Shown: positions 1-55,138 of the stretch, piece after piece
Layout: the number at the start of each line of letters is the position of its first letter
How positions within the stretch are numbered: position 1 is the stretch's first letter
Origin: Clostridia bacterium
GTDB lineage: Bacteria; Bacillota; Clostridia; Christensenellales; Aristaeellaceae
NCBI GenBank assembly: GCA_017512805.1
Contig: JAFWES010000050.1
Span: forward strand, 1 to 55,138
Length of the DNA stretch: 55,138 nt
Reading direction: 5' to 3'
Notes under the pieces: model-generated
Told to the model about the DNA's origin: nothing
Database searches by the model: none
Seen by the model: the letters and a program-made list of their open reading frames with translations, nothing else
Translations under genes and position numbers: made by a program

Positions 1-13
1 ACAGTTTTTTCAT
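1..13 (-). CDS. 5' end of a divergent minus-strand gene (partial)
   Basis: Read on the minus strand, a GGAGGAG ribosome binding site at about 18-26 is followed by ATG at 11-13 and the codons for Met-Lys-Lys-Leu, after which the window ends. The Met-Lys-Lys start is common for signal peptides, and a gene divergent from an AraC regulator is often its target, for example a sugar-binding protein. Neither point proves a function, because only four codons are visible. Confidence 0.6.
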
Positions 14-127
14 GGTTCTCCTCCTTTTTCAATTGTCCAGTGCATTTCCCTGCACTTTGCTGATATCATTATATATAAATCATGCGGTTCGATAAATATA
101 AAAATCATTCAAAACATTATAAAAATC

Positions 128-156
128 TTGCTTCCGCGAAAAAAACGGTTTATACT
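128..156 (+). promoter_or_regulatory. sigma-A promoter of the AraC gene
   Basis: TTGCTT at 128-133 and TATACT at 151-156 are separated by exactly 17 bp. The AraC start lies 41 bp downstream, behind GGAAGGAG at 181-188. On the other strand an AT-rich TATAAT-like box near 75-85 could serve the divergent gene, but it has no good -35 box, as expected for an activator-dependent promoter. Confidence 0.65.
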
Positions 157-196
157 GTAGACGAAACGGGAAATCCGGCGGGAAGGAGAATCGCAT

Positions 197-1036
197 ATGC
201 AGGGACCGGAACAGGGATCCTATGACGTGGTACACCTGAAGCACAGTAAAAATCCGCCGTCAACGGAAATCATCATCGACCATGCGGGGCATATCATCCA
301 TACGCCCGGGGACAGCTCCGAAAAAGACCTGCGGAATGTTGACATCCTTCATTATGTCGTACGCGGGAAAGGGGCGTTTACCTGTAACGGAAAGACATTT
401 TTCCTCCGGCAGGGTGACCTGTTTCTGTTTCCGCGGGATACCATCGTCTCCTACAAGGCGGACGAACAGGACCCATGGGAGCTGTATTATGTTGGCTTTT
501 TCGGGGAAAAAGCGGATTACTATATGAAGCTGCTGGGCCTGTCAAAATCAAATATCGCGCTGCACGATATCCCTCCCGGAACGGTGCTGCCGTATTATCA
601 GAATATGCTGGAAGCAGCACGTGATCAGGACGTTTCCCTTACCTCCCTGATGGGCTGGTTTTACCTGATCCTCGGGGCGCTGATGCGACGCAGTGGCTGC
701 AGTATGGACAAGGCGGAGCCCATCGACTTGTTCCACACAATTGTCAAATATATACAGGCGAATCTGTCCCATCCGCTGCGGATCGCCGCGATCGCGGATA
801 TGTTCCATCTCAGCCAGCCCCAGCTGTTCCGGCTGTTCAAGAGAAATGAAGGGGTATCTCCGCAGCGGTATTATACCAGGGCCAGGATGAATTATGCCTG
901 CACGCTGATACACCAGTCCCTGCTGTCATTTAAGGAGATTTCCCAGCTTTGCGGATACGAGTACGAATCCCATTTCTACAAGGCATTCAGGAAGGAGTTC
1001 CATATTACGCCCGCCGAATTCCGGGATATGAGGTGA
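197..1036 (+). CDS. AraC family transcriptional regulator with N-terminal cupin domain
   Basis: This is a 279-residue DNA-binding regulator. Residues 1 to about 160 look like an AraC-type sugar-sensing cupin (segments YVVRGKGAFTCNGKTF and LRQGDLFLFPRDT). Residues about 180-279 form the double helix-turn-helix, with IAAIADMFHLSQPQLFRLFK as the first helix pair and ISQLCGYEYESHFYKAFRKE as the second. The length is normal for the family. It is divergent from the gene whose start is at 11-13, and the PHP gene follows 77 bp downstream. Family knowledge suggests it activates carbohydrate genes next to it, and the divergent gene is the most likely target. The ligand cannot be read from the sequence. 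Confidence 0.93.
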   Translation: MQGPEQGSYDVVHLKHSKNPPSTEIIIDHAGHIIHTPGDSSEKDLRNVDILHYVVRGKGAFTCNGKTFFLRQGDLFLFPRDTIVSYKADEQDPWELYYVGFFGEKADYYMKLLGLSKSNIALHDIPPGTVLPYYQNMLEAARDQDVSLTSLMGWFYLILGALMRRSGCSMDKAEPIDLFHTIVKYIQANLSHPLRIAAIADMFHLSQPQLFRLFKRNEGVSPQRYYTRARMNYACTLIHQSLLSFKEISQLCGYEYESHFYKAFRKEFHITPAEFRDMR

Positions 1037-1113
1037 GAATAGAAAGCAACATGCTGCGACTATATCTATAATATGAACCGGAGGGAAAAAGCTGAAAAGA
1101 GGAGGAGAACAGA

Positions 1114-2034
1114 ATGTACAGGCAGAACGCGTTTGACCGGGAAGGTACTTTTCTGAAAGGCAGCCTGCATTGCCATTCGACCCGGTCGGACGGCCAGGAT
1201 GCGCCGGAGGACGTGATCCGGACCTATTACGAGCACGGATATCAGTTCATGGCGCTGACGGACCACAACATCTTCAGCCGGATGACCAGGACGGATCATC
1301 CGATCACAATGCTTTCCGGGATTGAAAGGGATATGACCATCCTCGGATTCAGGAAGGACCGGCCGCTCTGCGTGCATATCGTCGGCATAGGGGATCCGGC
1401 CGCTCCGGAAGGACCGGCCCACGATGAAGTGATCCCGAACTACGGCAGCTATGAGGATTGTTCCTCCGCCCAGGGCATGATCGATGAAATGCACAGCTGG
1501 GGACTGAAAACGTTCTACTGCCATCCGGAATGGTCCGGAACAACCTATGAGGATTACAGATGCCTGAAAGGCAATTTTGGCGTGGAAGTCTGGAATACAG
1601 GCAACGTGATCGAGAACGGACTGGATACCGGAACCGCCCATTGCTGGGATCAGGCGCTGGACGAGGGAAGAAGAGTATGGGGCGTCGCCGTGGACGACGG
1701 CCATTCGATGAAGGTCCACTGCCACGGCTGGGTTATGGTCAAGGCTGAAAACAGCGCCCCCGAAATCCTGAAGGCGCTGGAGGAAGGCTCGTTCTATGCT
1801 TCCTGCGGACCAGAAATTTATGACTTCTGCTTCCGGGACGGACGAGCGTATGTGGACTGCAGCGACGCGGTAAGCGTCAGCTTCCATACCCTGCGTATGC
1901 CTCTTCGCAAAACGGCCGGGGAACATGTGACCCACGCGGAATGCGATGTCTACGACGGAATCCATTATGTCCGTGCGGTTGTGACGGATGCGCAGGGACG
2001 TTGTGCGTGGACCAATCCCATCTTCCTGCGCTAA
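1114..2034 (+). CDS. PHP-domain metal-dependent phosphoesterase
   Basis: The 306-residue product begins with the PHP signature: LKGSLHCHSTRSDG near residues 14-27 and LTDHN near 49-53, both metal-binding motifs of the polymerase/histidinol-phosphatase superfamily. A later H-P-E in FYCHPEWSG and D-D-G-H in VAVDDGHSMK probably complete the metal site. There is no signal peptide, so it is cytoplasmic. The ribosome binding site GAGGAGGAGAAC precedes the ATG. It follows the AraC gene on the same strand and could be co-regulated with it. Proteins of this type hydrolyse phosphoesters, but the substrate is unknown here. A role in sugar-phosphate or nucleotide metabolism would be a guess. Confidence 0.88.
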   Translation: MYRQNAFDREGTFLKGSLHCHSTRSDGQDAPEDVIRTYYEHGYQFMALTDHNIFSRMTRTDHPITMLSGIERDMTILGFRKDRPLCVHIVGIGDPAAPEGPAHDEVIPNYGSYEDCSSAQGMIDEMHSWGLKTFYCHPEWSGTTYEDYRCLKGNFGVEVWNTGNVIENGLDTGTAHCWDQALDEGRRVWGVAVDDGHSMKVHCHGWVMVKAENSAPEILKALEEGSFYASCGPEIYDFCFRDGRAYVDCSDAVSVSFHTLRMPLRKTAGEHVTHAECDVYDGIHYVRAVVTDAQGRCAWTNPIFLR

Positions 2035-2111
2035 AGCAAAGGGCTATGAAGTTATGGCCGAAGCCAACCTGAAAATCACCATAAAAAACAGATTCATCTC
2101 CGTAAACGGTT

Positions 2112-2321
2112 TTGAAGAGAAAGAAGAGGGTTATTCCTGTTATGAAGGAAAAGACCTGTATCGCTGAATCTGATTTCACTGAATTTGGATTCACTATTTT
2201 AGGGCACTCATGGATTATGGATCCCCCTGATGAAAGAATTGAGAACACGGACAGGTATAGCGACGAATTCCGGCTAAACTGGTACGGCGCACCCGATATG
2301 CATGAATCAACCATCGGTTGA
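2112..2321 (+). CDS. small hypothetical protein
   Basis: A 69-codon frame with a basic start (MKRKKRVIPVMKEK) and no recognisable domain, signal peptide or membrane segment. Its stop codon TGA at 2319-2321 directly abuts a GTG codon opening the next short frame. No strong ribosome binding site precedes it, although GAAGAGAAAGAAG lies upstream. It could be a real small protein or part of a degraded region between the PHP and hydrolase genes. Confidence 0.25.
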   Translation: MKRKKRVIPVMKEKTCIAESDFTEFGFTILGHSWIMDPPDERIENTDRYSDEFRLNWYGAPDMHESTIG

Positions 2322-2444
2322 GTGCCGGAATGGACGAAAGCGGTATTGATCGTATCCGCCCTGGCTATGATCCTGACGGTCGGGCTGATTTCGATCGGAA
2401 TTGAGCAGAAAGCCGGATATCATGAATGCGGGGAATGCGGCTGA
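2322..2444 (+). pseudogene. remnant of a small membrane protein with a truncated zinc ribbon
   Basis: A 40-residue frame (GTG start) has one hydrophobic membrane segment (KAVLIVSALAMILTVGLISI) followed by GYHECGECG and an immediate stop. Two cysteines in a C-x-x-C pair directly after a membrane helix resemble the start of small membrane proteins that carry a C-terminal zinc ribbon. Here only the first cysteine pair remains, so the gene appears cut off. The following 140 bases up to the hydrolase contain an open frame without a recognisable product. Confidence 0.35.
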
Positions 2445-2584
2445 GATATATGCCGAGGTATTGGCAAACCTTTATGTCACCGCATATGGGGAGAATCCGC
2501 TATCTGAAGTGCCCGGAATTTGGAAGGCACAGCTGGCAGAAGAAAGTGATGACATCAGAAAACGATGTGGTGGAGGGATAACAG

Positions 2585-3940
2585 ATGCGCAACAGCTTGA
2601 TGAAGTATGCATCTCTGATGATGGCAATGATCCTGATGCTGACCGTCTGCGCAGGGGCAGCCGCGGAACAGGAAAAGCGGAAAATGGAAAACGCCTCGAA
2701 CGCGGATGAATGGATGGCTGCCTTTCTGGGAGATCATCCGGAGGAGCTGGACGGCGTTTGGCTGATGACTGCCCAGATGGAAGCTGCCGCAGCGCTCAGC
2801 GGCGGAATCGGCGGATTGGCCAAACAGATGTCCGCGCTCGGAAAGGCGGAGAAGATTCTTTCCGCTTATGAAGAAGAGCTACAGGGGTACAAAGCTTTCC
2901 GTGTACCCTGCATCTTTTCTGCCGGGCAGGTGGATCTTCTCCTGATTGTACAGGACGGCGCGATCGCGGGCCTGCAGACAGGCGCATACACCGGAGGTAC
3001 AGAAGAGGAGGAAACTGAATCCGATGTCTTTGACAGCATTGAACTGAATTTGCCGATTCCCTCTCTCGGAGAGCTCCCGGGCATTCTCACCGTGCCCAAG
3101 GAGGAAGGACCTTTTCCTGCGGTTGTTCTTCTGCAGGGATCCGGCCCCAGCGACAAGGATGAAAGCATCGGAAATCTGAAGCCTTTCCGGGATCTTGCCG
3201 AAGGGCTGTCCTCGCGCGGCGTCGCGGTTTACCGCTTCGACAAACGAACCTATGTTTATGGTGCGGAGCTGATGGCGAAAAAAGATATCTCTCTGGAAGA
3301 TGAAACCATTGAGGATGCCGTGAATGCCGTGCAGCTTCTGGCCGGGCAGGACCGTATTGACCCGAACCGGATCTATGTGCTCGGACACAGCCTGGGCGGG
3401 AATGCCATCCCTGCCATTGCCGGAAAGCTGAAGCAGTCTCCGGTGAAGGCCCGCGGATACATCATGATGGCGGCATCTCCCCGCCCGCTTGATGTGCTGA
3501 TGAGAGAACAGTATGATTTCCTGTATTCCCTGCTTCCGGAGATTACCGCGGAGCAGCAGGCGGAAAAGGATGAGCTGTTCACCGAGCTGGATAAGCTGAA
3601 GGATCTGGATTCCCTGAAAGAGGATGATGCTGTTGCCGGTGTTTACGCCTCCTACTGGAAGTGGCTGGCTACATACGATATCCTGAAGGCAGCAGAGGAG
3701 ATCACGGAACCGGTTCTGCTTTTGCAGGGAGAGGAAGATTATCAGGTGACTATGACAGATTTCCGCATCTGGCAGGAATCCTTCGGGGAAAAGGCTAACT
3801 GGCAGATGATCTCCTATCCGGGACTGACGCATCTGTTCATGCCCGGTCAGAAGGAGGAAGGGTCAGCTGCCTATACCCGGGAAGCCAGGGTGGATGAACA
3901 GGTCATTCAGGATATCGCTGGGTTCATGCTGGCAGAATAA
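2585..3940 (+). CDS. secreted alpha/beta hydrolase with N-terminal DUF3887-like domain
   Basis: The 451-residue protein starts with a Sec signal peptide (residues 1 to about 27, cleavage after AGAAA). Residues about 38-140 form a small domain like those often found before secreted esterases. The alpha/beta hydrolase domain follows, with the oxyanion region VVLLQGSGPSDKDES, the nucleophile elbow GHSLGG (Ser269), an acid in LLLQGEEDYQV (near 397) and a histidine in PGLTHLFM (near 425). The triad is therefore complete. Length and layout fit exported esterase or peptidase-like hydrolases of gut Bacillota. The substrate is unknown. GGAGGG lies just before the start. It stands alone, with a relaxase remnant on the opposite strand just downstream. 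Confidence 0.88.
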   Translation: MRNSLMKYASLMMAMILMLTVCAGAAAEQEKRKMENASNADEWMAAFLGDHPEELDGVWLMTAQMEAAAALSGGIGGLAKQMSALGKAEKILSAYEEELQGYKAFRVPCIFSAGQVDLLLIVQDGAIAGLQTGAYTGGTEEEETESDVFDSIELNLPIPSLGELPGILTVPKEEGPFPAVVLLQGSGPSDKDESIGNLKPFRDLAEGLSSRGVAVYRFDKRTYVYGAELMAKKDISLEDETIEDAVNAVQLLAGQDRIDPNRIYVLGHSLGGNAIPAIAGKLKQSPVKARGYIMMAASPRPLDVLMREQYDFLYSLLPEITAEQQAEKDELFTELDKLKDLDSLKEDDAVAGVYASYWKWLATYDILKAAEEITEPVLLLQGEEDYQVTMTDFRIWQESFGEKANWQMISYPGLTHLFMPGQKEEGSAAYTREARVDEQVIQDIAGFMLAE

Positions 3941-3944
3941 CCCA

Positions 3945-4121
3945 TTCCTCCTTTGTTAGTTCAACCGGCAGCGCTACAATATGCATCCGGCTGAGACGGC
4001 TGTCCTTCGTTTTTTCTGCTGCTTCGACAGCGTTCCACAGTGTTTCCCGGTCCTGCCATTCGACAGGTGCCATGGGCGGCAGGAAGATCTGCTCCCAGAC
4101 AAGACCGCCCTTGACGGTATA
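3945..4121 (-). pseudogene. MobA/MobL-family relaxase fragment
   Basis: Read on the minus strand, this stretch encodes KGGLVWEQIFLPP, then PVEWQDRETLWNAVEAAEK, then SRMHIVALPVELTKEEW. This order (leader to 'LP..AP', then 'DRE.LWN.VE..EK', then 'ALPVEL..EE') is the conserved core of MobA/MobL mobilisation relaxases. A stop codon interrupts the frame a few codons upstream and the 3' part runs into the end of the hydrolase gene, so only about 55 codons of a gene normally well over 400 codons survive. It is the remains of a mobilisable plasmid or element. The rest of 3941-4249 holds nothing else that can be named. Confidence 0.7.
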
Positions 4122-4249
4122 AGCTGATCGTCAGTGCGAATGTCAGCATCACCTTTGACGCGGAGTAATCCGCCGTATTCCCTGCTGAAGAGAAGGACCT
4201 CCGGCCGGCAATCCGGCAGGAGGCCCATTTTATCAGATTAATAATTCCC

Positions 4250-4927
4250 TTAAACCGAAACAAACCGGACGCCTGCCGCGCGTGCGCTCTTTCCGTCCTT
4301 CTCCGGCCGGTCGCCGATATAAACAGTCTCATCCGGGCAAAGCCCCTGACTGCTTAAGATGCGCTGAACATTTTTTCCGGAAGGTTTCATCCCTTCGATT
4401 CCATGGATTCCTGGATAGTAAATGCCGTCCGCCCGGATACCCAGCACTTCCATCTTCTGTTCCGTGGCGTAGTCGGAATAAATCAGAATTTTTTTCTCTG
4501 CGGACTGCATCTGGGCCAGCAGGCCGAGCGTGTCAGGGTTCCTGTACTTCCTGATATAGGTCAGAGGCTCCTCGAACATCCATCTCTGAATGGCTTTTTT
4601 CAGCCGTTCAGCATCCCGGATCCCCGCTGAGGCTGCAGCCGCACGGATTTGGGCTTCCATTGTCTGGGTTCGAAAGGACGCTGTTTCCCGCAGCTTTCTG
4701 AAATGATAAATGCCCATTAGCTCCCGGAAAAAGCAGGGATGGGCCAGCAGATGACGCATCAGCCGCCCCATCATGCTGAACCGGACGGGTTTCTGTCGGT
4801 ATAATGTCCCGTCCACATCGAATATGACGCCCCGGACTTCTTCCCAGTTCACCGGTTTCCCGGCCTGATCCAGCCATGTTTTCACAGCATTGCGTCCTTT
4901 CTTCAGGATCCTTTCCGCGTCAGTCAT
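4250..4927 (-). CDS. HAD superfamily hydrolase
   Basis: The 225-residue protein has the HAD motif I DVDGT at residues 37-41, motif II around ILIYSDYA, the lysine of motif III in GMKPSGKN and motif IV in YIGDRPEKDG. The four motifs give a complete phosphatase active site with Asp37 as nucleophile. It starts 6 bp after the UbiA stop codon and ends the three-gene operon GT87-UbiA-HAD. In that setting an attractive role is dephosphorylation of a polyprenyl-phosphate sugar phosphate made by the UbiA enzyme, but this is inferred from gene order only. No signal peptide or membrane segment is seen. Confidence 0.85.
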   Translation of the reverse strand: MTDAERILKKGRNAVKTWLDQAGKPVNWEEVRGVIFDVDGTLYRQKPVRFSMMGRLMRHLLAHPCFFRELMGIYHFRKLRETASFRTQTMEAQIRAAAASAGIRDAERLKKAIQRWMFEEPLTYIRKYRNPDTLGLLAQMQSAEKKILIYSDYATEQKMEVLGIRADGIYYPGIHGIEGMKPSGKNVQRILSSQGLCPDETVYIGDRPEKDGKSARAAGVRFVSV

Positions 4928-4933
4928 TTGGGT

Positions 4934-5878
4934 TTATTGCACCGGCACCAGGTCCGTCGAAGTAAAAACGGAGAGAAACGGCAGGCGCACCTTCAGCAAT
5001 ATGAGAAACAGGATGATGAGCAGCAGCACATAGATCATCAGTCCTTTTTCATGAAAGAGCTTTTCCGGTCTTTGGGCCGCGGAGTCCTCCTTGTAACTGA
5101 TCCAGAAGTAATAGCAGAACAGCCCGATCAGAAAGGGCATCAGCAGGATCATATTCACATTGTACTTGCTCAGAAAGATACCCAGAAACAGTGTTGAGCA
5201 CATGCCGTAGAAGAAGGAAGAGAGCAGCAGGCTTTTTTCCGTATATTTCAGGAAGGATTTCCGGTACAGGCCCGCCGCCTGCGGGTCCCCGATCATACGG
5301 TATTCAGAGAAGCGTTTGTCCGCCATCAGAAACGCCCCGGCAAACCAGTATCCCAGCACCAGGCTCACCGGAGGAAAAAAAGTATCCGTAATCATGAACC
5401 ATCCGATCAACAGACGGATCGCGTTATTCACGGACTCCGTAAGTACATCCACAAAGGGAATATCTTTCATTCTGAATGGCTTTACGTTGTACAGAATTCC
5501 CATCACCCAGAGCCAGAGCTCCATCAGGAACACAAATTTTCCCACCGGCAGAGCCAGAAGCAGACCTGCAGCTGATAATGCAGCGTAAAGGCAGTAAACA
5601 ACAATGGGATTTGCTCCGTTTTCCACCACGCTGCGATGCTTTTTGACCGGATGAAACCGATCGAAGTCCCGATCCAGCCATTCATTGATGACATAATTTG
5701 CGGAAGCGATAAGGCAGGTTGAAAAGAAGCCGGCCGCTACGGACGCCCAAAGAAGATGCAATCGTGCTTCCCGGATCATAAAGAACGCAAAACCCACCCC
5801 CGGAAAGACAAAAAACTGTTTGATCCAGTGATCCGGACGCATAATTCGAAGATAGGTTTTAACATTCCCTGTTTTCAT
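4934..5878 (-). CDS. UbiA family prenyltransferase, decaprenyl-phosphate phosphoribosyltransferase-like
   Basis: The start is set at ATG 5878 because AGAAAGG lies 9 bp upstream. This gives 314 residues and a 20-bp overlap with the upstream transferase gene, which suggests translational coupling. The protein is a multi-pass membrane enzyme. It carries the prenyl-diphosphate motif NEWLDRDFD (residues 65-73) followed by R-F-H-P-V-K-K-H-R, which is characteristic of the branch that joins phosphoribose to polyprenyl phosphate rather than the quinone branch. A second acidic motif, DVLTESVNNAIR, follows. Family knowledge places it in the membrane, making lipid-linked phosphoribose. The exact lipid and downstream use are inferred. 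Confidence 0.85.
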   Translation of the reverse strand: MKTGNVKTYLRIMRPDHWIKQFFVFPGVGFAFFMIREARLHLLWASVAAGFFSTCLIASANYVINEWLDRDFDRFHPVKKHRSVVENGANPIVVYCLYAALSAAGLLLALPVGKFVFLMELWLWVMGILYNVKPFRMKDIPFVDVLTESVNNAIRLLIGWFMITDTFFPPVSLVLGYWFAGAFLMADKRFSEYRMIGDPQAAGLYRKSFLKYTEKSLLLSSFFYGMCSTLFLGIFLSKYNVNMILLMPFLIGLFCYYFWISYKEDSAAQRPEKLFHEKGLMIYVLLLIILFLILLKVRLPFLSVFTSTDLVPVQ

Positions 5879-7214
5879 ACTGTTCATCCTTTCTTTCGTT
5901 GCTGAAGCTGCTTTTCCGGATGCATCCGGCATCAGGCCCTGCCGGCTTTCCGGGATGCCGCGCTGTGATTTCCGCTGTCATCAGCACCGCGATAAGGGTA
6001 TACATCACCAGATAAAGCCAGATCTCTACCGATGTCAGGGTGTAAAACTGATACCTCCTGGACAGCGGGATCACCGCCAGCCACCAGACCGGAATGGTAT
6101 ACAGCAGCCCGTAAAGCCCCATCGCGAGCCGCCCCGGCCATCGCCGGGGAGTCTCGGGCTGTTCTTCTTTCAGATACATGATCAGCGGGATGGCAAAATA
6201 AGAGAGGGAATATCGATAGGCGTTCGCGGGAAAAAAAACCATAATACAGATGAGGAAGAATACTTCCCGGTACCTGCTCCGGCTCCGCCAGGCCAGCCAG
6301 GTCCAAAGCAGGCAGACCAGCACAGTCAAAACGGCGCACACTGCCTTGTTATCAATGCCAAAGAACATTTTCAGTCCGGTATAAAAGATGCCCAGCAGAT
6401 ACTGCAGGCGGCCGAAATCCGTATAGTGCATGGTATTTGTAATATGTCTTATCCAGAAGCAGAACCCACGGAAACCGCCGAAAAAGACAAAAGGTCCGAA
6501 AAGCAGAATCATGCTGTACAATATCAGCCGGAGCAGCTCCCTGTATCGTTTTTCCTTCAGAAAAAGGAGACCGAAAACAGCAGGATACAGCTTCAGCGCT
6601 ACACATACGGCGAAGAAAACCAGGCTGATCTCCCGCTCCCAGGCTTGGCGGCTGTCCTTCAGGTGAAAAGCCGCTACCAGTATGGCCAGTACCAGCATGG
6701 TGGAATTTGCGGCCAGATACCCCGATCCGCTGAACACGGCGGAAAGCATCAGCAGCGAGAAGATGGCCAGGTCCCTTTTGCGTTTTCTTTCACCCGTCAC
6801 GCTGATGGCCAGGAAAAACAGCAAGGCGTTGAATATCAGATAATAGGTCATCACCGGCAGTGCCCCGGGAATGGTCTCCGTAGATTGCCAGCCTTCAGGT
6901 AAGAAGCCCCGGACAGCGGTCAGCTTATACAGCAGGTAGTACATGCAGTATGCCAGCGGCGGAAAGCAGCCCATGGCGTCCCATCCGACATTCTCGTACA
7001 GATGATTTCGATCCACTGTCAGCCCCAGATGGGCAAAATAGTCCGAGAACCGGTTTCCTGGCTCGTTCTCCTGGACCATCCAGACATACATCCGGTTTCC
7101 GTACCGGAGGGACAGCAGAAAGAACAGCAGGATCCCCCCTGCGGAAAACAGATAAAACACACATCGGTGGTCATTTGCGAAAGTACGGCGAAGTTTCGAT
7201 ACCCACCTGTCCAT
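5859..7214 (-). CDS. GT87/DUF2029-like polytopic glycosyltransferase
   Basis: The chosen start ATG 7214 follows AGGAG with 7 bp spacing and yields a 451-residue protein (MDRWVSKLRRTFAN). It has about ten membrane helices. An acidic pair in the first outer loop (NRFSDYFAHLG, then the G-W-D-A-M-G-C-F-P-P-L-A-Y segment) resembles the catalytic loop of GT-C polyprenyl-phosphate-sugar transferases. It is the first gene of an operon with UbiA and HAD genes. The three together look like a pathway that makes a lipid-linked pentose and transfers it outside the membrane. The sugar and acceptor are unknown. Confidence 0.8.
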   Translation of the reverse strand: MDRWVSKLRRTFANDHRCVFYLFSAGGILLFFLLSLRYGNRMYVWMVQENEPGNRFSDYFAHLGLTVDRNHLYENVGWDAMGCFPPLAYCMYYLLYKLTAVRGFLPEGWQSTETIPGALPVMTYYLIFNALLFFLAISVTGERKRKRDLAIFSLLMLSAVFSGSGYLAANSTMLVLAILVAAFHLKDSRQAWEREISLVFFAVCVALKLYPAVFGLLFLKEKRYRELLRLILYSMILLFGPFVFFGGFRGFCFWIRHITNTMHYTDFGRLQYLLGIFYTGLKMFFGIDNKAVCAVLTVLVCLLWTWLAWRSRSRYREVFFLICIMVFFPANAYRYSLSYFAIPLIMYLKEEQPETPRRWPGRLAMGLYGLLYTIPVWWLAVIPLSRRYQFYTLTSVEIWLYLVMYTLIAVLMTAEITARHPGKPAGPDAGCIRKSSFSNERKDEQYENREC

Positions 7215-7455
7215 GAATGTGCTCCTCATCCCCCGTCTGGGGTTCGTGCCGGATTTGCCTCTGGCCCGAAATGGAATATAATGGTATGCGGCTCGCATCA
7301 TCTCTGCAGCATTTGAGGCACGTCCGCGCTGGACGGCCATCTGATGCTGCGGTTCAGGATCATGCACGAAAGCCTGCTCCCGGAAAAAACATACAGGGCG
7401 AACCTCAATCAATCCTCAAATGGATCCAGTTCTGTGGCAGAAAAAAAGTTGAGCA

Positions 7456-7623
7456 TTGGTCGTTTTTGAGGGCATCGCCACCCTGGTACAACTGATTGAT
7501 CCTCAGGGCGGACTTCTTCATGTAAATTACCGAAATCCTGTACAGCATATCATCATTGTTGTTGCGGCGCTGGGATTTGGGGTTGCTGCATATCTTCGGC
7601 ATGTTCGAAGAACAAAGCAATAA
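7456..7623 (+). pseudogene. possible C-terminal fragment of a membrane protein
   Basis: A frame closed upstream by a stop, with only a TTG as possible start, encodes about 55 residues. It includes FEGIATLVQLIDPQGG and one hydrophobic helix (VQHIIIVVAALGFGVAAYL) followed by a basic tail RHVRRTKQ. There is no ribosome binding site, so it looks like the end of a lost gene rather than a small protein. The family is not recognised. Confidence 0.3.
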
Positions 7624-7648
7624 AAACGAGTTTATCTTTTCTTTGATG

Positions 7649-7677
7649 TTTACGTTGCGGCATAATTGTGCTACAAT
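7649..7677 (+). promoter_or_regulatory. promoter of the toxin-antitoxin operon
   Basis: TTTACG at 7649-7654 and TACAAT at 7672-7677 are separated by 17 bp, 21 bp before the antitoxin start at 7699. Confidence 0.55.
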
Positions 7678-7698
7678 CGTGTCATGAAAGGAGGCTCT

Positions 7699-7974
7699 AT
7701 GATTATGCCTACGATTATGCCAATCAGAGACTTAAGAAATACCAGTGAAATATCTGAAATAGCACACAAAATGCAGGAACCTATTTTCATAACAAAAAAT
7801 GGATACAGTGATCTTGTTGTTATGAGTGCTGAGTTGTATGAACGTTTCGCTCAAATCAATCGAATCGATCAAGCAATCTATGAGGCTGAAGCTGAGGTTG
7901 CAGAAGGCGCTACTCCTGTTTCTCTGAATGATGCGAAATCCAGATTGGACGAAAGGTACTATGGAAAAGTATAA
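7699..7974 (+). CDS. Phd/YefM family antitoxin
   Basis: The 91-residue protein begins at ATG 7699, four bases after AAAGGAGG. Its N-terminal part (IMPIRDLRNTSEISEIAHK, then PIFITKNGYSDLVVMSAELYERF) is the typical Phd/YefM DNA-binding fold, with the I-x-x-x-R-x-x-x segment and the 'ITKNGYSDLVVMS' strand. The C-terminal part is acidic and would wrap the toxin. The gene overlaps the toxin gene by 14 bp. Family knowledge: the antitoxin neutralises the toxin and represses the shared promoter. This region is more AT-rich than the neighbouring metabolic genes, which fits acquisition by transfer. Confidence 0.9.
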   Translation: MIMPTIMPIRDLRNTSEISEIAHKMQEPIFITKNGYSDLVVMSAELYERFAQINRIDQAIYEAEAEVAEGATPVSLNDAKSRLDERYYGKV

Positions 7975-8263
7975 GGTTATGCTGTATCCCAGAGCCTTTC
8001 GGGATATTGACAGCATCTATGCGTATATTGCCCTGGAAAAGCTTGCTCCGGAAAATGCAAAGAGCCAGACAGACAGAATTTGGGCTGCGCTTGAAACATT
8101 GGATTCTTTTCCGTCTGCGCATCAGGACCGTCAGGTTGGAAAATATGCCGGAAGAGGATATAAGCAATTGCTGATTGACAATTATGTAGCGATATTTAAG
8201 ATTGATGAACAGAACAAAACTGTGTATATTGTCACGGTTCAGTATCAGGGAAGGAATATTTAA
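7961..8263 (+). CDS. RelE/ParE family toxin
   Basis: ATG 7961 follows GAAAGG and gives a 100-residue protein overlapping the antitoxin by 14 bp. The sequence MLYPRAFRDIDSIYAYIAL, the centre DSFPSAHQDRQVGKYAGRGYKQLLIDNYVAIF (residue run split: DSFPSAHQD then RGYKQLLIDNY) and the final VYIVTVQYQGRNI match the RelE/ParE superfamily order of helix pair, R-x-L/Y-x-x-x-x-Y-x-V-x-F strand and C-terminal strand. Such toxins either cleave mRNA on the ribosome or inhibit gyrase. The sequence does not settle which, since the usual diagnostic C-terminal residues are not clear. Confidence 0.88.
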   Translation: MEKYKVMLYPRAFRDIDSIYAYIALEKLAPENAKSQTDRIWAALETLDSFPSAHQDRQVGKYAGRGYKQLLIDNYVAIFKIDEQNKTVYIVTVQYQGRNI

Positions 8264-8422
8264 TGCGACAATAACTCGGAAGATAATATTACAAAGACAC
8301 GATTTATACCCAATGCGACAGAACCTGCTATGGTGTCAATTGCTTTGAGAAGGCGGAGTTCGCGGAATCACTGTTCTGCGGTGGAAGCTAACCATGGCTA
8401 CCGCTCCCGGAATTTTGCTTCC

Positions 8423-9052
8423 TCATTCATGGCCGGCCAGCCAGTCCGCGTCGATGAGGACGAAGGAATAAGCCGGGTAGTTTACTGTGAAGGTTTGAGC
8501 TTCAGTGCCCGGGAAACCGTAAATATACTTCACCTGGCTGCCGGTAATCTCCGTGCGGTAATGGTTGTCACCGTATTTGCACCATATTTCAGCTTCTGTA
8601 GGAATGAACCCCGTTTCCCAGGTGAATCGGAAGGCCCTCTCCTCGCCGGAAAAGACCACCTCCACTTCCCGGATGAACTGAAACGGCGTCAGATCGAACT
8701 GGATGTCGCCTTCGGCGTATTCCTCTGAACCGCTTCCGTAAAAAGCCCGGATCGCATACGTTGTATTTGAAAAATCATCATCAAAATCGTTGACGGATAC
8801 GACGGTCGCCATGGAGGCGTTCAGCCCCGATGTCACGGTTTTGACAATCGCGTCATAATAGTATTTTTTGCAGACCTGGATCTTGACCGGTGTGAAATTG
8901 GTGGTCCAGCCGATGGAAAATTCATTGGTTGCAACGGTCAGGGTTCCTGCCGGCTCTGTCGTAAACGCATACTCATCCGCCAGCGCCAGGCCGCTCCACA
9001 GCATGACCAGCAGCGCCGCCGCTACCGCCACGATCCACAGTTTCCGCTTCAT
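8423..9052 (-). CDS. secreted protein of the LuxR signalling locus
   Basis: The 209-residue protein has a signal peptide (MKRKLWIVAVAAALL, cleavage near ALA-DE at residue 25). The mature part is rich in beta strands and aromatic residues, with two similar segments (FTPVKIQVCKKYYYDAIVKT and FIPTEAEIWCKYGDNHYRTE) that suggest two repeats of one Ig-like or beta-sandwich fold, each with one cysteine. Its ATG overlaps the stop codon of the response regulator gene by four bases, so the two are translated together. It may be the output or the sensed partner of this two-component system. No known family is recognised. Confidence 0.8.
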   Translation of the reverse strand: MKRKLWIVAVAAALLVMLWSGLALADEYAFTTEPAGTLTVATNEFSIGWTTNFTPVKIQVCKKYYYDAIVKTVTSGLNASMATVVSVNDFDDDFSNTTYAIRAFYGSGSEEYAEGDIQFDLTPFQFIREVEVVFSGEERAFRFTWETGFIPTEAEIWCKYGDNHYRTEITGSQVKYIYGFPGTEAQTFTVNYPAYSFVLIDADWLAGHE

Positions 9053-9723
9053 GCTCTTTCTCCTCCTTTTCGGGGTCTGTTCCCGGTACGGTCGTCCTCA
9101 TGTACGACCAGCCCGAGGGCCTTGGCGTTCACAGCCAGGTCGATCCGGTTCCTGTAGCCAGTCTTGATCAGCATGTTCTCGATGTGCCGCTTCACGGTGT
9201 GCGGGGAGATGCACAGCTTTTCCGCAATCTCCTCGTTGGTCAGGTTGCGGGTCAGCTCCCGCAGGACCTCCAGCTCCCGCTCGGACATGTCAGTCTTCAC
9301 CGCGTCTCCGAAATCCGGATTAGGCAGACTGTCCGGAAAAACGCGCTCGCCGGCCATGGTGCGGTCCATCACCTCTGTCAGCGGGATATCTGAGTATTCC
9401 TTGAACCAGAAGCTGTCGATCCCCGCTTCCCGGGCCTCGTCGATCCACCGGGCCTCCGCCGTGGAGGTGGTTAGGATGATCTTGACCCCCGGGTTGTTGT
9501 GATGGATGGCTTTCGCGCAGGTGAGGCCGTCCAGCCCGTATTTCATCATCACATCCATGATGACCAGATCCACCGGATGTGCATCGCAGAAGGCGATGGC
9601 CTGCTCCGCGCCCGAGAGGGAAGCAGCCAGCTCATAGCCCCTGCTCATCTGCACCTGGATCTCAAAGAAGCTCCGGGACACGTACTGGTCGTCCACGACG
9701 ACAACGCTTGGTTTTCTTTGCAA
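9049..9723 (-). CDS. NarL/LuxR-type response regulator
   Basis: The start is set at TTG 9723 because GGGAGGTGAT lies four bases upstream; earlier ATG codons lack such a site. The 224-residue protein has a receiver domain (acidic pair DD at 11-12, phospho-acceptor Asp57 in LVIMDVMMKYG, K near 104 in WFKEYSD) and a LuxR helix-turn-helix (SERELEVLRELTRNLTNEEI, then LCISPHTVKRHIENMLIKTG). It follows the two kinase genes on the same strand, but has its own promoter with a palindrome that recurs upstream of a truncated surface gene at 14.6 kb. It probably receives phosphate from the kinase at 9921-11177 and controls both promoters. Confidence 0.93.
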   Translation of the reverse strand: MQRKPSVVVVDDQYVSRSFFEIQVQMSRGYELAASLSGAEQAIAFCDAHPVDLVIMDVMMKYGLDGLTCAKAIHHNNPGVKIILTTSTAEARWIDEAREAGIDSFWFKEYSDIPLTEVMDRTMAGERVFPDSLPNPDFGDAVKTDMSERELEVLRELTRNLTNEEIAEKLCISPHTVKRHIENMLIKTGYRNRIDLAVNAKALGLVVHEDDRTGNRPRKGGERA

Positions 9724-9766
9724 ACGGATCACCTCCCGGGCGGAATATTCATAAATCTCCATCTGT

Positions 9767-9811
9767 ATTATAGGGGACGGGGGACGGCCTGTCATGGGTC
9801 GAACGGCCCAT
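9767..9811 (-). promoter_or_regulatory. promoter and palindromic operator of the response regulator gene
   Basis: On the minus strand a -10 box TATAAT (9767-9772) lies 21 bp downstream of the near-perfect palindrome ATGGGTCGAACGGCCCAT (9794-9811, written on the plus strand). No -35 consensus is present, so the palindrome probably binds an activator, most simply the LuxR-type regulator itself. The same arrangement occurs at 14599-14642. Confidence 0.65.
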
Positions 9812-9838
9812 TTTGGAGGCTATTTTCATTTCTTTGGC

Positions 9839-9885
9839 AAAAAAAGCGCGGCTCCTGCCTGTCGCCATGCGGGAACCGCGTTTTA
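9839..9885. terminator. bidirectional terminator-like hairpin after the kinase genes
   Basis: A stem made of CGCGGCTCCTGC (9847-9858) and GCGGGAACCGCG (9869-9880) is flanked by seven A residues on the left and TTTT on the right. Read on the minus strand it would end transcription of the two kinase genes, which stop at 9921. Confidence 0.65.
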
Positions 9886-9920
9886 TATGCTCCGTGGCTT
9901 TGGATTGGTTTCGGGAAAGA

Positions 9921-11177
9921 TTAATCGGGCCTGTCTGACTGCGGAAGCGCTATCGTGAGGCGGAATTCAGGCGAGGTTTCAACGCGCATGACGCCGTTGC
10001 CGTTTTCTACCAGCGTCCGCAGGGAAAGCAGGCCGCCGGTTTCCCGGATGGGTGCGGCGGGAGGGAGCCCGTTGCTGCGCAGGGTGAAGATATACCCGCC
10101 GTCCCGGCGCCGCGTATCAGCGGTCAGACGGTCGCCGTCCGCGTGTTTAACCGCGTTGGCGGCGCATTCGCGGATGGCAGCCGCCAGCAGCTCCCGGGGC
10201 ATTCCTTCCGTGGGCGGGATGCCGGTCAGCTCTGCCTTCACCCCGATGGCCTGCGCCATGCTGACAGCCTCCGCCAGGGGATCGACAGCGGTATCGTCCC
10301 CCTCGTATTCCCGCAGCAGATAGGTATTGGCGTTCTTCAATGCCTGCAGCAGCAGCTCCTCGTCGATGGAGGCAGGATCGCTCAGAAAATGGCGGCTTTC
10401 CAGCAGCACACTGCCCAGCTCATCGTGCACCGTCATCCGGGCGGTCAGCAGCTCCTGTGCGATGATGAGCCGCTCCGCCTGGCGGTTGTAGATTTCCAGG
10501 CGAAGGCGGATGTCCTTCAGCTTCCGGTTTTTCGCCTCCTGGTCGGCCAGAATCCCGGCCTGCTCCGTGATATCCGTGGCGGTGACCTGACGGAAAGCGC
10601 TGCCCGGCGTCTCCCCGATGCTGATCTGCCATACCCGGTTCTCCACTGACAGCTGCCCGGTCGCGGCTGTCCGGAAAACATGCCAGTCGGTAAGCAGCTT
10701 TCCGGTCAGCGCCACGGACAGATGATCCATCACCAGGTTGCGGAAGCGCACGGTTCCGTCCAGATCCCCAAAGGCGACGCCCACCGGCAGCAGGTCCATG
10801 GCCTGCTTGACGCTGTCCGGCGTGACATGGCTCCGCCGGTAGCGGAAGGTGTCCCGGGCAGCCAAAAACAGGATCATCGCGGTAAAAGCCTCATACGCCC
10901 AAACGGCCCAAACCGGACAGGTACTGAAAGCCGCCAGCCAGGCTGGAAGCGCTTCGGCCCGGCCCGGGAAATTGATCTCCCAGGCGATGACGGAAAAGCA
11001 GAGCCAGAATATACCCGCGCTGAGGAAGCAGAGGAACAGCAGCGCGCATCTGTCACGGAGGCTCCGCCTGTCCCGGAAGGCGGCGATGGTGACCGCCATC
11101 AGCCCGGTCAGCAGCAGGAACAGGATGCCTAGCACAGGCAGCCGGGTGGCGGATAACAGGGCTTCCCGGATCGTCAT
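9921..11177 (-). CDS. membrane sensor histidine kinase
   Basis: The 418-residue protein has about three to four N-terminal membrane helices (residues 10-125), a short PAS-like segment (VAFGDLDGTVRFRNLVMDHL), a coiled coil (residues about 215-245) with a histidine in MTVHDELGSVLLESRHFL, and a GHKL ATPase domain. The ATPase has an N box (IRECAANAVKHADG) and a C-terminal G-rich stretch (RETGGLLSLRTLVENGNG). The H-D-E-L-G arrangement resembles the H box of DesK/LiaS-type kinases. It overlaps the upstream kinase-like gene by four bases, so the two proteins are made together and may work as a pair. It is the better candidate for the catalytically active member. Confidence 0.85.
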   Translation of the reverse strand: MTIREALLSATRLPVLGILFLLLTGLMAVTIAAFRDRRSLRDRCALLFLCFLSAGIFWLCFSVIAWEINFPGRAEALPAWLAAFSTCPVWAVWAYEAFTAMILFLAARDTFRYRRSHVTPDSVKQAMDLLPVGVAFGDLDGTVRFRNLVMDHLSVALTGKLLTDWHVFRTAATGQLSVENRVWQISIGETPGSAFRQVTATDITEQAGILADQEAKNRKLKDIRLRLEIYNRQAERLIIAQELLTARMTVHDELGSVLLESRHFLSDPASIDEELLLQALKNANTYLLREYEGDDTAVDPLAEAVSMAQAIGVKAELTGIPPTEGMPRELLAAAIRECAANAVKHADGDRLTADTRRRDGGYIFTLRSNGLPPAAPIRETGGLLSLRTLVENGNGVMRVETSPEFRLTIALPQSDRPD

Positions 11178-12829
11178 GCCTCCTCACCGCCCTTCTTTTC
11201 ATCCGTTTCGGCAAGGAGATCCATGTACAGAATACCCTCCTCCTCCCGAATCCGCGCCGGAACAGGAAGTCCGCTCAGGTCTGGAATCTGCGCTGTCTCT
11301 GTCGCCAGAACGAGCGCATCGCCCTGCCAGGAGAGCATCAGGGACAGGGCTTTGCCCATCAGTGCATCCGCCACGTCTTCGAAGGCGTCATAGAGGGCGA
11401 TCACCGTGGCGGCAGGCAGCGGCCGCTCCGCCTCCGGCGGCAGCGCCTCGGTGTGCAGTCCGGCCAGAGACAGATAGCTCGCGGACTCCTTCAGCGCCAG
11501 AAACAGCGTCTGGGTGGTCAGGCTCTCCTGCTCCGCCGCCAGCAGGAGAAGGTTGGTCTTCCGCTTGACGTAGGCATTCAGCACCGACACCCGGGCCAGC
11601 TGCTCCCGGAAGGCCGGTGTATTCGGTTCCATCTGTCCCAGCAGCCGTTCGATGCGCTGCTGGCAGGGATACATGATCTCCGCGATCTCGTGATAAATGC
11701 GGTGCCGGGACTGCAGCCAGGCGTCCTTCTCCCGCTGCTCCGTCTCGGCCCGGATCAGGCTGTTCTCCGATTCGATGAGCTCATTGGCCTCCGCCAGACG
11801 CTCCTGGGCCCGGTGTACCTCGGTCTCGTCCTCCGCCCAGAAGGCATAACCGCCGCGCACCTTTCGCCCGGAAAGCTTCAGATCCGGCGTCAGGTATACC
11901 GGAGAAACGAGTGCCGCCCGAAGCTGTTCCGTCTCCGCCGCGAGCGCGCAGCCGGAGCGGTAAACAGGCTGAAACGCCCCGTCCGTCACCTGCGCCGGCG
12001 TCTGCAGCATCCGGAAGAAACCCGGATAGTCCCCGTTGTGCGGGATCATCCGGCAGCGGATGCAGACTTCAAATACGCCCAGCATACCAAAAATGTGGAT
12101 CTCCGGGTTGTTGTACATGCGCGGAAGAAGGGTGCCATCAATCACCAGCGCGAAAAATGCCAGAAGGCCGGACCACAGCGTCACCTCAACGGCCAGGAAG
12201 GAAATCGCTTTCCGGTAGCGCAATCCCGCTTCCCGGAACAGCAGCACAAGACCCGCGGCAAAGCTCAGGATCATCCAGGCGTACAGCGCGTAGAAAACCG
12301 GGCCCTGCGCGTACGTGCCGGAATCAACGGCAAAGCTGGATATGTCCGTCTTCGGCACATACACCAGATGATGGAAATCATTTGTCAGCGCAATCAGGGA
12401 AAGCAGGACGGGCGGGATCAGCAGCAGAGCATCCTTCCGGCGCTCCGTCCGGTCTCTTCTTCGGATGCGCAGACAGGTCATCAGGAAAAGCGTGGGGATC
12501 AGCGTCATGGGCACAAAGAACAGATAGACCAGGTATCGCATCACCGCCGGTTCCGTCGCGAAGCGGTACTTGAACACCCGCAGCGTCTGATACAGCAGCA
12601 TCAGCAGTGCCGCGCCGGTGATCCCGTTTTTCGCTCGGGAGGGCAGAAGCCTCGCCCGGACAGACTGGAGCCAGTAAAGCAGCAGACCGATATAGATCAG
12701 ATAATTGCACTCGGCCATCAGAGCGTCCAGCGCCGGGATTCCGGTCCGGGAAAGCGCGTTCGCGACGCCGGCCAGCAGGAAAAAGCCGATGAACAGGTAA
12801 GTATTCCGTTTTGATTCCTGCCGGTCCAT
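11174..12829 (-). CDS. 7TM kinase-like sensor with degenerate ATPase domain
   Basis: ATG 12829 follows GGGGGAGGA and gives 551 residues. Seven membrane helices occupy residues about 10-265, as in the 7TM histidine-kinase N-terminal module. A PAS-like linker (residues about 285-345) and a coiled coil lead to an H-box-like segment (RHRIYHEIAEIMYPCQQRIE). The region that should hold the ATPase lacks a recognisable N box: where 'NA..H' is expected it reads DAFEDVADALMG, and no G box is seen. It therefore looks like a pseudokinase that senses and partners with the kinase encoded directly downstream. Confidence 0.8.
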   Translation of the reverse strand: MDRQESKRNTYLFIGFFLLAGVANALSRTGIPALDALMAECNYLIYIGLLLYWLQSVRARLLPSRAKNGITGAALLMLLYQTLRVFKYRFATEPAVMRYLVYLFFVPMTLIPTLFLMTCLRIRRRDRTERRKDALLLIPPVLLSLIALTNDFHHLVYVPKTDISSFAVDSGTYAQGPVFYALYAWMILSFAAGLVLLFREAGLRYRKAISFLAVEVTLWSGLLAFFALVIDGTLLPRMYNNPEIHIFGMLGVFEVCIRCRMIPHNGDYPGFFRMLQTPAQVTDGAFQPVYRSGCALAAETEQLRAALVSPVYLTPDLKLSGRKVRGGYAFWAEDETEVHRAQERLAEANELIESENSLIRAETEQREKDAWLQSRHRIYHEIAEIMYPCQQRIERLLGQMEPNTPAFREQLARVSVLNAYVKRKTNLLLLAAEQESLTTQTLFLALKESASYLSLAGLHTEALPPEAERPLPAATVIALYDAFEDVADALMGKALSLMLSWQGDALVLATETAQIPDLSGLPVPARIREEEGILYMDLLAETDEKKGGEEA

Positions 12830-12900
12830 CACAGTCCTCCCCCCGCGCTTCACGGTCTCTTTTGCATTGATTCTGCGTATATTCAATCTGGGACAGGATA

Positions 12901-12929
12901 ATTGTACTCATTCATGACAAACGGGTCAA
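12901..12929 (-). promoter_or_regulatory. sigma-A promoter of the kinase genes
   Basis: On the minus strand TTGACC (12924-12929) and TACAAT (12901-12906) are 17 bp apart, about 70 bp before the start of the 7TM gene. Confidence 0.7.
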
Positions 12930-12967
12930 TACATATTTCCCTGCAAATCCTCTGCGGAAAGATGATA

Positions 12968-12996
12968 TTGACGATGCTCTTGAATAGTGATATTGT
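12968..12996 (+). promoter_or_regulatory. sigma-A promoter of the aldo/keto reductase gene
   Basis: TTGACG (12968-12973) and TATTGT (12991-12996) with 17-bp spacing, 76 bp before the TTG start. Confidence 0.6.
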
Positions 12997-13071
12997 CAGA
13001 CTGCAGAAACAAATACGGTTATGGTTTCATCTTCTCAGGGACTATCATATGGACACAGGAGGATAAATAAA

Positions 13072-14214
13072 TTGAAACTGCGGAGACTGGGGAAAACAAA
13101 CCTGCTGGTCAGCGAGGTAGGCTTTGGCGGAGAATGGCTGGAAAGGCACCCGGAGGAGCACTCCGTTCAGCTGATCCGGCACGCGCATGAAAAGGGAATC
13201 AATATCATTGACTGCTGGATGCCGGATCCCAAATCCAGGGATATCATCGGCAAAGCTATCGCGGACTGCAGGGACGAATGGATCGTCCAGGGGCACATCG
13301 GTTCCACCTGGCAGAACGGCCAGTATGTCCGTTCCCGCGACATGAAGGTAGTGGTTCCGGCCTTTGAGGATCTGCTCCAAAGGATCGGCGGCGGATATAT
13401 CGATCTGGGGATGATCCATTACATCGATACCCAGGAGGACTGGGACAACAGCATGAATACCGCCTTTCTCGATTATGTCCGCGAACTGCATGAGAAAGGC
13501 ATCATCCGGCATATCGGCATGAGCACCCATAACCCGCGCCTCGCGAAAAGGGCCGCGAAACTGGATTTCATCGAAATGATCCTGTTCAGCATCAATCCGG
13601 CCTTCGATATGAAGCCGGCCAGCGAGGATCTGATGACCATGTTCGACAACTATGATGAGCAGCTGAAGGGAATCGATCCGGAACGGGAATCCCTGTACCG
13701 CCTGTGTGAAACCAGGGATGTGGGGATCACGGTGATGAAGGGCTTTTTCGGCGGCGCGCTGCTGGACGAGAAGCGTTCTCCCTTCGGAGTGGCCTTTACC
13801 CCGGCGCAGCTGATCCACTATGCCCTGACCCGGCCCGCCGTCTCCTCCATTCTCTGCGGATACGATACGACGGAGCAGGTGGATCAGGCGGTGGCCTACG
13901 AAACAGCGTCCCCGGAGGAACGGGATTATGCCTCCGTGATTGCGTCCGCTCCGCTTCATTCCTATGCGGGACAGTGTACCTATTGCGGCCACTGCCAGCC
14001 CTGTCCCATGGGCATCGACATTGCCATGGTCAATAAGTTTTATGATCTGGCAAAGCAGCAGGAGACCGTTCCCGAAAGCGTGCGGTCTCATTATGAAGGC
14101 CTTGGCGCCACGGCTTCCGCCTGCATCGGCTGCCAGAGCTGCGAGGCGCGCTGCCCCTTCGGCGTGCAGATTGCGAAGCGAATGGCTGACGCAAAAACCC
14201 TTTTCGGTTTCTGA
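13072..14214 (+). CDS. aldo/keto reductase with C-terminal 4Fe-4S dicluster domain
   Basis: TTG 13072 is chosen as start because AGGAGG lies 9 bp upstream; an ATG in between opens only a five-codon frame. The 380-residue protein begins with the aldo/keto reductase barrel (LRRLGKTNLLVSEVGFGGEW; IIDCWMPD; Tyr-containing EDWDNSMN; IGMSTHNP). The C-terminal part holds two cysteine clusters, C-x-x-C-x-x-C-x-x-x-C-P in CTYCGHCQPCPMG and again in CIGCQSCEARCPFG, which bind two 4Fe-4S centres. This fusion is a known family of anaerobes. It probably couples NAD(P)H or ferredoxin electrons to a carbonyl substrate that is not known. It is transcribed alone. Confidence 0.92.
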   Translation: MKLRRLGKTNLLVSEVGFGGEWLERHPEEHSVQLIRHAHEKGINIIDCWMPDPKSRDIIGKAIADCRDEWIVQGHIGSTWQNGQYVRSRDMKVVVPAFEDLLQRIGGGYIDLGMIHYIDTQEDWDNSMNTAFLDYVRELHEKGIIRHIGMSTHNPRLAKRAAKLDFIEMILFSINPAFDMKPASEDLMTMFDNYDEQLKGIDPERESLYRLCETRDVGITVMKGFFGGALLDEKRSPFGVAFTPAQLIHYALTRPAVSSILCGYDTTEQVDQAVAYETASPEERDYASVIASAPLHSYAGQCTYCGHCQPCPMGIDIAMVNKFYDLAKQQETVPESVRSHYEGLGATASACIGCQSCEARCPFGVQIAKRMADAKTLFGF

Positions 14215-14598
14215 GAACTCCATCCCAGCGGGCACAGAAGAAGCGCCTTCGAGGAGACGAGAATCAGAAAACAGGCCTATGAAAAAACTGTAAACCGTCT
14301 TGCCTTCACAAATCCTGTTCTTTCAGGCGGATATCATATCCCAGACAGCTGAGTGCGTATTCGGCTGTCACTTTTTCTTTGCCCTTGCATCCTGGAGGCC
14401 CCCCGCTGCGTTCCCGTGGAAGAAATCACCGAAACCATGTCCCGCACCCCGCCCTGGGCTCCCAGTCTGGAACTTCGCGCCGAAGGCAGCGAGCTGGATT
14501 TCTATTGCAAAAGCTGATCAGGGCTCATGTCTTCTCCCATCGTTCCATAACCATGACGGATGTTTTTTTTTTGAAAAAAACGGCTTTATTCCAAAAAA
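14215..14598. other. intergenic stretch with no recognisable gene
   Basis: About 380 bases. Open frames are present, one ending in LELRAEGSELDFYCKS, which could be the end of a lost enzyme gene, but no family is recognised and no ribosome binding site is seen. Confidence 0.4.
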
Positions 14599-14642
14599 AT
14601 GGGCCGAACGGCCCATGGCAGGCATGGCGATTTCTGTATAAT
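14599..14642 (+). promoter_or_regulatory. palindromic operator and -10 box matching the response regulator promoter
   Basis: The palindrome ATGGGCCGAACGGCCCAT (14599-14616) is followed after 20 bp by TATAAT (14637-14642), with no -35 consensus. The palindrome and spacing match those upstream of the LuxR-type gene (9767-9811), where one base differs in the palindrome and the gap is 21 bp. The bases right after the palindrome (GGCAGGC here, GACAGGC there) are also shared. Confidence 0.65.
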
Positions 14643-14771
14643 GAATATGGGAATTTTGTATTCTTATCTGGAAATATTCATATTGTCCCTTCATTTCGTC
14701 CGGCCCGGATTCCGGAGCCGCGGAGACAATGGCCAAACCACGAACAAATCGCAATAAGGAGGAAACGAAAC

Positions 14772-14927
14772 ATGAAGCGGAAACTGTGGATCATCCTGGC
14801 GCTGGCTGCGCTGCTGGCGGCGCTGTGCTGCGGCACGGCCCTGGCGGGCAGAATCGGCAATCTGAACCACGATATCAGCTGGGCTCTTTCGGATACCGGC
14901 GTACTGACCATGCGGATCGCGGCATAA
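14772..14927 (+). pseudogene. truncated surface or secreted protein gene
   Basis: A GGAGG site precedes ATG 14772. The first 25 residues (MKRKLWIILALAALL to ALA) form a signal peptide very like that of the secreted protein at 8423-9052. Then follows ISWALSDTGVLTM, which resembles the repeated 'LTW.L...G.LTISG' element of Clostridia surface proteins that carry leucine-rich repeats. The frame stops after 51 codons and a terminator follows at once, so most of the gene seems lost. It could still produce a short secreted peptide. It sits under the shared operator promoter. Confidence 0.65.
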
Positions 14928-14942
14928 GGGCCCGGAAACACG

Positions 14943-14979
14943 AACTCCCACGGGGTAATGCGCCTCGTGGGAGTTTTTT
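14943..14979 (+). terminator. rho-independent terminator
   Basis: Perfect 10-bp stem AACTCCCACG / CGTGGGAGTT with a 13-base loop, followed by a run of T residues. Confidence 0.85.
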
Positions 14980-14982
14980 GTG

Positions 14983-15948
14983 TTACGCTTCTTTTCTTCG
15001 TGTAAGGAACATCTGCCAGGCGATGGTAAGCAAAGCATAAATGGCAAGTGCTGCCAAAAGTATGCTGAGGAGATCCCGATCCATAAAGAAGCTTGTGGTC
15101 TTCATTCCTTTCAAAAGAAGATGCGACAGAATGTAAGAAACTGGTGCAAAGAATAGTTGGCGCAGAATCCAACTATATGTCCAATTCCTCAGAATTCCCC
15201 AAGTCAGTCCGCATACTCCGGCTGCTACAAGTGCAATCATAAGATAATAGGCCAGCGCAAGACGCGGAAGGATTTCCACACCACCTTTCATTGGCGTGCC
15301 CCACAGTAATGTTTGTGGTTGCTCAAGCCCATAGATCAGGCGATCAGGTACGGGGAAGATGGTTGATTCATAATATGACTGAGCAAGATTATCAGAATGC
15401 TGGTTTGTACTTAAAGCCTGAATAAACAAGGTATGTGTGCCGTCATCATCAACCACAATGTGTTCTTGAAATCCATTAACGATGCTGTTCACGTTAAGAA
15501 CAAGACCCTCGTCTGTATGTTTAGCAGTATAAGGCGCTGTTGTTGGCGAGAGAGCAACGGATTCGCTGGTTTCAGTATCACGCTCATCAACGACCACATC
15601 TTCAGGTTGGGACGTTTTTACTCCGACAATCTCAATTAATCCGTCCTGCCAAGGTACCAACTGAATAGCCATTGTGCGGAAAAAATAGGTATAAACTCCA
15701 ACGAAGACGATCAGCGCTGCCAGTGCAGCGGCGTAAAGGCGCTTTTTTCGTATCTGTCTCTTCAAATTCTGAAGCGGTTTTACGGTATCAACAGGATTCT
15801 CTGCTGGAACGTTCATCTCAGAGAGTTTTGCCCGGCAATCAGCGCACTCATCCAGATGTTCTTCAATCAGAACCCTGGTTTCCTGCTCGACCATGTTTTC
15901 CGCGTACAGCGGCAGCAAATCACGTGTAACGGCACAGGGCAGTTTCAT
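14983..15948 (-). CDS. membrane anti-sigma factor with zinc finger
   Basis: The chosen ATG 15948 lies seven bases after GGAGG, giving 321 residues. The N-terminus is the anti-sigma zinc finger (CAVTRDLLPLYAENM, then HLDECADC, a H-x-x-x-C-x-x-C ligand set). One membrane helix follows near residues 70-90 (LYAAALAALIVFVGVYTYFF), then an outer domain of about 120 residues and three to four further helices in the C-terminal third. It starts two bases after the sigma gene stop. Family knowledge: it holds the ECF sigma factor inactive at the membrane until a signal releases it. The signal is unknown. Confidence 0.88.
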   Translation of the reverse strand: MKLPCAVTRDLLPLYAENMVEQETRVLIEEHLDECADCRAKLSEMNVPAENPVDTVKPLQNLKRQIRKKRLYAAALAALIVFVGVYTYFFRTMAIQLVPWQDGLIEIVGVKTSQPEDVVVDERDTETSESVALSPTTAPYTAKHTDEGLVLNVNSIVNGFQEHIVVDDDGTHTLFIQALSTNQHSDNLAQSYYESTIFPVPDRLIYGLEQPQTLLWGTPMKGGVEILPRLALAYYLMIALVAAGVCGLTWGILRNWTYSWILRQLFFAPVSYILSHLLLKGMKTTSFFMDRDLLSILLAALAIYALLTIAWQMFLTRRKEA

Positions 15949-15950
15949 GA

Positions 15951-16436
15951 TCATTCCTCCATTTTCTCTTTAATCTTGGTACGCGCTCTATGAAAGACTA
16001 CGCACGCCCAGTTTTCCGATTTGCCGAAGAGCTCTCCGATATCCCTGAAGCTTAGTTGACCTAAAGTTCGGAGTGTGAATACCTCCCGATAGGGCTCGTC
16101 CAAGTGATGGAGCAGTCGATGGATGCGCATGCTTTCATCCTGACGCACAATCGCTTCTTCCGGCCCGATGGACGGGTCTTGAAGCGGTAGCGCGTCATCA
16201 ATCGGCTGATTCTTCCTTATCCGTTGCTCTGAAAGCCATAGATTTTTGGCAATGGCACAGAGCCAGCTTTTCAGGCTGCTCTTTCCCTGAAACTGATCCA
16301 GAGTTCGCATTGCCTTAAAGAAGGTTTCCTGGGCGATCTCTTCAGCAGTTTGCGGATTTCCGGAGAGTGAGAGCGCATAACGATAAACCGAGTCGAAGTA
16401 GTCTTGATAGATCTGATCAAAAGAACCAGGCTGCAT
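15951..16436 (-). CDS. ECF sigma factor
   Basis: The 161-residue protein has sigma region 2 (FDQIYQDYFDSVYRYALSLS, then AEEIAQETFFKAMRTLDQF and SSLKSWLCAIAKNLW) and region 4 (LDEPYREVFTLRTLGQLSF, then RDIGELFGKSENWACVVFHR). Length is normal for the ECF class. The start at 16436 follows GGGGG. It is the first gene of the sigma/anti-sigma operon. A typical ECF promoter lies upstream, so the sigma factor probably drives its own transcription. Confidence 0.93.
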   Translation of the reverse strand: MQPGSFDQIYQDYFDSVYRYALSLSGNPQTAEEIAQETFFKAMRTLDQFQGKSSLKSWLCAIAKNLWLSEQRIRKNQPIDDALPLQDPSIGPEEAIVRQDESMRIHRLLHHLDEPYREVFTLRTLGQLSFRDIGELFGKSENWACVVFHRARTKIKEKMEE

Positions 16437-16759
16437 AGAACTCTCAACCCCCTTTCACTTTATTAGACGCAGAACATGAAGAAATCTTACAAATAAATTT
16501 TTGATGTGGCTTTTTCGATGCCGCTCCACTGTTATACACGATTTCCGGCCCTTAAGCCATCCCTATTTCTTTCAGATTCAATCAACTCATGAAAATGACG
16601 GAATCATTGCCAAAAATGAGGATCCCCACGCAGCCAATCCTGTTCTTCGTTGCCATGGCATGCAGACTTCGTTTTGGAAATAACCGATGATATCTTTCAG
16701 ATATGGTCCTGTATTTCAATAGTACAATCCCGGTGGGCATCGACCGGGAGGTTCCCGGC
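16437..16759. other. intergenic stretch between CorA and the sigma gene
   Basis: About 320 bases. It holds the ECF-type promoter at 16466-16491. A weak GC-rich hairpin (CCGGGAACCTCCCGG, read on minus, near 16743-16757) may lie at the end of the CorA transcript. Nothing else is recognised. Confidence 0.5.
16466..16491 (-). promoter_or_regulatory. ECF-type promoter of the sigma/anti-sigma operon
   Basis: On the minus strand TGTAAG (16486-16491) is followed after 16 bp by CGTC (16466-16469), about 30 bp before the sigma start codon. This matches the TGtAAC-16/17-CGTC form of Bacillota ECF promoters and not sigma-A, so autoregulation is likely. Confidence 0.6.
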
Positions 16760-17671
16760 CTACATCCACTTTTTCCGCTTGAACCAGATCAGGCAAGCCG
16801 CCACAATTGCGATGGAAATCACGATCACCAGGGGGTAGCTGAACCGCCATTCAAGCTCCGGCATATACCGGAAATTCATTCCGTACCATCCGGCGATCAG
16901 CGTCAGGGGGAGAAAAATGGAGGTGATCACCGTCAGCACGGTCATGATGCGGTTCTGCCGGACATCCAGCTGGGACTGCATCAGGTCCCGCAGCTGCATC
17001 ACATACTCCCGCTGCCCGTTCACCAGTTCCTGCAGCCGTATCACCCGCTCGGTGAACATGTGAAAATACCGCAGGTTCTCCTCCCGGAAAAAACCGTTCT
17101 CGTTTTCTTCCAGCTCCTGCCCCAGATCAATCAGCTGAGTGTAATGTACCCGAAGATCGAGCAGATCGCCTCGGATGTCGTTCATCTCCTGGGGATACTG
17201 CTCAACCTCCCCCCGCAGAATGGCTTCCTCGATCCGGTTCAGCTTCTGTTCCGTCCTCTCCAGCAGGGTCAGGTCCTGGCTGATCGTCATCTCCAGCAAA
17301 TCATACAGAAACCGCTCCAGCCCGGGCAGCCTCCATTTCTTGCTGCGGCAGATTGCCTGCACCAGCTGTTCGGCGTAACCGGTATCATCCACCAGCACGA
17401 TCCCCTTCTCATCCAGGGCAAAGGAAAAGCAGCAGCGCGGCCCGCTGATGTTTTCCCGGTTCGGAATGGACAGGGCGCCCGTCAGCGAATCCAGGTTCAC
17501 GACGGCCTTGGTCTCCTGGGGAGTATCCATCTCCATGTCGATCATCATGTCAAACTCTTCGCGCTGGGACTGCCATTCTGCACTGTTCAGCAGCGCCACA
17601 TACTGCGCGTCCGCCCCGCGGATCTCCCGGGGGTCGCATGGGGTCAGGGATTCCCTGATGAGATAGTACAT
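16760..17671 (-). CDS. corA: CorA-type magnesium/divalent cation transporter
   Basis: The 303-residue protein has a large cytoplasmic N-terminal domain rich in acidic residues and long helices (residues 1 to about 240) and two C-terminal membrane helices. The signature YGMN occurs just after the first membrane helix (LIAGWYGMNFRYMPE), and the protein ends with a basic tail (WFKRKKWM). Length and layout are standard for CorA, which forms a pentameric channel for Mg2+ or Co2+/Ni2+. The start follows GGAG. It appears to be transcribed alone. Confidence 0.93.
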   Translation of the reverse strand: MYYLIRESLTPCDPREIRGADAQYVALLNSAEWQSQREEFDMMIDMEMDTPQETKAVVNLDSLTGALSIPNRENISGPRCCFSFALDEKGIVLVDDTGYAEQLVQAICRSKKWRLPGLERFLYDLLEMTISQDLTLLERTEQKLNRIEEAILRGEVEQYPQEMNDIRGDLLDLRVHYTQLIDLGQELEENENGFFREENLRYFHMFTERVIRLQELVNGQREYVMQLRDLMQSQLDVRQNRIMTVLTVITSIFLPLTLIAGWYGMNFRYMPELEWRFSYPLVIVISIAIVAACLIWFKRKKWM

Positions 17672-17771
17672 TTTTAATCTCCGCTTCTGTAGGATCTTCC
17701 GGCCGGTTTGTCCGGAAACAGCCGCTCGCAGCGGCTGCTTCCATCCGCAAGTATATCACGCTTTCATTCAA

Positions 17772-17990
17772 AGAGCCAGGCTCGACGCCGGGCACTTCAT
17801 GCCGTTTGCGAATATTGTCGTTTCCGAATGCAACCGTCTGTCCGTCGAAATGTCCCGCCTGGTCAAGGAATCCGTGGACAAGGCTGTCGGCAATTTGTTC
17901 TCGCACAGTGAGTCTGCGGAAAAATCCGTTGCAGAGGAGGAAAACACGGCGGACATCTATGAAGATCGCCTCGGCTCCTATCTGGTAAGG
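17772..17990 (+). pseudogene. remnant of a Na/Pi-cotransporter PhoU-like domain
   Basis: The frame reads RLDAGHFMPFANIVVSECNR, then LSVEMSRLVKESVDKAVGNL and ADIYEDRLGSYLVRL. This order matches the PhoU-like C-terminal domain of Na/Pi cotransporter (NptA-type) proteins, where 'LD...P..A...C......EM....K.S' is followed by 'YEDKLGTYLVKL'. No membrane domain precedes it and the homology ends abruptly at 17990, so only about 73 codons of a gene of 500 or more remain. The next 130 bases hold an unrelated short frame ending in DFYGLQNRLILQMCNL, not identified. Confidence 0.6.
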
Positions 17991-18123
17991 CTTACCTTCT
18001 TATTGAACGGATTATCCGCTTACTGGAGAATCAGCTCATTTCCGACTTTTATGGTCTCCAGAACAGACTTATCCTCCAGATGTGTAATCTCTGAAAACGG
18101 TTCTATCGGCGTCGTCCACATGG

Positions 18124-18339
18124 GTGGCGCTTTCTTTTTCCCTTCCGGAGGTGATTCACATGATCTGCGTCTATCAGGGCATCACCCTGATGAACGACCA
18201 CATGAACGGAGAATTCCCGGTGCTGAAGCCTGGCGCGAATGCCATCAGCTGGATGGGAAAGGTGACGAGGGTGGTTGTCAGGCCAAATCGGCGATTTTTG
18301 TGTTTTTTTGAAAAAGGTATTGACTCCTACGCAACGTAA
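18124..18339 (+). pseudogene. phage tail (distal tail protein-like) remnant
   Basis: A GGAGGTGA site is followed by a frame containing LMNDHMNGEFPVLKPGANAI, then SWMGKVTRVVVRP. The 'GEFP.LKPG.N.ISW.G.V..V...P' pattern is the C-terminal part of siphovirus distal tail proteins. The frame then runs into the promoter of the MerR gene, so the end is not original and the front is missing. It marks an old prophage insertion. Confidence 0.5.
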
Positions 18340-18350
18340 TACCTTATCAT
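18320..18350 (+). promoter_or_regulatory. MerR-type promoter with 19-bp spacer and operator
   Basis: TTGACT (18320-18325) and TATCAT (18345-18350) are 19 bp apart, the lengthened spacer typical of promoters activated by MerR proteins. An inverted repeat GGTATT (18316-18321) / AATACC (18338-18343) with inner TACG/CGTA covers this spacer and is the probable binding site. Confidence 0.65.
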
Positions 18351-18380
18351 AACATCATCACGAGCGAGGAGGTGTCCACC

Positions 18381-19112
18381 GTGAGGACAGTCCATGAGGT
18401 GAGCAGAATGACAGGGGTGAGTATACGCACCCTGCAGTATTATGACAAAATCGGCCTTCTGCATCCGGCAGAATACACCGAGTCTGGCTACCGGCTGTAT
18501 GACGATACAGCATTGGAGAAACTGCAACAGATTCTGCTGTTCCGTGAATTGGAGTTTCCTCTGAAGGACATTAAACAGATCATCGAGAGTCCTGATTTCG
18601 ATAAGAGCAAAGCGCTTGAACAGCAAATTGCATTGCTCACGCTAAAGAAGGAACATATCGAAAACCTGATTGACCTAGCACGTGGACTAAAAGCGATGGG
18701 AGTGAATCATCTTATGGATTTTGAACCATTTGACACCAGTAAGATCGATGAATATGCCGCTCAGGCCAAAGCGTCCTGGGGAAAAACGCCAGAATACCGG
18801 GAGTATGAAGAAAAATCCAAAGGCAGAACAGCAGAAGAGAGCGCCATGCTCAGCGAACAGATGATGGGTATATTCGCTGAATTCGGAGCGATTCGAAGTG
18901 AAGATCCGTCCAGCACTGCGGCACAGGCCTTGGTGAAGAAGCTGCAGGACTTTATTTCGGAGCATTTTTACACCTGCTCGGATGAAATCCTGTATGGCCT
19001 TGGAACGATGTATGCCGGTGGTGGAGACTTCACGATAAACATCGATAAACATGCTGGAGAAGGAACCGCCGAATTCGTGTATCAGGCGATAAAGACTTAT
19101 TGTAAGAAGTGA
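18381..19112 (+). CDS. MerR family regulator with TipAS-like domain
   Basis: GTG 18381 is preferred because the ribosome binding site AGGAGGTG overlaps the alternative GTG at 18372. The product is 243 residues. Residues 1 to about 70 are the MerR winged helix (VHEVSRMTGVSIRTLQYYD, GLLHPAEYTESGYRLYDD). A dimerisation coiled coil follows (residues 75-110). The C-terminal part (about 140-243) resembles the antibiotic-binding TipAS domain, with EYREYEEKSKG and the later FISEHFYTCSDEIL. Family knowledge: such proteins activate their own promoter and drug-resistance genes when bound by hydrophobic compounds. It is more AT-rich than its neighbours and is flanked by phage remnants. The MATE gene 850 bp downstream is a possible target. 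Confidence 0.9.
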   Translation: MRTVHEVSRMTGVSIRTLQYYDKIGLLHPAEYTESGYRLYDDTALEKLQQILLFRELEFPLKDIKQIIESPDFDKSKALEQQIALLTLKKEHIENLIDLARGLKAMGVNHLMDFEPFDTSKIDEYAAQAKASWGKTPEYREYEEKSKGRTAEESAMLSEQMMGIFAEFGAIRSEDPSSTAAQALVKKLQDFISEHFYTCSDEILYGLGTMYAGGGDFTINIDKHAGEGTAEFVYQAIKTYCKK

Positions 19113-19182
19113 TAACCTGTTTGCATATTTAGCGCTGCATCATCATGCGGCGCTTTCTTTTACCCTTTTGGAGGTGAACCTC

Positions 19183-19278
19183 ATGGCCTACAACGAGGGG
19201 GAAGGCGGACGGGAGAGCGTCATCCTCGATATGGATACAGTGTATATGCGTCTCTGCCATGCGAACAGGTTATCATGA
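19183..19278 (+). CDS. 31-residue small ORF
   Basis: A strong GGAGGTGA site six bases before ATG 19183 opens a frame reading MAYNEGEGGRESVILDMDTV and ending at 19278. The sequence before it (GGCGCTTTCTTTT, then CCCTTTTGGAGGTGA) closely matches that before the phage tail remnant (GGCGCTTTCTTTTTCCCTTCCGGAGGTGA at 18127-18155, given in two parts). It is probably the start of another phage gene that was cut off. Confidence 0.35.
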   Translation: MAYNEGEGGRESVILDMDTVYMRLCHANRLS

Positions 19279-19333
19279 GCGGAATGATTATACCAGAGAG
19301 TCGATCTCGAAGGAAAGCAGGATCCACATCCCA

Positions 19334-19362
19334 TTGACTATTCCGGTATTCGGAGTTAATAT
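19334..19362 (+). promoter_or_regulatory. sigma-A promoter of the GLFGG-repeat gene
   Basis: TTGACT (19334-19339) and TAATAT (19357-19362) with 17-bp spacing, 72 bp before the start codon. Confidence 0.6.
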
Positions 19363-19433
19363 GATGTTCATAAGTCATGAAAATGAGTGCCGCACCGACG
19401 AGGAAATGTGAATTGTATGAAAGGGAGAGGACG

Positions 19434-19775
19434 ATGAAGAAGGTTTACAGCTCCCCGGGTCTGTTCGGTGGCACGAACTACTACGACGAGAGCGGTCATC
19501 AGATCGGCTACGCAACGGAAGGCTTGTTTGGTGGCCATAACTTCTATGATGAGCACGGCAACCACGTTGGTTATTCCACCGAAGGGCTTTTCGGCGGGGA
19601 AAACTTCTACAGCGACAAGGAAGGCCGCGTCGGATACAGCACGGAAGGACTTTTCGGTGGCCACAACTATTATGATTCCCACGGAGATCGGATTGGGTAC
19701 TCTGTCGATCAGCTCTTTGGCGGCGAGAAGTCGTACTTTGATGTAGATGACGACTCCGATGAGCTTGACTGGTAA
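19434..19775 (+). CDS. GLFGG-repeat protein
   Basis: ATG 19434 follows AAAGGGAGAGG. The 113-residue protein is an eight-residue leader (MKKVYSSP) plus five units of exactly 21 residues. Each unit starts with (G/Q)LFGG and continues with N-(Y/F)-(Y/S)-D-x-x-G-x-x-(I/V)-G-Y-(A/S). The last unit is divergent and acidic (FDVDDDSDELDW). There is no signal peptide or membrane segment. Similar short repeat proteins occur in gut Clostridia, but no function is known to me. The regular aromatic-glycine pattern suggests stacked beta hairpins. It has its own promoter and terminator. Confidence 0.85.
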   Translation: MKKVYSSPGLFGGTNYYDESGHQIGYATEGLFGGHNFYDEHGNHVGYSTEGLFGGENFYSDKEGRVGYSTEGLFGGHNYYDSHGDRIGYSVDQLFGGEKSYFDVDDDSDELDW

Positions 19776-19787
19776 GCCTGAAAAAAC

Positions 19788-19814
19788 AGCCTGCAGGACG
19801 AAAACCTGCAGGCT
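19788..19814 (+). terminator. terminator-like hairpin after the GLFGG-repeat gene
   Basis: Perfect 10-bp stem AGCCTGCAGG / CCTGCAGGCT with a seven-base loop (ACGAAAA), 12 bp after the stop. The following T run is poor (ATTATG), so efficiency is uncertain. A short open frame (AIDEICRLTEELDGIKLD) follows, unidentified. Confidence 0.6.
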
Positions 19815-19963
19815 ATTATGTCGGCTCTGCGATCGACGAAATCTGCCGTCTGACAGAGGAGCTTGATGGAATCAAGCTGGACTGATCGCAAGAGAAACAA
19901 TGCTGAAAGCCCCCGTCGAACGGGGGAACGAGAAGACATCCTGCAGCGCGGAGGTATATCATC

Positions 19964-21310
19964 ATGAAAACGGAACAATCCGGGCGGATCAACAGCGAAA
20001 AACTGATTCCTGAATATTTTCGACTGTCCGTTCCGGTGGTGCTTGGATCCATCGTCACCATTGTGTATAACCTGGCGGATACCTATTTTATCGCCCAGAC
20101 AGGAAATGCGCTGCTGGTCGCAGGCGTCTCTGTCTGCGCGCCTGTTTTTATGATCCTGATGGCGTTCGGCAATATTTTCGGTCAGGGCGGCAGCTCCCTG
20201 ATTTCCCGCCTGCTTGGGCAGGGAAAGGAGAAGGATGCGGGACATGTCAGCGCTTTCTGCTTTTGGATAGCGCTGCTGACAGGCCTGGTCATCGGGGCAG
20301 CGGCGCTGCTGATGCGGGATTCTTTCCTGGCTATGCTTGGAGCCAGCGAGGATACGATGAACTACGCGCGGGAATACGGGACTGTGCTGTTGATCGGAGC
20401 GCCGCTCATCGTGGTGAATTTCATCCATATGAACCTGCTTCGCTGCGTCGGAATGCCGGGCTTATCCATGGTCGGCACGCTGATCGGAGCTGTGGTGAAT
20501 ATCATTCTGGATCCCCTTCTGATCCCCGGCATGGGAGCAAGGGGCGCCGCGGTGGCAACGGTGGCCGGATATTTTTGCAGCGATTTGTTCCTGCTGATCA
20601 TTGTGCTGCGGCGCGGTGCTCCGCTTTCGGTCAGACCGACCGTGAAAACCACGGGGCTATTTCTGAAAAGTATTCTTTCCATCGGAATCACCGCGGCCAT
20701 CACGAACATCGCAAGCAGTGTGTGTACGATGCTGATCAATCAGCAGCTGGGCGTTTTCGGGGATGACAGAATTGCTGCTATGGGCATTGTCATGAAAGTG
20801 ACGATGATCGTTCAGATGATTCTGGTCGGTTTCTCCTTCGGCGGGATCCCACTCTACGGTTTTCTGGCCGGTGCGGGAGAACACGGAAAAATCCGGCAGC
20901 TGTTCCGGTTTTGCCTGATCTTTGTGAGCGCTGTTTCCCTGACCATGACAGCCGGGGTGATGCTGGCATCGCCTCTTCTGCTTGGACTCATCACCCCTGA
21001 TGGGCATTTAGTCTCCATCGGAACGGAGATGCTGCAGTGGCAGGCTGCCGGCAGTCTGTTCGCGGGGATCGTCATGCTGACGACCTGCCTCTGTCAGGCT
21101 TCAGGGCGGGCGGCTCCGGCCCTGGCTCTGTCCCTGAGCCGACAGGGTGTCATTTTTGTGATTGTGCTCATGATCTGCTCCACCGCTTTCGGCTATGACG
21201 GTGTGATTCGCTCCCAGCTGGTTTCGGACGTTCTGAGCGCACTATTGGCGGCTGGAATTCTCCGTTTTGCCATTTTCAGCCGCGGCACTGACAGCAGTCC
21301 TTCTGTGTAA
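19964..21310 (+). CDS. MATE family efflux transporter
   Basis: The 448-residue protein has twelve predicted membrane helices in two homologous halves, as in the MATE family. Typical elements are PVVLGSIVTIVYNLADTYFI near residue 22, GQGGSSLISRLLGQGKEKDA near 66 and NLLRCVGMPGLSM in helix 4-5. GGAGG precedes the ATG. Family knowledge: it exports drugs or metabolites using a sodium or proton gradient. A MerR/TipAS regulator is encoded upstream on the same strand, with one gene between. That makes drug-responsive control possible, but the promoter of this gene shows no matching operator. Confidence 0.92.
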   Translation: MKTEQSGRINSEKLIPEYFRLSVPVVLGSIVTIVYNLADTYFIAQTGNALLVAGVSVCAPVFMILMAFGNIFGQGGSSLISRLLGQGKEKDAGHVSAFCFWIALLTGLVIGAAALLMRDSFLAMLGASEDTMNYAREYGTVLLIGAPLIVVNFIHMNLLRCVGMPGLSMVGTLIGAVVNIILDPLLIPGMGARGAAVATVAGYFCSDLFLLIIVLRRGAPLSVRPTVKTTGLFLKSILSIGITAAITNIASSVCTMLINQQLGVFGDDRIAAMGIVMKVTMIVQMILVGFSFGGIPLYGFLAGAGEHGKIRQLFRFCLIFVSAVSLTMTAGVMLASPLLLGLITPDGHLVSIGTEMLQWQAAGSLFAGIVMLTTCLCQASGRAAPALALSLSRQGVIFVIVLMICSTAFGYDGVIRSQLVSDVLSALLAAGILRFAIFSRGTDSSPSV

Positions 21311-21359
21311 TCCTGAATGGCCAGTTCATGTCTGGTTCGACCTGGACACGCACATGGCG

Positions 21360-21597
21360 TCATTCAAGAACAAAGCCCCGGATGCGGGGCAGCCAGACGG
21401 CCAGCCCCGCGATGACGATCGCCAGTACGATCAGCGATGCCAGGAAGATATCCGCGCTGGGCAGGAAGGAGGTCGTGCCGTCACTGTTAGAGATGGTCGG
21501 CGCATCCCGAAGCACCCATGCGCCGATCTGCGGTCCGATGATGCCCGGTGAGAGAGAAAATGATCAGTACGGCCCAGAATTTCCTGTTTTTCTTCAT
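21360..21597 (-). pseudogene. MFS transporter remnant with internal deletion and frameshift
   Basis: A GAGGTG site and ATG 21597 open the frame MKKNRKFWAVLIIFSLTG. One base shift later the sequence continues as GIIGPQIGAWVLRDAPTISN, then SFLPSADIFLASLIVLAIVI and ends at 21360. The first piece is a transporter N-terminus and the second a late MFS segment (G-I-I-G-P-x-I-G followed by two helices). Together they are about 80 codons where a whole gene would need 400 or more. It lies directly downstream of the GH2 gene on the same strand, so it was probably its sugar importer. Confidence 0.6.
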
Positions 21598-21623
21598 GCG
21601 CTTACACCTCATCTCCATATTCG

Positions 21624-23306
21624 TCAGGGTTGATTCTCCTGCGGCAGGGCGGCGAGAAGCCTGTCCGAAACGTCCCGGAAGTCCTCCGGCGCAATCTTCC
21701 TGATTTTCCGGTCAAAGGTCAGCAGGCCGTTGGTTTCATCCTCTACATCCGAAAGCTGGGTATATACCGCGGCGCTGAGCCCCTGCGGAATGAGCGGGAG
21801 CACCTGATCCAAATACAGGGCTCGCAGATCCGTGACAAAAGATTCACGGTCTTCATATTTTTTGTATCCATACGTCTTTTCCAGATTGAAGCTGTGCTCC
21901 GGAATTTTCAGGGACCAGCCGCCGAATTCCGACAGAATCTGGGGGAGGTTTTTCTCTCCGGTTTTCAACGGGCTGAAATAGATATGCAGGCTCTCCACGT
22001 CGCTTTTTTCCTGCGCGAACCATCCGGAGGTGCTGTCGATGAACCGTGTTCCGTCCAGCGCCTTCAGACGCTCATAGGCCTCGTCCGCACAGAACTGTCC
22101 CCAGCCCTCGTTGAAGATCGTCCACAGGCAGATACTGGGATGGTTCCGAAGCAGCCGCACGGTATCATCCATCGCCTCCAGGAAATGCTTCCTCACCTCG
22201 GGATCCCGGTGTAGCCGGGAATCCTTCCGGGAGCGGAAGCTCGCGGTCGGCAGGGCCGTGTCCCGCAGGAATCTGTATTTCCCGCAATTGACCATATCCT
22301 GGAAAACGATCATGCCCAGCCGGTCGCATTCGAAGTAGAACTGTTCCGGCTCAATCTTGATATGCTTTCGCAGCATGTTGAAGCCGAGGGCCTTCATGGC
22401 CTGGATGTCTTCTTCATAGCATTCCGGCGCAGCAGGCGTGTACAGGCCGTCACTCCAGTAGCCCTGATCCAGCAGTCCGTGGAAAAAATACGGCTTTCCG
22501 TTGAGACACAGCCGCGGTTTGCCGTCCATTGTGCGGATGTCCAGCGTCCGAAGGGCGAAGTAGGATTCTACCCGGTCCCCGCTGGCTTCGACCGCAAAAT
22601 GATAGAGGCGGGGGTTTTCCGGACACCAGTACTCCGGGTTTTCCACCTTGATCTTCGCCTTCCCGCCTGCCATCGGATACGGAGTGCCTTCCAGCTCCAC
22701 TGTTCCCGTATCCATTCCTTCCGCGAGAATCTCCACGGTGCTTCCGTCCGTCGTGACTGTCAGGGCGCGGATATACCGCGGCGGTACCGGCTCCAGCCAT
22801 ACGGTCTGCCAGATGCCGGATACCGGAGTGTACCACATGCCGCCGCGCTTTTCCTTCTGCTTTCCCCATGGATACCGGTGGGACAGGTCGTTGACAGCCG
22901 TAACGGAGAGCTCATTTTCCCCGTCCAGAAGGAGCTCCGTGATATCCGTTGTGAACGGCAGGCAGCCTACCTCATGTACGGTTGCCGCCCTTCCGTTTAC
23001 CTGGACCGACGCCAGACGGTTTACCGCGCCGAAGTGCAGCAAAATCCGCCGGCCGCGCCACGCTTCCGGCAGAGAAAAGCGCCGGGTATATTTCATCTCC
23101 CGGCCATATTTCATCTTTATATCCAGCCCGGAGAGCAAGCTCTCCGGACAGAAAGGCACCATAATCTGTGTTCGGGTTCCGTCGTATTCGAAATCCCATA
23201 TCCCGTTCAGACACAGCCAGTCCTTCCGGACCATCTGCGGCCTCGGATAAGTGTTCCATGGGATGCTGGAAAGCGATTCTCCGGCGGGCGTATACAGTTT
23301 CTGCAT
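21624..23306 (-). CDS. GH2 family glycoside hydrolase
   Basis: ATG 23306 follows GGGGGAGG and gives 560 residues. The three GH2 parts are in order: a jelly-roll sugar-binding domain (residues 30-170, with LNGIWDFEYDG and GGMWYTPVSGIWQTVWLEPV), an Ig-like domain (175-260) and the TIM barrel (265-560). The acid/base is Glu400 in TIFNEGWGQF and the nucleophile Glu460 in ILSEFGGWS. There is no signal peptide, so it acts in the cytoplasm. It is a paralogue of the GH2 gene at 36199-38007. The substrate (galactoside, glucuronide or other beta-glycoside) cannot be told apart here. A broken MFS gene follows. Confidence 0.92.
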   Translation of the reverse strand: MQKLYTPAGESLSSIPWNTYPRPQMVRKDWLCLNGIWDFEYDGTRTQIMVPFCPESLLSGLDIKMKYGREMKYTRRFSLPEAWRGRRILLHFGAVNRLASVQVNGRAATVHEVGCLPFTTDITELLLDGENELSVTAVNDLSHRYPWGKQKEKRGGMWYTPVSGIWQTVWLEPVPPRYIRALTVTTDGSTVEILAEGMDTGTVELEGTPYPMAGGKAKIKVENPEYWCPENPRLYHFAVEASGDRVESYFALRTLDIRTMDGKPRLCLNGKPYFFHGLLDQGYWSDGLYTPAAPECYEEDIQAMKALGFNMLRKHIKIEPEQFYFECDRLGMIVFQDMVNCGKYRFLRDTALPTASFRSRKDSRLHRDPEVRKHFLEAMDDTVRLLRNHPSICLWTIFNEGWGQFCADEAYERLKALDGTRFIDSTSGWFAQEKSDVESLHIYFSPLKTGEKNLPQILSEFGGWSLKIPEHSFNLEKTYGYKKYEDRESFVTDLRALYLDQVLPLIPQGLSAAVYTQLSDVEDETNGLLTFDRKIRKIAPEDFRDVSDRLLAALPQENQP

Positions 23307-23364
23307 CCGGAAATCCTCCCCCCTGCGTTCTGGTCTGATTCCCTGGTTGGACACTGTTTTCGTA

Positions 23365-24957
23365 TTACCGTCGGTAGGCAGCCCGAAAGGCTTCCCATCC
23401 GTCCTCGAAGGAAAAAAGGGAGGAGGTATCATACAGCGGCGTTCCCAGACTTTCCGATCCGCTTCCGGAGTCCTTTTCTGCTTTTTGCGGCATGCGGACA
23501 GACGGCCTCTCCGGTTTTTGCGGCCCGCGGACAGATGGGCTTTCCACTTTTTGCGGCCAGCGGACATATGGCCTCTCCGGTATTATCGCGGTGCGGATTC
23601 CCGATGCCGGGTTCGCCCCGGCTGCGGGATCCGCTGCTCTCCTGTGCGCATCCCGCCCCGCGGAAGGCGCCGGGGCGTTCCCTGCGGAAGCCGGACGCTT
23701 TGCGGCTGCCGGGGCGTTCCCCGCGGAAGCCGGACGCTTTGCGGAAGCCGGCGCAGTTTCCCCGTTCATGCAGCTTTTGGAAGACCGGGATCCGGGATCC
23801 TTCGGCGGGCTGGGTGTACAGTTTTCCATCGGCCAGCCGCTCTTTTCCTCCCGGAGGCGCTTCCCGATCAGTTTCTCAATCTGATGCAGCTGTTTCGCTT
23901 CATCGATGCAGCAGAAGGAAATCGCCTTCCCGCTGCGGCCGGCGCGGCCTGTACGGCCGATCCGGTGAATATAGGATTCCGGTTCGTTCGGCAGGTCATA
24001 GTTGATCACGTGGCTCAGCCCTTCGATATCGATCCCCCGGGCGGCAATATCCGTCGCCACGAGCACATGGCATTTTCCGCCCTTAAAACGGTTCAGCGCG
24101 TTCTGTCGGGCCCCCTGACTCTTATCTCCGTGGATGCCCTCAGCGTCAATGCCGGCGCGCTTCAGTTCTCGGACGATCCGATCCACCCCGTGTTTTGTCC
24201 GGGAAAAAACCAGCACGCTTTCCGGATCCTCGCTTTTCAGGAGATGCGCCAGCAGATGCCGCTTATTGGGTTTATCCACATAGTACAGGCATTGATCGAT
24301 GGCGTCGACGGTGGAGGTGACGGGATCCACCTTGACGGTTTCCGGGTTTTTCAGGATGTCCATGGCCAGCTTTTCCACGGCCGGAGGCATGGTCGCGGAA
24401 AAAAACAGGGACTGCCGCTGGTCGGGGAGGGCTTTGATCACCCGGCGCACATCGTGGATAAAACCCATGTCCAGCATCCGGTCCGCCTCATCCAGCACAA
24501 AAATATCCAAGCCTTCCAGGCGGACCAGCCCCTGGCCCATCAGGTCCAGCAGACGGCCGGGGCAGGCCACAACGATATCCGCCCCTTCATGGAGCGCCTC
24601 CGTCTGGTGAACCTGGCTGACGCCGCCGAAAAGAACGCAGGACGTCAGACCGAGCCCTTTCCCGTAAAGGAGGAAGTTGTCATATGTCTGCTGTGCCAGC
24701 TCGCGCGTGGGCGAGAGAATCAGCGCCCGGATCATCCGGACATCGGGACGGGCGGAAGGCATTTCCTTCAGGCGCTGCAGAATCGGCAGCGCGAAGGCGG
24801 CGGTTTTCCCCGTCCCCGTCTGCGCGCATCCAAGAACGTCCCGCCCCGCCAGAACAAGCGGGATCGTCTCCCGCTGGATGGGTGTGGGATCCGTATAGCC
24901 GCTGAGACGGACGTTTTTCAGAAGCGCATCACATAAACCGAGAGATTGAAAGCTCAT
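23365..24957 (-). CDS. DEAD-box RNA helicase, RhlE/CshA-like, with basic repeat tail
   Basis: The 530-residue protein has the full helicase motif set: Q motif (PTPIQRETIP), Walker A (AQTGTGKT), PTRELA, GG, CPGRLLD, DEAD (VLDEADRMLD), SAT, and in the second domain VLVFSRTKHG, ATDIAARGIDI and HRIGRTGRAGR. After residue 375 comes a low-complexity basic tail with two copies of KRPASAGNAPA and three copies of a P-S-V-R-x-P-Q-K-like unit, giving RNA affinity. Family knowledge: such helicases unwind RNA in ribosome assembly or cold. It has its own promoter and a structured leader. The GH2 gene starts 58 bp downstream. Confidence 0.95.
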   Translation of the reverse strand: MSFQSLGLCDALLKNVRLSGYTDPTPIQRETIPLVLAGRDVLGCAQTGTGKTAAFALPILQRLKEMPSARPDVRMIRALILSPTRELAQQTYDNFLLYGKGLGLTSCVLFGGVSQVHQTEALHEGADIVVACPGRLLDLMGQGLVRLEGLDIFVLDEADRMLDMGFIHDVRRVIKALPDQRQSLFFSATMPPAVEKLAMDILKNPETVKVDPVTSTVDAIDQCLYYVDKPNKRHLLAHLLKSEDPESVLVFSRTKHGVDRIVRELKRAGIDAEGIHGDKSQGARQNALNRFKGGKCHVLVATDIAARGIDIEGLSHVINYDLPNEPESYIHRIGRTGRAGRSGKAISFCCIDEAKQLHQIEKLIGKRLREEKSGWPMENCTPSPPKDPGSRSSKSCMNGETAPASAKRPASAGNAPAAAKRPASAGNAPAPSAGRDAHRRAADPAAGANPASGIRTAIIPERPYVRWPQKVESPSVRGPQKPERPSVRMPQKAEKDSGSGSESLGTPLYDTSSLFSFEDGWEAFRAAYRR

Positions 24958-25330
24958 CTATTCATTCCGTTTCTGTTTGATATTCGGCGCTGTCGGAAGG
25001 CGTACTTCCGCTCAAGGCGGGAACCAAAACGATGCCGCGGCATGATTCTAACCGCGCTTCCCGCCCCTCGGCGCTCTGCGGAGTATATCATATCAGGATG
25101 CGGAAAAGCAAGAACCAGGCATTTTCCTCAATTGGAGAGGCGGAATGGTGAAGCCACCGTTTCCGCTGCCCATGGCGCGTTTTCTCCTTCATACGAAAGC
25201 GAATCAGAATAACGGAGGGTTTTCCCTTCGCCTTTTATCAAATCTCCATGAATAGAAGGCAGCATATCATTCTCTCCTTGGACTTGCCCTGATATTGAAG
25301 CGTCAAAGCGTTGTCGAATCCCCCTTCAAG
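24958..25330. other. leader of the helicase gene and gap before the PL11 gene
   Basis: About 370 bases. The left part is the promoter and leader of the helicase. The rest (25112-25330) contains no recognisable gene, repeat or terminator. Confidence 0.5.
25017..25111 (-). promoter_or_regulatory. helicase promoter and structured 5' leader
   Basis: On the minus strand TTGCTT (25106-25111) and TATACT (25082-25087) are 18 bp apart. The transcript then has about 115 bases before ATG 24957. It can fold with an outer stem GCGGGAA (25058-25064) / TTCCCGC (25017-25023) around a perfect palindrome ATGCCGCGGCAT (25032-25043). Long folded leaders are typical of cold-shock helicase genes. Confidence 0.5.
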
Positions 25331-28153
25331 TCAGAAGCAGATATCCGTCCGCTTTGCGGGAAGAGGCGCTTCGTCTCCCAGATAGAAAGAAGCAAAACCC
25401 ACCTGATTGTAGCAGATATTCTGGTTGGCGACGGAATTACGGTACCACGGATCATGCATCAGGCAGCGGATGCCGTACTCCGTGGGGGCAATCGTGCGTA
25501 CAATGACGATATGGTTTTCCTCATCTGTCAGAATCAGCTCTTCCCGCCAGTCGCCGAATAGGTCTGCCTTGAGTGTGGGGGTGCGCTTGCTGCCGGTGGA
25601 GATCAGACCGGTGGTGAGCCAGGGAAAAAATTCGAGGGTCGCAGGATCCGGAACATGCACTTCACTGCCGCTGCAGGCGAAGTGGGTCAGCCCGGAGCCG
25701 AACCAGACGGCATTTTCACCCTGCGGGATGCCCCGGGGGCTGTCCGTTTCGATCAGCACCCTGCCGTCCACCAGGCTGCGCACCCGTTTACCGCATTCAG
25801 AGCCGCCTGCCATGGCGCCGGGCCAGCGGTTGGAGAAATTCCCCGCGGTGGAGCCCTCATCATCATCCCCGGAGAATTCGCCGAAGATCAGCGAGGACTC
25901 CTGCACCAGGGCGCCGTCCTTCCAGCGGAGGCCGCGGTTGGGGTCATGGGCTTCCGGACCCGGCAGCCAGCCGAACTGGCGTCCGGTGCGCCGGTCATCC
26001 AGGGTATATTCCTCGGTGCCTGAATAGAGACGGACGTCTCCCTCGGCATTAACGGGCAGCAGCGCGCTTCGGTCGCCGTGCTGCAGGCCGGCCCAGAAGT
26101 TCCCTTCCGTTCCGCGGATTTCATCGGTGGCGATATTTTCTCCGAAGTCCGGCTGACGCCCTGTTCCGCCGAGCATCGGGAGGATATCCCCGCACAGGAC
26201 GCGGGGAAGAATGCGCGTTCCATCTTCGGAAAGGGCAAGATTCATGCCCTTGAGGACAATCTCGTCCCGGCTGTCGCGGTCGATATCCGCCATATCCGTG
26301 AAATGATTGCCCCGGGCCCGGTACAGATCCGGCCCCTTGCCCAGGGTCCAGCAGGCGGGATCCTCTGAGTCGAAGGTGGCCGGCGGCAGCAGGCGGGAGC
26401 CCTGCATGGTGTAGGCGGCGAAGGTGGTGCGCTGATAGTATCCCCGCTGAATGACGGCGTAGTAGTTTTCACCGTCCAGACAGGCGACGCCGCCGGCGTA
26501 GCGGTTGGCCCGGTTTCCCTGACCGTCGCCCCAGACCGGATACTTCCAGCGGTGAGCCAGGAAATAGCCGTCCTTTTCCTGCATGACCTGGACTTTGTAG
26601 CTGTCCAAGGTATCCGCGCCGGGCAGGGGATGGACGATGGTGCAGAAGTTGCCGCGCTGGGTCATGGGATCGAGGGCAAAGCTGTCCCCGTCCGAGGAAA
26701 CCGCGGTCCAGGGAAAGGCATAATCCACCGTGTCCAGAATCACGCCTTCCGAGCCGTCAAAGCCGATGGCGGTCACATACTCCCGGTGGCCGGGACCCAT
26801 GGGCCCGATATGATAGGACTTGATCCAGGCCTTGGCCAGGGGATCGTTGGGGCCGTCGTTGTCAGGGGTGCGGACAGGGGAGCGATAGCAGATGTCAAAA
26901 CCGTTGAAGAGGGACCACTTGCGGGCCAGATCGTTTACATTGCCCTCCTCAAAATCCCGGATGAAACGGTCGGTGGTGCAGCGGAGGCCTTCCTCGCCGC
27001 CTACGACATGGGCTCCGTCGTTTGGGTAGATGACGCACCCCTGTTCCTCATCCCAGTGGCCGACGCGGGTACCGGGGGCGGTTTTCAGAATGATTTCAGC
27101 GCGGCCGTCCCGGTTGAAATCCTGGACATGAAGCATGGTTTCATGGTCGTTGGAGGATTTTATATTATAGCCCATATCGATACGCAGGAGCAGCTTTCCG
27201 CTGAGTTTGTAGACATCGATATACTCCGGGGCGCTGAGGTTCATATCGGAGCGGTAAATGGGATCGGAGAACATGGGATCCGGACTGTCGGCGCGCCATT
27301 TGACGACGATTTCATACTCGCCATCGCCGTCAAAATCCCCTACGCTCATGTCCTGGGTGCGGTATTCCGAGGAGAGGGAGGTTTCAACGGCGCCGGAGGG
27401 CGTGCGGGCAAAGGGAAGCGACTCACCGCTGTCCAGGGCCCGGACATAGCGGATGAAGGCGCTCTCCAGTTCCCGGTACAGGTCGTCCGGGATCTTTCCG
27501 CCCTTCAGGCAGGACTTCAGCTCAAGAGGCGTGCCGAGCAGTTCGGAAAGGCGGCCGCAGATCTCCTCCAGCCAGACGTCGGTCACCCTTTCCCCTTTTT
27601 CCCAGGGCTCCCGGAAGGTACGCAGCAGGTCCATGTCCACCCGGTACCAGTCCTCGCCGTTTTCCAGACGAAACGCCTTCGGATCCGGCGTGCATCCCGG
27701 GCCGACGGAGACGCCGCGATAGGAAAAGTGGACCAGGGGCACCCGCTGCGGTGGCGGGGCCAGGGGAATCCGGTGAGCCGCGGCGCGGAAAGCCTGCGAC
27801 TCCCCGCCGGAAAGGGACTCCAGCACCGGCAGCATGGGCTGCTCCCGGGGGCCTTCGACGCCATCGATCACCGGGGCGACCGCGTAGTCATCTCCAGGCA
27901 GCCCTTCCGGATCCGTCCAGCAGCAGGGGGTGGTGTTTTTCTTGACGATGCCGGGATTCTCTTCCCAGTGGCTTTCCGGAGGTACGTCCCTGGGCTGCAG
28001 CTCTGAAACGCAGTTCCACCCGGCGCCGCGGCGGCGGTAGATCCGCCAGGCGATTCCGTCGGGCTCGTTTCCCAGAAAGCGCCAGCTCAGATACATGCCC
28101 TTCTCTGCCCGGGCAACAATCAGCCCCCGGTTCAAACGCTCCATTTTCCGCAT
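25331..28153 (-). CDS. PL11-type rhamnogalacturonan lyase
   Basis: The 940-residue protein starts with a small Ig-like domain (LIVARAEKGMYLSWRFLGNE, then AWRIYRR). It then shows the eight-bladed propeller typical of PL11, with calcium-binding loops of the form D-x-D-G-D-G (SVGDFDGDGEYEIVVKW; MLHVQDFNRDGRAEIILK; ADIDRDSRDEIVLKG). The ending KADLFGDWREELI, MHDPWYRNSVANQNICYNQ and FYLGDEAPLPA matches the conserved C-terminus. It is longer than the usual 600-residue enzyme, because of an insert between residues about 130 and 250. No signal peptide is seen, so it would act on imported oligosaccharides rather than on polymer. GGAAGGAAG precedes the start. Confidence 0.9.
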   Translation of the reverse strand: MRKMERLNRGLIVARAEKGMYLSWRFLGNEPDGIAWRIYRRRGAGWNCVSELQPRDVPPESHWEENPGIVKKNTTPCCWTDPEGLPGDDYAVAPVIDGVEGPREQPMLPVLESLSGGESQAFRAAAHRIPLAPPPQRVPLVHFSYRGVSVGPGCTPDPKAFRLENGEDWYRVDMDLLRTFREPWEKGERVTDVWLEEICGRLSELLGTPLELKSCLKGGKIPDDLYRELESAFIRYVRALDSGESLPFARTPSGAVETSLSSEYRTQDMSVGDFDGDGEYEIVVKWRADSPDPMFSDPIYRSDMNLSAPEYIDVYKLSGKLLLRIDMGYNIKSSNDHETMLHVQDFNRDGRAEIILKTAPGTRVGHWDEEQGCVIYPNDGAHVVGGEEGLRCTTDRFIRDFEEGNVNDLARKWSLFNGFDICYRSPVRTPDNDGPNDPLAKAWIKSYHIGPMGPGHREYVTAIGFDGSEGVILDTVDYAFPWTAVSSDGDSFALDPMTQRGNFCTIVHPLPGADTLDSYKVQVMQEKDGYFLAHRWKYPVWGDGQGNRANRYAGGVACLDGENYYAVIQRGYYQRTTFAAYTMQGSRLLPPATFDSEDPACWTLGKGPDLYRARGNHFTDMADIDRDSRDEIVLKGMNLALSEDGTRILPRVLCGDILPMLGGTGRQPDFGENIATDEIRGTEGNFWAGLQHGDRSALLPVNAEGDVRLYSGTEEYTLDDRRTGRQFGWLPGPEAHDPNRGLRWKDGALVQESSLIFGEFSGDDDEGSTAGNFSNRWPGAMAGGSECGKRVRSLVDGRVLIETDSPRGIPQGENAVWFGSGLTHFACSGSEVHVPDPATLEFFPWLTTGLISTGSKRTPTLKADLFGDWREELILTDEENHIVIVRTIAPTEYGIRCLMHDPWYRNSVANQNICYNQVGFASFYLGDEAPLPAKRTDICF

Positions 28154-28251
28154 CGCTTTGCTTCCTTCCTTCTTCCATCAACAGATTGCTGCAACAGGCC
28201 GGATAATTTAGGAAATGCAGGCATGTTTCCGATCACAATCATCTTTTTCAA
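28132..28251 (-). CDS. possible short ORF overlapping the PL11 start
   Basis: A frame of 39 codons (TTG at 28251 after GGAGAGG, or ATG at 28242) reads MIVIGNMPAFPKLSGLLQQS and ends at 28132, overlapping the PL11 start region out of frame. It could be a leader peptide or the stump of a lost gene. No family is recognised. Confidence 0.2.
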   Translation of the reverse strand: MKKMIVIGNMPAFPKLSGLLQQSVDGRRKEAKRCGKWSV

Positions 28252-28328
28252 CTGAAAAACCTCTCCATGCTTTGACCAGTCCATAGCGTCGAATTTGATG
28301 CTGCGCTGGAGTTCATGTCAGAGTGTCA

Positions 28329-28910
28329 TCATGCTTCGCCCTGCGCTTCACCGGCAAGCCGAAGCTCTTCCGCGTGAGCCTTCATGCCATCAATTACAAT
28401 CTCAGATACTTCCCGGATATCCATGCCCAGCATTTCGCAGCCCTGAATAATCAGCTCCCGGTTGCATTTTGCCGCAAAGCGCTTATCCTTCCACTTCTTC
28501 ATGAAGCTCTTGATTTCCATATCCGTAATACCGGCCGGCCGCATCCGTGCGGCGGCCTGAACGATTCCGGTCAGCTCGTCAACCGTGAAAAGGCTTTTTT
28601 CCATCAGCGTCTCCGGCTTCACGTCGGTACAGATCGTGTAGCCATGGCTCAGAATCGCCCGAATGTCTTCCTCCGGAATCCCCAACTGCCGAAGGGGTTC
28701 CGCTGTATGTGCCAGATGCTCGTCCGGATATTGCTCATAATCGTAGTCATGCAGCCAGCCCACCGCCGCCCAGTGTTCGGGGTCCTCTCCGAAATGCCTG
28801 GCCATCGCCTCCATGGCCGCGGAAACATTGGCCGCGTGCAGCAGCAGATGATCCTCATGCACCGTGGTCGCGTTGATTTCTTTTGCTTTCTCCAACGACA
28901 GTTTTTCCAT
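28329..28910 (-). CDS. HD-domain hydrolase
   Basis: ATG 28910 follows AAAGGAG and gives 193 residues. The HD motif is complete: H in ATTVHEDHLLLHAANVS, the H-D pair in VGWLHDYDYEQYPDEHLAH and D in FTVDELTGIV. Such proteins hydrolyse phosphates of nucleotides or similar compounds with bound metal. The cellular role is unknown. It follows the DUF554 gene by 70 bp on the same strand and may be co-transcribed with it. Confidence 0.88.
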   Translation of the reverse strand: MEKLSLEKAKEINATTVHEDHLLLHAANVSAAMEAMARHFGEDPEHWAAVGWLHDYDYEQYPDEHLAHTAEPLRQLGIPEEDIRAILSHGYTICTDVKPETLMEKSLFTVDELTGIVQAAARMRPAGITDMEIKSFMKKWKDKRFAAKCNRELIIQGCEMLGMDIREVSEIVIDGMKAHAEELRLAGEAQGEA

Positions 28911-28979
28911 CTTTTCTCCTTTCTCTCCGTTGCTTTCCCGGGCCAATGATGCTGAACCCGAACGATCCGCATGCCTGCG

Positions 28980-29693
28980 TTAAAACCGGACAGGCAAAAA
29001 CGCCGCCGCCGCGGCCAGCAGGACGGACGGAAGCAGGTTGGCCACCCGGATCTTCTTTCCCCAAACCAGATTCAAACCGACGCAGAAAATCAGGACAGAA
29101 CCCACCAGGGAAAGATATCCCAGCGCCAGATCCGTAATCAGGGGCCGAATGGCCTGAGCCAGAAGCGTCAGACTTCCTTCCCAGAGGAAAACCGGAATGG
29201 CGGAAAAAGCGCATCCTTTCCCCAGAGAGCATGTCATGACCATGATAATGATCAGGTCCAGGATGGACTTTGCTCCGAGCGTCGACCAGTCCCCGGAAAC
29301 GCCATCCTGGATGGCTCCCATGATCGCCATGGCCCCTATGCAGACGGTGAGGGACGCGGTCACGAAGCCGTTCACAAAGCTTTGATCCCTGGCGTTTCCG
29401 GTCTTCAGCTTCAGCCACTCTCCGAAGCGCTCAAACCAGAGCTCGATATTCAGTAATTCCCCAATCAGTCCGCCCAGCGCAAGACTGACCACAACAAGCA
29501 TCGCGCCGCCTTCGGGAAGCAGATCGTTGTGAAGCATATAATTCATGGCGCCCGCTATCCCCAGAAACATGGTGCCTATCCCGCAGGCCACGGTCAGCGT
29601 TTCCTGATGCCGATCCTTCAGAAGCTTTCCGAAGAGCGTTCCGCAGACGCCGCCGGCAACAATGGAAACCGCGTTAACAATCGCTCCTGTCAT
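28980..29693 (-). CDS. DUF554 family membrane protein
   Basis: The 237-residue protein has about seven membrane helices. Its start (MTGAIVNAVSIVAGGVCGTL) and the segment ACGIGTMFLGIAGAMNYML are characteristic of DUF554 (YdfK-type) proteins. The loop after helix 3 contains LNIELWFERFGEWLK and ends with a G-F-V-T-A-S-L-T-V-C-I-G-A-M-A helix, both usual for the family. It may be a transporter, but no substrate is known. A GGAGACAG repeat lies 15 bp upstream of the start codon. Confidence 0.9.
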   Translation of the reverse strand: MTGAIVNAVSIVAGGVCGTLFGKLLKDRHQETLTVACGIGTMFLGIAGAMNYMLHNDLLPEGGAMLVVVSLALGGLIGELLNIELWFERFGEWLKLKTGNARDQSFVNGFVTASLTVCIGAMAIMGAIQDGVSGDWSTLGAKSILDLIIIMVMTCSLGKGCAFSAIPVFLWEGSLTLLAQAIRPLITDLALGYLSLVGSVLIFCVGLNLVWGKKIRVANLLPSVLLAAAAAFLPVRF

Positions 29694-29707
29694 GTCCTTT
29701 TCTCCTC

Positions 29708-29738
29708 AAGGAGACAGGGGACGGTTCTCTGTCTCCTT
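29708..29738 (-). repeat. GGAGACAG repeat, copy 1
   Basis: Arms GGAGACAG and CTGTCTCC flank the loop GGGACGGTTCT (plus-strand reading), framed by AA and TT. This is the reverse orientation of copies 2 and 4. It lies 15 bp before the DUF554 start codon. Confidence 0.85.
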
Positions 29739-29966
29739 TTTGTGTTCTTCCATGGGCATCACCTGTATTTTCGTATCTCCGCTTCAGGCTGAAGGGAAAC
29801 CGCCGCCAACGTCTGACCCTAAAACATTTCGATTATAAGTCCCTTGCCTCCAAAACACAAGCTATGTCAGGCAAATGAAAGAAGGCCTCGGAAAGTGAAA
29901 ACGGAATCCGGTGGGCCGCCCGGCCCTTTCGGCAGCGGAATTCATCGGGGCCCAGAAGCATGAACC

Positions 29967-29996
29967 GTCCCGGATCCTTTGCTGCGGATCCGGGAC
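29967..29996. other. perfect GC-rich hairpin
   Basis: Stem GTCCCGGATCC / GGATCCGGGAC (11 bp, perfect) with an eight-base loop. No T run follows directly (CTTTCAAATTG), so it may be a weak terminator or a processing site. Confidence 0.5.
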
Positions 29997-30051
29997 TTTC
30001 AAATTGCATTTTTGATGTTTTTTCACCGGCTTTCGTCGACGGAAAAAGCGT

Positions 30052-30082
30052 TCATTGGGTAAAATATCTTTATCCCAAATGA
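30052..30082 (+). promoter_or_regulatory. inverted repeat upstream of the kinase gene
   Basis: Arms TCATTGGG (30052-30059 region) and CCCAAATGA (ending 30082) flank an AT-rich centre (TAAAATATCTTTAT) that could hold a -10 box. The position, 70 bp before ATG 30151, suits an operator. Confidence 0.4.
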
Positions 30083-30150
30083 AAGCAAGGAGTTGATCCG
30101 GGAGGCAATTTGTTTGTGCGTTGGCAGTATGAATGAAAGGAGCGGAAAAG

Positions 30151-30894
30151 ATGATTGATTATCAGGTGACGATCAATGGGATCAGCGTTATCGCCTCCTA
30201 TAGTGAACGGGCGGTGGATCGGATTTTTTTGCCATTGCTCGAAAAACTGACAGATATTCAGAAAAAGAAAGGACGGCGAATTCTTGTCATGCTGGCCGCA
30301 CCACCGGGCGCCGGCAAAAGCACATTACTCAGTTTTCTGGAACATCTTTCACATGAACATGATCACCTGGGAAACATTCAAACGATCGGTATGGATGGCT
30401 TCCACAGGAGGCAGGAGTATCTTGTCAGCCATACTGTCCAGCGTGACAGGGAAGAGATCCCTATGGTAAAAATCAAAGGCGCTCCGGTCACCTTTGATCT
30501 GGAGCACCTGACGGAGAGCGTTAAAAAGGTTGCGGCCGGTGAAGTGTGCGGGTGGCCGATCTATAACAGACTTCTGCACAATCCCACCGAGAATGCCCTG
30601 ACGGTCGACGGGGAGATTGTTATTCTGGAAGGGAACTACCTTCTTCTGGATATGGCGGGATGGAGTGAGCTGAAAAAATATGCCGATTATACCATTTCCA
30701 TCAGTGCGGAGGAGGATTGCCTCCGTGAAAGGCTGATCGACCGAAGGATGAAAACCGGTGTTGTTTCCGAAGCCGCTGCCCAATTCGTTGATTTCAGCGA
30801 TATGCCGAATGTCCGCATGTGTCTGCAAAAAACAGCGGCCGCGGATCTGCAGCTGCGAATCGATTCCGCCGGGGATTATTACATTGTTTCATGA
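30151..30894 (+). CDS. P-loop nucleoside/sugar kinase of the uridine-kinase fold
   Basis: ATG 30151 follows AAAGGAG. The 247-residue protein has a Walker A motif AAPPGAGKST near residue 50, a D-G-F-H-R pair in GMDGFHRRQEYL (the substrate-binding 'DGFH' of the uridine/pantothenate kinase group) and a Walker B-like strand IVILEGNYLLLD. The C-terminal part has the lid arginines in CLRERLIDRRMKTG. This places it in the phosphoribulokinase/uridine kinase superfamily. The real substrate (nucleoside, pantothenate or sugar) is not determined. It stands alone between opposite-strand genes, under its own inverted repeat. Confidence 0.88.
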   Translation: MIDYQVTINGISVIASYSERAVDRIFLPLLEKLTDIQKKKGRRILVMLAAPPGAGKSTLLSFLEHLSHEHDHLGNIQTIGMDGFHRRQEYLVSHTVQRDREEIPMVKIKGAPVTFDLEHLTESVKKVAAGEVCGWPIYNRLLHNPTENALTVDGEIVILEGNYLLLDMAGWSELKKYADYTISISAEEDCLRERLIDRRMKTGVVSEAAAQFVDFSDMPNVRMCLQKTAAADLQLRIDSAGDYYIVS

Positions 30895-31024
30895 GACTTT
30901 GCCGTTTTACATCTTATTTTTGGTATTATGTAGTTTAATATTTGATTTTTTGCCGTTCAACCGTTTTAATTTGGCATCATCATGCCGACTTAACCGGTGT
31001 CGTGCGGGATCTCATGGACTTAAA

Positions 31025-31054
31025 AAGGAGACAGAGAACCGTCCCCTGTCTCCT
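31025..31054. repeat. GGAGACAG repeat, copy 2
   Basis: AA, then GGAGACAG, loop AGAACCGTCCC, then CTGTCTCC and T. It ends three bases before the GH43 stop codon; read on the minus strand the hairpin is followed by TTTTT, so it would act as the terminator of the GH43 operon. Confidence 0.88.
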
Positions 31055-31056
31055 AT

Positions 31057-32454
31057 TTATCTGGTGCCGATCACCAGGATTTCTCCGATGCCGCTCTCTG
31101 CGTCAAAGGTGATCTTCAGGTCGGTCATCTTCGTAGGCTCGGTCAGCAGCATCGCGGCTGTCCCGGGCGCTTGTCCGGCCTTCAGGCCGAAGGCTGCCTC
31201 CATCACGCCGTTCACAAGGACCTTTCCGGATACCGACTGTCCATTCGCCGGATAGATCATCAGCAGCTCCGCCGTGACGCCTTCCGGCCAAACATAGTTT
31301 ACTTCCTGCCCCTGCCAGACCCAGGGAGAGGAACCCTCCCTCAGGCAGAAGTCCCCATCGGTCAGGAGGTCTGAAGGGTCCTCCGCGCAGGCTGCTTCCG
31401 GCGCCAGATTCATCTTTCCGATCTCTGAGAGCGGACGCAGCTGAGGGGCGAGGGTCGGCCCGTTGATGTACGTCGTCCCGTCGGCGTGAAAGCCGGCCCG
31501 ATCAACGCACAGCTGGCGGTTTCCGGAAGGAGCCTGGGGGTAGGTATGGGTATGATAGGCTGTAAACAGCTCTTCCCCCACGGTGAAGAACGCGTTATGC
31601 CCTGGACCGGACACGGTCACGTTTCCGTCCGCTTCCGTATAGTACAGCAGCGGGTTGTTCCCCTGCTTGATATAGGGCCCCAGAGGCGTATCGCTCACCG
31701 CGGCGCTCACGGAATACTCCTTCATCCAGTATCCGTTCACACTGTAGAAAAGCGTATATCGGCCATCCCGCTTTACCACGGCGGGGCCTTCGTTCCAGAG
31801 GGTATCCCCGGATCGAATTTCCCAATCGCCTTCCGGCTTGAGCAGCAGCACAGGATCGCCCTCCGTGCCCGTCAGATCGGATTTCAGCCGGACGCCATAG
31901 ATATGGCTTTCCTGCCGCCCGTTCACGGTGTTTTCGGAGCAGTCCCGCACATAGATCAGGTAAGGATTTCCTTCGTCATCCCAGGTCATGGTGGCGTCGA
32001 TCGTAGCATAACCGTAGTCCATAAGCGGGCGGCCCAGGGGATCCTCGTAGGGCCCTTCCGGCGTGTCTGAAAAAGCGATCCCGGTTCTGAGGCTGCCGTT
32101 TTCCCGCATCCGGGCGGTAAACAGCATCACATACCGGTCATTGACCCGGAATACTTCCGGCGCCCAGTAATCCCCGCTGGCCCAGTCGACCTTCTTCAGG
32201 GCTTTCATCTTCCCGAATTCCCTCAGATCCGAGCTGAGCCATGCGTTAAACCCGATGGGTCCGCCGGTGGCGAATACGTAATAGGTTCCCTCCTCCGGCA
32301 GCACAAAAGGGTCCCCGATATCCTTCACGTTTCGGGGATTGGACACAAACCAGTCCGCCGCCTCGCCCAGGTCCCGCGTCTTCAGCTCCTCCGCCCCCGC
32401 GGGGACGCCGCCCAGCAGCAAAACCGCCAGCATCAACATCAGAATCTGTTTCAT
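31057..32454 (-). CDS. secreted GH43 family glycoside hydrolase
   Basis: The 465-residue protein has a signal peptide (residues 1 to about 21, AGA|EE). The five-bladed propeller carries the three catalytic acids: Asp48 in DIGDPFVL (base), Asp153 in IDATMTWDDEG (pKa modulator) and Glu222 in WNEGPAVV (acid). Residues about 365-465 form a C-terminal beta-sandwich. Family knowledge: GH43 enzymes cut arabinose, xylose or galactose side chains from plant polysaccharides. It is the last gene of the GH2-binding protein-permease operon and the only exported enzyme in it, so it would trim substrate outside the cell. The ribosome binding site overlaps the preceding stop. Confidence 0.93.
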   Translation of the reverse strand: MKQILMLMLAVLLLGGVPAGAEELKTRDLGEAADWFVSNPRNVKDIGDPFVLPEEGTYYVFATGGPIGFNAWLSSDLREFGKMKALKKVDWASGDYWAPEVFRVNDRYVMLFTARMRENGSLRTGIAFSDTPEGPYEDPLGRPLMDYGYATIDATMTWDDEGNPYLIYVRDCSENTVNGRQESHIYGVRLKSDLTGTEGDPVLLLKPEGDWEIRSGDTLWNEGPAVVKRDGRYTLFYSVNGYWMKEYSVSAAVSDTPLGPYIKQGNNPLLYYTEADGNVTVSGPGHNAFFTVGEELFTAYHTHTYPQAPSGNRQLCVDRAGFHADGTTYINGPTLAPQLRPLSEIGKMNLAPEAACAEDPSDLLTDGDFCLREGSSPWVWQGQEVNYVWPEGVTAELLMIYPANGQSVSGKVLVNGVMEAAFGLKAGQAPGTAAMLLTEPTKMTDLKITFDAESGIGEILVIGTR

Positions 32455-32458
32455 GCGT

Positions 32459-33337
32459 TTATCCCTTCACCCCGGCCTGCACGGAAATGCCTGCCAGGAA
32501 ATATTTCTGCGCCACCATGTACAGCACGAAAGGCGGCAGCATGGACACGAGACAGGAGGCGATCATGTGAGCCCATTTCTGCTCATACTGACCGCTCAGC
32601 AGCCGAAGGCCCGCGGTGATGGTCTGGTTCTTGACATCCGTCATGACAATGCTCGGCCACAGGAAGTCATTCCAGGCGCCGTTGAAGCTGAACAGCCCCA
32701 CCACGATCATCACCGGCACAATGCTCGGCAGAATCACATGCAGGTATACCTGCAGGCTGGACGCCCCGTCGATCGTCGCCGCCTCGTCCAGAACCTTTGG
32801 AATGCCCTTCATGAAGTTGCGGATCAGGAAAATGTTGAACACGCCCGCCAGGCTGGGCCAGATCAGCGAGTTCAGGTTATTCACCCATCCCAGCGCGTTG
32901 GCGATACGGAACATGGGCAGCAGGTTCACCACATTCGGGAACATGCTCATGTACATCAGGACCCAGAAGATCTTTTCTCCCCCCTTGAAATCCAGCCGTT
33001 CATAGGCATAAGCGGACAGGGAGGTAATGATGACGCTGAAGACCGTCACCGTGACGGAAACGATGAAGGAATTCTTGAACATGCTCAGGATGTTCGAGGT
33101 GGTATTCGTTCCGCTTCCGCCCACGAACATTTCAATGTAGTTCACCACCGTCCACTGCCGCGGAACAAGCCGGCTCAGGTAATCCCAGGGTCCGGTCACC
33201 GTCGCGAAGGAGGTAATGAAATCAGAGTCCGATTTAAAAGAGTTCAGGATCAACCAGACAATGGGAACCATCCAGATGATGCCCAGGGCGATCATGAAGA
33301 TCAACGCCGCGCGTTTGCCGCCTTTTCCGGAAACCAT
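32459..33337 (-). CDS. ABC sugar transporter permease, MalG type
   Basis: ATG 33337 has GGGAGG seven bases upstream and gives 292 residues. Six membrane helices and the EAA loop (EAATIDGASSLQVYLHVILP) near residue 195 mark it as a MalG/CUT1 permease. The final segment (KYFLAGISVQAGVKG) is the standard end of the family. It partners with the upstream MalF-type permease, which starts 17 bp before it. No ATPase gene is present in the window; CUT1 transporters often share a common MsmK-type ATPase coded elsewhere. Confidence 0.95.
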   Translation of the reverse strand: MVSGKGGKRAALIFMIALGIIWMVPIVWLILNSFKSDSDFITSFATVTGPWDYLSRLVPRQWTVVNYIEMFVGGSGTNTTSNILSMFKNSFIVSVTVTVFSVIITSLSAYAYERLDFKGGEKIFWVLMYMSMFPNVVNLLPMFRIANALGWVNNLNSLIWPSLAGVFNIFLIRNFMKGIPKVLDEAATIDGASSLQVYLHVILPSIVPVMIVVGLFSFNGAWNDFLWPSIVMTDVKNQTITAGLRLLSGQYEQKWAHMIASCLVSMLPPFVLYMVAQKYFLAGISVQAGVKG

Positions 33338-33353
33338 ACTCATTCCTCCCTTC

Positions 33354-34733
33354 TCAATCCGGCACGTTATTACGCATCAGCCGCAGCTGGAAGTAAGACA
33401 CGCCCATAATGCAGAGCCCAAGCACCAGCGCCATGGCGGCGGACATGCCGGCCACCTGCTTCTTGACCGCGTTCTCCTGAATATACATCAGCAGCACCGC
33501 GTTAGCCTCCCGGTTGGCAAACCCGGTAATCATCAGGGGCTGTCCGTAGATGTTGAACTGGGCTACCACGGAGGTCACGAAGGTATACATCAGCGGATAG
33601 CGCATGCCGGGCAGCGTGATGTGCAGGAATTTCTGCCAGGCCCCGGCGCCGTCCACGGAGGCGGCTTCGTAATGGTCCTGGGGAATGGAGGCCAGCGCGC
33701 TCTGATAGATCACCATCGTGGAACCCGTGCACCACCAGACCGTGATCACCACAATCACGATCCAGGAGTAGGGGGGCGTAAACCAGTTGGCGTTCGATCC
33801 GAAAAAGCGGTTCATAACCCCGTAGTCCGGGCTGAACATATACCGCCAGCTCAGCGTCACGGTGGTGATGCTCAGCAGGCTCGGGAAGTAATACACAGCC
33901 TGGAAGAACTTGTTGCCGCGGCTCTTTGTATGCAGCGCCAGGGCCAGCGTCAGCGGGACCAGGATGCAGAAGGGCATGCTGTACAACACGAACTTCACCG
34001 TGTTCCACAAGCCGTTTCGCAGCTGCTGATAATAGGTGTTCTTGCTGTCCAGCAGCATCGTTTTAAAGTTTTCCAGTCCGATAAACACCGGCTCATTGAA
34101 CAGATCCCACTTGGTAAACGCCGCATAGATGCCGTACACCGCGGGAGTGATGAAGAAGATGATAAAGAAGAACAGATGAGGCGCGATGTAGCCATAGGGC
34201 AGCAGGTCACGCCGGATCCGCCGCCGGTCCTCCTCCCGGCCAGGACCGGGCATGCTGAGCAGCATCGCGATTCCGGCCGCCGCCAGCGCCAGGAAGACGG
34301 TGGGCTGGAAGGAAACATCAATTCCCTTTACGTCCCGCTTCTTAAATTTGACCCCGGCCTCCTTCAGCGCGTCGCTCAGCGGCGAATACAGCGCGCTGTT
34401 CATGGTCTCCCGGCTGAAGAAGAAAAGAAACAGCCCGAAGGTTACAAAGGAGATCCCCGCAAACAGCATGGCCACATTCCGCTGCCGGCTGATCAGGGCA
34501 GCCAGAGCGCAGGCCATGCAGACCACGGACAGCGGAATCAGCAGAATGCTGGCGCTGGACAGGGAGAAGAACAGCTTCGGCAGCGGCATCACCGTCGAGA
34601 CCGTCGTCTCCTTCAGCGTGGTGGAGGCATTTACCCCCGCGAAGACAAAAAGCGCCAGGAAAGCCAACGCAGCCAGGATGGCCGCCAGTGACCGGATGTC
34701 CGGTCTCCGGTTTCCTTCATTCTTCACAGTCAT
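33354..34733 (-). CDS. ABC sugar transporter permease, MalF type, with N-terminal extension
   Basis: The 459-residue protein has the MalF/CUT1 six-helix core in its C-terminal 290 residues with the EAA loop (EAASVDGAGAWQKFLHITLP). The N-terminal 170 residues are an extension with about four additional helices (residues 12-32, 47-65, 70-90, 140-160), which is longer than the usual 300-residue partner. GAGAGGGG precedes the start. It forms the channel together with the MalG-type protein, downstream of the binding protein. Confidence 0.93.
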   Translation of the reverse strand: MTVKNEGNRRPDIRSLAAILAALAFLALFVFAGVNASTTLKETTVSTVMPLPKLFFSLSSASILLIPLSVVCMACALAALISRQRNVAMLFAGISFVTFGLFLFFFSRETMNSALYSPLSDALKEAGVKFKKRDVKGIDVSFQPTVFLALAAAGIAMLLSMPGPGREEDRRRIRRDLLPYGYIAPHLFFFIIFFITPAVYGIYAAFTKWDLFNEPVFIGLENFKTMLLDSKNTYYQQLRNGLWNTVKFVLYSMPFCILVPLTLALALHTKSRGNKFFQAVYYFPSLLSITTVTLSWRYMFSPDYGVMNRFFGSNANWFTPPYSWIVIVVITVWWCTGSTMVIYQSALASIPQDHYEAASVDGAGAWQKFLHITLPGMRYPLMYTFVTSVVAQFNIYGQPLMITGFANREANAVLLMYIQENAVKKQVAGMSAAMALVLGLCIMGVSYFQLRLMRNNVPD

Positions 34734-34880
34734 GGAAAGAGCCCCTCTCTTTTTCTTTGCCCGTTCCCCTCCGAGGAGAACCGGGCCGCGTGAAAGCGTT
34801 CCGCGAGCCTTCCGGCGGAAGCGCCCGCGGAACGGACAGGGGCGAAGAGAGAACTCTCCGCCCCGAAGATTGAACCGATA

Positions 34881-36119
34881 TTACTGAGCGGCGATCGCGT
34901 CCGCGATTTCCTGATCGATCTGCGCCAGAGCGTCATCGATGCTGATCGTGCCGTCCACGAAGTCCCAGCCGACGCGGGAGAACGCGGTATCGAACAGTCC
35001 CCAGTACAGATACTTGTAGATGGCCAGCTCATCCGCCCGGGCCGGATCGGCCAGGAAGGCCTGCGGATACTCGGCGAACTCAGTGACGTCGTTGATGGAC
35101 AGGTGAGCGGGGCACTGGCCGGCGTCCTTCGCCCAGGTCAGGCTGTTTTCGCCCATGAAGTTGATAAACTTGGCCACGGCCAGGTCCTCTTCCTCGGTCC
35201 TGTTCTCATCCGCGAACTGGACGAAGTTGTGGCTGGAGGTCCAGCTCATGCAGGTCTCGGGAGTGTAGCAGATGGCGGGCAGCATGCCGAAGCTGATGCC
35301 GGCGTCCACAACCGCGGCCTTCATCCAGATGCCTTCGCTCCAGACCAGCATGTTGCCGCTGTAGAACTCGGAGGAGTAGTCCGTGTTCTTGACGGAGGTA
35401 TATCCGCCTTCCCACAGATCCTTCATCGTCTCGAAAACCTTCTTCATGTTCTCGTTGTTGATGGAGGGATTGACGCCGTCCTCGCTCAGGGTCAGGTTGG
35501 GATCCAGCTGGCCGTAGTAGCACAGCAGCTGCGCCCGCATCCAGCCCAGGTCCGTCACATACCCGGTGAATCCGGCGGCCTTGGCCTTGTCGCCCAGCTC
35601 CTTCACCTCGTCGAAGGTCAGATAGCCATCCTCCACGTAGCTGTTCAGGTCATACTGGTCGAACAGATCCTTGTTGTAATAGGTCACGTAGCTGTGCACG
35701 TCCAGCGGGATGCCGTAGTGCGCGCCGTCGATGTCCGTCCGGGCCCAGGCCGCGGAGTTGTAGTTTTCTTCCTTGACGCCGGCCTGCGCGATCAGGTCCA
35801 GGTCGTAGTCATACAGCATTTCCTGGTTCACGAAGTTCGGGATCCGCTCGATGTGCACGATGCAGACCTGAGGAATGTCCGTGCCGGTCTGAACGGTCAG
35901 CGGGATCTTCTGATACAGGTCGTCCGCCGTCATGGGCGTATGGTTTACGAACACTTCGTCCTGGGAAGCGTTGAAGGCGTCCACCATTCCCTGCATGGTA
36001 GCGCCGTCGGCGCCCGTGAACACGGACCAGTAGTTGATCTGGATGGGCTCCGCATGGGCGATTGCGCCGATGCTCAGCACCATGGCCAGACACAGGACCA
36101 GAGACAGGATTTTCTTCAT
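34881..36119 (-). CDS. extracellular sugar-binding protein (CUT1)
   Basis: ATG 36119 follows AAGGAGG and gives 412 residues. A Sec signal peptide (MKKILSLVLCLAMVLSIGAI, cleavage near AHA|EP) has no lipobox cysteine at the cleavage site, so it may be released or held otherwise. The mature part has the usual start (INYWSVFTGADGATMQGMVD), followed by a hinge region and YYNKDLFDQYD and WTSSHNFVQF elements of family 1 binding proteins. It lies between the GH2 gene and the permease genes. The ligand is presumably the oligosaccharide cleaved by GH2, which is not known. Confidence 0.95.
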   Translation of the reverse strand: MKKILSLVLCLAMVLSIGAIAHAEPIQINYWSVFTGADGATMQGMVDAFNASQDEVFVNHTPMTADDLYQKIPLTVQTGTDIPQVCIVHIERIPNFVNQEMLYDYDLDLIAQAGVKEENYNSAAWARTDIDGAHYGIPLDVHSYVTYYNKDLFDQYDLNSYVEDGYLTFDEVKELGDKAKAAGFTGYVTDLGWMRAQLLCYYGQLDPNLTLSEDGVNPSINNENMKKVFETMKDLWEGGYTSVKNTDYSSEFYSGNMLVWSEGIWMKAAVVDAGISFGMLPAICYTPETCMSWTSSHNFVQFADENRTEEEDLAVAKFINFMGENSLTWAKDAGQCPAHLSINDVTEFAEYPQAFLADPARADELAIYKYLYWGLFDTAFSRVGWDFVDGTISIDDALAQIDQEIADAIAAQ

Positions 36120-36198
36120 TTGGGATGTCCTCCTTTTTATTTTTCTATCCGCCTGTCCGGCGGCTAGATCCGTCATTGGGCCCGCCTTTCCGTCCCCC

Positions 36199-38007
36199 TC
36201 AGCTGACCTGATTGGTTCTTGCTTCCGGGCTGCGGTTCAGCGCGGCGAAACGCTTTGCGTCAATCTTCAGCTTCCGGTCCGGCGTCAGCAGTCCGTTGAT
36301 CTCCTGCATTACGTCTGTCAGCTGGGTGTAGCAGTAGCCCTGGCAGTAGGGAATCGCCCGGATGGCGTCTGTCACGCTCCGGAAGCGCTCGAAGAACGCT
36401 TCCTCGCTTTCCACCTTGTCGTGGTAGCCCCAGCTTTCCATGCCGCCGGCGTCCCCCTGAATGCCGATGTTCGTGAAGGCGATGCCTCCGTATTCCGTTA
36501 CCAGGAAAGCTTCCTTTCCCGTGGGGCGGACGCCCTGGGCATAGCAGGGCCGCCAGTCGCAGGCGTGCTTCTCCACCTCCGCCCGGTCGGCGAAGTGATC
36601 CGCCAGCGCGGCGCCGTCCGCGGCGTAATCATGCAGGGCGCAGATGTCGGTTTCCACCTGCTCCCATCCGTCGTTCACGCTGACCATCCGGGTTCCGTCC
36701 AGGGCCTTCGCCGTCTGATAAAGCATCCTGGCCAGCGCCTGCTGGCGCGGATCTGTATAAATCTGCCTGACGCCCCAGCTTTCGTTCAGCGGCACCCAGG
36801 CAATGAGGCTGGGATGATTGAAATCCCGGCTGATAAATCCACTCAGGGTTTCAAACAGGTTGTTCACCGACTCCGCGCAGAATTCGTAGGCGCTGGGAAT
36901 CTCTCCCCAGACCAGCAGCCCCATCCGGTCCGCCCAGTAGTAGTACCGGGGATCCTCCAGCTTCTGGTGCTTCCGGGCGCCGTTATAGCCCAGGGCAAGC
37001 GTCAGCCGGATATCCTCCTGAATCGCTTCGTCGCTGGGGGGAGTGATCAGCGAATCCGGCCAGTATCCCTGATCCAGAATCAGCCGCTGATAGAGGGGAC
37101 AGTTGTTCAGATATACCCGGCCGTCCCGCACCTCCACCTTCCGCAGGCCGAAATAGGTGCGCACCCGGTCCAGCTCCTCCCCGTCCCGCGTCAGCGTGAC
37201 CTCCACGTCGTACAGCTCGGGATGCTCCGGGGTCCAGACATGTGTCGGTTCCAGGCTTCCCTGAACGACCAGATCCACGGGCACCGTGATTCTTTTTCCG
37301 ATCAGTTCTGTCCGGACGCGGCGCACGGGCCGTCCCTCGAAGCTGAGGGAGACCTCCAGCTCTGCCGGGCCATCCGGGGCCCGGTCCAGCGCGATATCCG
37401 CCGAGCACATGTGCCGGTCGAAATCCGGGGTGATATGGATCCGCTCCAGGGCGGCTTCCCCGGCCGCTTCGATATACACGGTCTGCCAGATGCCGCTCAC
37501 CGGCGTGTACCAGCAGCCCATCAGCCCCCGCTCCCAGTACTGCTTGCCCCGGGGCTGGCTTACGTCAGGACGATCCTCGGCCCGCAGGCGAAGGTCATTT
37601 TCCCCTTCCTTCAGCAGCCGGGTGATATCCAGATGGAAAGGGGTGTATCCGCCCCGATGGATCCCGGCCAGCTCGCCGTTCACATAAACCTCCGCCTCGA
37701 AATCCACGGCGCCGAAGTGGAGCAGAATCCGCCGCCCACGCATGTCCTCCGGCACGGTAAAGCGCCGCCCGTACCACAGCACGGGATGGATCTCGTCCGT
37801 CGGACCGATTCCGCTCATCCTGGTCTGATAGGCGAAGGGGACGTTGATCGTCCGTTCCAGCCGGCGCTCCGGAAGGTACCACTTTTCCCGCCGGCCCTCA
37901 TCCCCATCGTCAAAGGCAAAATCCCATGTTCCGTTCAGGTTCATCCAGCTCTGCCGCTGAAAGTCGGGGCGGGGATGTTCCGGCTTGGGAATCACTGTGC
38001 TCTTCAC
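36199..38007 (-). CDS. GH2 family glycoside hydrolase (transport operon)
   Basis: GTG 38007 is chosen since GGAGGG lies nine bases upstream and homology starts about ten residues later; an ATG 168 bp earlier has a weak site. The 602-residue protein has the GH2 jelly roll (LNGTWDFAFDDGDEG; GGCWYTPVSGIWQTVYI-like region at 165-179), an Ig domain (190-290) and a barrel with Glu409 in WVPLNESWG (acid/base) and Glu505 in LVTEYGGIAF (nucleophile). It has no signal peptide. It heads the operon GH2-binding protein-permease-permease-GH43 and probably cleaves the imported sugar. It is a paralogue of the enzyme at 21624-23306. Confidence 0.93.
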   Translation of the reverse strand: MKSTVIPKPEHPRPDFQRQSWMNLNGTWDFAFDDGDEGRREKWYLPERRLERTINVPFAYQTRMSGIGPTDEIHPVLWYGRRFTVPEDMRGRRILLHFGAVDFEAEVYVNGELAGIHRGGYTPFHLDITRLLKEGENDLRLRAEDRPDVSQPRGKQYWERGLMGCWYTPVSGIWQTVYIEAAGEAALERIHITPDFDRHMCSADIALDRAPDGPAELEVSLSFEGRPVRRVRTELIGKRITVPVDLVVQGSLEPTHVWTPEHPELYDVEVTLTRDGEELDRVRTYFGLRKVEVRDGRVYLNNCPLYQRLILDQGYWPDSLITPPSDEAIQEDIRLTLALGYNGARKHQKLEDPRYYYWADRMGLLVWGEIPSAYEFCAESVNNLFETLSGFISRDFNHPSLIAWVPLNESWGVRQIYTDPRQQALARMLYQTAKALDGTRMVSVNDGWEQVETDICALHDYAADGAALADHFADRAEVEKHACDWRPCYAQGVRPTGKEAFLVTEYGGIAFTNIGIQGDAGGMESWGYHDKVESEEAFFERFRSVTDAIRAIPYCQGYCYTQLTDVMQEINGLLTPDRKLKIDAKRFAALNRSPEARTNQVS

Positions 38008-38358
38008 GCTTTTCTGCCCTCCATTCCGCTCTGCCCTGGTTCCTCCTGCTGCCTTCGGTTCCGTTTCCTTCCACGCTTTTTGTTCACATCGCAGGAACCT
38101 CTCCAACTTTTTTGTTCCAAATATTCCGGAGCAAATGCCTTGCGATATACTACAAACTTTCTGGAACTTTGTCATATTTGCTCCGCAAAATCTGTCGTCG
38201 GTGACTTGCTCTTTCCCAAAATTGCCATTTCCTGGCTGCGAAAAGAATATAACATATGTTTTTTATGCTGTCAACGCTTTTTCTTTATTTTATAAAAGTC
38301 GTGATACTGCTCCGGTATTCTACATATATTCTGTATTAAATGCTCGGACTTCCCGTGC
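38008..38358. other. promoter and long leader of the sugar-uptake operon
   Basis: About 350 bases. The promoter lies at 38246-38274, so the mRNA would carry about 230 bases before GTG 38007. Part of that leader is open in the GH2 frame from an ATG at 38175 with a weak GGAG site. No named riboswitch is recognised. Confidence 0.5.
38246..38274 (-). promoter_or_regulatory. consensus sigma-A promoter of the sugar-uptake operon
   Basis: On the minus strand TTGACA (38269-38274) and TATATT (38246-38251) are exactly 17 bp apart. Together they come close to consensus, which implies that repression, not activation, controls the operon. Confidence 0.8.
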
Positions 38359-38386
38359 AAAAAAAGGCGGACCCATTCGTCCGCCT
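38359..38386 (-). terminator. terminator of the ArsR-fold regulator gene
   Basis: Eight-bp stem AGGCGGAC / GTCCGCCT with a six-base loop, followed on the minus strand by seven T residues. Confidence 0.85.
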
Positions 38387-38401
38387 CTTCAGTCTCAGGC
38401 T

Positions 38402-38479
38402 CCGGGGCCTGCTGTTTCCTATTCCAGCGTATACCCGGCCCCGGGGCCCGCCGTATCCTATTCCAGCGTATACCCGACC
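38402..38479. repeat. 39-bp tandem duplication at the regulator 3' end
   Basis: Two copies (38402-38440 and 38441-38479) of a 39-bp unit, each containing CCTATTCCAGCGTATACCCG, differ at only a few positions. The right copy carries the last codons and stop of the regulator gene at 38458. The left copy repeats this ending beyond the stop codon. Confidence 0.85.
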
Positions 38480-39402
38480 CGAAGCATCAGGCTCTGGGCG
38501 TAATCGCCGAACTGCTCCCCGAACAGGTTCAGCCCGCCCACGTATTCCGCATCCGCCGGAACCCCGATGCGTACGCTGATGTACTCGCTCCGATCCATCT
38601 CCAGATCCTCCAGCTTCACATTGCTGATACGCTGGTTGTCCAGATAGCTTCCGTCCCGATCCACCCGCCAGAGCTTCTGGAAGCCAAACTGCGTGCTGGT
38701 TTCGCTCCACCATTCTGGGGTCAGCAGTCCCCGCCTTCCGCCGCAGTCGCAGGGAGAGGTCCAGATGCCCAGGCGCTTTCCGTTGATCTCTACGGCGATA
38801 TCGCTCTTCCAGGGGTCCCGGTACATGGGTGCCTCGGAGCAGGCTTCAAAGGAGACTTCTATCCATTCAATATTCCGATATTCCAGCGTGTCCGTGGAGA
38901 ACCGATATTCCAGAAATCCCTGCTGCAGCCAGATCAGCTGGGCAGCGAAGCGCCCGGGCAGGTAAAACACCGACGGCGCGTCCATCATGCCGATCAGGCT
39001 GTTGGCGCTGGCCAACCCGCAGGTAGGCACGATGTTTTCCGCCGCGCTGTATCCGCCGATCGGCATGCTGAAGGTCAGGCTCCGGCTCGGGGTGTTGTCC
39101 GGCGGCGCCAGGTTGATCTGTACCAGGTCCAGCTTCCGGGAGCAAAGCTTCATGGTTCCCCGGGTCCCCGGCTGCGTCTTGGTAATGATCAGTCCGGCCT
39201 TCTGCAGCACCTGGACCGCCAGAGCGGCCGAGGACATGGGAAGGTCCATCTCTTCGGCGATCTCGCCGACGCTCTTGCTTTCTGACGTCAGCAGACGCAT
39301 GATCTTCACCCGTACCGGGGAAGAAAGCGCATGACAGATTTCAGCCATCTTTTCCGGCTCATCCAGCGTCATCCTGGCTTCTTTTCCCAGAATCATCGCC
39401 AT
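38458..39402 (-). CDS. ArsR-fold transcriptional regulator with C-terminal sensing domain
   Basis: The 314-residue protein starts with a winged helix (MAEICHALSSPVRVKIMRLL, then VGEIAEEMDLPMSSAALAVQ) of the ArsR type, residues about 15-90. The remaining 220 residues form a beta-rich domain with several aromatic positions (WTSPCDCGGRRG; EWWSETSTQFGFQ) that is not a known ArsR metal site and may bind a carbohydrate. GGAGGG precedes the ATG. Such regulators occur beside glycan-use genes in Clostridia, so it may control the sugar-uptake operon downstream on the same strand or the GH38 gene on the other. The ligand is unknown. Confidence 0.8.
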   Translation of the reverse strand: MAMILGKEARMTLDEPEKMAEICHALSSPVRVKIMRLLTSESKSVGEIAEEMDLPMSSAALAVQVLQKAGLIITKTQPGTRGTMKLCSRKLDLVQINLAPPDNTPSRSLTFSMPIGGYSAAENIVPTCGLASANSLIGMMDAPSVFYLPGRFAAQLIWLQQGFLEYRFSTDTLEYRNIEWIEVSFEACSEAPMYRDPWKSDIAVEINGKRLGIWTSPCDCGGRRGLLTPEWWSETSTQFGFQKLWRVDRDGSYLDNQRISNVKLEDLEMDRSEYISVRIGVPADAEYVGGLNLFGEQFGDYAQSLMLRVGYTLE

Positions 39403-39414
39403 CTCGATCCCTCC

Positions 39415-39445
39415 TTGGAGACAGAGAACCGTCCCTGTTTCTTTT
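39415..39445. repeat. GGAGACAG repeat, copy 3
   Basis: TTGGAGACAG, then AGAACCGTCC, then a changed right arm CTGTTTCTTTTT. It lies 13 bp before the regulator start codon, next to copy 4 in the same orientation. Confidence 0.75.
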
Positions 39446-39472
39446 TATCCGGCTGTGTTCTCCATTTTTTGC

Positions 39473-39502
39473 AAGGAGACAGAGAACCGTCCCCTGTCTC
39501 CT
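39473..39502. repeat. GGAGACAG repeat, copy 4
   Basis: Arms GGAGACAG and CTGTCTCC with loop AGAACCGTCCC. It abuts the broken end of the GH43 pseudogene at 39503. Confidence 0.88.
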
Positions 39503-39843
39503 ACAGGTTTCCCCGTCGGCGGGGGCCTCCAGCTTCCACCGGGTTACCTGGTCCCGCTCCTCAATATAGCGGGCCTGCAGACCGCCGGCCACTTTTCCCG
39601 GAATCGGAATATCGATTTTATCATCGGCAAAATTGATCTGCACCGCGTGCACGTCCATGTGCTGGCCCAGATCGACGCAAAGCCATTCCCCCGGGCGGTC
39701 GGAAGCCGCCTGCCACCAGGTCTGCGCGTTTTCTTCCGTTGCCCTGGCCGGTTCATGCCCCTCCGTCCACGTCCCTCCTGGCGGGGATCCTGGTTGAACT
39801 GATAGCGATAATTGATATTGACCGGATTGCAGATGTAGGCCAT
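39503..39843 (-). pseudogene. GH43 pseudogene, internally deleted and ending at a repeat
   Basis: GGAGGG and ATG 39843 open MAYICNPVNINYRYQFNQDP, the standard N-terminus of a GH43 subfamily. After a frame change the sequence jumps to GTWTEGHEPARATEENAQTW, then WLCVDLGQHMDVHAVQINFA and ADDKIDIPIPGK, the C-terminal beta-sandwich of the same family. Several hundred residues of catalytic domain are missing. The remaining frame runs into repeat copy 4. The enzyme is dead. Its position fits with the carbohydrate genes on both sides. Confidence 0.7.
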
Positions 39844-39980
39844 GGCCTGTCCCTCCTTCAAAATATCGGTCGCTTCCAATCGTCATGATCATATTATGCT
39901 TACAGCAAAGATTGTATCACAATTCCCTGTGCTCGTCCACCTCACCGCCATGTCTCGAAAACAGGCTGGCCGTTTAGTCC

Positions 39981-40008
39981 GGTTTCTGATATAATCATTT
40001 CAGAAACC
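39981..40008 (+). promoter_or_regulatory. operator around the -10 box of the GH38 gene
   Basis: Perfect nine-bp arms GGTTTCTGA (39981-39989) and TCAGAAACC (40000-40008) enclose TATAAT (39990-39995). A protein bound here would block RNA polymerase. The likely -35 region (39967-39972) is poor. The start codon is 16 bp after the second arm. Confidence 0.75.
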
Positions 40009-40024
40009 GCGGGAGGATAATCGG

Positions 40025-43000
40025 ATGAAGTACATGCACTCAGAATGGCGCAGGCGTCTGGATCATTGGATCGACACGCTGAAGCGGGATTTTTATCATC
40101 CGCTGGGGCCGATCCCGGTGGAGGCCGCATTCACCATGGATCATTTAACCCCGGCCGAGGCCATGGAGCGGACCTTCGCGCCGATCGCTCCCGGCTCGTC
40201 CTGGGGCAGGACCTGGGAGTACTGCTGGCTGCGCGGCAGCGTCACGCTGCCCGCGGAGGCCGCCGGAAAGCGCATCGTGATGGACCTGAACACCGGGGGC
40301 GAGGCGACCGTCTTCGTGGACGGCCGGTCCTTCGGCACCTACCGGGCGGGGTGGGTGGAAGTCCCGCATCATTTCCTCGTGGACAACTGTCTGACCCCGT
40401 GCGGAGAGGCGGGCGAGCGTTATGACCTGCTGCTGGAAGCCTACGCCGGGCATTACTATCCGGAAAGCCCTCTGGGCGGATGCGCCACCGGCCCAGTGCT
40501 GCCGGGAAGCTATACCGATCCGAAGGAAGGGCAGCCCCGGGCCGTGCTGGGCAATCTCTCCTACGGTGTCTGGAACGAGGACGCGTACCAATTATACATC
40601 GATTTGCAGACGCTGAACCTGCTGATGGATCAGGTGGACCCCGAGAGCCTTCGGGCGGACCGATTGGCGTCGTCCCTGGAGCGGGCCACGCTGATCATCG
40701 ATTTTGAGCAGCCGCCGGAGGAGCGGACCGCTTCCTACCGGGCTGCGCGGGAGGCGCTGAAGCCGGCCTTGTCGGCGGTGAACGGCAGCACCGCCCCGCA
40801 TTTCTACGCCATCGGCAACGCTCACCTGGATATGGCCTGGCTGTGGCCCATGGCGGAAACGCACCGCAAGACCAGCCGCACCTTTGCCGCCCAGCTGCGG
40901 CTGATGGAGGAATATCCTGAGTACAAGTATCTCCAGAGCCAGCCCGCCGCCTATGTGATGTGCCGGGAGCGATACCCGGAGCTTTATGCGCGCATCAGGG
41001 AGGCCGTGAAGAAGGGCCAGTGGATCGCGGAAGGCGCCATGTGGGTGGAGCCTGACACCAATATGACCGGCGGCGAGTCTCTGATTCGGCAGGTACTGCA
41101 CGGCAAGCGCTTCTTCCGGGAGGAGTTCGGCGTCGATTCCGTGCTGCTGTGGCTGCCGGACACCTTCGGCTACTCGGCGGCGCTGCCGCAGATCCTGAAA
41201 GGCTGCGGCGTGAAATACCTGGTGACCCAGAAGATTTTTTGGAGCTACAACGAGGGCGACCGGTTTCCTTATCACTACTTCACCTGGCAGGGCGCCGACG
41301 GCACGGAGATCGACACCTTCCTTCCCACCAGCTACACTTACCGGACCGACCCGAAGGAGATCTGCGAGACCTGGAACAGCCGCACACAGAAGCGGGGACT
41401 CAACGCCTTTCTGCTGCCCTTCGGCTATGGCGACGGCGGCGGCGGCCCCTCCCGGGACCATGTCGAGTTCCTGCGCCGGGAGAATGATCTGGAGGGGATG
41501 CCCCGCGTCAGGACGGAATCCCCGCTGTGTTTCTTCGAGGACATGGAAAAGGCCGGCGGCCCAGAGCATACCTATGTGGGCGAACTGTATTTCTCCGCGC
41601 ACCGGGGGGTGTACACCAGCCAGGCCGCCATCAAGAAGGGCAACCGAAAGGCGGAGACCGCCCTGCGGGAGGCGGAGATGTGGGGCGCCCTGGCCATGCT
41701 GCGCGGCGCGGCATATCCGCTGGACCGCATGGACGCCGCCTGGAAAAGCCTGCTGCTCAATCAGTTCCATGACATTCTTCCCGGCTCCTCCATCGCCCGG
41801 GTGTATGAGGAGGCCCGGAGAGACCATGCCGGGATCATCGCTGAAGCCGAGAGCGTGAAGCGCGATGCGCTGAACGCGTTGACCCAGGGTGATGGCGTGA
41901 CCGTATTCAATTCCCTGTCCTTTGAGCGGACAGGGCTGGTGCCGCTGCCCGACGCCTTCGCGGATGGCGCGGTGACGGCGGAGGGGGAGGAAGTCCCCGT
42001 GCAGCGCACGGAGGACGGACTGCTGGGCCTTGTGACGGTTCCGTCCTGCGGCGCGGTATCGCTGACGCCGGGGAACGTCAGGCCGCGGACCGCCGTTTCC
42101 GCATCGGAAGCGGACGGCGCGGTGATTCTCGAAAACGAGGCCGTGCGGGCCGTTATCAACGGCCGCGGCGAAGTGGTCTCCTTTATCAGCAAGGATACAG
42201 GGCGGGAGTTTGCCGCCGGACCGATGAACCGGCTGCTGATGTTCAAGGACGTGCCCCGCCTGTTCGACGCCTGGGATATCGACTCCAACTACGCGCTCCA
42301 GCCGGTGGCCCTGGATGAACCGGTCACCGTCCGGATCAAAGAAGCCGGCGGTCTGCGGGCCGTGGTCGGCGTATCCCGCAAGGTGATGCATTCCGCCTTC
42401 GAGCAGGAGATCGTCCTGCGCGCAGGCAGCCGGCGCCTGGATTTCATCACCCGGGTGGATTGGCACGAGCTGCATCGGCTACTGAAGGTGGCGTTCCCGG
42501 TCGACGTGCAGGCCGCCGAGGGCGTCAACGAGATCCAGTTCGGCTACATGAAGCGGCCGACGCACCGTTCCCGCCTGTATGACAGCGACCGCTTCGAAGT
42601 CTGCAACCAGCGGTACAGCGCCCTGTGCGACGAGAGTCACGGCGCTGCCGTGCTCAACGATTGCAAGTATGGCATCAGCATGAACGGCAACGCGCTGCAA
42701 TTGACCCTGCTCAGGGCTGCGGCCAGCCCGGAGATGCGGGCGGACAATGGGCCGCACACCTTCACGTACGCCTTCACGGCCTGGGAGGGCGGCTTCCTGT
42801 CGAGCCCGGTGGTTCGGGAGGCGTATGACCTGAATGTTCCCTTGCAGACAGCGTCCGGATACTGCCGGGCCTTCAGCGCCTTCCGGGTGGACGCGCCAAA
42901 CGTGTTTATCGATACGGTAAAGCCCGCCGAGGATGGAAACGGAGACATCATCCTGCGTCTCTATGAGGCGAAGCGGGCGGACACCGTGTGCCGCCTGACG

Positions 43001-43135
43001 GTGGGAATCCCTTGTACGGACGGGCGCCTGTGCGATCTGCTGGAGAACGGCCGGGAAGCATGGGACCCGGAAAACCCCGTCCTCCATTTCCATCCGTTTG
43101 AGATTAAGACGGTACGCATCAGGATTAACCCATGA
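40025..43135 (+). CDS. GH38 family alpha-mannosidase
   Basis: GGGAGG precedes ATG 40025. The 1036-residue protein has an N-terminal beta domain (residues 1-255) and the GH38 catalytic domain with zinc ligands His267 and Asp269 in GNAHLDMAWLWP and nucleophile Asp379 in WLPDTFGYSAALP. The middle three-helix domain and C-terminal beta-sandwich (residues about 620-1036, with FNSLSFERTGLVPLP) follow as usual. There is no signal peptide, so it acts on imported mannosides. The length is normal for bacterial alpha-mannosidases. It is transcribed alone from a promoter with a perfect operator, opposite to the regulator gene. Confidence 0.96.
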   Translation: MKYMHSEWRRRLDHWIDTLKRDFYHPLGPIPVEAAFTMDHLTPAEAMERTFAPIAPGSSWGRTWEYCWLRGSVTLPAEAAGKRIVMDLNTGGEATVFVDGRSFGTYRAGWVEVPHHFLVDNCLTPCGEAGERYDLLLEAYAGHYYPESPLGGCATGPVLPGSYTDPKEGQPRAVLGNLSYGVWNEDAYQLYIDLQTLNLLMDQVDPESLRADRLASSLERATLIIDFEQPPEERTASYRAAREALKPALSAVNGSTAPHFYAIGNAHLDMAWLWPMAETHRKTSRTFAAQLRLMEEYPEYKYLQSQPAAYVMCRERYPELYARIREAVKKGQWIAEGAMWVEPDTNMTGGESLIRQVLHGKRFFREEFGVDSVLLWLPDTFGYSAALPQILKGCGVKYLVTQKIFWSYNEGDRFPYHYFTWQGADGTEIDTFLPTSYTYRTDPKEICETWNSRTQKRGLNAFLLPFGYGDGGGGPSRDHVEFLRRENDLEGMPRVRTESPLCFFEDMEKAGGPEHTYVGELYFSAHRGVYTSQAAIKKGNRKAETALREAEMWGALAMLRGAAYPLDRMDAAWKSLLLNQFHDILPGSSIARVYEEARRDHAGIIAEAESVKRDALNALTQGDGVTVFNSLSFERTGLVPLPDAFADGAVTAEGEEVPVQRTEDGLLGLVTVPSCGAVSLTPGNVRPRTAVSASEADGAVILENEAVRAVINGRGEVVSFISKDTGREFAAGPMNRLLMFKDVPRLFDAWDIDSNYALQPVALDEPVTVRIKEAGGLRAVVGVSRKVMHSAFEQEIVLRAGSRRLDFITRVDWHELHRLLKVAFPVDVQAAEGVNEIQFGYMKRPTHRSRLYDSDRFEVCNQRYSALCDESHGAAVLNDCKYGISMNGNALQLTLLRAAASPEMRADNGPHTFTYAFTAWEGGFLSSPVVREAYDLNVPLQTASGYCRAFSAFRVDAPNVFIDTVKPAEDGNGDIILRLYEAKRADTVCRLTVGIPCTDGRLCDLLENGREAWDPENPVLHFHPFEIKTVRIRINP

Positions 43136-43194
43136 TTTCCGGAGAAGGAACCCCATGGCCATCGCGGTCAGGCTCCATCATGAACCTGGATTTG

Positions 43195-43224
43195 AAAAGG
43201 AGACAGAGAACCGTCCCTTGTCTC
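43195..43224. repeat. GGAGACAG repeat, copy 5
   Basis: AAAAGGAGACAG, loop AGAACCGTCC, right arm CTTGTCTC (changed). It lies 60 bp after GH38, just before the MATE promoter. Confidence 0.78.
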
Positions 43225-43235
43225 GTTAAAATGGG

Positions 43236-43265
43236 TTGACAGAAGACGGAAAGGCCGGATATACT
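43236..43265 (+). promoter_or_regulatory. sigma-A promoter of the second MATE gene
   Basis: TTGACA (43236-43241) and TATACT (43260-43265) with 18-bp spacing, 52 bp before the start codon and 11 bp after repeat copy 5. Confidence 0.65.
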
Positions 43266-43317
43266 GCCCTCACGGCGCGGGGCCCGGAACGGCTGCAGCC
43301 TGAAGGAGCGGAAACAG

Positions 43318-44661
43318 ATGAACCATTTGCGGCGTACGGATTCGGATATGACCCAGGGCAGCATCCGGCGGCACCTGGTGGAGTTTGCCATCCCCATGGC
43401 GGTGGGGCTGCTCTTCCAGCAGCTCTATAACACGGTGGATACCCTGGTGGTGGGCAATTTCGTGTCCAAGCAGGCCCAGGCGGCGGTGGGATCCACCGGT
43501 TCCATCATCAATACGGTGGTGGGCTTCTGCGCCGGGCTGGCCACCGGCGCCTCCGTCATCATCTCCCAGCGCTACGGCGCCCATGATGAGGAGGGCCTGA
43601 GCAAGGCCGTCCATACAACCATCGCTATCACCTTCCTCCTGAGCCTGCTGGCCACGGCGGCGGGGCTGATTATCATCGACCCCATGCTCCGCTTCATGCA
43701 GACCCCAGAGGACGTGTGGGCGGAGGCAAAGGAGTACCTGACCATCTACTTCGGCGGCGTGTCGGGCATCCTGTTCTATAATATGGGCAGCGGCATTCTC
43801 AGGGCGGTGGGGGATTCCCGTCGGCCGCTGCTGTTCCTGATTCTCTCCGCCCTGCTCAATACGGTCCTGGATCTGTTCTTCGTGCTGGCGCTGGGCATGA
43901 AGGTGGACGGGGTGGCCTGGGCCACGGTGCTGGCCCAGCTGATCTCCGCCGGGACGATCCTGTGGACCCTGACCCGGGAGAAGGGTGCCTACGGCATCCG
44001 CTGGAGGCGTCTGACCCTGGACCGGCAGTCCCTTCGGGGGATCCTGCAGATCGGCATGCCCTCCAGCATACAGAGCGCCATCACCGCCTTTTCCAACGTG
44101 TTTGTCCAATCCTACATCAACGCTTTCGGCTCCGCCTGCATGGCGGGGTACGCGGTCTACGCCAAGCTGGACGCCTTCGTGCTGATTCCGGTGCAGGCCC
44201 TGGCCATGTCCTCCACCACCATGGTGGGGCAGAACTGGGGCGCCAACCAGAAGGAGCGCACCCGGGAAAGCGTCACCGTCGCCCTGCGGATGAGCCTGAT
44301 CGCCACTGCGACGCTGGGCGTCATCGCTTTCGTGGCGGCGAAGCAGCTGATGGGCCTCTTCTCCCCGGATCCTGAGGTGGTGGAATTCGGGGTGCGCTTC
44401 ATCCAGATCATTACCCCCTTCTATTTGATGGTCTGCTTCAACCAGATTTATGCCGGCGCCCTGCGGGGCATCGGGGACGCCACCATGCCCACGGTGATCA
44501 TGCTCTGTTCCTTCGTGGTTTTCCGTCAGATCTATCTGTATATCACAAAGCTGCTGAACATCGGCTTCCTGGCGGTGGGACTGGCCTATCCCATGGGCTG
44601 GATCCTCTGCTCCACCTTGCTGGCCATCCGCTATCACCGCAGCGTGCTCTTCCGGAAATAG
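43318..44661 (+). CDS. MATE family efflux transporter
   Basis: GAAGGAGCGG precedes ATG 43318. The 447-residue protein has twelve membrane helices; early landmarks are PMAVGLLFQQLYNTVDTLVV, then STGSIINTVVGFCAGLATGA and SGILRAVGDSRRPL near residue 160. It belongs to the DinF/NorM-like MATE group and is only distantly similar to the transporter at 19964-21310. It would export organic cations or metabolites. It has its own promoter. GC content at third codon positions is high, as in GH38 upstream. Confidence 0.93.
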   Translation: MNHLRRTDSDMTQGSIRRHLVEFAIPMAVGLLFQQLYNTVDTLVVGNFVSKQAQAAVGSTGSIINTVVGFCAGLATGASVIISQRYGAHDEEGLSKAVHTTIAITFLLSLLATAAGLIIIDPMLRFMQTPEDVWAEAKEYLTIYFGGVSGILFYNMGSGILRAVGDSRRPLLFLILSALLNTVLDLFFVLALGMKVDGVAWATVLAQLISAGTILWTLTREKGAYGIRWRRLTLDRQSLRGILQIGMPSSIQSAITAFSNVFVQSYINAFGSACMAGYAVYAKLDAFVLIPVQALAMSSTTMVGQNWGANQKERTRESVTVALRMSLIATATLGVIAFVAAKQLMGLFSPDPEVVEFGVRFIQIITPFYLMVCFNQIYAGALRGIGDATMPTVIMLCSFVVFRQIYLYITKLLNIGFLAVGLAYPMGWILCSTLLAIRYHRSVLFRK

Positions 44662-45000
44662 CGAGGGCCGGCGGTGTCCTGCTTGCGGGCCGACAGGGCG
44701 GCGTCCGGGGCCAGTGGGCACGGCGCACCGCTTTTTTTCACGCGCGCGGCAGGGGAGGGGACATACACAGTTTTCCGGAGGATGCGTTCTGTATGAGAAA
44801 CGGGAGCTTGTGGAACGGATCGCGGCATCCTGAGCGTGACAAAAAACAGGCAGTGCCATGACAAAAAACGGGCAGTAAAGCCCAGCTTCCCCGGGTATGA
44901 TATTGTCAAAATCAAGCAGCAGGCGGTGAGCACCCGCGATTGACGAGCGAACGCGAAGTCAGAGCGGAAAGTGCCACCCCTGTTACAGATAGAAGACAGG

Positions 45001-45031
45001 GAACCGCCCCCAAAAAGGGGACGGTTCTTTT
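45001..45031 (+). terminator. repeat-derived terminator hairpin
   Basis: GAACCGCCCC (45001-45010) pairs with GGGGACGGTTC (45017-45027) around CAAAAA, followed by TTTTA. It contains the loop sequence of the GGAGACAG repeat and may be a rearranged copy. It would end plus-strand transcripts from the MATE gene. Confidence 0.6.
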
Positions 45032-45045
45032 ATGCGTGCAAACTG

Positions 45046-45093
45046 AAAAAGGAGACAGAGAACCGACCCCTGTCTCCTCGTCCCCTGTCTCCT
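45046..45093. repeat. GGAGACAG repeat, copy 6 with partial duplication
   Basis: AAAAAGGAGACAG, loop AGAACCGACCC, CTGTCTCC, then a second partial CCCCTGTCTCCTT. Read on the minus strand it follows the iscU stop by seven bases and ends in TTTTT, so it serves as the terminator of the nifS-iscU operon. Confidence 0.82.
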
Positions 45094-45100
45094 TCGGGGC

Positions 45101-45478
45101 TTATCTGTTGGTCCTGTTTTCATAATCCTCCAGCGCGGCTTGAATCGCCTCCTCCGCCAGCACGCTGCAGTGCATCTTATAATCCGGAAGGCCGTCCAGC
45201 GCTTCCGCTACAGCTTTGTTGGTCAGCTTCCTGACCTCCGAGACCGGCTGGCCCTTAATCAGCTCCGTCGCCATGGAGCTGGACGCGATGGCGCTGCCGC
45301 AGCCGAAGGTTTCAAATTTGACATCCCGGACAATGTCATCTTCGATTTTCAGATACATCTTCATAATGTCTCCGCATTTCGCGTTTCCCACTTCGCCGAC
45401 CCCGTTGGCGTCCTCCAGGAAGCCCACGTTGCGGGGATTCCGGAAATGATCCATTACTTTTTCGCTGTATAAAGCCAT
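45101..45478 (-). CDS. iscU: IscU/NifU-like Fe-S cluster scaffold protein
   Basis: ATG 45478 follows AAGGAGG; it gives 125 residues, the normal length. The scaffold ligands are all present: Cys35 and Asp37 in NAKCGDIMK, Cys60 in ETFGCGSAIASSS and Cys104 in DYKMHCSVLAEE. It receives sulfur from the NifS desulfurase encoded directly upstream, builds Fe-S clusters and hands them to apoproteins such as the ferredoxin-like domain of the aldo/keto reductase. The gene starts 24 bp after the nifS stop in the same operon. Confidence 0.96.
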   Translation of the reverse strand: MALYSEKVMDHFRNPRNVGFLEDANGVGEVGNAKCGDIMKMYLKIEDDIVRDVKFETFGCGSAIASSSMATELIKGQPVSEVRKLTNKAVAEALDGLPDYKMHCSVLAEEAIQAALEDYENRTNR

Positions 45479-45501
45479 TTTGTGTTCCTCCTTTTTCACG
45501 C

Positions 45502-46686
45502 TCAGAGAATAAAGGGTTTCTTCCCCGCCATCAAATCCCTCCAGATCGGGGAAAATCCGCGAAGATACGCCACCACCTCTTTGACGTCCCGGATGATCTG
45601 ATCCGCCTCCGCGTCCGTGATGTCTTCCCCGATGCTCAGCCGCAGGGAACCATGCGCCACATCGTGTACCCTCCCGATTGCCAGCAGCACGTGGCTCGGA
45701 TCCAGCGAGCCGGATGTACACGCGCTTCCGGAAGAGGCGCAGATTCCGCGGTCGTCCAGCAGAAGCAGCAGGGATTCCCCTTCAATCCCCTCGAAACAGA
45801 AGTTCACGTTCCCCGGCAGCCTGCGTTCCGCGTCCCCGTTCAGCGCGGCATGCGGAATTTGCCCGAGGCCCCGGATCAGCCGGTCCCTGACGGCCGTCAG
45901 GCGGGCGGCGGTTTCCGGCATACGCGCCACTGCTTCCTCCAGCGCGGCGGCCATCGCGGCCGCGGCCGGCACGTTTTCCGTCCCCGCGCGCTTCCCCCGC
46001 TCCTGGGCCCCGCCTTCGATCAGGCTGGTCAGCCGGACGCCCTTCCGGGCGTAGAGAAAACCGATCCCTTTGGGGCCGTGGAACTTATGGGCGGAAGCGG
46101 ACAGCAGATCCACCTGATCCTCCCGGACATTCACCGGAATATGTCCAATCGCCTGAACCGCGTCCGTATGAAAGAGAACCTGCTTCTCCCGGCAGATGTT
46201 CCCGATTTCGGCAATGGGCTGAATCGTACCGATTTCGTTGTTGGCGTACATCACGGTCACCAGGCACGTATCCTCCCGGATCGCCTCCGCTACCTGCTCC
46301 GGTCGGATCATCCCTTTTTCCGAAACCGGTAAAAGCTCTACCTCGAATCCCTCTTTTTGCAGCCGTTCCAGGGTATGCAAAACCGCGTGGTGTTCGATGG
46401 TGGAAGAAAGAATATGCGTTTTCCCTTTCTGCTTTCCGATTTCCGCCGCGGACCGAATCGCCTGGTTGTCCGCTTCGCTCCCCCCGGAGGTGAAGATAAT
46501 CTCCCGGGGCTCCGCCCCGATGGCGGCGGCGATTTTCTCTCTCGCCTCCTCCAGCGCCTCCCGGGCCTTCTGTCCGTGAACATAAAGGCTGGACGGATTT
46601 CCCCATACCCCGTCCATCATCTCGGTCAGGGCCTTCTTCGCCGTCTTGCTCATGCGCGTGGTGGCGGCATTATCCGCATAGATCAT
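45502..46686 (-). CDS. nifS: NifS/IscS-type cysteine desulfurase
   Basis: The 394-residue protein is a class V aminotransferase. It begins MIYADNAATTRMSKTAKKAL, has the PLP lysine Lys201 in SASAHKFHGPKGIGF and the active-site Cys323 in SSGSACTSGSLDPSHVL. The length and the short S-A-C-T-S-G loop place it with NifS/IscS and not with SufS. It removes sulfur from cysteine and passes it to IscU, which follows. The promoter carries a possible Rrf2-type operator, although no regulator gene is beside it. Confidence 0.96.
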   Translation of the reverse strand: MIYADNAATTRMSKTAKKALTEMMDGVWGNPSSLYVHGQKAREALEEAREKIAAAIGAEPREIIFTSGGSEADNQAIRSAAEIGKQKGKTHILSSTIEHHAVLHTLERLQKEGFEVELLPVSEKGMIRPEQVAEAIREDTCLVTVMYANNEIGTIQPIAEIGNICREKQVLFHTDAVQAIGHIPVNVREDQVDLLSASAHKFHGPKGIGFLYARKGVRLTSLIEGGAQERGKRAGTENVPAAAAMAAALEEAVARMPETAARLTAVRDRLIRGLGQIPHAALNGDAERRLPGNVNFCFEGIEGESLLLLLDDRGICASSGSACTSGSLDPSHVLLAIGRVHDVAHGSLRLSIGEDITDAEADQIIRDVKEVVAYLRGFSPIWRDLMAGKKPFIL

Positions 46687-46759
46687 GTTTCATCGCTCCT
46701 GTTCCTGATTTTTGACCCCTCGTACCCGGCTTCAAGCCGGACTCCTTCGTTTTACCCAC

Positions 46760-46809
46760 CCAACCAGTAGGTTAGTTCTAATAATACGCCAGCTTCTCCT
46801 TCCTGTCAA
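46760..46809 (-). promoter_or_regulatory. promoter and operator of the nifS-iscU operon
   Basis: On the minus strand TTGACA (46804-46809) and TATTAT (46781-46786) have 17-bp spacing. Just downstream, at the expected transcription start, lies an inverted repeat CTAACC-TACT-GGTTGG (46760-46775), a form like Rrf2/IscR-type sites. A repressor here would block transcription. Confidence 0.6.
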
Positions 46810-46819
46810 GCGCTTTTCC

Positions 46820-46853
46820 AAAAGGAGACAGGGGACGGTTCTCTGTCTCCTTT
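46820..46853. repeat. GGAGACAG repeat, copy 7
   Basis: AAAAGGAGACAG, loop GGGACGGTTCT, CTGTCTCCTTT; same orientation as copy 1. It lies between the divergent promoters of nifS and the S15 peptidase. Confidence 0.88.
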
Positions 46854-46862
46854 CATGGGTGA

Positions 46863-46891
46863 TTGTTGTTTGTTAAAAAATTTGCTATAAT
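46863..46891 (+). promoter_or_regulatory. sigma-A promoter of the S15 peptidase gene
   Basis: TTGTTG (46863-46868) and TATAAT (46886-46891) with 17-bp spacing, about 55 bp before the start codon. Confidence 0.6.
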
Positions 46892-46946
46892 CGGATCCGT
46901 CCATTGATCAGGACGATATTTTGGAGATGACCTTATTCAATAGGGT

Positions 46947-49166
46947 GTGATCATGATGAAAAAGAGGATACAAACTGCGGGATTGCGCATACGGAACATG
47001 GAAAAGGGAGTTGGGGAAGTGTCAGCGTTTCTGCTTAGCCCGGTGACCCATCACGGAAAACAGTTCATCAAACACGCGGCAGTGCTCTTCCTGCTGGCGG
47101 CGCTGGCGATCAGCGGCGCCTCCGCGCAGGCGGCGGGCATGATCATCGAAAACGGCATGGCCCAGCCCATGGCGCGCTACACGGATCCGCGGAGCCTGGA
47201 CTACGCCAACGAGGGAAGCGAGCTGCTGCGCTTCCCCGTTTACGTGGAAACGGATTATGACACGGATCTGGACGGGAAGCCCGATCTGATCAAAACGATG
47301 GTGCAGGTGCCCCGCGCGGCCGCGGAGGGGGCGTATCGGGCCCCTGTGATCTATGAGGCGCGGCCCTATATCGCCGGCATGTATACGTATAATCCGACGC
47401 TGCCCGCCGCGGGTACGTACGATTTCGATGAAAGCGTCCTGTATACCCGGCCGGCGAAGCGGATCCCGAAGGGAAGCGTCACCGCCCTGCAGGCGGCCGC
47501 GCGCGCAAACCCGGCGGACTGGTATTATCATCTGGAAAACGATCCCTTCGACCAGCAGTATATGGGGAACCTGACGGCCTATGATTACTATCTGATCCGG
47601 GGCTTTGCCATTGTGCAGACGGCCGGTCTGGGGACCTGGGGATCGGAGGGTATCGAGTGCTGCGCTTCCGACCTGGAAGCGAAGGCCTTTGCCTGCGTGA
47701 TTGAGTGGCTGACGGGAAAGCGAGCCGCCTACGGGGATCCGGCCGGAGAATACCGGATCGAGGCGGACTGGTGCAGCGGGAAGATCGGCATGACCGGGCG
47801 TTCCTACGCCGGGGCGATGGCCTTCGAGATGGCCTCCCTGGGGCTGGAAGGGCTGGAGACCGTCGTACCCGTGGCGGGGCCCGCCAGCTGGTATGATTAC
47901 GCCAACTCCCAGGGCGTGCCCTCCGGGCTGTTGGGCCGTTACGACGCCATCGCGGATCTTTCCGCCCTGTGCGCCAGCCGCTTTCCCACCGGGGAGGACG
48001 CGCTGCGTCAGCATTACGAAAACTATCTGTCCTGGATCCGGGATCAGCAGATCGCCCTGCGGGGGGACTACGGAAGCTTCTGGCAGAAGCGGGATTTCCT
48101 GGACAGCCCGCATTTCAAAGCGTCGGCGCTGATCGTGCAGGGCATGAACGATGACACGGTGCATCCCCGGCAGTTCGTCCTGATGCGGGACGCTTTCCTG
48201 CGCTGCGGATGCGAGGTCAGATGCCTGCTCCACCAGAATGGCCACGTATCCCCTGGCAGCGAGCAGACGGAGACGGATATCATGATCGGGGAGCATACCT
48301 ATACGGAGTGGCTCAACCTGTGGTTCACCCATACCCTGCTGGGCGTGGAGAACGAAGTCAGCCGCCTGCCGGAATTCACCGTACAGAGCAATCTGGACGG
48401 GGCCTTCTTCGGCACCGATCAGTGGATGACGGGGGAGACCCTGCGCCTCGGGCCCGGAACAGGGGAGGAGTACACCGTTTCCGCCGCCGGCGCCCGCATG
48501 AGCAACGCCGCCCTGGCGGAAAGTACCTTTGACGGCTGCTCTGGCGCGGACCGGCTGGCCTGGACCCTGGATATCGCGGAGGACGTCACGGTCTGCGGCG
48601 TCCCGGAGGTCCGGCTTCGGGTCAAAACCGCCGACGTGGATCGGAACACGCTGATGATCGGCGCCGTGCTGGTGGATCAGGCGGATCAGGCGTTCCCCTG
48701 CTTCGACGTGGGCAGCATCGGCGTGTTGGAACTGCGGGTGATCCGGGAGGACGGCGTGGACAGGGGAGACGGGGTGGATCCCTATGACCTGGTGGAATGG
48801 AAGCAGGTGGAAAGGAACCGGAAGGTCATCGCCTACGGGGTCATGGACCTGCGCAACCCGGAAGCGGGTTTCCTTCCGGCCTCCGCAGAAACGCGGGCGG
48901 AACCCATCGCCGCGGACGCCTGGTATGACTATACGCTGTATCTGCAGCCCGCGTATTATACCGTGCCCGCCGGGCACCGGCTGGAGCTTTACATCGTTCC
49001 CTTCTGCGGCTTTTCCGATGATGCCGCGATTTATGACAGCTATTCCGCGGCGGAGCTGGAGGACATGGGCCTGCGGCCGGAGGAACTGGTGCCCGTGACG
49101 CGGGATTACAGCTTTACCGTGGATCAGGGGGCCAGCGAGGCCCTGATCCCGGTCCCGCGGAACTGA
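46947..49166 (+). CDS. secreted S15 (X-Pro dipeptidyl-peptidase-like / CocE) hydrolase
   Basis: The 739-residue protein has a hydrophobic export signal at residues about 40-62 (HAAVLFLLAALAISGASAQA), after an unusually long basic front. The true start is uncertain: ATG 46953 after AGGGTG, or GTG near 47020 after a GGGAG site, are possible. The alpha/beta domain has the nucleophile in GMTGRSYAGAMAFEM (near residue 283), an acid in VQGMNDDTVHPRQF and the histidine in HQNGHVSPG. The C-terminal 220 residues form the jelly-roll domain of X-Pro peptidases. It cuts proline-containing peptides or acyl esters outside the cell. Transcribed alone. Confidence 0.9.
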   Translation: MIMMKKRIQTAGLRIRNMEKGVGEVSAFLLSPVTHHGKQFIKHAAVLFLLAALAISGASAQAAGMIIENGMAQPMARYTDPRSLDYANEGSELLRFPVYVETDYDTDLDGKPDLIKTMVQVPRAAAEGAYRAPVIYEARPYIAGMYTYNPTLPAAGTYDFDESVLYTRPAKRIPKGSVTALQAAARANPADWYYHLENDPFDQQYMGNLTAYDYYLIRGFAIVQTAGLGTWGSEGIECCASDLEAKAFACVIEWLTGKRAAYGDPAGEYRIEADWCSGKIGMTGRSYAGAMAFEMASLGLEGLETVVPVAGPASWYDYANSQGVPSGLLGRYDAIADLSALCASRFPTGEDALRQHYENYLSWIRDQQIALRGDYGSFWQKRDFLDSPHFKASALIVQGMNDDTVHPRQFVLMRDAFLRCGCEVRCLLHQNGHVSPGSEQTETDIMIGEHTYTEWLNLWFTHTLLGVENEVSRLPEFTVQSNLDGAFFGTDQWMTGETLRLGPGTGEEYTVSAAGARMSNAALAESTFDGCSGADRLAWTLDIAEDVTVCGVPEVRLRVKTADVDRNTLMIGAVLVDQADQAFPCFDVGSIGVLELRVIREDGVDRGDGVDPYDLVEWKQVERNRKVIAYGVMDLRNPEAGFLPASAETRAEPIAADAWYDYTLYLQPAYYTVPAGHRLELYIVPFCGFSDDAAIYDSYSAAELEDMGLRPEELVPVTRDYSFTVDQGASEALIPVPRN

Positions 49167-49285
49167 ACGGGTTGGGTGCTTCCCTCCGGTCAACGATTCC
49201 GGCCTTTTTTGCGGCATCCTGGAATAGCCGGAAAAACCAGGTTTATATGAAGATCGGTTTGATGGACATGAATTCCTGTTTGAGA

Positions 49286-49350
49286 TTTATCGGAAATGAT
49301 TCCACTGAATTTCCGATAAAATGTCCTTGCGTTACCGATGATTTCCGATC
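49286..49350. repeat. cluster of ATTTCCGAT motifs, possible IS end
   Basis: TTTATCGGAAAT (49286-49297) and ATTTCCGATAAA (49309-49320) form a perfect 12-bp inverted pair, and a third ATTTCCGAT lies at about 49341-49349. Multiple repeats of this kind at an end are known from IS21-like elements. No transposase gene is nearby, so this would be a lone end fragment. Confidence 0.4.
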
Positions 49351-49442
49351 TTTTCAATTTTGTTCGTGACCCCCTCTTTTTTCAGATCAGCTTCCGAAAG
49401 ATAGAATGAAGGGCTCCAGGGGGACAGGCACATCAATACGCG

Positions 49443-49488
49443 AAAAATCCCTGCAATGCCTTTGACATCAAGGCTTGCAGGGATTTTT
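49443..49488. terminator. bidirectional terminator
   Basis: Stem AAAAATCCCTGCAA / TTGCAGGGATTTTT with inner GCCTT / AAGGC and loop TGACATC. A and T runs on the outer sides allow use by the peptidase gene (plus) and by the solute-binding protein gene (minus). Confidence 0.85.
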
Positions 49489-49493
49489 GCTTC

Positions 49494-49542
49494 TAATACG
49501 ATCTCGGCCTTAAAACGATGTTTTAGGACCGAGATTGTATTA
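49494..49542. repeat. 49-bp imperfect inverted repeat over a stop codon
   Basis: Arms of 23 bp (49494-49516 and 49520-49542), matching at 20 positions, flank the three-base loop GAT. The right arm contains the stop codon of the solute-binding protein gene. No T run follows. Confidence 0.7.
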
Positions 49543-50829
49543 CTTCAGGGATCCGTACTGGCTGACGGCTTCATCAATGGAGGCGGCCCCGGTTCCGACC
49601 TGGTAGGCCGCGTTGCGCACCTGCACGAAAAGGGCGTCCGTAATGCCGATCGTTTCAGGGCACAGCACCCGTTCGGCGGGCACAAGGCCAAAGGGTTCAA
49701 ATACGGCGCTGAAGGACAGATCCTTCGTCGGGGTAATCAGGCGCTTCACCGAAGCCATGCTGTTCAGTTCATCGCGGGTAATCAGAAAGCGCATAAACTC
49801 GTTGGCCATATCCAGGTTGTCACAGGTTTTATTCACCGAGAATTCCACCGAGGGACTGTCAATGAAATACCCTCCCTCCTCCGAGAGCGGAATGGGATGG
49901 AAGGAATAGACGAAGGGATTCCGGGAAAATGCCTCGGACTGGCTTTCCCGTTTCCCCGTTCCGGATACGGTATCGGCCGTGCAGATCATCATGGGGACAT
50001 CCCCCTCAAAGAAACGAAGAATCACCTGCGTATAGTTGTCGCTGATCTGTGCGCATTGATCCAGGCTGATATAGCCGCTCCCAATCAGCTGCATCATGGC
50101 CTCCAGGCCCGGGCGCATGTACTCCCCCGCGGCAGGATCCATCCCGTTGGCGGCCTGAAGCGCTTCGGGACGGTCCGCCAGGGCCGCCACGACTTCCGGA
50201 TACACCAATATGCTCATCAGGCAGCTGGAAGGATCCGCGCTGTAGCCCATCATCGGGCTGGGATAGCCTTTGCTCTGAAAGGCTTCGCATACAGCCAGCA
50301 GTGCGCTCCAGGTCGTCGGAATCTCCAGCCCTTCTTTTTCAAACAGGTCCTGGTTCACCAGCATCCCGTAGTTTCTGGCGAAAACCGGCACCGTCAGCAC
50401 CTGCCCTTCGGCGTCATACTGGAGCAGGTTGGAACGGATGCATTCCAGATCCAGACCCAATTGGGGATCGGCCAGATTCTCCATATGCTCAAAGACCGTC
50501 AGATACTCTTCGTTACCGTACATCCAGGGAAAGGAAAAGAAAATCTGAGGGGCATTACTGCTTTCCAGCACCATGCCCAGCAGGTTGTTGTAGTCATCCG
50601 GCTTCAGATAGGTCAGTTCCACATGGGGGTAAATCTCATTGAAGCGGTCAAATTCGGCTTCCAGCGCCTCAAAATTGGAATAGCTTCCGATCACCGTGAT
50701 TTCGCAGCTGGTGTCCGGATCCAGCCTCGGCTGAAACGCGCCGGCGGTTTCCGCGCGCGCCGGGGAGGCGCAGGCCGCGAAAACGACGGCGAACAGGGCG
50801 GACAGGATGACGGCAAAGATTCTCTTCAT
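49540..50829 (-). CDS. solute-binding lipoprotein paired with a hybrid histidine kinase
   Basis: The 429-residue protein has a lipoprotein signal ([20 protein letters not shown] with the lipobox F-A-A-C at residue 20). The mature part is a family 1 sugar-binding protein ([20 protein letters not shown], then [17 protein letters not shown], and [15 protein letters not shown]). No permease or ATPase gene accompanies it. Instead its ATG overlaps the stop of the hybrid kinase gene by four bases. The most plausible role is to present a solute to the outer domain of the kinase. Direct import through a permease coded elsewhere is the alternative. Confidence 0.9.
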
Positions 50830-53372
50830 GACTTCTTTTCCTCCTTGATTCTTCGGATTTCTTTGACCACAAGTTTCAGATCAACCGGTTTGGCGATATG
50901 TCCGTTCATGCCCGCCTGCATGCATTCCGCGACGTTTTCGGAGAACGCGTCGGCGGTCATGGCGATGATGGGAATGGAGGCGGCCCACGGGTGATCCAGC
51001 TTCCGGATCTGCCGCGTCGCGTCCAGGCCGTTCATTTCCGGCATCTGGACATCCATAAAGATCAGGTCGTAGCGTCCTTCCGGGGCCTGCGCCATCTTCT
51101 CGACGCAGATTCGTCCGTTTTCCGCCCGTTCCGACGTGATGCCAAACATGCCCAGCATGGTGGAGATGATTTCCCAGTTGAGATCGTTATCCTCCGCGAT
51201 CAGGATATTTATTCCGGCCAGGTCGGAATAGTCGTCCATCGGCTCCACCGCCTTCACTTCCATTCCGAGCAGCTCATTGATTTTCTCGTACAACCCGGAA
51301 CGGAACAGCGGTTTGCCGATGAACCCGTTCGCCCCGGCCGCTTTCGCTTCCTCTTCAATGTCGGACCAGTCATAGGCTGAGGTCAGCAGGATGGGGATGG
51401 GAGCGTCTATGTCCGCTCGGATGCGGCGGATGGTCTCCATTCCGTCAGGATCCGGCATCTTCCAGTCCAGAATGATCACGTTGTAATCGTTTCCGGCTTC
51501 ATGCCGGCGGCGGATCATTTCCAGCGCTTCCAGCCCGGAGCCGGCCTGATCCGCGCGGACGCCCAGGGAGGCCAGGGTATCTGCCGCGGTTTCCAGCAGA
51601 ATCGGATCGTCGTCCGCGATCAGGGCGTCCACCCCGTCGATGCGCATCTCCTCCAGCTGCTTTTCGGCGACCTGAAGATCCAGCGAAATGGTGAAGGTGG
51701 TTCCTTTTTCAAGCTCGCTTTGACACTCGATCGTCCCGTGCATCAGCTCGACCATCTGGCGGGTAATCGCCAGCCCTAGCCCGGTCCCCTGAATGCTGTT
51801 CACCCGGCTGTCCGTCTGCCGGGAAAAAGGCTGGTACATCTTTTCCAGGAACTCAGGGCTCATGCCGATCCCGGTGTCCGCCACACGGTAGACCAGCTTC
51901 ACGCAGCCCGGCTTTTCGCTTTTTTCCTCCCGCAGGTCCACGGATACGCGGCCGCCCGGCATGGTATACTTGATGGCGTTGGACAGAATGTTGATGTAAA
52001 TCTGGTTCAGCCGCAGCTGATCAGCGTAAAGGTACTCCTTCTCGATGCGATTGACGCGGAAGCTGAAAACGATGTTTTTCTCCTTGATCATGGGCTGGGA
52101 CAGGTTCACCAGGTTCTCCACGGTTTCCACGATGGAAAAGGTGATCGGGCTCAGGCTGAGTTTTCCGCTTTCCACCTTGGAAATATCCAGGATATCGTTG
52201 ATCAGCGTCAGCAGATGATGGCCGGCCAGGCTGATCTTTCGCAGATGATCGGCCGTGGCTTCCTGGTCCCCCAGGTTTTTTTCGGCGATGGCGGTCAGGC
52301 CGATGATCGCGTTCATCGGGGTGCGTATGTCGTGAGACATCGTGGAAAGAAAATCCGTTTTGGCCCTGTTGGCGGCTTCCGCTTCTCTGGCCATCACCCG
52401 AAGCTTTTTGTTGGCGGAATGCATATACAGGAAGTCCGTCACCAGCAGAAGCAGCAGCCCGAAGGAGACCACCCCGATCAGGATCCAGTTTTCCGTATCC
52501 GCGTTCAGGTTGCTGACCGGCGCGAAGCTCAGCAGCACCCAGCCTTTCGTGGAGGTAATGGGCGTATGGGCGACTACGCATTCCCGGCCTCTTGAATCCA
52601 GCATGGTGAAGGAGCCCGTCCCGGACATGATGTCTGAAAACAGCTGGTTCTGCGCGGCGATTCCGGGCTGGTTATAGGATTTGTAGAACTCGAAAAAGCT
52701 GCTGCTTTTAAACGACCGCCCCCGGATGACATAGTTGCTGTCCGCGTCGATGATGGAAAAATCCTCATCCTCGTACTCTTCCTTGGGGAAAACCCACTTT
52801 TCCTCCAGCTTGGACGTGGGAATGACGCGCAGCAGCAAGGCCTGCTTTCTTTCCCCGCTGGCCGCGTCCCGCACGACTATCCGGTTGCAGAAGGCCAGTG
52901 ACTGTTCCCCGTTCATGGGATTCGTATAGGTCCGGGTGATGTTGATGGCCTCGCCCAGATCCGCGATCCACCCCCCGTCCCCGAAGAGGTCCATCCGCGC
53001 ATAGGACACGGCGTACTCTTCCGGGCTGTTCAGTTTCGGCCTTGTCGAACAGCCTGTCAGGGTTTCGGCGTCGATGAGGTGGGCGGAGGTGTCCGCCCTT
53101 GCGTGGGTGGCGCTGATATACGCCGCCGCCTCTTCCAGCGTCAGATCCCGGCTGTTAATGTACTGCGCCCAGTTGTCACAGATCCCCTGTTCCCCTTCCA
53201 GGTAGTTCTCGGTCACCCGTTCCATGGCCATCGACGCATTGACGAAATGTTCCACCTGGGACCGGGCGTTTTCGTTTTTCTCATACCTGGAATACAGCGC
53301 AACAAAAACCAGGATGGCGGCCATCAGGGCGATGTTCGCCACAACCATCCACGATGTCTTCAGACGGTTCAT
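50826..53372 (-). CDS. hybrid sensor histidine kinase with two receiver domains
   Basis: The 848-residue protein has membrane helices at residues about 9-27 and 296-315 enclosing a 265-residue Cache-like outer domain. Inside are HisKA with His347 ([14 protein letters not shown]), the HATPase with Asn465 in [16 protein letters not shown] and GTGLGLAI, and two receivers with phospho-acceptors Asp636 (IILDWKMPD) and Asp774 (IFMDVQMPE). No DNA-binding domain or phosphotransfer domain follows, so the output partner is not in the window. The gene is followed by the solute-binding lipoprotein in the same operon. Confidence 0.96.
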
Positions 53373-53470
53373 GCAACAGTCCCTCCGGAGGAGCAGGATT
53401 AAAGGTTTTGCTGGTTCAGGCCGGGTTATGGAATCAGTATATCACATTTCCGCCTGTTCGTCATCCGAAA

Positions 53471-53537
53471 AAAAGGGAGACAGGGACGGTTCTCGAAGGA
53501 GACAGGGGACAGGAGAAAGTTCCCGTCTCCTTTTTTT
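53471..53537. repeat. GGAGACAG repeat, copy 8 with nested copies
   Basis: GGGAGACAGGGACGGTTCTC, then AAGGAGACAGGGGACAGG and finally CCGTCTCCTTTTTTT. This looks like one copy inserted into another. It lies just upstream of the cysK promoter. Confidence 0.75.
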
Positions 53538-53569
53538 CCTCGAAACAATGGATGAAAATAATTTTAGTT

Positions 53570-53605
53570 TTACCTATTGACATACTGGGTAATCGGTGAT
53601 ATTGT
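53570..53605 (+). promoter_or_regulatory. cysK promoter with overlapping operator
   Basis: TTGACA (53577-53582) and TATTGT (53600-53605) are 17 bp apart. An inverted repeat TTACC (53570-53574) / GGTAA (53588-53592) encloses the -35 box, and TACTGG occurs in it as in the nifS operator. A CymR/IscR-type (Rrf2) repressor would fit. Confidence 0.55.
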
Positions 53606-53637
53606 TCAGCCATTATCATGCGAAGGAGGACCGTGTT

Positions 53638-54570
53638 ATGGCCAAGATTTACAGAAGCACCCTTGAACTGATCGGAAATACCCCGCTGGTGGAGATCTCC
53701 AACATTGAGAAAGCGCTGGGGCTGGAAGCCACCGTCCTGGTGAAGCTGGAATATTTCAATCCCGCCGGCAGCGTCAAGGACAGGATCGCCAAAGCCATGA
53801 TTGAGGACGCGGAACAGAAAGGGCTGCTGAAGGAAGGCTCCGTCATCATTGAGCCCACCAGCGGCAATACCGGGATCGGCCTGGCCGCCATCGCCGCCTC
53901 CAAGGGCTACCGGATCATCCTGACGATGCCGGAAACCATGAGCGTGGAAAGGCGGAACATTCTGAAGGCCTACGGCGCCGAACTGGTGCTGACGGAGGGC
54001 AGCAAGGGGATGAAAGGCGCGATCGCCAAAGCGGAGGAGCTGGCGAAAGAAATCCCCGGCAGCTTTATCCCCGGGCAGTTTGTCAATCCCGCCAACCCCG
54101 CCGTTCACCGGGCCACCACCGGGCCCGAAATCTGGAACGACACGGACGGAAAAGTGGATATTTTCATCGCTGGCGTCGGAACCGGCGGCACCGTGACCGG
54201 GACGGGCGAATACCTGAAATCAAAGAATCCGGAGATCCGGATCGTCGCCCTGGAGCCCAAGGATTCCCCGGTTCTGTCCGAGGGAAAGGCCGGCGCCCAC
54301 AAGATTCAGGGCATCGGCGCCGGGTTTGTGCCCGATGTGCTGAACACCGGCGTGTACGATGAGATTTTCTGCGCCGCCGCCGAAGACGCCTTTGCCGCCG
54401 CAAAGCTGCTGGCCCGGAAGGAAGGCATCTCCGTGGGGATCTCCTCCGGCGCCGCCCTGCACGGAGCCATTGAACTGGCGAAGCGTCCCGAAAACCGGGG
54501 AAAGGTCATTGTGGCGCTGCTCCCCGACAGCGGAGACCGGTATTACTCCACACCGCTGTTCAACGAATAA
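53638..54570 (+). CDS. cysK: cysteine synthase A (O-acetylserine sulfhydrylase)
   Basis: ATG 53638 is chosen because AAGGAGG lies eight bases upstream. The 310-residue protein has the PLP lysine Lys47 in [14 protein letters not shown], the substrate loop [12 protein letters not shown], the phosphate-binding [12 protein letters not shown] and the C-terminal SSGAALHGA and [14 protein letters not shown]. All are diagnostic for CysK, which makes cysteine from O-acetylserine and sulfide. The cysteine also feeds the NifS/IscU system encoded 7 kb away. It is a single gene with its own promoter, followed by a terminator and a group II intron. Confidence 0.97.
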
Positions 54571-54620
54571 TCCGGAAAAGGGGTCAGGCCAGGCTTTCCG
54601 GGTCGACCCGCCACGGAATG

Positions 54621-54653
54621 AAGCCCCCCGTCGGACTGTCCGACGGGGGGCTT
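54621..54653 (+). terminator. hairpin after cysK
   Basis: Fifteen-bp perfect stem AAGCCCCCCGTCGGA / TCCGACGGGGGGCTT with a three-base loop (CTG). Only TT and then CCTATGA follow instead of a T run, because the intron begins at 54661. Confidence 0.8.
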
Positions 54654-54660
54654 CCTATGA

Positions 54661-55138
54661 GTGTGCCGGGCATGGCACAATTCTTGCGGGTGAAAGTCCC
54701 GCCACGGGTATTTACCGCCAAGTGTAGCGAACCGCAAGTTGCTGCCAGCAATGGCAGGAGGGGAGGAAGCGGTGTAGCAAAGCCGAGGAGCCTACGAACA
54801 GAAACCGGATACAAGGCTAAACGGTGGGCAAGGTTGCTCATCAAACCGAAACCCGAAAGGTAAACGTAAAACCGAAGCAGTAAATCCGGAGGTTGTGCGG
54901 CGAAAGAATTGTGTCTTACCCCGGGAGGCCCGGTCAGCGAGGCAATGAACGAAGCGAAAGCAGAGAGAAGCCGAGTGCGACAAAAAGCGTAGTGACCGGG
55001 AGTCAGCTGAGGCCATAGTACCGGAAGCACCAAACCGGGAAGGGCCTAATGTCGTAACAATGCGAATCGCTGTAAGCAAGGCATGAACATTCCGAAACCG
55101 AGAATAAGCCCAGCAAGCAGAAACGTAAGTCTGCAGAG
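54661..55138 (+). mobile_element. group II intron, 5' part (continues beyond the window)
   Basis: The segment starts GTGTG, the group II 5' consensus, followed by the stem GTGTGCC / GGCAC and the hairpin GCGGGTGAAAGTCCCGC. It continues with the domain I pattern typical of bacterial group II introns (GCCGAGGAGCCTACGAACAG, AAACCGGATACAAGGCTAAA, GTGACCGGGAGTCAGC, GAGGCCATAGTACCGG). No reverse transcriptase start is seen before the window ends, so the encoded protein lies further right. The intron starts seven bases after a terminator hairpin, as is usual for group IIC introns, although the class cannot be set from this part alone. Confidence 0.88.

Follow-up and report, generated by a model that had tools for sequence, protein, structure and literature searches.

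The window, the whole 55,138-nucleotide stretch of DNA analysed here, raises the question of why nearly the same palindrome stands ahead of both a LuxR-type response-regulator operon and a truncated surface-protein gene. The original prediction took it for the operator of a regulon for surface or secreted proteins, controlled by a kinase pair and the regulator. According to our analysis, the locus probably belongs to a family of split-sensor, NarL-type two-component systems, each using a class-II operator to drive its own expression and that of neighbouring surface proteins.

The palindromes and their promoters

The two palindromes, ATGGGTCGAACGGCCCAT at 9794-9811 and ATGGGCCGAACGGCCCAT at 14599-14616, indeed differ at a single base and contain a 7-2-7 inverted repeat, TGGGCCG-NN-CGGCCCA, as a putative binding site. 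Allowing up to three mismatches, four strand matches were found against 0.22 expected, a number reached by none of 100 shuffles. The other resemblances first noticed between the two sites also hold, namely CCAAAA ahead of the palindrome and GRCAGGC behind it, a downstream TATAAT, at 21 bp in the regulator promoter (minus strand) and at 20 bp for 14599, and the start MKRKLWI in both secreted products, a 209-aa protein and a 51-aa ORF. In the 3.07-Mb genome, the exact motif ATGGGNCGNNCGNCCCAT occurs at three places (reversed control, 0), the third being on contig C32 (C32:23732), upstream of the gene for a BspA-type surface protein of 1603 aa. All three lie 20-21 bp before a -10 box, so that the palindrome is not scattered at random away from promoters. 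At up to two mismatches, 11 sites were found in the genome and 18 in the control; since this is not above control, weak sites are not callable by a mismatch scan.

Contrary to the initial reading, neither promoter lacks a -35 box. Both hexamers share bases with the end of the palindrome. The response-regulator operon carries ATGACA-17-TATAAT (9767..9795, minus strand, 11 of 12 consensus bases), the top-scoring promoter match of the region scanned, and the truncated surface-protein gene carries ATGGCA-16-TATAAT (14615..14642, plus strand, 10 of 12). The operator serving the regulator promoter, ATGGGCCG-TT-CGACCCAT (9794..9811, minus strand), was identified by motif scan and by its presence at the same position in relatives; its centre falls at about -42.5 if transcription starts 7 nt past the -10 box, as assumed here.

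The second operator copy (14599..14616, plus strand) was located by motif scan and by alignment to C32. It lies within a stretch (14572..14847, plus strand) that shares 94% identity (260/276) with the C32 BspA-type gene over its promoter, leader and signal-peptide code. Because of this 276-bp identity, the site was attributed to partial duplication of the C32 promoter and rejected as an independent occurrence. The 51-aa remnant ORF downstream (14772..14927, plus strand) retains, by eye and alignment, the signal peptide and the beginning of a BspA-like domain; it showed no LRR_5 repeats and no family match. Its transcription unit is closed by a terminator-like hairpin with a 15-pair stem (14942..14976, plus strand, hairpin scan). 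The candidate targets on C32 are two adjoining BspA-type genes with 12 and 9 LRR_5 stretches (1156.8 and 531.6 bits, cut-off 27.7).

Gene content of the locus

The regulator (9049..9723, minus strand, 224 aa) starts with TTG after GGAGGTG and is of the NarL/FixJ type, with Pfam matches to Response_reg (61.2 bits, 1.2e-16) and, for the C-terminal LuxR-type helix-turn-helix (HTH), to GerE (53.7 bits, 1.6e-14; cut-off 23.5). Its phospho-acceptor aspartate, D58, is invariant in 12 of 12 aligned receivers, and its HTH matches structure chains of NarL, VraR and DevR. The start of the secreted 209-aa protein (MKRKLWIVAVAAALL..., 8423..9052, minus strand) overlaps the regulator stop by 4 nt; a family search returned no match for this protein. 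More generally, the gene following the regulator passed a loose signal-peptide rule in 58 of 75 loci, as against 192 of 496 control stretches; this is a weak test, and for targets we rely instead on the site-based count given below. The genes found at this position in other species encode secreted proteins with Listeria-Bacteroides repeats, Ig, SLH or PKD domains (10 scanned, two without a match).

Two kinase genes complete the locus. HK2 (9921..11177, minus strand, 418 aa) has the motifs of a catalytic histidine kinase (HDELG, N box and G box), its H box being what we take to be the NarX/DesK type. Residues H252, N342 and G382-G383 are kept in all 63 aligned relatives. The HATPase_c score of 15.5 bits is under the gathering cut-off of 26.4, as are those of four of five relatives (14.5-25.3), the fifth giving no match. 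HK1 (11174..12829, minus strand, 551 aa) is a seven-transmembrane sensor, with a HisKA_7TM score of 57.2 bits (cut-off 28.6) and four of four relatives also above the cut-off. No HATPase match was obtained in any of the five HK1 proteins scanned, and the phospho-acceptor histidine is not conserved (present in 40 of 57). HK1 is thus a probable pseudokinase partner of HK2. Of the 58 loci long enough to hold both genes, 48 have them upstream of the regulator on the same strand.

Occurrence and spacing of the operator in related genomes

An operator-type site was detected in 74 of 79 related loci; the remaining five had no detectable site, one of them having just 99 bp upstream. The loci contain 84 sites against 0.4 when base-shuffled, with site patterns refined on the same loci as were counted. 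A strict definition using a slightly broader pattern gave 86 sites (one row, L022, being doubtful, with 47 aa at a contig end), of which 50 precede the regulator, 27 secreted proteins, seven HK1 or the sensor operon, and two nothing recognised. Among 300 random positions in those loci, 245 preceded nothing, 21 secreted proteins and 34 system genes.

In 51 of 54 regulator promoters, AATGG lay 40 or 41 bp ahead of the -10 box; a free search over the range 28-55 gave the same spacing at 49 of 50 sites. Such a fixed distance would follow from contact between the bound protein and RNA polymerase. The alternative that the regulator is a repressor, which would cover the -35 box and keep its own promoter and those of the surface proteins silent until kinase action releases it, needs no such fixed distance. 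This reading draws on the overlap of the operator with the -35 hexamer and on the near-consensus regulator promoter of the window. Indeed, in the group of genomes sharing the window's operator form (group A), ATGACA is typical and the mean -35 score is 4.55 of 6 (2.33 shuffled), so that these promoters might fire unaided and be repressed. However, -35 scores are poor in the TTC/CTC and TAC groups (3.06 and 3.18 of 6, shuffled 2.4), whose promoters therefore look activator-dependent. Taken together, repression seems unlikely.

In 22 group-A genomes, 21 sites were found at up to one mismatch, distributed over 18 genomes (control 0). Of the 19 that were read (leaving out G105:C2 and G110:C99), 16 precede the regulator, two a secreted protein and one a degenerate fragment. 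Likewise, 22 Lachnospiraceae-type genomes yielded 45 sites of the TTC/CTC form in 21 genomes (control 0), largely the same as those of the 79-locus set; five of their remote sites (L156-L160) were read. The genomes scanned carry 0-5 sites each. Hence the proposed regulon, in which the palindrome places surface or secreted proteins under the kinase pair and the LuxR-type regulator, is supported, but it is tiny and mostly local rather than broad.

The exact group-A motif was not found in 97 of 99 relatives searched, and the regulator was recovered at E 1e-30 in 11 of 45 genus genomes, its own included, which makes the system patchy. Two of the 22 group-A genomes (G102 and G106) are the same as two in the 99-relative search (G031 and G050), judged by contig and coordinates. 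In another genome set, the count of 10/16 becomes 8/14 once the duplicates G041/G532 and G007/G531 are merged; five had been included without a known regulator of the type concerned.

Covariation of the operator with the recognition helix

In relatives that retain the regulator, the palindrome is conserved and varies in step with the recognition helix. Two helix residues are tracked by the operator: among rows with a detected site, R+E helices go with ATGGGCC (23/23), R+Q helices with ATGG(TTC/CTC/TAC) (34/34) and non-R helices with a TAGTCC-like operator (10/10). These counts become 21, 32 and 9 without the duplicate loci L006/L027, L009/L042, L010/L094, L012/L096 and L013/L099. Seven R+E and 15 R+Q rows had no detected site, many of which were recovered by a wider look. 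Tree-independent switches on supported branches agree for E/Q (3/3, p 0.25) and R/non-R (2/2, p 0.5); they are few, and each set is too small for significance alone. Three of three held-out regulators had the predicted operator, one of them with a -10 box of 4/6. In NarL, the contact positions are K188, V189 and K192; none of the open-access papers listed in a search for them gave these positions. Architecture, operator, fixed spacing and covariation with the helix can all be read directly from the sequences.

Sixteen regulators at a greater distance (34-46% identity to that of the window) lacked a convincing site of the form expected, four giving matches in a loose scan alone, 445-893 bp upstream. 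Among them, L174 and L176 show by eye a different 18-bp dyad of the ATCAGCC type.

Two further readings can be weighed here. That the palindrome is an RNA hairpin, a terminator or leader structure, is suggested by the T run that follows it on the minus strand (14616-14599), listed as terminator-like by the scan. It is nevertheless highly improbable, given that the palindrome lies upstream of its accompanying promoter, that it covaries with the helix, and that the TTC and TAC groups keep its position and spacing although their second half is an imperfect complement (ATGGTTC...GGGTGATG). A promoter cassette that recombination has carried from one surface-protein gene to another, its palindrome devoid of regulatory meaning, would suit the near-identical 14599 and C32 promoters and the near-identical operator-promoter modules ahead of different secreted proteins at L054, L056 and L060, but is hardly credible when operators with differing flanks keep one spacing in dozens of species and differ between paralogs within one genome.

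Proposed mechanism

In the preferred reading, activation through the operator, the pseudokinase HK1 and the catalytic HK2 would together sense a signal and phosphorylate the NarL-type regulator, a dimer of which would bind the 7-2-7 operator centred about 42 bp ahead of the start. The regulator would activate its own promoter, hence also the co-transcribed secreted protein, and would act on the promoter of the large BspA-type gene on C32 and on its truncated copy at 14599. Phosphotransfer, binding and the activating effect are what we infer from sequence. The operator thus appears to be a docking site by which one sensor system sets which surface protein is made, with matching variants in dozens of related species.

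Paralogs of the system have altered recognition helices with matching altered operators. For the paralogous regulator of the same genome, the operator ATAGTCC was found twice and no more, in its own promoter and ahead of the second BspA gene, which adjoins the first. Such changes in step suggest that every regulator has a surface protein, or several, of its own to control. A bolder and tentative extension is that paralogous HK1-HK2-regulator sets are orthogonal switches, insulated by co-evolved helix/operator pairs in which two helix residues largely set the half-site, so that surface composition would be chosen sensor by sensor; HK1 may even sense the state of the surface protein that it controls.

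Comparison with known systems

VraR is the top match to the regulator among solved structures (1.3e-17), and DesR was also matched (4.8e-14); the HTH entries 4wt0/4wu4, described as response regulator only, are presumably LiaR. VraR, LiaR and DesR each work with a single kinase and answer to the condition of the cell envelope or membrane, whereas the present system has two kinases, one degenerate, and surface-protein targets. Both C32 targets carry LRR_5, like BspA-type leucine-rich repeat surface proteins, while the same-position gene in other species encodes other secreted proteins.

The closest parallel in design is NarL/NarP of E. coli (napF, yeaR), which share a receiver with a LuxR-type HTH, inverted heptamers 2 bases apart and an activation site near -42; according to PMC4549865, the 7-2-7 sites used by NarL for activation span -40 to -49 and -38 to -47. 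The present system has another half-site sequence and differs in host lineage, signal, kinases and targets, and its NCBIfam NarL score of 66.8 bits is far below the equivalog cut-off of 250.

Among the matches listed, no description of the system was found in the open-access full-text literature. To our knowledge, little is known about the control of large surface proteins in gut and rumen Clostridia, mostly known from metagenome-assembled genomes (MAGs), for which the present analysis provides a predicted, testable regulon. Judged by their titles, most of the relatives are MAGs assembled from ruminant gut material, under labels such as Clostridia, Christensenella and Lachnospiraceae; one carrier, Lachnospiraceae LC2019 (locus L074), is deposited as a strain and presumably in culture. 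The analysis also brings together naturally occurring NarL-type regulators, each with its matched operator, from more than 50 genomes, making the specificity code between two helix residues and the half-site directly testable; the matched pairs could serve as orthogonal regulator-operator pairs.

Operator sites in the window and in the genome

The two 18-bp palindromes of the original prediction were found where it had placed them (window positions 9794-9811 and 14599-14616), differing at a single base, and as many matches occurred in none of 100 shuffles of the window. On the minus strand, the first is followed after 21 bp by TATAAT in the promoter of the regulator gene (9049-9723), of which the sequence and translation give a TTG start at 9723 preceded by GGAGGTG; on the plus strand, the second lies 20 bp before its TATAAT, as had been proposed. 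Conversely, the claim that both promoters lack a -35 box did not hold: ATGACA-17-TATAAT (11/12) and ATGGCA-16-TATAAT (10/12) are present, each -35 hexamer overlapping the end of its palindrome. The regulator operon adjoins a type II toxin-antitoxin pair (7666-8263), with a Phd/YefM-type antitoxin (Pfam, 33.8 bits) followed by a ParE-type toxin (41.0 bits).

In the genome of the window (3.07 Mb, assembly 87.8% complete), ATGGGNCGNNCGNCCCAT occurs at three places and the reversed motif, used as control, at none. With up to two mismatches, the motif gave 11 matches vs 18 for the control, i.e., no excess, and therefore only near-exact sites were counted. The third place lies on another contig (C32:23732), in the promoter of a gene whose 1603-aa product has 12 LRR_5 (BspA-type) stretches. 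Window positions 14572-14847 are 94% identical (260/276) to this promoter, leader and signal-peptide code; since the match stops beyond 14847, where the window has only an ORF of 51 aa, closed by a terminator-like hairpin, the window carries a decayed copy. Just past this remnant, two overlapping ORFs (14983-16436, minus strand) resemble, by eye, an ECF sigma factor and a membrane anti-sigma factor.

Conservation of the operator in relatives

The exact motif was found in 2 of 99 other relatives, each time in the promoter of a regulator ortholog (86% and 80% identical). The aligned regulators were then used to scan genome contigs, and 79 loci were retained, of 537 confirmed relatives, mostly from ruminant gut samples going by titles. 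Most loci follow one operator plan, namely an A-run, a half-site ATGGnnC or variant, and a -10 box 40-41 bp past AATGG. With sites defined as AAATGG(GCC/TTC/CTC/TAC) plus at least 5/6 of TATAAT at 40-43, the loci contained 84, whereas five base-shuffled versions of them averaged 0.4. Widening the last base yielded 86 sites in 60 loci, preceding the regulator (50), the 7TM sensor HK1 (7), a signal-peptide protein (27) or nothing recognised (2), whereas 300 random positions preceded nothing in 245 cases, a signal-peptide protein in 21 and a system gene in 34. Including 9 TAGTCC-like loci and 5 from a wider look, 74 of the 79 loci have a site.

Genome-wide, with no more than one mismatch allowed, 22 genomes with regulators of the ATGGGCC-type operator (group A) contained 21 sites (control 0); 18 of the genomes had one or two. 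Nineteen of these sites were inspected: 16 precede a regulator, two a secreted protein and one a degenerate fragment. AAATGGYTCNNNNGRGTGATG gave 45 sites in 21 of 22 Lachnospiraceae-type genomes (control 0); of five inspected on other contigs, four stand before a gene for a secreted protein, while the fifth is found at an additional copy of the regulator gene. The TAC form occurs once per genome in 10/16 (control 0), or 8/14 given that two genomes were duplicated. By these counts, the predicted regulon is small and mostly local.

At three loci (L054, L056, L060), the operator-promoter module recurs in near-identical form ahead of differing secreted proteins and of additional copies of the regulator, a pattern that would fit copying of the module. 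About 1 kb past the regulator promoter of L161 (G101:C7), a second operator-promoter copy precedes a degenerate piece that resembles the recognition helix of the regulator; the regulator unit was probably duplicated here and one copy has decayed.

Recognition helix and operator variants

The recognition helix follows the pattern T-V-K/R-y-H-I-z-N, in which y and z presumably correspond to the base-contacting V189 and K192 of NarL numbering. Among rows with a detected operator, R at y with E at z goes with ATGGGCC (23/23), R with Q goes with ATGGTTC, ATGGCTC or ATGGTAC (34/34), and residues other than R at y go with TAGTCC, TAATCC or TGTCC (10/10); these rows include some loci twice, and TAATCC and TGTCC joined the pattern after the loci were inspected. 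On supported branches of a helix-masked tree, three independent E/Q pairs and two R/non-R pairs all point in the same direction, being too few for significance alone. Three previously unused regulators, all R and Q, all had ATGGTAC, one with a -10 of only 4/6. Upstream of two distant regulators (L174, TVKTHILH; L176, TVKSHIQH), an A-run is followed, by eye, by an 18-bp dyad of another kind (ATCAGCC type).

Paralogs in the window's own genome also differ in their operators. The promoter of the paralog on contig C7 (helix TVRNHIQH) contains ATAGTCCGACCGGACTAT, and this motif, at up to two mismatches, occurs at exactly two places in the genome (control 0). The second precedes another BspA-type gene on C32 (LRR_5, 531.6 bits over the part of the gene present), which directly adjoins the gene of the 1603-aa protein. 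The two regulators thus appear to be wired to two neighbouring surface genes via different predicted operators. A third paralog (G000:C74:56891) has ATGGGCCGTGTGACCAAT; because one half-site is shared with the window's operator, insulation between these two regulators may be incomplete and cross-talk possible.

Mode of action and regulator class

The operator is a 7-2-7 repeat centred near -42.5 if, as assumed here, transcription begins 7 nt past the -10. According to PMC4549865, NarL activates napF and yeaR from sites at -40 to -49 and -38 to -47, which is where this centre falls. Among 54 regulator promoters, 51 had an operator to -10 spacing of 40 or 41, and a free search gave this spacing for 49 of 50 sites. 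Such fixed spacing argues for contact of the bound regulator with RNA polymerase, which would lead to activation and to positive feedback on the regulator's own promoter. Repression would agree with the decent -35 of group-A promoters, but is unlikely given this near-constant spacing. As a putative activator, the regulator would work like the NarL/FixJ response regulators, to which it belongs by domain content, but it is not NarL itself, scoring 66.8 bits against a 250-bit cut-off. What sets the system apart within this class is that its sensor is split, that its predicted targets are surface proteins and that helix and operator vary in pairs, and no description of the system was found among the open-access full-text matches listed.

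Sensors and secreted neighbours

In the window, HK1 (11174-12829) and the NarX/DesK-type kinase HK2 (9921-11177) are both on the minus strand. Of the 58 loci that extend 4 kb or more upstream, 48 have both kinase genes there in the orientation of the regulator, with HK1 ahead of HK2. HK2 keeps the phospho-acceptor His, N-box Asn and G-box glycines in 63/63. HK1 is interpreted as a pseudokinase with a sensing role, because its 7TM region is present, no ATPase domain was matched in the five proteins scanned, and the phospho-acceptor His is found in only 40/57.

A secreted protein is encoded right after the regulator in 58/75 loci vs 192/496 control stretches, by a loose test; in 11 of those 58, its gene and the regulator stop overlap by 4 nt, an arrangement also seen in the window. 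Ten such proteins were scanned: two gave no family match, and eight match very diverse families (BspA repeats, Listeria-Bacteroides repeats, Ig, SLH, PKD).
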